Of a stretch of 21,730 nt of DNA, positions 1 through 21,730 are shown piece by piece. The DNA lies in IMG/VR virus record IMGVR_UViG_3300048065_000331, positions 1 to 21,730 of that record; one strand, 5' to 3'. Position 1 is the first letter of the stretch; each line of letters begins with the position of its first letter. A program made the position numbers and the translations under genes. The DNA is from a virus. Below the pieces are notes generated by a model. It searched no databases, was not told the DNA's origin, and worked only from the letters and a program-made list of their open reading frames with translations.

Positions 1-453
1 AGCGGCACTAGCGCCACCACTGAATGCTCTTTGAATTTGCATAGCAGTAGTTTCAAAATCTAAACCAGATATTGCCGCAACATTACCTGTTATTTCTAAA
101 ACTCTATTTAAATCTTGTGCGTCTTTAGCTACAACTGCTAATGAGCCTGATGCTCTAGTTATTGCTTCTAATGAAAACGGAACTTTACCTGCAAATTTGG
201 TTAAATTGTTAAAGGCAACTGCACCTTGCTCAACACTTCCAAATAAGAATTTGAAACGTACTCCAAGACTTTCTACTTCCTTACCTACATTTACTATTGA
301 CTTTATTGCTAATCCTGCTCCTAAACCAATAAGAGCATTTTTAAGATTTAGTACAGATGATTTTGTTTTATTGAGATTACCTTGAACAGAATTAAGGGCT
401 TGTTTGCTCTTATCTTTAGCAAGAATATTAATATTAAGATTTTTATCTGCCAT
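1..453 (-). CDS. Tail tape-measure protein, N-terminal part (truncated by window edge)
   Basis: The ATG at 453-451 opens a frame that runs off the left edge; 151 residues are visible. The start reads MADKNLNINILAKDKSKQAL, followed by a helical stretch, a hydrophobic Gly/Ala/Leu segment at about residues 40-52 (LIGLGAGLAI), and an SVEQGAVAFNNLTKFAGKVP-type stretch at about 73-92. This N-terminal pattern is typical of phage tape-measure proteins, which set tail length and pass through the tail tube during DNA ejection. Position supports it: it lies directly after the major tail protein and a G/GT-type chaperone, the standard siphovirus order. Its ATG overlaps the end of the frameshifted chaperone frame (TAA at 445-443). 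Full length and C-terminal domains cannot be judged. Confidence 0.85.
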   Translation of the reverse strand, partial: MADKNLNINILAKDKSKQALNSVQGNLNKTKSSVLNLKNALIGLGAGLAIKSIVNVGKEVESLGVRFKFLFGSVEQGAVAFNNLTKFAGKVPFSLEAITRASGSLAVVAKDAQDLNRVLEITGNVAAISGLDFETTAMQIQRAFSGGASAA

Positions 454-966
454 GTTTCATCTTCATTATTCGTTGTTGTCTTTCGCTTTCTTCTAATTTG
501 ATTTCAAAGTACGATAGCCACAACATAAACTCATTAACAGGCATTTGCAATACTTGTGATACAGTCATATGTAGTCTTTCAGCTAGTGAAAGAACATTAT
601 AGATTTCTGGTGTTTCTTTTATTTTTTTTTTAAAGCGTTGGGTTCTTCAGTTGCCATAATTTGCGAAGATACCTTTGCAATCACATCTGTGTCTGCTTTA
701 ACTTTAAAAGGTAATTTATGTTCCATAGTGAACATTTTATCACCATCTTTAGTAAGTGATTTTTCTATAATAACATCAATAAGGACATTGAGATCACCAC
801 CTTCACTACCTTTAAATATTTTAGATTTTTCTAGCATATTAAAAGGTTTAGAATAAATAGCTTTATCGCCTACTAATCCCCACTCTGGCACTTCAATAAT
901 TCTTGTTTCAAGAGATTCAAAATGCCCTTTGACTCCTTCAAAGAAGTCTATTTTTTCAGATGTCAT
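443..966 (-). CDS. Tail assembly chaperone, -1 frameshift fusion product (GT type)
   Basis: This is the predicted long product of the gene whose unshifted frame ends at 619. Reading from the ATG at 966 and slipping back one base at the T-TTA-AAA / poly-A site (634-622) enters a frame that continues for about 61 codons (KIKETPEIYNVLSLAERLHM, then a segment with NEFMLWLSYFEIKLEE) and stops at TAA 445-443, inside the tape-measure start. The total is about 174 residues. The downstream frame has no good start of its own and contains a W-L-S-Y-F motif like the T half of GT proteins in other siphoviruses. In lambda-like phages the G/GT pair binds the tape measure during tail assembly. Frame and site are seen directly; actual frameshifting is inferred. 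Confidence 0.8.
619..966 (-). CDS. Tail assembly chaperone, unshifted product (G type)
   Basis: This is a 115-residue acidic/basic mixed protein starting MTSEKIDFFEGVKG and ending ALKKK at a TAA directly after a run of ten A residues. It sits between the major tail protein (10-nt gap) and the tape measure, the position of lambda gene G. Residues 13-45 and 55-80 contain the hydrophobic/charged alternation expected of a small folded domain, but I recognise no named family motif. The low-complexity KKK end is the 0-frame reading of the slippery sequence, so most ribosomes would make this shorter form and a minority the GT fusion. No strong Shine-Dalgarno sequence is visible before the ATG; coupling to the preceding gene is likely. 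Confidence 0.8.
   Translation of the reverse strand: MTSEKIDFFEGVKGHFESLETRIIEVPEWGLVGDKAIYSKPFNMLEKSKIFKGSEGGDLNVLIDVIIEKSLTKDGDKMFTMEHKLPFKVKADTDVIAKVSSQIMATEEPNALKKK
622..634 (-). promoter_or_regulatory. Predicted -1 programmed ribosomal frameshift site
   Basis: On the minus strand the sequence is GCT TTA AAA AAA AAA TAA in the 0 frame. It holds the canonical X-XXY-YYZ heptamer T-TTA-AAA (634-628) and overlapping A-AAA-AAA heptamers, immediately before the 0-frame stop at 621-619. The -1 frame stays open for 61 codons. Location between major tail protein and tape measure is where siphoviruses usually place this signal. I did not find an obvious strong downstream stem-loop. Confidence 0.8.
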
Positions 967-975
967 TAATTATTG

Positions 976-1359
976 TTAAACAGTACCTATTGTTAATGCG
1001 CCTGTGCCTTGAAAAGCAACAGTTCTTGTAGTTACTCCATCAAGTGATACACCAACTGACATTGAGGTTATAATACCTGAACCTGCGAATGATTGGTCAC
1101 CAGATGTATTTCCTTCTGGTAATAATGTAAAACTAATTGATGCTCCTGCGTCTAAAGTTTCTTGTGCAGTATCAGTTTCGTCATAGTGCATGTCTATTGA
1201 ACCACTGTATGCAGTTCTACCTGCTAGGTATGTTTTTGCAGAATTGCCAAGACTTGTATCTTCAACAACGTCTGCTGTGGTGTCGATTGAAAAACCTGTG
1301 ACTGATCCAATTACATCACTACCTGCTTTTACAACACCTTCTTTTCCATGATGTGCCAT
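976..1359 (-). CDS. Major tail protein (tail tube)
   Basis: This 127-residue protein is rich in Gly, Ser and Thr. It reads MAHHGKEGVVKAGSDVIGSV at the start, with a GTGALTIGTV end. The pattern of beta strands (SVTGFSIDTTADVVED, YSGSIDMHYDETD, TRTVAFQGTGAL) fits the tail-tube fold, and the length is short but normal for compact siphovirus tubes. It would form hexameric rings stacked along the tape measure. A strong ribosome-binding site, AAAGGAG, lies at the end of the preceding small gene, in line with high expression. It sits between a tail-terminator-like gene and the G/GT gene, the standard place for this function. Confidence 0.85.
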   Translation of the reverse strand: MAHHGKEGVVKAGSDVIGSVTGFSIDTTADVVEDTSLGNSAKTYLAGRTAYSGSIDMHYDETDTAQETLDAGASISFTLLPEGNTSGDQSFAGSGIITSMSVGVSLDGVTTRTVAFQGTGALTIGTV

Positions 1360-1364
1360 TTATA

Positions 1365-1544
1365 TTACTCCTTTGTAATAGGTTTATATTCTTCTTTTTT
1401 AACTTCTTTTGGTTTCATTTCAACTTTTTTTTTCTCAACCTCAGAAGATTCTTGAACATAGCCTAGTTTCAAAAACTTATCAAGGCTATTGGGATTGATA
1501 CAAACAATATCATTTCCTTTTGTCATTATTATATCTTTAGCCAT
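1365..1544 (-). CDS. Small lysine/glutamate-rich protein, 59 aa, unknown
   Basis: The frame starts at ATG 1544, which shares a base with the stop of the upstream tail-terminator-like gene (TAATG), and stops at TAA 1367. The first half (MAKDIIMTKGNDIVCINPNS, then LDKFLKLGY) looks folded; the second half is an unstructured charged tail (VEKKKVEMKPKEVKKEEYKP). It fills the gap between tail terminator and major tail protein with no spare bases, and its 3' end carries the Shine-Dalgarno sequence for the tail-tube gene. It is similar in layout to the 50-aa gene at 2918-3070. A minor structural or assembly role is possible, but I recognise no family. Confidence 0.7.
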   Translation of the reverse strand: MAKDIIMTKGNDIVCINPNSLDKFLKLGYVQESSEVEKKKVEMKPKEVKKEEYKPITKE

Positions 1545-1987
1545 TATGCAGTACCTCTTGTAAATTCATATAAAACTCTTACCACAATTCTTACTGCTCC
1601 AATAGGAAAAAGTACACCTTCATCAGCTGAAACATCAACTATTTGTGTATCTATAGCGTTACCATTTCTCGTAATATCGTTATCAAGTGTTTCTTCAACA
1701 ACTTCTACTAATTGATTTCTAGCAGTATCAATATTTGATGTAGTTCCTTTTACATAACCAATTAATACAAAATCAATAGTACCAGATCTTTTGCCTGTAC
1801 TATTGCTACCCATACTAAAATCTTCTCTTGTTTCATCACTTGTTGAAATAAAAATCGCAGGAAATTGTGCATTTGATAAATCTTCAACCAAAAATGGCTC
1901 TCTTGTTATTTTTTTGAATGTGATCGGTGAACTAACTGCAGTCAATTTTGTTATGATATCACTTGCTATATCTTCTCTTTCACTCAT
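1544..1987 (-). CDS. Tail terminator-like protein
   Basis: This 147-residue protein begins MSEREDIASDIITKLTAVSS. An N-terminal helix is followed by strands: a PAIFISTSDETRED stretch at about 43-56, TIDFVLIGYVKG near 70-81, a long helix IDTARNQLVEVVEETLD, and a final strand pair VRIVVRVLYEFTRG. This alpha/beta arrangement matches gpU/SPP1 gp17-type tail terminators, small proteins that cap the tail tube and join it to the head. Position, after the tail-completion protein and before the tail tube, agrees. The start overlaps the upstream gene by 4 nt (1984-1987). Assignment rests on architecture and synteny rather than a signature motif. Confidence 0.65.
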   Translation of the reverse strand: MSEREDIASDIITKLTAVSSPITFKKITREPFLVEDLSNAQFPAIFISTSDETREDFSMGSNSTGKRSGTIDFVLIGYVKGTTSNIDTARNQLVEVVEETLDNDITRNGNAIDTQIVDVSADEGVLFPIGAVRIVVRVLYEFTRGTA

Positions 1988-2448
1988 AGTCCTAATCCTT
2001 TTAGTATTAATTCATTAAATTGTTTTTGTATTTGTGATTGTTCTTTTTTACTTATTCTAAAGAATTGTCTTTTAACTTTGTTTTTACCTGCTCCAAATAA
2101 ATCATGATATGAAGCTTTGTCAGTTGCGTCCTTTGATCTAAAAAATAATTCTCCTTTACTTCTTGATGATTTAAATGTCAAAGCACTAAACATTTGCCCT
2201 GTATCAGTAAGATCAACAACACCAGATTGTTTTCTTCTTGCTCTTTTATTCTTTTTAGAATAGGGAGCAAACTTTTTACCAAATGCATCTATGCCTTTAT
2301 TTTGTGTTCTATTTTTTATTGAAGCAACTTCAAACGCAGAGACTTTAGCCAATGATCTTTGAACAAGTTGTGGCATTTTTTTAACTAAAATACTAAAATC
2401 GTTGGCTATCTCAGCACTGTTATCAGTAAAGGTAATTTTTGCTACCAT
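1984..2448 (-). CDS. Phage virion morphogenesis / tail completion protein (HK97 gp10 or Mu gpG-like)
   Basis: This 154-residue basic protein starts MVAKITFTDNSAEIANDFSI. It has an early helix (LVQRSLAKVSAFEVASIKNR), then the pattern G-x-x-A-F-G-K-K-F-A-P-Y-S-K near residues 53-66, a DLTDTGQMFSALTF segment at about 79-92 and a YHDLFGAGKNKVKRQFF segment near 113-129. The sequence T-G-x-M-x-x-A followed by a 'H-x-x-G' type region and an arginine/phenylalanine-rich end is typical of phage virion morphogenesis proteins needed to finish the head-tail joint. The gene is placed between the connector protein and tail terminator, and its ATG shares a base with the preceding stop. Confidence 0.65.
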   Translation of the reverse strand: MVAKITFTDNSAEIANDFSILVKKMPQLVQRSLAKVSAFEVASIKNRTQNKGIDAFGKKFAPYSKKNKRARRKQSGVVDLTDTGQMFSALTFKSSRSKGELFFRSKDATDKASYHDLFGAGKNKVKRQFFRISKKEQSQIQKQFNELILKGLGL

Positions 2449-2918
2449 TATCTAACTAATCTTAAATGGTGTATTGGCTCTTTTTCACTTGTTGATATTG
2501 AGCCATCAGAGTCTTCATCATATTCTACTCCATCTCTCAATACTGCGTTAAATTCTTCTGCGTATTTGGCTCTGTAAAATTCTATTTGCACTTGGAAAGC
2601 GTCTGCTTCACCATCTGGTGTTCGCCATTTAGTAAGTTGTGGCATTATATATTCTGCTAGTGCTTTGTAGACTACACATCTAACCCATTGTGCATTTGTT
2701 AATTTTGAACTGTCTAATTCAATAGAAGTAACTTTTGTAATATCTTTATATCTTACTGTGTGTCTATATCTTTCCCACCATTCCTCACGAATTTGTCTAA
2801 TGACATCATTCTCTGCGTGTTGTAATTGAGTGTCAAAATCATCATCACCATATGTGGCAATATCTGGTTGATACTCTTGAACATGAGATAATGCTACTGA
2901 AAATTCTGTGGTTGCCAT
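2448..2918 (-). CDS. Head-tail connector / head completion protein
   Basis: This 156-residue acidic protein starts MATTEFSVALSHVQEYQPDI. A helical core includes FDTQLQHAENDVIRQIREEWW (about 28-48) and the conserved-looking TNAQWVRCVVYKALAEYIMP region (about 74-93), followed by AFQVQIEFYRAKYAEEFNAV. This helix bundle with an N-terminal aspartate-rich segment is characteristic of gp6/gp15-type connector proteins that dock beneath the portal. It follows the capsid gene and a 50-aa gene, and the start codon overlaps the stop of the latter (TAATG). The C-terminus is a disordered acidic/Ser stretch. Function is inferred mainly from architecture and position. Confidence 0.65.
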   Translation of the reverse strand: MATTEFSVALSHVQEYQPDIATYGDDDFDTQLQHAENDVIRQIREEWWERYRHTVRYKDITKVTSIELDSSKLTNAQWVRCVVYKALAEYIMPQLTKWRTPDGEADAFQVQIEFYRAKYAEEFNAVLRDGVEYDEDSDGSISTSEKEPIHHLRLVR

Positions 2919-3070
2919 TATTTATCTTTCTTTTTCTTTGGTTTGTCTACCTTATCAACTTTAGGCTTATCTTCAACAGGTGTAAAACCTCTTAATGCCC
3001 ATGTAGTTTTATTTCTTTCATAATCAGCTTGTGGTCTTTCAATAATCTTTTTTCCATTAGTTAGTTTCAT
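2918..3070 (-). CDS. Small basic protein, 50 aa, unknown
   Basis: ATG at 3070 is preceded by a clear ribosome-binding site (AAAGGAATATTATG), and the frame ends at TAA 2920 overlapping the connector start. The protein reads MKLTNGKKIIERPQADYERN, a KTTWALRGFTPVEDK middle, and a KPKVDKVDKPKKKKDK tail. It follows the major capsid gene and the 7-bp hairpin at 3089-3108. Proteins of this size with a short motif and a lysine-rich tail recur in this window next to structural genes. No family recognised. Confidence 0.7.
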   Translation of the reverse strand: MKLTNGKKIIERPQADYERNKTTWALRGFTPVEDKPKVDKVDKPKKKKDK

Positions 3071-3088
3071 AATATTCCTTTCTAAACA

Positions 3089-3108
3089 GGTGGGGGATTA
3101 ACCCCACC
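3089..3108 (-). terminator. Stem-loop between capsid gene and next small gene
   Basis: A perfect 7-bp G/C-rich stem (ggtgggg / ccccacc) with a 6-nt loop lies in the 51-nt gap after the major capsid gene stop. No T-run follows on either strand, so it is not a classical intrinsic terminator. It may act as a partial terminator or as a 3'-end mRNA stabiliser that keeps capsid mRNA abundant over downstream genes. Confidence 0.5.
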
Positions 3109-3121
3109 CATAAAAGTATTA

Positions 3122-3964
3122 TTATTGGATTGATGAGTCTGCAATTACTTCAATACCATATGAATCGTGTAATTCGCCAACACCATAGACTGCTGTTGCT
3201 ACGATTTCATCAGCACGAAGAGAAGCGTCTCTTTGTGTTTCAATCTTAATGTCTTGCATCATAGCGAGAGCAAGTGCATCTTTGTGGAACATTCCACCTT
3301 TATAGTCACCTGCAGTACCTGTGTTTGCCATGTTGCCTGTTTCAAAGATTTTGATACCTGCGATTTGACCAATAAAGCCATTTCTTAATGCTTCATTTGA
3401 CAATTCTGTATCTAAACCTGCGAAAGTATTTGTAAGACCAGATTTGAGGTCATATGCGATCTTTGGGTGTACTACAAGATATGTTTCATTAACAGGTAAA
3501 CCTGCGGCTCTCAATGTTGAAGCGGCATTAAATACAGTGGCAGGTGATAATACTGCACTGTCTGTACCTGCGGCAGTAGAAAATCCATCAAAAAGAGCAA
3601 TTAAGTCTTGATCCATTTTCTTTGCGATTGCTTCACCAAAGAGTCTACCAATATCTGCGGCTACATTTCTTGGCGCAGAGTTTCTTGCTAGGTCTGTTAA
3701 TGTTGTCATTACACCAACTTCTGAAGCTGTAATAGTTACAGAACTTGGATTGATTGCAGTGTTAGATAAATCTGTTGCTTCCGCTACTGCCGCGGCACTT
3801 ACCGCAGAATAAATAGGAACTTCAACTGACTTACCACCACCTGCGATTGCGTAGTTCTTCACAAGATTCTTCATTATAGATTTCTCTTGAATGACGAATT
3901 GTGCTTCAGCTACTATTTCGGTATACAGTTCACTAACTGTACTCGAGGTTGTTTCATTAGCCAT
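3122..3964 (-). CDS. Major capsid protein (HK97 fold)
   Basis: This 280-residue protein starts MANETTSSTVSELYTEIVAE. It is Ala/Thr/Gly-rich with evenly spread hydrophobics, the usual composition of HK97-fold coats. Recognisable stretches are KSVEVPIYSAVSAAAVAEAT (about 45-64), the VTITASEVGVMTTLTDLARN spine-helix entry (about 76-95), the long helix IGRLFGEAIAKKMDQDLIAL (about 104-123), and a C-terminal GEL-HDSYGIEVIAD strand. At 280 residues there is no room for an N-terminal delta domain, which agrees with the separate scaffold gene just upstream. A good Shine-Dalgarno sequence (AAAGGATATAACTATG) precedes it. Base composition is visibly less A+T-rich than in neighbours, as expected for a highly expressed gene. 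Confidence 0.9.
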   Translation of the reverse strand: MANETTSSTVSELYTEIVAEAQFVIQEKSIMKNLVKNYAIAGGGKSVEVPIYSAVSAAAVAEATDLSNTAINPSSVTITASEVGVMTTLTDLARNSAPRNVAADIGRLFGEAIAKKMDQDLIALFDGFSTAAGTDSAVLSPATVFNAASTLRAAGLPVNETYLVVHPKIAYDLKSGLTNTFAGLDTELSNEALRNGFIGQIAGIKIFETGNMANTGTAGDYKGGMFHKDALALAMMQDIKIETQRDASLRADEIVATAVYGVGELHDSYGIEVIADSSIQ

Positions 3965-3985
3965 AGTTATATCCTTTCATAGATA

Positions 3986-4696
3986 TTATTTATTTAAATT
4001 GATAATCGTGCTTACACTATCTCTTTGCTTTCTATGTTCAGCATAGAGTTTCCTGTCAGCAGGATTATTCATGTCTAGTTCCGAAATGTTTATAGTCTTA
4101 TTCGTGTCTGACTTACCCACATTACTAACACTTCCGCTCCCAGAGGGAGTTGCGCTTTGAAAGTGTGCGTTCTGTGTTAAAAACTCTTGCACTGCTTCAT
4201 CAACAGAAAGAAGTTCACCATTGGAGTTATATCTTGGTGTTTTATCTTTATCAAGTATTTCTACTCTACCCTCTGCATTAAGTTGAACATTGTTTTTTAA
4301 AAGTTCTTTGATTTGTTCTGGATTAATTGCACCATTTTTTGAAGCAGAGTTAATTAATTGTTTGTCAATTCTTTCGTTTTTGAGTTCACTTTCTAATTTA
4401 CTTAACTTCTCACTATACTCTTGGGATTTCTTTTTGATGACTTCATCAAACTTACCTCGTTCAAGAGCAAGTTCTTCTTCTTTTTTCTTTTTTTCTTCAA
4501 GAGCAGATTTTGCGTCTTCTAAATTTTCAATACCTAAATCTTTCATGATAGAAAGTTTTTGTCTTGCTAATCTTTCCTGAACTATTTTATCAATGTCTGG
4601 TTGTTTGTTTGTTGATTGTTCTTTTGTTTCTTGAACTACTTCTTCTTGTTTTGTTTCTTCTACTTTTGGTGTTTCCGTTACTTGCTCGTCAGCCAT
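3986..4696 (-). CDS. Capsid scaffolding protein
   Basis: This 236-residue, highly charged protein begins MADEQVTETPKVEETKQEEV. An acidic disordered N-terminus is followed by a long coiled coil (about residues 33-110, many E/K/L heptads such as EKKKKEEELALERGKFDEVI) and a Ser/Gly-rich linker (TPSGSGSVSN) before a short C-terminal helix with MNNPADRKLYAEHR. This is the standard plan of phage scaffolds of the DUF4355/minor structural GP20 type, which guide capsid assembly and are then removed; the C-terminal helix usually contacts the coat. It lies directly before the major capsid gene and has a strong ribosome-binding site (AAAGGAGTGCATTATG). No protease motif is seen. Confidence 0.85.
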   Translation of the reverse strand: MADEQVTETPKVEETKQEEVVQETKEQSTNKQPDIDKIVQERLARQKLSIMKDLGIENLEDAKSALEEKKKKEEELALERGKFDEVIKKKSQEYSEKLSKLESELKNERIDKQLINSASKNGAINPEQIKELLKNNVQLNAEGRVEILDKDKTPRYNSNGELLSVDEAVQEFLTQNAHFQSATPSGSGSVSNVGKSDTNKTINISELDMNNPADRKLYAEHRKQRDSVSTIINLNK

Positions 4697-4749
4697 AATG
4701 CACTCCTTTGTGTCAATATATATATTATCAAGATTTAGTCTTATTTAGG

Positions 4750-5673
4750 TTATTCTTCAAGTAAATTATCCCAAGCTGAATCATAGGGAATAAAGCTATG
4801 TCTACAACGATAGCCACCACGATTTATAAAAGGGTCACTACCAGATTTACCTTTCCAACCTGTTGCCCATTTATCTCTAGCTTCTTGCTCTGTAAAGACA
4901 CGATTTAAGTTGCTTCTACAGAAATCTCGTGTTGTTGTTATATTTGTACCTGTATATTTAAATTGAGTAATACCTGCTTCATTGGCTTTGTGCATAGTAA
5001 ATTGACCATCAAATTGCATAATACTGTCATGTGCTATTTGACTAGCATATCTTCGCATATTATTTCCAAGAATATCACTTGCATATTTGCTATTTAGTTG
5101 ATTTCTAGCAATTCTTACTCTTTCAAGAACTGCTTTATCACTTGAATATCTATTTTTTGCAACATAATCAGTAAGTCTATTGATTGCGCTTTCATTGCTT
5201 CTTTGATAAACGCCATTAATTGAACCACGAATATCTGTTACCATTTTCCTAAATGGCTTACCTGTGATTGCTGATTGATAAATATTATCTGCTATGACAT
5301 TTAAAAATCTATTTCCAACTTCTTCAAAGCCACTAAATGATAAAAACTTTAATTGGTTAATCACTAATAAATCTGCTTGTGTTAGCTTTTTGAAGCGCTC
5401 TGGTATAGGTAATGGCTTTATGAATGCTTGGTACTCTTTGATAATTTCATCATACTCACGCACTAAAATATCTGCTTCTTTAAGGTAATTATCTTCTATT
5501 AGTTTTTTGAGACTTGGTCTAAATTGTATAGCTAATTGTGTAGATAGTTTGAGTTCACCACCTGCTAACTGTTGCAATTCTGCAACAATGTCATCTTCTA
5601 ATTTTTTGAGTACACCAAGTATTCTTTCCTCATGTGTATCAATGAGTTTGTTTAATGTATCTACTTTTGCCAT
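4750..5673 (-). CDS. Phage head morphogenesis / minor head protein (SPP1 gp7 / Mu gpF-like)
   Basis: This 307-residue protein starts MAKVDTLNKLIDTHEERILG. The N-terminal two thirds are helical. The C-terminal region carries the family signature: FKYTGTNITTTRDFCR at about 238-253, a V-F-T-x-x-E-A-R-D-K-W stretch, and G-G-Y-R-C-R-H near 286-292. The Y-x-G-T...R-x-F-C...R-C-R-H pattern with paired Cys and His is typical of the phage minor head protein family found beside portals. Such proteins are often incorporated in small copy number and may be ejected with DNA. It starts 4 nt after the upstream basic protein. A perfect 20-nt repeat shared with the portal gene lies at 5568-5587. Confidence 0.8.
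   Translation of the reverse strand: MAKVDTLNKLIDTHEERILGVLKKLEDDIVAELQQLAGGELKLSTQLAIQFRPSLKKLIEDNYLKEADILVREYDEIIKEYQAFIKPLPIPERFKKLTQADLLVINQLKFLSFSGFEEVGNRFLNVIADNIYQSAITGKPFRKMVTDIRGSINGVYQRSNESAINRLTDYVAKNRYSSDKAVLERVRIARNQLNSKYASDILGNNMRRYASQIAHDSIMQFDGQFTMHKANEAGITQFKYTGTNITTTRDFCRSNLNRVFTEQEARDKWATGWKGKSGSDPFINRGGYRCRHSFIPYDSAWDNLLEE
5568..5587. repeat. 20-nt palindromic repeat, copy 1
   Basis: The + strand reads actgttgcaattctgcaaca, identical to 7198-7217. Within it tgttgca / tgcaaca form a perfect 7-bp inverted repeat around a 4-nt loop. On the minus strand it encodes V-A-E-L-Q-Q within the minor head protein. See copy 2 and the related finding. Confidence 0.75.
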
Positions 5674-5676
5674 ACA

Positions 5677-5949
5677 TCAAACTTTAAAACCTTTTTTCCA
5701 TGCTCTTAAACTCCAATATGCCGCTGATAAATTCTTTTGACCTCTTACCCTTTTCAAAACACCACCCATTCTAGCATCAAATGATCTTTTTCTCGCAGGT
5801 ATACTTTTTTTTATACTCATGGTTTTTGACCCAAAGTTGATTTTCTTGATATTTCCTGTTGATTTATCTTTTACAAATACTTTGAACTTGCCAACATCTC
5901 CACGCATTGGTTTATTGAGTTTTACAGTTCTGCCTTTATATTTAGCCAT
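5677..5949 (-). CDS. Small highly basic protein, 90 aa, unknown
   Basis: The protein starts MAKYKGRTVKLNKPMRGDVG and ends AYWSLRAWKKGFKV. It is rich in Lys/Arg with few acidic residues. Visible segments are a beta-type stretch KFKVFVKDKSTGNIKKINFG (about 22-41), SMIKKSIPARKRSFDARMGG-like residues (about 43-62, seen as S-I-K-K-S-I-P-A-R-K-R-S-F-D-A-R), and a C-terminal aromatic helix (AAYWSLRAWKK). Its ATG shares a base with the preceding mini-gene's stop. Proteins with this VKD-TGN-KK-FG and P-x-R-x-x-S-F-x-A-R pattern are, to my recollection, common hypotheticals in marine phages. Location between portal and minor head protein suggests a virion or packaged-DNA role, which is inference. Confidence 0.8.
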   Translation of the reverse strand: MAKYKGRTVKLNKPMRGDVGKFKVFVKDKSTGNIKKINFGSKTMSIKKSIPARKRSFDARMGGVLKRVRGQKNLSAAYWSLRAWKKGFKV

Positions 5950-6056
5950 TATCTTTTTTTCTTTTTGACTTTCTTTCTTTTCTTAGCTTTCAATGGTTTT
6001 CTATTAAGATAACCTTTTGTTAAAACTCTTAATGTTGAAGATGTTGTAAATGACAT
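5949..6056 (-). CDS. Lysine/arginine-rich mini-protein, 35 aa
   Basis: ATG at 6056 shares its A with the stop of the upstream 27-aa gene, and the TAA at 5951 overlaps the next ATG. The product is MSFTTSSTLRVLTKGYLNRK followed by PLKAKKRKKVKKKKR. It has about 15 basic and no acidic residues in 35. Exact tiling between neighbours with TAATG junctions on both sides supports a real gene despite the size. It may bind nucleic acid inside the capsid, but nothing beyond charge shows this. Confidence 0.65.
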   Translation of the reverse strand: MSFTTSSTLRVLTKGYLNRKPLKAKKRKKVKKKKR

Positions 6057-6139
6057 TATTTCTTTTTCTTTTTTTTCTTTTTCATCTTTTTAGGAGGTCT
6101 ACCTACTTTTGTTCCGTATGTTCCTTTTCCGTATGGCAT
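6056..6139 (-). CDS. Lysine-rich mini-protein, 27 aa (GKGTYG...GRPPKK type)
   Basis: ATG at 6139 follows a ribosome-binding site (AAAGGAATAATTATG). The product has a neutral Gly/Tyr head, MPYGKGTYGTKVGRPPKK, then M and a run of eight lysines. The GRPPKK segment resembles AT-hook-like minor-groove binders, though a single short hook is weak evidence. I recall similar MPYGKGTYG-type peptides in marine phage genomes near structural genes. The stop overlaps the next start (TAATG). It is too short for most gene finders, but start signal, tiling and composition support it. Confidence 0.65.
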   Translation of the reverse strand: MPYGKGTYGTKVGRPPKKMKKKKKKKK

Positions 6140-6151
6140 AATTATTCCTTT

Positions 6152-6382
6152 CTATTTTTTTCTGCGTTTTTTCTTTAGGTCTAAATCGTGTTTACGACTA
6201 CCCCTTAAAAATGAATTAACCCTACCCATTGACCAAGCGGCCATTGGCACTCTACGGCTACCACTTGATAAAAATGCTCCTTGTCCTCGTCGATAAACTT
6301 TTGCCAAAGTTGAATATGTATATTTCTTTGATCTCTTTGCTTTTTCTCTTAAAGTTTTTTGTACTGTTGCTGATATTGCCAT
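6152..6382 (-). CDS. Small basic protein, 76 aa, unknown
   Basis: The protein starts MAISATVQKTLREKAKRSKK and has a well-defined centre, TLAKVYRRGQGAFLSSGSRR (about 25-44) followed by VPMAAWSMGRVNSFLRG (about 45-61), then a D-L-D-L and lysine-rich end. The S-G-S-R-R and A-W-x-M-x-R-V-N-S-F motifs look conserved. I associate this pattern with a phage domain of unknown function (possibly DUF5824), not certain. Its start overlaps the preceding stop (TAATG). It belongs to the run of five basic proteins between portal and minor head protein. Confidence 0.75.
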   Translation of the reverse strand: MAISATVQKTLREKAKRSKKYTYSTLAKVYRRGQGAFLSSGSRRVPMAAWSMGRVNSFLRGSRKHDLDLKKKRRKK

Positions 6383-6561
6383 TATGCTCTAGTTCTCGCT
6401 TTCAATAACGCCATAGGTATTCTTTTACCTGCTTTATATAATTTTGCTACCCTTTTGATTAAACTTGCACGTCTTGATCTCTTTGCGCCTTTTAAACCAG
6501 ATAAATATTTTTTTGGTACTTTGGTTTTTTTATCTTTTGGAACTTTTCTACGCTTCGGCAA
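6382..6561 (-). CDS. Small basic protein, about 59 aa, uncertain start
   Basis: The conserved part reads KVPKKYLSGLKGAKRSRRAS followed by LIKRVAKLYKAGKRIPMALLKARTRA: a Lys/Arg-rich helix pair with essentially no acidic residues. There is no in-frame ATG near the beginning. The frame is open to a GTG at 6627, which would overlap the portal gene by 80 nt. I prefer TTG at 6561 because AGGTGA sits 5 nt before it; GTG 6570 and TTG 6576 are alternatives. The gene overlaps the portal 3' end by about 14 nt and shares a base with the next gene. Function is unknown; a role tied to DNA or the capsid interior is a guess. Confidence 0.7.
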   Translation of the reverse strand: MPKRRKVPKDKKTKVPKKYLSGLKGAKRSRRASLIKRVAKLYKAGKRIPMALLKARTRA

Positions 6562-7969
6562 TTTCTTCACCTGCAATTTCTTGTGTAGTGAATTGACCAA
6601 TACCTTCTGACTTAGAATCAATTTCACTATCTATCATGCTAATTTTTTCATCATCATCAACGACTGCTCTTGCAATTTGTTTATCAATCTCTTTTTTGAA
6701 TGTGGCAGACTCAACACCACTTGCTTTTGCTTTTTGTAAAAATTCAAGATCACTAGCATAATCTTTTAGATTAAAAGAATCAGGATATATTACTTCTCCA
6801 TCAAAAACTTTATTTTGCCATTTGGCAAAAAATCTCCATATATGTTCCTCAGCATTTTGTAAGTAATCAGCTTTCTCACTTAATCTCGCATTCAAAAGTT
6901 GGAACTCTGTTTGTAAAGCTATGCCAGATTGAACTCTATCTTGAGTGGCTCTTACTGCTCCCATGTGGGTAATTCTGTTAATAGCTTCTACTTTCATGTT
7001 AATATTGTTCATGATACTATCAAGAGATTGTGAACTTGGTTGTATTATGTAAGGTTTTAAACTTGCATCTAAATCTTCTGGCATTTCAATAATACTTCCT
7101 GCTCCTGCACTAGCTTCAACATTTGGTGTCTTAACTAAACTTGGGTGGTTTGACAATCTTATTAACTGTTCCATTTCTGAATAGTCATTGAAAATAGACT
7201 GTTGCAATTCTGCAACATCATTGAGATCAGATATACCAATGGCTCTTTTTTGAGATTTTTGGTTATACAATACAACCGCAGGTATTTCATTTAATGCGTT
7301 TGGAATTTCGTCAAGGAGTACAGGGTCACTTGCTCCAAATTCTTTTTTAAAATCATCAATTCTGTATGTGCAAATATCTTCAAGACTCCAAACTTTTACA
7401 ACCGCAGTATCGTCTACTAAATCTTCAAGAAGTGTTAATGATGTCAAGTAAAATCTACCATTGAGCAATCTTTCATATTTCCAATTCAATACATTTTCTG
7501 GTGTATAAAGACTAATATATGGTCTAATATCTTGTTGTAGTTCTTCTGCTCTTGTGTTTGTAACTACATTTGGTTTATCAATAATCGCCCAACAAGTTCC
7601 ATAGATACTTGCATTGACCTGCATTTCTCGTATAACATTGTCAAAACTTCTTCCGTCTAAATCTGCGTCTTGTATAAAAGAATCTAATTGTTCATCACCT
7701 GCCATACTGCCATAATCTCTTGTAGGTGAAACTCTAAATAAAAATGAAGAATAAATTTGAATTACATTTCTACAATGATTATCAATAGCAGTATTCATTG
7801 ATCTTTTCATATACTCCTCGTCAGTTTCTAAGGTATATCTATTGAGCAAATAGCCATTTTGATAGTCATTGCCACCTAAATATGATCTTAGATGAAAATT
7901 CCAATCATCAAATTTTTCATCATAATGTGAATGTCTTCTTGTTAAATATTCTCTACTGTATTTTGCCAT
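6548..7969 (-). CDS. Portal protein
   Basis: The 473-residue protein begins MAKYSREYLTRRHSHYDEKF. I choose ATG 7969 because it shares a base with the terminase stop (TAATG) and is preceded by GGTGGAG; an in-frame GTG at 7978 is part of that ribosome-binding site. Features include an aromatic N-terminal segment (FDDWNFHLRSYLGG), the YMKRSMNTAIDNHCRNVIQI helix with a following FLFR, central beta-rich parts such as SLYTPENVLNWKYERL, and a C-terminal helical region with SGIALQTEFQLLNARLSEKA and an acidic tail. Portals form the dodecameric ring through which DNA is packed and ejected. Length and position right after the large terminase are as expected. The 20-nt repeat (7198-7217) lies inside it. 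Confidence 0.88.
   Translation of the reverse strand: MAKYSREYLTRRHSHYDEKFDDWNFHLRSYLGGNDYQNGYLLNRYTLETDEEYMKRSMNTAIDNHCRNVIQIYSSFLFRVSPTRDYGSMAGDEQLDSFIQDADLDGRSFDNVIREMQVNASIYGTCWAIIDKPNVVTNTRAEELQQDIRPYISLYTPENVLNWKYERLLNGRFYLTSLTLLEDLVDDTAVVKVWSLEDICTYRIDDFKKEFGASDPVLLDEIPNALNEIPAVVLYNQKSQKRAIGISDLNDVAELQQSIFNDYSEMEQLIRLSNHPSLVKTPNVEASAGAGSIIEMPEDLDASLKPYIIQPSSQSLDSIMNNINMKVEAINRITHMGAVRATQDRVQSGIALQTEFQLLNARLSEKADYLQNAEEHIWRFFAKWQNKVFDGEVIYPDSFNLKDYASDLEFLQKAKASGVESATFKKEIDKQIARAVVDDDEKISMIDSEIDSKSEGIGQFTTQEIAGEEIAEA
7198..7217. repeat. 20-nt palindromic repeat, copy 2
   Basis: This is identical over 20 nt to 5568-5587, with the same 7-bp inverted repeat around a 4-nt loop. It encodes V-A-E-L-Q-Q in the portal protein, the same reading frame and peptide as in copy 1. 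Confidence 0.75.
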
Positions 7970-9186
7970 TAACTCCACCTCTTAGCGTTACTTGGTGTAA
8001 ATTCTCTTTTTAAAGGATATAAATATTCCACTAAATAACCCAATGCGTCATTGAAGTGATCATAGCCACTTGTTTTATCTGGAATTGTTGTACCATCTTT
8101 GTAAATTTGCCTTTCTACACTTCTTATCACATTTTTACAGTTCTTGGCAATAAATAAACTTATCTCGCCTCTTGCGTTTTGTAATTTTGCATTAACAGAA
8201 TTTATACGATCTCTTACAAGAGGGTGACTATTTCTTACTTTGATTGTAAATCCTGCATTCTTTAATATTGATAAATCAGTGATACCACCTGCACTTGTTC
8301 TTTTTTGTTTACATGCAGGGTCTGGATATATAACGATATTTTTTCCGTCAAATTTATTTCTTATTTCTTCTGCCATTTCATTAGTGTTTGAACTGTATAT
8401 TTGTATTTCATCAAATATATAAATTTTATTGTCTACTATTTCACTTACGACACATGCCATCGGATCAATGTTGAAATCTAAACCTAGATGTACTGTGTTT
8501 GTCTGTGGTACATAACTTTCTTTGATATGTTTTAATCTATCAAAATTGTAGTAAATAATTCCTGCATAATTAACAAAAGAAGCTTCATATTCTTGTTGGA
8601 ATGTTCTTTCATCTAAATCTTGTTTGGCTTGTTCTATTTCTTGTGCAGGAACTTGTTTTCCTTCAAGAGTAGTATATTTAAAACTTGCCCATTCTTTATC
8701 AGTTTCATGCTTTAAAAATAAATTGTAACTCCAATTACCGTAACCTCTAGGAGTTCCACAAAAGAGAACATGACCTCTACGGTCAGATAGTGTAGGTCTA
8801 AGAACTTCGTACCAAGCATTCTCTTTAATATCTGCAAATTCGTCCATACACAAGAAATCTAATCCCACACCACGAAGCGCTTGTTCATTATCAGCGCCTC
8901 GTAACGAAATTGTAGAGCCATTTCTTAATGTAGCAGTGAGATCAGAATTATTAACATGGCTTAACCATTTGTGTTTTAAAAGTCTATCAAGAAGATCACT
9001 CCATACTATCTGCTTTGCCATACGAAAAGTTGGTGCTACATACCACACTCTTTTTTTTGGATAACGAGCAAATTTAGCTAGTTCATTGATGGCTAGAAAT
9101 GTTTTACCAAATCTTCTACCACTAATAAGCACTCTAAATCTTGCTTCACTACCTATTACTTCTTTTTGAGGTTTTGTTAATCCCAA
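7969..9186 (-). CDS. terL: Terminase large subunit
   Basis: This 405-residue protein is the packaging motor ATPase/nuclease. Walker A is S-G-R-R-F-G-K-T at residues 22-29. Walker B is L-D-F-L-C-M-D-E at 109-116 with the catalytic Glu 116, and the coupling motif F-C-G-T-P-R-G lies at 142-148. The RNase H-like nuclease begins with L-G-L-D-F at 234-238 (Asp 237) and has further acidic positions at Glu 260, Asp 289 and the C-terminal D-H-F-N-D at 376-380. The start is unusual: no ATG lies before Walker A, and TTG at 9186 directly follows the in-frame TAG of the small subunit. Translation probably restarts there by coupling; readthrough is discussed in the findings. Confidence 0.95.
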   Translation of the reverse strand: MGLTKPQKEVIGSEARFRVLISGRRFGKTFLAINELAKFARYPKKRVWYVAPTFRMAKQIVWSDLLDRLLKHKWLSHVNNSDLTATLRNGSTISLRGADNEQALRGVGLDFLCMDEFADIKENAWYEVLRPTLSDRRGHVLFCGTPRGYGNWSYNLFLKHETDKEWASFKYTTLEGKQVPAQEIEQAKQDLDERTFQQEYEASFVNYAGIIYYNFDRLKHIKESYVPQTNTVHLGLDFNIDPMACVVSEIVDNKIYIFDEIQIYSSNTNEMAEEIRNKFDGKNIVIYPDPACKQKRTSAGGITDLSILKNAGFTIKVRNSHPLVRDRINSVNAKLQNARGEISLFIAKNCKNVIRSVERQIYKDGTTIPDKTSGYDHFNDALGYLVEYLYPLKREFTPSNAKRWS

Positions 9187-9519
9187 CTATACATCGTAAG
9201 TCCAAGGCATTGGCTTATCGTCCTCTGCGTTCACAATAACTTCTCTTTGCCCTAGAATTTGCTTTCCTAACCATATTAACATTGTGCAATTACCAGATTG
9301 TGCTTTTTCAAACTGCATACGTCTTAATGACATTTTGCCCCTGTTCTTTCCCCTTTTTATAGTATCCGCAAAATTACGTTCAAGTGTATCTACTGAGCAT
9401 TCAAAAAATGACGCCATTTCTTCCATAGTGCATAGCATAGACGCTAATTTTTCTAATTTGGCTTCATCTAGTTCTATTTTAGGTCTTCCGACCTTCTTTT
9501 TTTGTATGTCTTGTTCCAT
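9187..9519 (-). CDS. terS: Terminase small subunit
   Basis: This 110-residue protein starts MEQDIQKKKVGRPKIELDEA. After a basic G-R-P-K segment comes a helix-turn-helix-like region (about 20-60: LEKLASMLCTMEEMASFFEC then SVDTLERNF), followed by KRGKNRGKMSLRRMQFEKAQ and GNCTMLIWLGKQILGQRE, a pattern very common in small terminases that recognise the packaging site and feed DNA to the large subunit. It ends at TAG 9189-9187, directly abutting the large subunit in the same frame. The start (ATG 9519) has a weak AGGA about 8-10 nt upstream; another ATG-like context just before it is out of frame. Confidence 0.88.
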   Translation of the reverse strand: MEQDIQKKKVGRPKIELDEAKLEKLASMLCTMEEMASFFECSVDTLERNFADTIKRGKNRGKMSLRRMQFEKAQSGNCTMLIWLGKQILGQREVIVNAEDDKPMPWTYDV

Positions 9520-9528
9520 ATCATTTTC

Positions 9529-9957
9529 CTATTTTGTTATTGATAATTTCTCCCACCACTTACCCCTTTTTTTTGGAGTATAGTCAGTTTTTTCTTTCTT
9601 CCAATACTTACATTGTTGAAATAAAACTCCCATGTGTCCGAGAGGTTTTAACCTATGTACTTCTTTTTTACGAACTTTGTCAATGTAATCTACATATTCT
9701 TCCCATTTTTTTGGATAACTAAAACGCAAATGAAGCATAGAATGACATCTAACACAAAGAATGTGAATGTTATCTAAATAATCATTAAGTGTTGGACCAT
9801 ATTCTTCTGCATGTGGCATAGTTTTAGTGTAACCACACATTTCACAGTCACCCTCTAATTTAATTGATTTGGGTAATCTATTAAGTTTTTTAAGCAGTTT
9901 GAATTGACCAAACATTTCAAGTCTTTGTTCACCACTCCAATTCTTATAAGATTTCAT
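9529..9957 (-). CDS. HNH endonuclease next to terminase
   Basis: This 142-residue protein has a zinc-binding HNH core. C-E-M-C lies at residues 38-41, His 49 in M-P-H-A-E-E-Y, Asn 63 in D-N-I-H-I-L-C, a second C-V-R-C at 68-71, and His 72 and His 76. The two CxxC pairs would hold a structural zinc and the His/Asn residues the metal-dependent nuclease site. HNH proteins encoded directly before the terminase genes, as in HK97 (gp74), stimulate specific genome cleavage during packaging, so that role is likely here. A homing-type function is less likely because the gene is tightly embedded: it overlaps the GNAT gene by 4 nt (ATGA) and precedes the small terminase by 9 nt. Confidence 0.8.
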   Translation of the reverse strand: MKSYKNWSGEQRLEMFGQFKLLKKLNRLPKSIKLEGDCEMCGYTKTMPHAEEYGPTLNDYLDNIHILCVRCHSMLHLRFSYPKKWEEYVDYIDKVRKKEVHRLKPLGHMGVLFQQCKYWKKEKTDYTPKKRGKWWEKLSITK

Positions 9958-10325
9958 AATATTTTATATATCCATGAGCCATTTTTAACCACAGATTTTA
10001 CTTTCCAATTTTGTTCTATCCACCATTTTGGATTAGATGCTAATTGATCAATATAACAAGCATTATTTTGTATGAGATCATCAATAATAAATTCCATCAA
10101 AGAACTACCTAATCCTTGACCACGATATTCTTCAAGGACAAATACACTTCGTATTCTGCCTTTACCATTTTTAAGGATAGTTCCTGCTACGCCACAGAGT
10201 TTATTATCAAGATATACACCAAACCATTTGGTAGTATCAGTGTCTTTAAGGTTTACTTTGTCTTTTTTTGCTTTGTTTGCTAGTAACTTAGCAATATCAA
10301 AGTTTATTGGCTCTATGTTTATCAT
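9954..10325 (-). CDS. GNAT-family acetyltransferase
   Basis: This 123-residue protein starts MINIEPINFDIAKLLANKAK. The acetyl-CoA motif A is clear: R-S-V-F-V-L-E-E-Y-R-G-Q-G-L-G at about 59-73, with R-G-Q-G-L-G as the pyrophosphate-binding loop, followed by helix SSLMEFIIDDLI. Upstream strands FGVYLDNKLCGVAGTILKNG match the family's beta 2-4. It is shorter than most GNATs (about 140-160), ending soon after a W-x-x-x-x-W-K-V strand. The substrate cannot be read. It overlaps the ParB-like gene by 4 nt and the HNH gene by 4 nt (ATGA at both ends), so it is co-translated with the ParB/PAPS-reductase block. It may modify phage or host protein, or take part in DNA modification. Confidence 0.85.
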   Translation of the reverse strand: MINIEPINFDIAKLLANKAKKDKVNLKDTDTTKWFGVYLDNKLCGVAGTILKNGKGRIRSVFVLEEYRGQGLGSSLMEFIIDDLIQNNACYIDQLASNPKWWIEQNWKVKSVVKNGSWIYKIL

Positions 10326-10831
10326 TTGCCATTTTCAACAGGGTACCAAGCATTTTTATATTTATAGTTTGCAATGTTTTTCATTTTAAAGACACCATCT
10401 TGATATAAAAGATCTATCTCAGATTTAGTAGCACCAATTTCTTTACATAACTGTTGACTATCAATTTTGTGTTTGTCAATAAGTTCATGAACAATCTCAC
10501 TCATTTGTACTGCCACATGTGAACCTTTGGCTCTATTCATGCGAATTGTCATGATCATTCCTGTTGGTCTGTCAATATCTAGGATTGCACAAGGTACTTT
10601 ACCTTTATAAATATCTTTAATAACTTTACTGTCTTTAGATAAACTCCACCTATGAAACCCATCTATAATCATTAAGTCTTTGGTTATAAGTATTGGTTGC
10701 ACCCAACCTGTCTTCAAAATACTTAATTCAAGTAATCGTAGCTCTGGACTGAACACAACATTTGGATTGTAATCATTTCCATTGAGTGTATCTGCATCAA
10801 GCCATTGTATGTTGTTAATTGGGTCGTTCAT
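10322..10831 (-). CDS. ParB/sulfiredoxin-fold protein, IbrB-like
   Basis: This 169-residue protein has the ParB N-terminal domain: a D-Y-N-P-N segment at 20-24, G-W-V-Q-P-I-L-I at 42-49, and the nucleotide-handling motif I-I-D-G-F-H-R-W at 55-62. A second conserved-looking block, M-T-I-R-M-N-R-A-K-G-S-H at 94-105 with a following helix (MSEIVHELIDKH), is what I recall for IbrB-type proteins. A C-terminal helical part (QQLCKEIGATKSEIDLLYQD) could be DNA-binding. It directly follows, with a 4-nt overlap, a PAPS-reductase-family gene, as in ibrA-ibrB. In ParB the same fold binds and hydrolyses CTP; activity here is unknown. Confidence 0.85.
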   Translation of the reverse strand: MNDPINNIQWLDADTLNGNDYNPNVVFSPELRLLELSILKTGWVQPILITKDLMIIDGFHRWSLSKDSKVIKDIYKGKVPCAILDIDRPTGMIMTIRMNRAKGSHVAVQMSEIVHELIDKHKIDSQQLCKEIGATKSEIDLLYQDGVFKMKNIANYKYKNAWYPVENGK

Positions 10832-11889
10832 TTTCTTTTCCCTTCTGGTAAAATGTTTCTTTTAAAAGAGCCACTTATGAATACTTGTAGTAAATATTTA
10901 GGTGTATAGCCAAATGGCTTTGTTCTTATAGCATTCATAACTGTGTTAAATCTTTTGATTGCCAAGGCATATTGTTCAACATCTTCTGCGAGAAAATCAT
11001 CAATCCATTGACGCACTCCTCTATAATCTTTCCCATATTCTTCTTTCATTTTTTGTTTGTTGAGTTCTTTATAATATCTTTCATGCGCTAACATTTCAGG
11101 AAATATATCAATTATTCTTTGATAAAATTCTGGTGTAGTTTGTTTTATTAAATGAAATCTTTTTGCACTCTCTGCATGAAGTGGTGTTGAAACACGCAAT
11201 CCACTTTCTGAATACATTTGAAGATCATATAATTTGCAGTATTCAATATCATTGTCATAAAAATATTTGAATATGTCATCTTCTTCCCAATCAAATAGAG
11301 GTTTGCATAACATTACATTACGAGCATTTTTATCACTGACTGCATTAATATAGTTATCATTAAGTTTATTTACTGATGCTCTAAATCTTATTAATGATTC
11401 ACTAGCACGAATACCTGTTACAAAAGCAACTTTACCTTTGTAAAAAGTTGATGTGAATAAATCCATGGTGTATTGGTCAAAGACTCTTTCATCTCCTGCA
11501 GGTAGTGAATACCCAAATGAAGGTTTATCTCTTACCCATTTTCTATCGTTATCCCATTGTGTGTATGATTTGACCACAGATAAAACATACTTTGATGATT
11601 TCAATGGAACACAAAACCATATCATATTTATCCAATCTTTTTGTCTGTACTTATCTACAAAATTGATAACTTCATCTGGGATTACTTCTTCATCACGAAA
11701 TACAACATCAACAGGTTTAGTCATTCCTCTTTCGTCTTGAACTTCTTTCATTAAATGTAAACAAGCTAATGAGTCTTTGCCTCCTGAAAACATACAAACA
11801 ACAGAATCAAAAATATCGTAAATGTGATGAAGGCGTTTTTTAGTTTCTACATAAACGTTTTCGTCTATGTAACCTTTGACTTTAACCAT
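10828..11889 (-). CDS. PAPS reductase-family (adenine nucleotide alpha-hydrolase-like) protein, IbrA-like
   Basis: This 353-residue protein has the PP-loop V-C-M-F-S-G-G-K-D-S at 31-40, which binds the phosphates of ATP or APS-type substrates, followed by LACLHLMKEV. A second family motif, V-T-G-I-R-A-S-E-S-L-x-R, lies at about 157-168, and P-L-F-D-W-E-E-D-D-I-F near 206-216 closes the site. The C-terminal third (about 255-353, YYKELNKQKMKEEYGKDYRG and similar) is helical and resembles the DUF3440-type extension of IbrA. The C-terminal cysteine motif of true PAPS reductases is not seen, so sulphate reduction is unlikely; nucleotide activation or sulphur transfer is more plausible. It overlaps ParB-like genes on both sides (4 nt and 8 nt). 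Confidence 0.88.
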   Translation of the reverse strand: MVKVKGYIDENVYVETKKRLHHIYDIFDSVVCMFSGGKDSLACLHLMKEVQDERGMTKPVDVVFRDEEVIPDEVINFVDKYRQKDWINMIWFCVPLKSSKYVLSVVKSYTQWDNDRKWVRDKPSFGYSLPAGDERVFDQYTMDLFTSTFYKGKVAFVTGIRASESLIRFRASVNKLNDNYINAVSDKNARNVMLCKPLFDWEEDDIFKYFYDNDIEYCKLYDLQMYSESGLRVSTPLHAESAKRFHLIKQTTPEFYQRIIDIFPEMLAHERYYKELNKQKMKEEYGKDYRGVRQWIDDFLAEDVEQYALAIKRFNTVMNAIRTKPFGYTPKYLLQVFISGSFKRNILPEGKRK

Positions 11890-12478
11890 GCTCGTTGTTG
11901 CGTATGTACTCGATCAGTCTTTGACCTATAGTTTCGTGGTGTGGATAAATTTCTTTCAATCTTTTAATAAATTGAAACCATGATTCTTGTTGTTCTTTGT
12001 TATCAAAAATTACATTGTATTGAATAATGTAATTTGCTTCCGCTCCTGCAACTTCATTTTGATCTACAACATCAACAGTATCATCATTTGTATATGTAAT
12101 TAAACTTTCTAATTCTTGATTATCAAATCCTAATTTTTCTAAATCATAATTAACATCTAGAAGATCACCAAATTCAGCATTTAATAAAGGAAAATCCCAT
12201 TCACTACCTTCATTAGTTTTATTATCTGCAATTCTATATGCTTTGATTTTCTCTGCTGACATATCAGCAATAAGAACAGGAACTTGTTTCAATTCTAATT
12301 GTCTACTTGCCTCAAGCCTTGTATGACCAACAACAACTGTCATAGATTTATCAACTACTATTGGTTGTTGAAATCCAAACTCTTTAATGCTGATAGCAAC
12401 TTTTTCAACATTTAAATTTTTTCTAGGGTTTTTATTGTAAGGTTTAACTTCGTCTATATTAACTAATTTAATATCCAT
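11882..12478 (-). CDS. ParB/sulfiredoxin-fold protein, methylase-associated type without a methylase domain
   Basis: This 198-residue protein begins MDIKLVNIDEVKPYNKNPRK. The ParB core has Y-N-K-N-P-R, F-G-F-Q-Q-P-I-V-V-D (about 34-43) and V-V-G-H-T-R-L-E-A-S (about 49-58). These are followed by a helix EKIKAYRIADNKTNEGSEWD (about 77-96), the linker seen in ParB domains fused to phage DNA methyltransferases. Here no methyltransferase follows, and the protein ends with an acidic region and short helices. ATG 12478 is preferred because it shares a base with the upstream TGA (TGATG); the frame also allows TTG 12481. It overlaps the IbrA-like gene by 8 nt. Two ParB-fold genes flanking a PP-loop enzyme suggests a multi-subunit system. 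Confidence 0.85.
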   Translation of the reverse strand: MDIKLVNIDEVKPYNKNPRKNLNVEKVAISIKEFGFQQPIVVDKSMTVVVGHTRLEASRQLELKQVPVLIADMSAEKIKAYRIADNKTNEGSEWDFPLLNAEFGDLLDVNYDLEKLGFDNQELESLITYTNDDTVDVVDQNEVAGAEANYIIQYNVIFDNKEQQESWFQFIKRLKEIYPHHETIGQRLIEYIRNNEHG

Positions 12479-12678
12479 CAATGGTATGTAATTGGTTTGT
12501 AATCTATTTTTATATAATTAAGTTCTCTAAAAATAGAATCTGCCAATTCTTCTGCTTGTTTTTTATCAGTAAAATTAGCAAATTTCAAGATTACTGAATG
12601 ACTCCCATCTTTTTCTTCAATAATATAAAAATTAGGTTCATAAAGATCATTATCTTTCATCAATAAAACATATTTCAA
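12478..12678 (-). CDS. Small protein, 66 aa, unknown
   Basis: The product reads MKYVLLMKDNDLYEPNFYII with a KFANFTDKKQAEELADSIFR helix in the middle. It looks like a small alpha/beta domain: two strands, a helix and a final strand. Starts are TTG 12678, overlapping the TGA of the replication gene (TTGA), or ATG 12660; neither has a strong Shine-Dalgarno sequence. I keep the longer form because KYVLLMKDND makes a good first strand. It is coupled to the ParB-like gene downstream by a TGATG junction. No family recognised. Confidence 0.6.
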   Translation of the reverse strand: MKYVLLMKDNDLYEPNFYIIEEKDGSHSVILKFANFTDKKQAEELADSIFRELNYIKIDYKPITYH

Positions 12679-13430
12679 TTAGATTGTTTTGCAAGTTCCT
12701 CTTGGAACTTTTCCATATCTTGTCTACTCCATGTTTGTAATCTAATACCTTTTTTATACATTTCACAATTCTGTTGAAACCTATACTTCTCATGTTCTTC
12801 TTTATCAAATACTTCTTCCTTTGGAATTTCATCTGCCCAACCTTCTGCTGAAAGCCATGTACTTGGGTGTTTTGCAAAGGTTTTATCTTTAAGATTGTCA
12901 TAATAAACATTAAATAAATTAGCTAATTCTTTTGGTCTATCTTGATTTTCTTTACTTAACTTATCAAAGTTTATTCTTGCTTGTCCTTTACTCACTTTAT
13001 ATCTCAATAAATCCCAAAATATCTCAAAGTTATTATTTATAGTTTTAGTTATAGTATTAGTTCTAGTCTTAGTTTTAGTAGCAGTGCCTTCGCTTTGCGT
13101 TCGCAATGCGTTTGCATTCCATCTACTACTTGCGCTTTCACTAGCTTTTGTACTCACAGAAATTGCATAATCATATTCTTTCTTCAATCTTTTCTGCACA
13201 TATCCATCTTCTTCTTCTGTAAAAAATAATCTTACAATCTTGTCTACGAGATCATCGTTCTTAACCTTGGGTAAATTATAAAGTATATCCTTGTCTTTAG
13301 GTAAAGTTGCTTCATGCGTCCACGCATAAAATATTAATCGTAAATACATACCTAATTCTTCTTCTGTCAAATATGAAGTATCACTGTTAAATGCGTCTAC
13401 AAATAAATTCATCTTGGGTAATTTTGCCAT
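12675..13430 (-). CDS. Replication protein with DUF1376 (YdaU-like) domain
   Basis: This 251-residue protein begins MAKLPKMNLFVDAFNSDTSY. Residues about 8-55 (LFVDAFNSDTSYLTEEELGM, then YLRLIFYAWTHEATLP) match the DUF1376 domain of phage replication proteins. A low-complexity linker (about 107-133, NANALRTQSEG then alternating T-x: TATKTKTRTNTITKT) joins it to a C-terminal region FWDLLRYKVSKGQARINFDK and KHPSTWLSAEGWADE (about 186-200), which resembles the helicase-loader/origin-binding end of such proteins. The likely role is loading the host replicative helicase at the phage origin. The ATG has AGGAGA 8 nt upstream and overlaps the zinc-ribbon peptide gene by 22 nt. The linker DNA is an eight-unit hexamer repeat. 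Confidence 0.85.
   Translation of the reverse strand: MAKLPKMNLFVDAFNSDTSYLTEEELGMYLRLIFYAWTHEATLPKDKDILYNLPKVKNDDLVDKIVRLFFTEEEDGYVQKRLKKEYDYAISVSTKASESASSRWNANALRTQSEGTATKTKTRTNTITKTINNNFEIFWDLLRYKVSKGQARINFDKLSKENQDRPKELANLFNVYYDNLKDKTFAKHPSTWLSAEGWADEIPKEEVFDKEEHEKYRFQQNCEMYKKGIRLQTWSRQDMEKFQEELAKQSN
13041..13088 (-). repeat. Eight tandem hexamers (ACTnnn on minus strand), possible origin iterons
   Basis: On the + strand the units are agtttt, agttat, agtatt, agttct, agtctt, agtttt, agtagc and agtgcc with no interruptions. On the coding strand every second codon is ACT (Thr), eight of eight, giving the T-x-T-x linker of the replication protein. Exclusive use of one of four Thr codons suggests selection or expansion at DNA level. 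Lambdoid phages carry origin iterons in the equivalent place inside gene O. Confidence 0.6.
13095..13118. repeat. Two overlapping short inverted repeats in the replication gene
   Basis: The first, ttgcg-tt-cgcaa (13095-13106), is a perfect 5-bp palindrome with a 2-nt centre. The second, aatgc-gttt-gcatt (13105-13118), is 5 bp with a 4-nt loop. They are markedly more G+C-rich than the surroundings and lie directly next to the hexamer array. Confidence 0.5.
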
Positions 13431-13576
13431 TGTTTGTTTCTCCTGTTATAACATCTAACACACCAATAAGTATTGTCATAATTATTTATCGCAACAACCA
13501 TATATTTGGTGTATTTTCGTTGGCAGTCTTTACAAATCACTAATGTTTTATCATCAGGTTTAATAAAACCTTTCAT
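13409..13576 (-). CDS. Zinc-ribbon mini-protein, 55 aa
   Basis: ATG at 13576 opens a frame ending at TGA 13411-13409. The product begins MKGFIKPDDKTLVICKDCQR and contains two CxxC pairs: C-K-D-C at 15-18 and C-V-R-C at 39-42, spaced by 20 residues, with an R-K-Y-T-K-Y between them. This is a typical zinc-ribbon layout, often used for nucleic-acid or protein binding. The C-terminus overlaps the start of the replication gene by 22 nt and carries its ribosome-binding site (AGGAGA). It starts 2 nt after the PD-(D/E)XK nuclease stop. Context suggests a replication or recombination accessory factor. Confidence 0.75.
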   Translation of the reverse strand: MKGFIKPDDKTLVICKDCQRKYTKYMVVAINNYDNTYWCVRCYNRRNKQWQNYPR

Positions 13577-13578
13577 AA

Positions 13579-14343
13579 TCAAACACCCCAGATTTTTTTT
13601 CTTAAAGGAATATTTGTTTCATTCCAAATCCAATGATCACAGTCTGGTTGGTATAAATAAGCAAAATCTTTTTTTTCATCACACATGCTTAAAACTTTGT
13701 TCATACCTTTAACAACATTGCATACTTCAATCTCATGCTCATCAGTAAATTGAATATCAACTTCTTCATGTTTTTTTGGTGTAACAATGTAAAGACTACA
13801 ATTCACTTTTTTGTTATATTTTTCTTCTAGTGCTTTTTTATATATCCATTGTTGTAATTCATCTGACTTTTGTTTACGCATTTGTTTTTTAGTTTTTAAA
13901 TCATAAACAAACAATTCATCTCCACCATCAAATATGAAATCTGTATAACCAATGAAGTCTATATTCTCAATGGTTGTTCTAATTTCTTCTTGGTAACTAT
14001 GTAATTTGTAATTGCCTAACTTATTAAATAATGGCTCACATTGTTTGTAGAACTCTGGTATCAATTTTAAATATTTAACCACATCATCTTGGTCATAATA
14101 TTCACTAAATTGTTCAGCAAATTTTTCTAAATATGTATTTAATTGAATGTCCATACCTTGCATATAATCATGTAACATTTTTTCCACTACGTTACCTGTT
14201 CTCATAGCAGGTGTAGCCACACTTTTATATCCATAAATTCTATCAATAATAAAACTCACAGGCATATTCTTAAATGAATTTAATTTAGAAAAACTCATGG
14301 GAAGTAAATCCCACTTTGCAAAATTATCGTTTGAACATTCCAT
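13579..14343 (-). CDS. PD-(D/E)XK nuclease (RecB/Cas4-like phage exonuclease)
   Basis: This 254-residue protein begins MECSNDNFAKWDLLPMSFSK. Landmarks of the RecB-type nuclease fold are S-F-S-K-L-N-S-F (17-24), the G-N-V-V-E-K-M-L-H helix ending in His 58, the catalytic Asp 135 in I-G-Y-T-D-F, and Asp 148 and Lys 150 in V-Y-D-L-K-T-K-K. The Q-Q-W-I-Y-K-K-A motif IV helix is at about 164-171. These positions match a single-domain exonuclease that would resect double-stranded ends for the ERF annealing protein encoded about 0.7 kb upstream. No C-terminal Cys cluster of the Cas4 iron-sulphur type is obvious. The start overlaps the preceding stop (TAATG). Confidence 0.85.
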   Translation of the reverse strand: MECSNDNFAKWDLLPMSFSKLNSFKNMPVSFIIDRIYGYKSVATPAMRTGNVVEKMLHDYMQGMDIQLNTYLEKFAEQFSEYYDQDDVVKYLKLIPEFYKQCEPLFNKLGNYKLHSYQEEIRTTIENIDFIGYTDFIFDGGDELFVYDLKTKKQMRKQKSDELQQWIYKKALEEKYNKKVNCSLYIVTPKKHEEVDIQFTDEHEIEVCNVVKGMNKVLSMCDEKKDFAYLYQPDCDHWIWNETNIPLRKKIWGV

Positions 14344-14537
14344 TATTTTTCTAATGTATATTCTGCAAAGGTTTTGCCATTTTTAGTTATGTTTTTTGTT
14401 TCAATATTATAACCCTTTTGTCTAAGTTCTAATATTCTTGCTGAAAGTCTAAAGCAATCAAATAACTTCAATGCTTGTATTGGTGTTAATTTTTTACCTT
14501 GTTCTAAATAATTTAATATTCTTTTATTTTGTGTCAT
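14343..14537 (-). CDS. Small winged-helix/HTH protein
   Basis: This 64-residue protein starts MTQNKRILNYLEQGKKLTPI. The sequence LTPIQALKLFDCFRLSARIL (about 17-36) followed by ELRQKGYNIETK is the common phage helix-turn-helix: a first helix, the I-Q-A-L recognition entry, a second helix R-L-S-A-R-I-x-E-L-R, then a beta wing G-Y-N-I-x-T. It probably binds DNA. It lies between an HNH protein (14-nt overlap) and the PD-(D/E)XK nuclease (TAATG overlap), so a role in recombination or in local regulation are both possible. Confidence 0.75.
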   Translation of the reverse strand: MTQNKRILNYLEQGKKLTPIQALKLFDCFRLSARILELRQKGYNIETKNITKNGKTFAEYTLEK

Positions 14538-14853
14538 TATGTTTCTCCTTATATTGACTGTATAGTTCTTGACTGTAATTAAAAGGGTCTACTTGTAACC
14601 TTTCCCAAAACTTTCTTTCACCATATTTAAATGTCAATTCTTGATGGTGTTCAAAACAAATTGGAATACCTGTACTGTCATCACGAATCATTGCACCAAT
14701 TCTATGAATGCCTTGAAGGTGATGAAATTGGATTCTATGAAAGTTTAAATATCCCTCTAAATCACAAACATAGCAAGGGTGCATTTCACACACCCAAGCC
14801 ATGTACTTCTTGTCTTTGATGATCTTCCTTTTCTTAGAAAGGAATGTTTTCAT
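14524..14853 (-). CDS. HNH-type recombination protein (Ref/DUF968-like)
   Basis: I take ATG 14853, giving 109 residues starting MKTFLSKKRKIIKDKKYMAW; the frame continues upstream to ATG 14892, but that part is only a lysine run overlapping the neighbouring gene. Motifs are C-Y-V-C at 27-30, paired histidines in F-H-H-L-Q-G at 43-48, R-I-G-A-M at 51-55, D-D-S-T-G-I-P-I-C at 58-66 and a final H-H-Q-E-L at 69-73. The C-x-x-C...H-H...C-x-x-H-H arrangement fits phage HNH proteins of the Ref/DUF968 class, which make RecA- or recombination-linked cuts. It overlaps the small SSB-like gene by about 20 nt and lies in the recombination block. Confidence 0.75.
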   Translation of the reverse strand: MKTFLSKKRKIIKDKKYMAWVCEMHPCYVCDLEGYLNFHRIQFHHLQGIHRIGAMIRDDSTGIPICFEHHQELTFKYGERKFWERLQVDPFNYSQELYSQYKEKHNDTK

Positions 14854-15079
14854 CTTCTTTTTTTTCTTCGCCAACATAATCGTTTTCATCAATTTTTATG
14901 CTGACCATATCTACTTGTTTGCCACTTGCGGTTTCAGTTTTTTTCCACAATGCAACCTGTACTGTAGTTCCTGCTTTAAAGATAACATCTTCCTCTAATA
15001 TTATTTTATTATTAGAATATAGAGGTTTTCTATCACCTTCTTCTTTGTCGTTATTTCTAAATAAATTAAACCAAGCCAT
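14834..15079 (-). CDS. Small protein with SSB-like acidic C-terminal tail
   Basis: This 81-residue protein starts MAWFNLFRNNDKEEGDRKPL. The core has a strand pair VIFKAGTTVQVALWKKTETA and VDMVSIKIDEND; the end is E-E-K-K-E-D-E-N-I-P-F. An acidic tail ending I-P-F is the hallmark by which single-stranded DNA-binding proteins recruit partners. The core is too short for a standard OB-fold SSB (about 100 residues), so it may be a reduced form or a protein that mimics the tail. It has the strongest ribosome-binding site here, AAAGGAGGT, located in the end of the ERF gene, with which it overlaps (TTAATG). High expression next to ERF fits an SSB-type role. Confidence 0.65.
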   Translation of the reverse strand: MAWFNLFRNNDKEEGDRKPLYSNNKIILEEDVIFKAGTTVQVALWKKTETASGKQVDMVSIKIDENDYVGEEKKEDENIPF

Positions 15080-15507
15080 TAAAGACCTCCTTTATTTTTT
15101 GGTTTTTCAAATTCAACAGTCACATTGTTGAGTTCGCTTTCTTCTTCAATTCCAACTTTCATCATAAAAGTTTTCATTAAAAGATATTTGTAAGCATAGG
15201 TTATCGCTTTGCCTATTCCTTTATCTTGGTTGTCATAGCCATAACCAACATAATTACCAACTTCTTTTTTCTCTTGGGTATCTATGTCAATTATTTCTGC
15301 TTTAACAGTTGCTGAAGTCAAATTACCTTCTTTGGTATGTTCAAGTACATGGGGAACAATCAACAATCTGTGTTCAAATAATTGCTCTCGTAAATTATCA
15401 GCAACATCATTCCACATTGTTACATTCCAAGCCATACCTTTTGCTTTTTTTTGCATAACCTTTTCTATGTTATGTGTTATGTCAAAAAGTTTTTTGTCTA
15501 GTGTCAT
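15079..15507 (-). CDS. erf: ERF-superfamily single-strand annealing protein
   Basis: This 142-residue protein begins MTLDKKLFDITHNIEKVMQK. The ERF signature is at 86-114: Y-V-G-Y-G-Y-D-N-Q-D-K-G-I-G-K-A followed by ITYAYKYLLMKTF, preceded by a TSATVKAEIIDIDTQEK beta hairpin. ERF proteins anneal complementary single strands during phage recombination, usually with an exonuclease and an SSB, and all three candidates are present here (14834, 13579). It is shorter than P22 Erf (about 200), lacking the C-terminal domain, with only a Lys/Glu tail. The start is preceded by AAGGAGAAAACTATG, a cassette found identically before two other genes. Confidence 0.85.
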   Translation of the reverse strand: MTLDKKLFDITHNIEKVMQKKAKGMAWNVTMWNDVADNLREQLFEHRLLIVPHVLEHTKEGNLTSATVKAEIIDIDTQEKKEVGNYVGYGYDNQDKGIGKAITYAYKYLLMKTFMMKVGIEEESELNNVTVEFEKPKNKGGL

Positions 15508-15517
15508 AGTTTTCTCC

Positions 15518-15808
15518 TTAACTTAAAATTGAATGCCCACGTTCTTGTAAGCATTTGTTTACCATAGGTTTATAGCTATATTCCAATTTGTCTGGTAGCC
15601 ATAATAACTGTGGTCTTATATACCAATTATAACCTTTTTTCATAGATTCATAAAGTTCATTGGTATTTTCTTTTGCAATGGCTCTGCAAGTTTGAAGATC
15701 ATCGTTATATCTATAAGCAACTTCTTTGCCACTATTTCCCCTGTGATCTACCACAGGTTTGTAAGTACATGAAGACAGTATCATTATACTCAACAATATC
15801 CTTAACAT
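15518..15808 (-). CDS. Predicted lipoprotein, 96 aa
   Basis: The protein starts MLRILLSIMILSSCTYKPVV. A short hydrophobic signal and a lipobox (I-L-S-S-C, Cys 14) predict a lipid-anchored protein. The mature part contains G-K-E-V-A-Y-R-Y-N-D-D-L-Q-T-C-R-A-I-A-K (about 27-46) and ends with a second conserved-looking C-L-Q-E-R-G. Similar small lipoproteins occur in marine alphaproteobacteria and their phages to my recollection. It could act at the envelope, for example in superinfection exclusion; nothing in the sequence proves that. The ribosome-binding site AGGAGG lies 6 nt before ATG 15808 and inside the overlapping 58-aa frame. Placement between early unknowns and ERF is unusual for a lysis lipoprotein. 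Confidence 0.75.
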   Translation of the reverse strand: MLRILLSIMILSSCTYKPVVDHRGNSGKEVAYRYNDDLQTCRAIAKENTNELYESMKKGYNWYIRPQLLWLPDKLEYSYKPMVNKCLQERGHSILS

Positions 15809-15908
15809 CTATTTCCTCCTGTTCATGTAAACATATTGGGTACTTCGTATATCCAAGTAAATATAATTTGGATATTATATTCATAAATGGTTTTAATTGT
15901 TTATTCAT
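15732..15908 (-). CDS. Small overlapping ORF, 58 aa, unknown
   Basis: ATG at 15908 shares a base with the stop of the upstream gene (TAATG), and the frame ends at TAG 15734-15732, overlapping the lipoprotein gene by 77 nt in another frame. The product reads MNKQLKPFMNIISKLYLLGY, then TKYPICLHEQEEIDVKDIVE and a YNDTVFMYLQTCGRSQGK end. The first 35 residues fill an otherwise empty gap and look folded; the overlapping part may be incidental. Its own ribosome-binding site is weak (GGAG about 13 nt upstream). No family recognised. Confidence 0.5.
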   Translation of the reverse strand: MNKQLKPFMNIISKLYLLGYTKYPICLHEQEEIDVKDIVEYNDTVFMYLQTCGRSQGK

Positions 15909-16114
15909 TATTTTGCTCTCCTCTTTTTTCCTGCAGGTACATAATAAGCGTCTTTTATAAATTCATCTTTATTGAAGTTATCACCTGCTTTACTCAACTC
16001 ATTTGCAAAATGATTTACCATTTCATAATGCTCTGTGTCATTGTTGTAATTATGTTTGCTTAAAACATCTGCAAGAAAATTATAATGTCTACTCTGTAAT
16101 CTAAGAATTGGCAT
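15908..16114 (-). CDS. Small protein, 68 aa, unknown
   Basis: ATG 16114 is chosen because AAAGGAGAACTTTAACAATG gives a clear ribosome-binding site; a longer in-frame version from 16195 would overlap the upstream gene almost entirely. The product begins MPILRLQSRHYNFLADVLSK and contains HYEMVNHFANELSKAGDNFN, ending AGKKRRAK. It appears all-helical, with two amphipathic helices. It overlaps its upstream neighbour by 14 nt. Similar short proteins are frequent in phage early regions, but no function can be named. Confidence 0.7.
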   Translation of the reverse strand: MPILRLQSRHYNFLADVLSKHNYNNDTEHYEMVNHFANELSKAGDNFNKDEFIKDAYYVPAGKKRRAK

Positions 16115-16316
16115 TGTTAAAGTTCTCCTTTCTTTCTTGGTCTTCAACCCAATTTCTAGCGACCCATATAGCATCGCTAGAATTTTTTGCTTCATAACTA
16201 GTAAAACAATCTATATTTTCATTATCACGATATATATTGTAAGTCGCACTACCATTCCAATAAATACAGATTTCATCACCTACATAGACGCAAGTTTCAC
16301 CAACTTTATCACTCAT
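16101..16316 (-). CDS. Small protein, 71 aa, unknown
   Basis: The product begins MSDKVGETCVYVGDEICIYW and continues NGSATYNIYRDNENIDCFTS, then a helix AIWVARNWVEDQERKE. It looks like a small beta sheet followed by one helix, with aromatic residues clustered on the strands. The start has GGAAG about 7 nt upstream and overlaps the preceding gene by 8 nt. An inverted repeat followed by a T-run on the opposite strand lies within it (16154-16188). No family recognised. Confidence 0.65.
   Translation of the reverse strand: MSDKVGETCVYVGDEICIYWNGSATYNIYRDNENIDCFTSYEAKNSSDAIWVARNWVEDQERKENFNNANS
16154..16188 (+). terminator. Antisense terminator-like stem-loop
   Basis: On the + strand ttctagcga and tcgctagaa form a perfect 9-bp stem around an 11-nt loop, followed at once by tttttt (16183-16188). 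This has the form of an intrinsic terminator for transcription on the + strand, where no gene is seen. It lies inside the 71-aa gene, encoding N-S-S-D-A-I-W-V-A-R-N on the other strand, so it must also be compatible with coding. Confidence 0.5.
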
Positions 16317-16512
16317 TGTTTGCTTCCATTTTTTTCACACCTATATTGTCAAGACTTTTTAAATGTGATTTGTGACATTCTCTATAACCTCTTTCCCATG
16401 CTTCATGTTCAATAATGTGTATAGATCTAATTATATTATTAAGCATTCGTTTAACGTTTGCTTCACCATCAAAACCTTCAAGTATTTTGACTGTTTCTTC
16501 TTTTACGCTCAT
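16309..16512 (-). CDS. Small helical protein, 67 aa, unknown
   Basis: The product begins MSVKEETVKILEGFDGEANV and continues KRMLNNIIRSIHIIEHEAWE, then RGYRECHKSHLKSL. It is predicted to be entirely helical, with a histidine/glutamate-rich centre. A ribosome-binding site (GGAGAACAGATG) precedes it. It overlaps both neighbours slightly (4 nt upstream, 8 nt downstream). No family recognised. Confidence 0.65.
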   Translation of the reverse strand: MSVKEETVKILEGFDGEANVKRMLNNIIRSIHIIEHEAWERGYRECHKSHLKSLDNIGVKKMEANNE

Positions 16513-16820
16513 CTGTTCTCCTTTACTCTTTTTTCTACAATTACGTCACCTGCAATTACATCTACCCATTTATCAGGATCAGTAATTCCAAGTGCTTCAT
16601 TAAAACAAATGGTTGCCCAAATATTTACAGGCTTCCCATAAATTTTACCTTCTTCATGTATAAACATGTTGATGACTTGTCCTTCAAACTTACCTTTGAC
16701 AATCTCAATATAACCACCAACTTCTTTTTGCAGTTCTTCAAGACTTAGTTTTCCTTTTCGTAAAACATTTTTTTCATTAAAGTCTCCCCCTGCAAGTACC
16801 TTATAACTATATTTAGGCAT
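16509..16820 (-). CDS. DUF3846-like protein
   Basis: This 103-residue protein starts MPKYSYKVLAGGDFNEKNVL. The pattern L-E-E-L-Q-K-E-V-G-G-Y-I-E-I-V at about 27-41, then a strand M-F-I-H-E-E-G-K at 52-59, K-P-V-N-I-W-A-T at 63-70, and a final V-D-V-I-A-G-D-V-I-V at 86-95 matches my memory of the DUF3846 domain, found in phages and plasmids with no settled function. The order 'LQ-x-x-V-G-G ... N-E-x-G ... P-x-N ... G-D-x-x' is the key similarity. It has a good ribosome-binding site (GGGAGAGAGAATATG) and overlaps the upstream gene by 8 nt. Confidence 0.7.
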   Translation of the reverse strand: MPKYSYKVLAGGDFNEKNVLRKGKLSLEELQKEVGGYIEIVKGKFEGQVINMFIHEEGKIYGKPVNIWATICFNEALGITDPDKWVDVIAGDVIVEKRVKENR

Positions 16821-17073
16821 ATTCTCTCTCCCTCTTTATTGTTTTTTCAACACCATCTAAAACAATCCATCTATCGCTACTTCCAAATTCTTCACAATCT
16901 TCAACTGCCCATTCTATTTCTTCATGCGCAACATTAAATTCATGGAAAGTTTTAATCAGTTCTTTGCTAATACAATCACTCAGTAAATTATAACTAAGTC
17001 CTGCGTCTACATCATTGTCTAGTTTGTCATGTAGTTCTTTAGTAGTTCTAAGTTTATCGTTATGTTCACTCAT
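16813..17073 (-). CDS. Small acidic protein, 86 aa, unknown
   Basis: The product begins MSEHNDKLRTTKELHDKLDN, continues with SYNLLSDCISKELIKTFHEF and a strongly acidic stretch HEEIEWAVEDCEEFGSSD, and ends with VEKTIKREREYA. It is mainly helical and negatively charged in the middle; such proteins in early phage regions are sometimes DNA mimics or inhibitors, but this is speculation. Its start uses the AAGGAGAAAACTATG cassette, which is part of a duplicated segment (17070-17129 and 18348-18408). Confidence 0.65.
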   Translation of the reverse strand: MSEHNDKLRTTKELHDKLDNDVDAGLSYNLLSDCISKELIKTFHEFNVAHEEIEWAVEDCEEFGSSDRWIVLDGVEKTIKREREYA

Positions 17074-17129
17074 AGTTTTCTCCTTGTTATCTTGTTACAT
17101 TAAAGTTTTTTTAATGTTATTCAATACCT
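17070..17129. repeat. Duplicated segment of about 60 bp, copy 1
   Basis: This spans the ribosome-binding site of the 86-aa gene and the last codons of the 170-aa gene. The core 17094-17129 matches 18373-18408 at 32 of 36 positions, including gttacattaaagttttttta and caatacct. The catagttttctcctt start-site part is identical in both copies, with a few changes and one indel in between. Confidence 0.7.
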
Positions 17130-17607
17130 TTCTTTCATCATCTATAATTTTTTTTTGTACAGATGTTTTTATTCTTTTATATTGTTTTTCTCTTTCTGTT
17201 AGAATTCGTTTTCTAACTTTATAATTAACAACGTCTTCATCTATTTCATAAACAGGTACTTCAACATAACCTGTATTGTAGTATGTCAAATATTCCATAT
17301 TACATTCAATGTCTGCTTCTAAGTTTTCCATTACATGCTTCCAGATTTCTTCATTCTCACTATAATTTTTAAAAGCAATCGCATATGGTGATCCTCCAAG
17401 GGCCCTACAATTATTAAATGGGTCTGTTGTCAAAGTGCAATATGGATAATTATCTTTATCAATAATATCAATTCTAATCCAATCAGGTATTCCCTTTTCT
17501 AATTTGTATTCTCTTGCCATTGAATAATTCATATTATGAAATCCCCAATCGTAAATACTCCATAATGAATATAAAGTTTCGCCCTTGTATATAAATTTAT
17601 CGTTCAT
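17095..17607 (-). CDS. Protein of unknown function, 170 aa
   Basis: The product begins MNDKFIYKGETLYSLWSIYD and is rich in Tyr, Trp and Asn in the first 80 residues (WGFHNMNYSMAREYKL, PYCTLTTDPFNNCRALGG). A central acidic helical part (NEEIWKHVMENLEADIE) and a basic C-terminal helix (RKRILTEREKQYKRIKTSVQ) follow. It is the largest of the early unknowns. GGAGATTAGAAATG provides a start signal, overlapping the upstream gene by 11 nt. The last 10 codons belong to the duplicated segment, whose second copy has no gene attached. No family recognised. Confidence 0.75.
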   Translation of the reverse strand: MNDKFIYKGETLYSLWSIYDWGFHNMNYSMAREYKLEKGIPDWIRIDIIDKDNYPYCTLTTDPFNNCRALGGSPYAIAFKNYSENEEIWKHVMENLEADIECNMEYLTYYNTGYVEVPVYEIDEDVVNYKVRKRILTEREKQYKRIKTSVQKKIIDDERKVLNNIKKTLM

Positions 17608-17839
17608 TTCTAATCTCCTTTACTTTTATGTCTATTTCATAAACTTGTCTTTTGTCGTCACCACGATCTGTATCGTTATAGTCTTCCGACCATATTTCTA
17701 AACCTACAGATTCATTTGCCTTGCCACCTATTGCATAAAGTGTAAATCTTCTTGTACCAAAATGACTCGTATATCCTGGTGTGTAATTATGTGTGAAGAT
17801 TTCATTTATAAAGTCAGTCAGTTCATCTAAGTTTTTCAT
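17597..17839 (-). CDS. Small protein, 80 aa, unknown
   Basis: The product begins MKNLDELTDFINEIFTHNYT and continues PGYTSHFGTRRFTLYAIGGK, then SVGLEIWSEDYNDTDRGDDK and a final strand RQVYEIDIKVKEI. It appears alpha/beta with one N-terminal helix and a three-strand sheet. The start overlaps the upstream stop (ATGA) and has CTAGGAG 7 nt before it. No family recognised. Confidence 0.65.
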   Translation of the reverse strand: MKNLDELTDFINEIFTHNYTPGYTSHFGTRRFTLYAIGGKANESVGLEIWSEDYNDTDRGDDKRQVYEIDIKVKEIRNER

Positions 17840-17955
17840 TTTTTTTCTCCTAGTCTTTCTCTTACTTTTTTAAAAATTATTTCCTTAATTATTTTTTGTT
17901 GTTTCTTTGGAACTCCCAAAATAATTATTTTATCTTCTAGTTTTTTTTTGCTCAT
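17836..17955 (-). CDS. Lysine-rich mini-protein, 39 aa
   Basis: ATG 17955 follows CTAGGAGAGATA, a clear ribosome-binding site, and the TGA at 17838-17836 overlaps the next start (ATGA). The product is MSKKKLEDKIIILGVPKKQQ then KIIKEIIFKKVRERLGEKK, a probable single amphipathic basic helix pair. Tiling between neighbours and start signals on both sides support it although it is short. Function unknown. Confidence 0.65.
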   Translation of the reverse strand: MSKKKLEDKIIILGVPKKQQKIIKEIIFKKVRERLGEKK

Positions 17956-17963
17956 TATCTCTC

Positions 17964-18185
17964 CTAGTTAATGTATAAATTGTTATGTTTATCTAACCAA
18001 AACTTTTCAACATTAAAGTCCATACCATTAGTCAATTTGTAATTACTTTTAATGCTACTTTTTTTTAGTTCAATATAAACGCCTGTATCAAAGTCAGTCA
18101 AAACAAAGCCATAAATCTTTTTAGCTTTTCTAACCATTTCACTTATAGTCATAGCTTTGGGTCTAATGTTTTTAAAATCTGTCAT
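17964..18185 (-). CDS. Small protein, 73 aa, unknown
   Basis: ATG 18185 is preferred (AGGTAGAA just upstream); an in-frame ATG at 18197 would add four residues. The product begins MTDFKNIRPKAMTISEMVRK and continues AKKIYGFVLTDFDTGVYIEL, then a basic strand region and FWLDKHNNLYIN. It looks like a helix followed by a small sheet. It overlaps the preceding gene by 14 nt. No family recognised. Confidence 0.65.
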   Translation of the reverse strand: MTDFKNIRPKAMTISEMVRKAKKIYGFVLTDFDTGVYIELKKSSIKSNYKLTNGMDFNVEKFWLDKHNNLYIN

Positions 18186-18351
18186 TTCTACCTGCATAAG
18201 CTAACAATTTAAATGTCAACTTTTTGTAAATGTTAGCAACTCTTTCTTCATAAGCTTCATTAATATTTAAGTAATGCGTTTCTGCATACTCCAAATATTT
18301 TTCCATAATGTTTGCTCTTAGTTTTTTTATTTGTTCTATATTAAGTTTCAT
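18172..18351 (-). CDS. Small helical protein, 59 aa, unknown
   Basis: ATG 18351 carries the AAGGAGAAAACTATG cassette; the frame ends at TAA 18174-18172. The product begins MKLNIEQIKKLRANIMEKYL and continues EYAETHYLNINEAYEERVAN, then IYKKLTFKLLAYAGRNDRF. It is predicted to be all-helical and rich in Tyr, Lys and Glu. It is the first gene after the intergenic gap. Clear start signal and good composition support it. No family recognised. Confidence 0.65.
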   Translation of the reverse strand: MKLNIEQIKKLRANIMEKYLEYAETHYLNINEAYEERVANIYKKLTFKLLAYAGRNDRF

Positions 18352-18408
18352 AGTTTTCTCCTTATTGTTAAAGTTACATTAAAGTTTTTTTAAAGTAACA
18401 CAATACCT
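18348..18408. repeat. Duplicated segment of about 60 bp, copy 2
   Basis: This matches 17070-17129 (see copy 1). Here the segment is non-coding upstream of the 59-aa gene. On the minus strand it contains the imperfect inverted repeat GTTACTTTAAA-aaaac-TTTAATGTAAC (10 of 11 positions pair), and reads V-L-C-Y-F-K-K-T-L-M-stop in the frame that codes for the end of the 170-aa protein in copy 1. Confidence 0.7.
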
Positions 18409-18472
18409 AAATGATAAAAAAATACATCTTTCTTGAATTATTTATAAATTGATGTAAAGATTTAAGTTCTTA

Positions 18473-18523
18473 TTAGGTGTTCTTTGCACCCATTAAGTTT
18501 TCTCCTAGATAGGGAGGTTTCAT
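18473..18523 (-). other. Possible leader peptide ORF, 16 aa
   Basis: ATG at 18523 lies in the loop of the hairpin, and a second in-frame ATG at 18493 has its own strong ribosome-binding site (CTAGGAGAAAACTTAATG). Both frames end at TAA 18475-18473, giving MKPPYLGENLMGAKNT or MGAKNT. A start signal this good in front of so short a frame suggests a leader peptide or a remnant of a lost gene. Confidence 0.4.
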
Positions 18524-18534
18524 AGCCTCCCTAT
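18509..18534 (-). terminator. Strong hairpin in intergenic region
   Basis: The sequence atagggagg / cctccctat forms a perfect 9-bp stem with an 8-nt loop. No T-run follows on the minus strand (CTAGGAGAAAAC comes next). It may end transcription of the lysis region imperfectly, protect the 5' end of early mRNA, or hide the GGGAGG sequence in its 5' arm from ribosomes. Confidence 0.55.
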
Positions 18535-18569
18535 TGAAATTTAAAGTTCCTAGTATGTTTGTATAAGTT

Positions 18570-18836
18570 TTAGTTTAAAAAAGCTTTGATGCGCTTTAAA
18601 ACAGGTTTTTTGGACATCTTTTTGACGTATGTGACCGCAGATTTGAGTATGGTATGACCAGACCCTAGATCTGTTGATGATCTCATGGTTGTTAGGTAAT
18701 ATGCCTTATCATCTTCATATTCTAAAAATCCTACGACCTCGCATTCTTCAATAATACATTCTTGTTTATATTCATCTCTAGAAATCCATGTATTAGAACC
18801 TGACGAGTGGTCTAAGAATTTAATGTAGATAATCAC
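18570..18836 (-). CDS. Protein of unknown function, 88 aa
   Basis: The product begins MIIYIKFLDHSSGSNTWISR, with a GTG start at 18836, 1 base after the end of the 43-aa membrane gene; no strong ribosome-binding site is seen, so coupled translation is likely. The first half is acidic (IIEECEVVGFLEYEDDKAYY), with alternating strands, and the end is a basic helix (VTYVKKMSKKPVLKRIKAFL). It lies between the lysis genes and the intergenic gap. No family recognised. Confidence 0.65.
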   Translation of the reverse strand: MIIYIKFLDHSSGSNTWISRDEYKQECIIEECEVVGFLEYEDDKAYYLTTMRSSTDLGSGHTILKSAVTYVKKMSKKPVLKRIKAFLN

Positions 18837-18968
18837 TTAGTGCATTAGGTTATGAAGAAACCATAAAGCTATAATTAATACACAGAGTTTCATAAAGTTA
18901 CTCCATGACCAATATTCCAACATGGTATCTGTCATCTTGTTCCATTTTTTTTGTAGCCAAAACATCAT
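18837..18968 (-). CDS. Small membrane protein, 43 aa, lysis-associated
   Basis: Two adjacent ATG codons (18968, 18965) open a frame ending at TAA 18839-18837. The product starts MMFWLQKKWNKMTDTMLEYW and has one transmembrane segment near the C-terminus (FMKLCVLIIALWFLHNL, about 25-41). It overlaps the 3-TM holin gene by 4 nt. A single-span mini-protein directly after a holin may be an antiholin, a pinholin-like protein or a spanin component; size alone does not decide. Confidence 0.65.
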   Translation of the reverse strand: MMFWLQKKWNKMTDTMLEYWSWSNFMKLCVLIIALWFLHNLMH

Positions 18969-19360
18969 TTTGCCACCCCCTTCGCTTTTTCGAACGATCT
19001 TAAACCCCCAAGCCCTAACATACCTAAAATTAAAGGCATTAGTTGACTTAGGTCTAAGGTTGGCAACTCTATATCACTTCCTGCTATTTTCAAAACCATA
19101 ACTATAAAAGGTTGAAACAAATAAACATACCCTACTGATAACGCTGAAATCCACCCAAGTGCAGGACGCCAACCTGCAACGAAAATACTTCTATGTCCTG
19201 CCTCAACTTTATTGATATCCATTTGCTTTGTTTTTAATTGATTATCTAATTCTTGAAGTTTTATTTTTGCTTGTGCTTTTTCTTCATCACTCGTATGTAA
19301 TTCATCTACAATTTTTCCAACACTACCAACAAGACCACCACTTAATATTTTATCTAACAT
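18965..19360 (-). CDS. Holin, 3-TM gene-transfer-agent type
   Basis: This 131-residue protein starts MLDKILSGGLVGSVGKIVDE. After an N-terminal Gly-rich stretch and a charged coiled coil (EEKAQAKIKLQELDNQLKTK, about 26-45) comes the family signature A-G-H-R-S-I-F-V-A-G-W-R-P at 54-66, then hydrophobic segments at about 67-91 (LGWISALSVGYVYLFQPF) and about 107-120. The W-R-P motif followed by membrane spans matches the holin of 3TMs family (GTA_holin_3TM), common in alphaproteobacterial phages and gene transfer agents. It would permeabilise the inner membrane so that the lysozyme encoded just upstream reaches the cell wall. The start overlaps the lysozyme stop. Confidence 0.85.
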   Translation of the reverse strand: MLDKILSGGLVGSVGKIVDELHTSDEEKAQAKIKLQELDNQLKTKQMDINKVEAGHRSIFVAGWRPALGWISALSVGYVYLFQPFIVMVLKIAGSDIELPTLDLSQLMPLILGMLGLGGLRSFEKAKGVAK

Positions 19361-19785
19361 TACAAACTCTCCATTTGTAAAGCGAGAGCATTAGCACGAT
19401 TTGGTGTTTGTTTTGCCCAACGAGAATCAAGCATATGAAGCGAACTAGATTTATAATCTGCTTCTTTTAAACTTTTTCTAAAATTTTTGAAACCTAACAA
19501 TCTTGGCAAACCTAATTGGAAACTCATCTCTACTACAATTTCAAATGCTTCTGCTTTTATAGAATTTTCATCAACAAATTGTCTTGCGTCATTGATTGCT
19601 TGATTTAAATCTACATTTAAAATTTTATCTACTTGTGCATTAGTAAGTGGTTGCGTTCCAAAATCTTCATCATCTCTTATAAGATGACCTACTCCTATAG
19701 TCCAATTTCCCAAATGGTCTTTGTACTTCTCGTATCTTATTCCTTCATGTTTGATGATTGATTTTTTTAATCTTTGAATGTTCAT
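19360..19785 (-). CDS. Endolysin, T4-type lysozyme (muramidase)
   Basis: This 141-residue protein begins MNIQRLKKSIIKHEGIRYEK. The catalytic triad of T4-like lysozymes is present with the right spacing: Glu 14 in K-H-E-G, Asp 23 in Y-K-D-H-L-G-N-W, Thr 29 in W-T-I-G-V-G-H. The C-terminal domain has W-A-K-Q-T-P-N-R-A (122-130), a hallmark of the family. There is no signal sequence, so release depends on the holin encoded next. The gene starts with ATGA overlapping the stop of a 58-aa gene. The reaction is cleavage of the beta-1,4 bond between MurNAc and GlcNAc in peptidoglycan. Confidence 0.92.
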   Translation of the reverse strand: MNIQRLKKSIIKHEGIRYEKYKDHLGNWTIGVGHLIRDDEDFGTQPLTNAQVDKILNVDLNQAINDARQFVDENSIKAEAFEIVVEMSFQLGLPRLLGFKNFRKSLKEADYKSSSLHMLDSRWAKQTPNRANALALQMESL

Positions 19786-19958
19786 TTTTTTTCCTTTTTT
19801 AAACTTGGAAGCATTTCTTGTATTATGTTTGCTATGTCAATAAATATAACTTTCAATAATCCAATACTAACTTCTAAATAACCATATTGATTGATGTCTT
19901 CTATTTCTGATTTTGTGTATGTAATTCTAATTCTATTACCTATTCTTACTATTCTCAT
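19782..19958 (-). CDS. Small protein, 58 aa, unknown
   Basis: ATG 19958 overlaps the stop of the metallophosphoesterase gene (ATGA), and TGA 19784-19782 overlaps the lysozyme start. The product begins MRIVRIGNRIRITYTKSEIE, has a moderately hydrophobic helix LEVSIGLLKVIFIDIANIIQ (about 28-47) and ends MLPSLKKEKK. The helix is not long or apolar enough for a confident membrane span. The 3' end carries the lysozyme ribosome-binding site (AAAAAAGGAAAAAAAATG). No family recognised. Confidence 0.65.
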   Translation of the reverse strand: MRIVRIGNRIRITYTKSEIEDINQYGYLEVSIGLLKVIFIDIANIIQEMLPSLKKEKK

Positions 19959-20665
19959 AAGTATATATTTTTATCCCATGAACCGTCTTTGTTCAATACC
20001 ATAGGGACAATATATGGAATTCCATTAGTTATAACACCACATGAAAGTATTGGTTTTGCTAGATTTACTTTCATATATGCCATAGCTAAAGATTTTTTAT
20101 CTATCATACACCCTACAGACATTCCCCAATTCAAATGAAAGTTATTAGCTACATACCTTATTTCTGAAACTGTATGAAAGTGACCTTGTACGCAACTCAT
20201 AGAACTTTCTTTAACTGCTTTTGCAATATCTTTTGTAAATTGATGTGCAAATACAACTCTACCTTTATCTGTTTCCAATATGAGTTTTTCTACCCACTTC
20301 CATTTATGAGATACATCTAGTATTTCATTATAATCTTTAATAAAGAACTTTGACATTCCTTTAGCCATAGCTCTGCGTAGGATCATTGATCCATGATTAC
20401 TCTCTAATAAATACATACTAGGAAATATTTTTTCTAATTGTGAACATAGACTTCTTCCTGCTAATAATTCATCAGCAGGTGCAGGTAAGTCTGGATTTAT
20501 TACATGTGATACATTAACTGAATGCCAATCCATCTCATCTCCTATATGCACTACACAATCTGGTTTATAATTTTTATTTAATTTTATAAGAAATGGAAAT
20601 GTGTCTTTATGATGATAAGGAAAATGAGTATCACTTATTACAAGAATTTTTTTATAAATAGCCAT
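19955..20665 (-). CDS. Calcineurin-like metallophosphoesterase
   Basis: This 236-residue protein starts MAIYKKILVISDTHFPYHHK. All metal-binding motifs are visible: D-T-H at 12-14, G-D-E-M-D at 42-46, S-N-H-G at 89-92 (a variant of the usual GNHD/E), H 141 in F-A-H-Q-F and G-H-F-H at 161-164. Such enzymes hold two metal ions and cleave phosphomonoesters or phosphodiesters; the substrate cannot be told, though phage members include nucleic-acid phosphatases and 2',3'-cyclic phosphodiesterases. Location amid lysis and membrane genes is unusual for a nucleic-acid enzyme. The start overlaps the upstream gene by 14 nt; no strong ribosome-binding site is seen. Confidence 0.85.
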   Translation of the reverse strand: MAIYKKILVISDTHFPYHHKDTFPFLIKLNKNYKPDCVVHIGDEMDWHSVNVSHVINPDLPAPADELLAGRSLCSQLEKIFPSMYLLESNHGSMILRRAMAKGMSKFFIKDYNEILDVSHKWKWVEKLILETDKGRVVFAHQFTKDIAKAVKESSMSCVQGHFHTVSEIRYVANNFHLNWGMSVGCMIDKKSLAMAYMKVNLAKPILSCGVITNGIPYIVPMVLNKDGSWDKNIYL

Positions 20666-20843
20666 GTTCTGTTGCGTCTACACAAACAAACAAATATTTC
20701 TTAATGTTTTGTTGATCTAGCATTAACTTTAGATAACTTCCATTCATTTTGCAATCTTGAACGGTTTTATGTTTTTCATTGATTGAGATACATTCGCCAC
20801 TAATACACATATATCCCAAGAGGAATATAGAAGATAGGGTCAA
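20652..20843 (-). CDS. Small secreted or membrane-anchored protein, about 63 aa
   Basis: I prefer TTG 20843, whose TTGA overlaps the stop of the upstream gene; the product then reads M-T-L-S-S-I-F-L-L-G-Y-M-C-I-S-G followed by ECISINEKHKTVQDCKMNGS, a plausible signal sequence and a Cys-containing mature part ending KKYLFVCVDATEHGYL. The frame is open to ATG 20903, which would add 20 residues but overlaps the upstream gene by 64 nt. Four cysteines in the mature region suggest disulphides in the periplasm. It may belong to the lysis/envelope set. No family recognised. Confidence 0.55.
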   Translation of the reverse strand: MTLSSIFLLGYMCISGECISINEKHKTVQDCKMNGSYLKLMLDQQNIKKYLFVCVDATEHGYL

Positions 20844-21037
20844 ATAATAATATCTCTTAATACAATTAGAAGATTTGATAGTACAAGTATACCCACTGAC
20901 CATAAAACTTTATTAATGGTATCTACTTTTTTTTCTAAATGGTATAAATGATTGTTTTTTACAGTATTTAATTCTTGTTTGATAAGTGCAATATCTTTAT
21001 CTAGTTTATTTATTTTTTCAGATTGAGTTGCCATCAT
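20840..21037 (-). CDS. Coiled-coil membrane protein, XhlA-like
   Basis: ATG 21037 is chosen (CAGGAATTAATG); the frame also allows 21052 and 21034. The 65-residue product begins MMATQSEKINKLDKDIALIK with a heptad-rich coiled coil (about 5-43) and a C-terminal transmembrane segment (VLWSVGILVLSNLLIVL). This charged-coil plus single-span design matches the haemolysin XhlA type of lysis proteins that associate with holins. It also resembles many other small phage membrane proteins, so the family call is tentative. The start M-M-A-T-Q is shared with the neighbouring upstream gene. Confidence 0.65.
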   Translation of the reverse strand: MMATQSEKINKLDKDIALIKQELNTVKNNHLYHLEKKVDTINKVLWSVGILVLSNLLIVLRDIII

Positions 21038-21314
21038 TAATTCCTGTTGCATTTAACTCAACTTGCGCTTGTTTGTCAAATGTTTCAATTAACTCTTTAT
21101 CTTTTTTTAATTTCTCTTGATATTCTGCTAATTCTTTTTGAGTTTTTAAAACATCATCAAATGTCATAGTCATCATTTGTTTTCTTAATTCTGCGTTTCT
21201 TTCATGACCTTTTTCAAGCCTTTCTAATAAAAATTGATTATGTGTTCTAAGTTCTCTTAGTTCTTTTTTTGCTTCTTTTAATTGTTTTTCTACTTCTTTT
21301 TGTGTAGCCATCAT
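21018..21314 (-). CDS. Coiled-coil protein, 98 aa, unknown
   Basis: The product begins MMATQKEVEKQLKEAKKELR and is almost entirely coiled coil (about 4-85, with HNQFLLERLEKGHERNAELR and DVLKTQKELAEYQEKLKKDK). There is no membrane segment. It overlaps the upstream gene (ATGA) and the downstream gene. The ribosome-binding site is CAGGAGTAAAATG. Together with its two neighbours, which have coils and membrane spans, it may form an elongated complex at the membrane, for example in lysis; this is inference. Confidence 0.65.
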   Translation of the reverse strand: MMATQKEVEKQLKEAKKELRELRTHNQFLLERLEKGHERNAELRKQMMTMTFDDVLKTQKELAEYQEKLKKDKELIETFDKQAQVELNATGINDGNSI

Positions 21315-21730
21315 TTTACTCCTGATAATGGGTTGTTTAATGCTTTTCTAATATCTGATTCTAATTTTTCTTCCAATAGTTTCAAGTCTTGATGTAATTG
21401 TCTATCCATGTCCTTCACTGAAGTTTCTACATCTTTAATAATACGATCTTGTAATCTAATATCTGATTTCATAGTTTTTATGTCATCTCTTAAATCATTC
21501 TTTAGTGAAGTGGCTACATCATTGACAAGGCTGACTTCTTCTAAGACCATTGAAACTTCTGATTTTAATACTGCTATTTGCTCATCATAATTAGATAAAT
21601 CTGGTGCAGTGTAGCTTTCTATCTTGGCTTTCATATCTAAGTAATCATCATAGAATTTATAACCAGACCACCCACCTCCAATAATCGCACCAATTAATGA
21701 TAAGATAATAAAGAACTTACCACCTTTAAA
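21311..21730 (-). CDS. Membrane-anchored coiled-coil protein, N-terminus cut by window edge
   Basis: The frame is open to the right edge, so the first residues are missing; 139 are visible. They begin FKGGKFFIILSLIGAIIGGG (a transmembrane segment), continue WSGYKFYDDYLDMKAKIESY, and then form a long coiled coil (about 50-135, VLKSEVSMVLEEVSLVNDVA and LRDDIKTMKSDIRLQDRIIK). An internal ATG (21634) exists but would remove the membrane anchor, so I do not use it. Topology suggests one span with an extended coil outside or inside. A spanin-like or lysis-linked role is possible given the neighbours. Confidence 0.7.
   Translation of the reverse strand, partial: FKGGKFFIILSLIGAIIGGGWSGYKFYDDYLDMKAKIESYTAPDLSNYDEQIAVLKSEVSMVLEEVSLVNDVATSLKNDLRDDIKTMKSDIRLQDRIIKDVETSVKDMDRQLHQDLKLLEEKLESDIRKALNNPLSGVK

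Follow-up and report, generated by a model that had tools for sequence, protein, structure and literature searches.

A conserved phage gene cassette with alternating acetyltransferase and methyltransferase genes, a candidate DNA-modification system

An overlapping five-gene cassette lies upstream of the terminase genes of a marine phage

Within the stretch of marine phage DNA analysed here (21,730 nt at full length, hereafter the window), we identified a cassette of five genes, ParB1, IbrA, ParB2, GNAT and HNHa, just upstream of the terminase genes (Table 1). IbrA and ParB1 overlap by 8 nt, each of ParB2, GNAT and HNHa overlaps the preceding gene by 4 nt, and a gap of 9 nt separates HNHa from TerS, which begins at position 9519. 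These open reading frames (ORFs) and overlaps are as claimed by an earlier sequence-only reading of this DNA, which had described an overlapping ParB/PAPS-reductase-like/ParB/GNAT/HNH block. Homologues of a further ORF of 66 aa were sought in all of the fetched loci; none was detectable at any of them, and this ORF was rejected as a component of the system. PADLOC reported no defence system, with only a match of ParB1 to a ParB-fused type II methyltransferase (MTase) and weak matches of IbrA, and no description of the cassette was found among the open-access papers searched for IbrA, ParB, GNAT and PAPS combinations.

Table 1. Genes of the cassette and its surroundings in the source phage
Feature	Coordinates	Strand	Description
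ParB1	11882..12481	(-)	ParB N-domain protein with a conserved C-terminal domain; start at ATG 12478 or TTG 12481
IbrA	10828..11889	(-)	PP-loop ATP-pyrophosphatase-type enzyme, phrog_2302
ParB2 (IbrB-like)	10322..10831	(-)	ParB N-domain with DGFHR motif, followed by an HTH-like region; phrog_2159
GNAT	9954..10325	(-)	123 aa; canonical acetyl-CoA N-acetyltransferase fold; slot enzyme of the cassette
HNHa	9529..9957	(-)	Zinc-type HNH-like protein; partner of the slot enzyme
TerS	9187..9519	(-)	Neighbour outside the cassette; phrog_309, 7e-7
TerL	7969..9186	(-)	Neighbour; 54-55% identical to TerL of Pelagibacter phages, its closest relatives in culture
DUF1376 protein	12675..13430	(-)	Neighbour; primosomal/replication protein, the landmark for the equivalent locus of pelagiphage HTVC112P
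66-aa ORF	12678-12478		4-nt overlap with the DUF1376 gene

The centre of the cassette consists of an IbrA-like PP-loop enzyme (PAPS_reduct in Pfam, 3e-18; phrog_2302, 1e-107), in which we recognized the motifs SGGKDS, GxRxxES/xxR and PxxDWxxxD, and an IbrB-like partner, ParB2 (phrog_2159, 5e-67). The pairing, which the earlier reading had also recognized, is borne out by Rhizobium phage L338C, whose annotated IbrA and IbrB are homologous to IbrA and ParB2 with 37% and 50% identity, respectively. ParB1 carries a ParB_N domain (Pfam, 8e-11). GNAT matches Acetyltransf_1 (5e-11), and its predicted structure (pLDDT 94) matched GNAT proteins of the PDB at E-values down to 2e-8. Its acetyl-CoA (R/Q)xxGxG motif is well kept among homologues (R68 in 44/45 and G71 in 41/45), R57 is invariant or nearly so, and the family is uniformly basic with a median pI of 9.7. 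The catalytic motifs of the cassette enzymes are intact.

The core is conserved while its fourth gene alternates

We assessed conservation over 81 informative IbrA clusters, which correspond to 81 distinct loci. The PP-loop enzyme (phrog_2302/PF01507) and ParB2 (phrog_2159) are encoded together at all 81, and ParB1 is present at 75; ParB counts were taken from un-iterated profiles because iterated ParB profiles blurred ParB1 and ParB2. The fourth slot is occupied by GNAT at 44 loci and by an unrelated methyltransferase (phrog_11826) at 22, with neither found at 15 and both at none (Fisher p = 1e-9 for exclusion over the 81 clusters, kinship ignored). HNHa was identified at 59 of the 66 slot-positive loci versus 2 of the 15 slot-negative loci (odds ratio 61, p = 1e-8). 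Slot enzyme and HNHa are both missing from 13 of the 81 loci, which implies that the core must be able to act in some way alone.

The block is conserved far beyond chance, with the same genes found together in approximately 80 divergent viruses and GNAT and the methyltransferase alternating on a constant core. Co-occurrence in relatives was one of the points on which the earlier reading had staked its proposal, and the co-occurrence found is strong. What it had considered unusual, a ParB protein lacking a methylase together with a GNAT partner, is instead the rule in the cassette (75/81 and 44/81 loci). Among cultured phages, methyltransferase-type and core-only members exist, namely Arthrobacter phage Salgado and Bacillus phage 055SW001 of the former type and Mycobacterium phage Obutu, a B3 mycobacteriophage, of the latter. 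The methyltransferase occurs in 18 cultured records, every one from an IbrA-bearing phage (Arthrobacter, Bacillus or prophi79-1). HNHa matches come from five records, all of prophi79-1 and Rhizobium phages, host groups in which IbrA matches also occur. Scans of viral contigs using single GNAT and methyltransferase proteins as queries returned only two and three loci, respectively.

HNHa diverges together with the exchange of the slot enzyme

The two slot enzymes have replaced each other many times on the IbrA tree, where at least 17 changes between GNAT and methyltransferase are needed and well-supported branches oblige each label to change at least 10-11 times. One pair of loci (L045 and L046) carries opposite slot enzymes despite IbrA proteins that are 90% identical and ParB2 proteins that are 95% identical.

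HNHa diverges along with these swaps, and ParB1 and ParB2 mostly do not. Where IbrA identity exceeds 60%, HNHa proteins are 46-61% identical in pairs of loci with the same slot enzyme versus 29-40% in pairs with different slot enzymes; shuffle tests, with phylogeny ignored, gave p-values of 0.001 for HNHa, 0.09 for ParB1 and 0.16 for ParB2. For the same loci, slot type requires 9 changes on the HNHa tree versus 14 on the IbrA and ParB2 trees. An independent-pairs test of slot against HNHa on well-supported branches was not significant (median p = 0.125). This co-divergence could arise in part from one recombination event exchanging two adjacent genes. Neither the alternation with a methyltransferase nor the coupling of HNHa to the slot enzyme had been foreseen by the sequence-only reading.

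ParB1 and the pelagiphage loci point to DNA modification

The nearest relatives of ParB1 are phage ParB proteins that stand alone (phrog_620) and the ParB portions of DNA-methylase fusions (phrog_498, 5e-39; PADLOC MTase_II, 7e-25). A homologue of ParB1 (35% identity, 2e-29) is found in the DUF1376-TerL interval of pelagiphage HTVC112P, which with HTVC111P is among the closest cultured relatives of the source phage. There it adjoins a TET/JBP oxygenase (1e-29) and an FkbM methyltransferase in place of IbrA, ParB2, GNAT and HNHa. The same interval of pelagiphage HTVC111P encodes a DNA methyltransferase (phrog_757, 2e-64), and two of the four pelagiphage relatives have no recognizable modification gene at the cassette locus. 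Elsewhere, ParB proteins are often encoded near the characterised genes for cytosine hypermodification, CmoX/CmoY, among which is one for an ATP-dependent ligase (PMC12783734). The cassette resembles these 5-carboxymethylcytosine operons in combining, in a phage, putative DNA-modifying and ATP-dependent enzymes with a nearby ParB, but has no recognized CmoA/CmoX homologue, uses a PP-loop protein as its ATP-dependent enzyme, and carries as its finishing enzyme a GNAT or an unrelated methyltransferase.

Taken together, the kinship of ParB1 to methylase-linked ParB domains and the DNA-modification genes at the pelagiphage locus suggest that DNA modification is the best-supported reading of the cassette's role, and the uniformly basic character of GNAT likewise favours a link to DNA. 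In this respect the DNA-modification or anti-restriction function proposed by the earlier reading is supported in part; the analogies to Mu Mom and DndC on which it drew fail, as described below.

Alternative functions of the slot enzyme, HNHa and the IbrA core

The slot enzymes themselves could be taken to indicate a host-takeover module, in which the target of GNAT or the methyltransferase would be a host protein, ribosome or RNA and that of the ParB and IbrA proteins would be nucleotides, with no DNA modification. In structural comparisons, GNAT is closest to enzymes whose substrates are proteins or small molecules, among them RimI, ArgA and protein acetyltransferases. The slot methyltransferase has none of the usual motifs of DNA methyltransferases, resembles generic class-I enzymes and gives weak matches to profiles of tRNA methyltransferase and RrnaAD. 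These affinities of GNAT and the missing DNA-methyltransferase motifs also weigh against a DNA-modification role. Mu Mom is likewise described as a GNAT-fold protein, but the cassette GNAT, with its canonical acetyl-CoA motif, shows no detectable similarity to it (hhalign probability 0.5%; BLASTP E 21), and homology to Mom was rejected. There is also precedent in the phage GNAT Rac, which is reported to act on host RNA polymerase (PMC7552054). Host takeover leaves unexplained, however, the dedicated HNH partner, the presence of two ParB proteins, the HTH-like region of ParB2, the relationship of ParB1 to methylase-linked ParBs, and the TET and DNA-methyltransferase genes at the pelagiphage locus, and we consider it unlikely.

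The position of HNHa raises a second alternative, that it is a terminase-associated HNH protein comparable to HK97 gp74 and that the remaining genes tune DNA processing before packaging. HNH proteins encoded beside terminases are known packaging components, and in the source phage and several relatives TerS-TerL follow immediately after the cassette. HNHa nevertheless belongs to a different family from the gp74-type proteins, although the two resemble each other as zinc-type HNH-like proteins near terminase genes. Its motif, C38xxC41...H49xE51xY53...C68xxC71H72xxxH76, is near-invariant in 64 homologues; Pfam HNH is matched weakly and below the cut-off (0.003), the fold matches an HNH nickase weakly (probability 0.54), the HNHa profile found no matches among PDB sequences, and good matches in a viral structure library were to unnamed proteins only. 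HNHa goes with the slot enzyme rather than with the terminase: it is sometimes separated from TerS by ParB2 or located on the other strand, and is absent from core-only loci that adjoin terminase genes. At least eight HNHa loci encode a separate gp74-like HNH, a minimum given that not all loci are long enough to look. We therefore rejected HNHa as a plain packaging HNH, and a packaging role for the cassette appears quite improbable.

In a third alternative, IbrA and ParB2 would co-activate transcription as a pair, the role suggested for IbrA/IbrB in E. coli, and the rest of the cassette would consist of passenger genes unrelated to them. The names derive from the E. coli proteins, the Rhizobium pair is annotated likewise, and the HTH-like region of ParB2 would suit such a function. 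Such pairs are common in phages and, to our knowledge, have no described biochemical function there or in E. coli. Mutually exclusive slot enzymes and a coupled HNH on a conserved cassette are not how passengers behave, and a distant IbrA/IbrB-only subfamily of Streptococcus, Flavobacterium and Gaia type carries none of the extra genes (ParB1, GNAT/methyltransferase or HNHa), leaving this explanation very doubtful.

IbrA shares the PP-loop superfamily and the SGGKDS motif with PAPS reductase and DndC but lacks their catalytic and iron-sulfur cysteines. Across about 90 IbrA proteins there is no invariant cysteine: the most conserved column, C218, holds one in 77/90 and the second in 46/90, and some of the proteins contain none. 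Scores were far under the cut-off for NCBIfam CysH and reached 20.8 bits for the DndC equivalog (cut-off 290.4). An identity as a PAPS reductase was rejected on the catalytic cysteine, and one as a DndC-like sulfur transferase on the three Fe-S cysteines and the cysteine dyad that are conserved in DndC (PMC10853773). Phosphorothioation, to which the superfamily membership and weak DndC matches (1.5e-4 and 4e-6) would point, is therefore highly improbable, and no DndD/DndE-like gene was seen within the window.

A proposed constant core with an exchangeable finishing module

We propose that the cassette is a phage DNA-modification system whose core stays constant while its finishing module is exchanged, a proposal that we regard as evenly balanced on the comparative evidence. 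ParB2, through its ParB NTP-binding domain and HTH, would place the machinery on DNA together with ParB1, and DNA is probably the substrate. IbrA would activate a base, or a group attached to one, at the expense of ATP and with pyrophosphate as by-product, giving a nucleophilic and probably amine-bearing product. The slot enzyme would then cap this product, by acetylation in the source phage and by methylation in relatives; that its target is the group made by IbrA is a plausible but tentative assignment. HNHa, matched to the slot enzyme, would most likely cut or nick DNA depending on the modification that it carries, much as restriction-modification systems do, and the idea that it reads the modification is put forward more tentatively still. 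The complete picture, an undescribed phage-borne modification/restriction system whose ParB-PP-loop-ParB core installs a reactive base derivative that receives an acetyl or methyl cap, with an HNH specific to each cap, is possible but on the doubtful side.

If true, phages change the chemistry of their DNA by swapping a two-gene module of cap enzyme and HNH. The same core modification is predicted to occur with an additional 42 Da (acetyl) in GNAT-type phages, with an additional 14 Da (methyl) in methyltransferase-type phages, and uncapped in core-only phages. Phage-host conflict would thereby gain a new chemistry together with a modular means of altering it, and DNA-acetylating enzymes would become available as tools. 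More generally, a shared substrate may be deduced by searching operons for a slot that is filled by enzymes excluding one another.

Conservation of the cassette among IbrA loci

The window derives from an uncultivated virus record, a single contig, and carries nearly all of its genes on the minus strand. ParB1, IbrA, ParB2, GNAT and HNH genes lie between the DUF1376 gene and TerS with overlaps of 4-8 nt, confirming the five-gene block described in the sequence-only reading. Domain assignments are clear for ParB1, IbrA, ParB2 and GNAT; the HNH protein, at 18 bits, stays below the Pfam cut-off of 21, its motif nonetheless being conserved. As the terminase is closest to those of Pelagibacter phages (54-55% identity), the host is likely SAR11-like or a similar marine bacterium.

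Features flanking the cassette in the window
Feature	Position	Strand	Remark
DUF1376 replication gene	13430-12675	-	upstream flank of cassette
TerS-TerL-portal	9519 to 6548		downstream flank of cassette
Probable recombination/nuclease module	13579-15507		
PD-(D/E)XK exonuclease	13579-14343		within probable module
Further HNH-like ORF	14524-14892		within probable module
Erf-like ORF	15079-15507		likeness judged by eye

Searching IMG/VR, GTDB genomes and cultured phages for IbrA yielded 114 loci, which form 91 clusters at 95% IbrA identity, 81 of them extending far enough downstream for scoring. ParB2 was present in 81/81 and ParB1 in 75/81, and the fourth position, or slot, held a GNAT in 44, a methyltransferase (MTase, phrog_11826) in 22, neither in 15 and both in none. 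Adjacent cassette genes mostly overlap or are closely packed; their order is variable, with ParB2 before or after the pair formed by the slot gene and the cassette HNH gene (HNHa), and HNHa is on the opposite strand in some loci. Apart from the genes of the window itself and one additional HNHa, everything recovered by profiles refined on IbrA-adjacent genes and then run against all ORFs of all loci lay within the counted IbrA neighbourhood. Because the genes are nearly all confined to this neighbourhood, the association is not a search artefact.

The MTase is encoded in 18 cultured-phage records, every one from a phage group bearing IbrA, and the window GNAT matches nothing in cultured phages; the GNAT form was thus encountered only in uncultivated viruses and one bacterial MAG contig (L113). 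There, terminase-like and portal-like ORFs follow the cassette, which is therefore probably part of a prophage. Other bacterial contigs with the cassette (L112 and L114) belong to Nocardia genomes and are of the MTase type. One locus carries an additional 221-aa gene between IbrA and GNAT (L097:8110-8775). In Microbacterium phage Rasputia (L033, 589-5646), a more distant PAPS-reductase-like gene adjoins three glycosyltransferase genes, one acetyltransferase gene and one methyltransferase gene, which may together form a further modification or glycan cluster.

In the open-access papers that were searched, we found no description of a phage cassette of this kind, in which a conserved core is combined with either an acetyltransferase or a methyltransferase, each replaceable by the other, and with an HNH protein matched to it. 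Such a cassette yields a clear mass-spectrometry prediction.

Slot exchange and the accompanying HNH protein

The IbrA tree (81 proteins) requires at least 26 changes among the three slot states, 17 between GNAT and MTase alone; considering well-supported branches only, 10-11 changes remain necessary for either label. A natural experiment, the cleanest in the set, is provided by the loci L045 and L046, whose IbrA and ParB2 proteins are 90% and 95% identical, yet one carries GNAT and the other MTase. That the two enzymes were independent passengers is hard to reconcile with such repeated replacement; mutual replacement of two unrelated group-transfer enzymes on one core is what would be expected if they shared an acceptor.

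HNHa was found in 59/66 slot-positive and 2/15 slot-negative loci. At 60-95% IbrA identity, HNHa proteins are 29-40% identical when the slot enzymes differ and 46-61% when they match, whereas slot-dependent divergence at equal IbrA identity is slight or absent for ParB1 and ParB2. Slot type changes 9 times on the HNHa tree versus 14 on each of the IbrA and ParB2 trees. These data support, but do not prove, that HNHa and the slot enzyme are a cognate pair, since adjacent genes may move together for no functional reason, the shuffles applied to HNHa divergence ignore kinship, and a phylogenetically independent test, with too few informative pairs, was not significant. The HNHa model is confident (pLDDT 90), but its resemblance to a known HNH nickase is weak.

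Predicted chemistry and the case for DNA as probable target

DNA modification had been proposed by analogy with Mom and DndC; as a class of function the proposal is strengthened, and neither analogy is supported. Among 90 IbrA proteins the SGGKDS PP-loop, a GxRxxES-xxR segment and PxxDW-xxx-D are near-invariant and no cysteine is invariant, which disfavours DndC-like phosphorothioation or sulfate reduction; IbrA should instead activate its substrate using ATP, without persulfide or iron-sulfur chemistry. The GNAT model is confident (pLDDT 94) and has the canonical fold; across this family the acetyl-CoA motif is near-invariant, R57 invariant and the pI uniformly basic (median 9.7). In the MTase a class-I SAM motif is present, but an odd, invariant ARRxxPE segment occupies the position of a DNA methylase's catalytic motif and, together with an EGR motif, stands in for any recognisable DNA- or RNA-methylase motif (L008, L010, L015, L017, L024-L026).

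Compared with true ParB structures, the ParB1 match is limited to the N-domain and that of ParB2 runs from the N-domain into the following HTH region. ParB1 falls in a ParB group fused to, or adjoining, phage DNA methylases. ParB-domain proteins have been reported near the CmoX/CmoY cytosine hypermodification genes, in a system whose base is extended by an ATP-dependent ligase (2025; PMC12783734). In Pelagibacter phage HTVC112P, the interval from DUF1376 to TerL holds a homologue of ParB1 (35% over 186 aa), followed by genes for a TET/JBP oxygenase (1e-29) and an FkbM methyltransferase (L151:3004-5226). This is a probable pelagiphage cytosine hypermodification operon. The oxygenase gene is misannotated, its record entry reading 'DnaJ chaperone protein / putative SNF2 DNA repair protein'. 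At the corresponding locus, no such modification gene was seen in HTVC202P or HTVC026P, and HTVC111P carries a DNA methyltransferase after a DnaD-domain gene.
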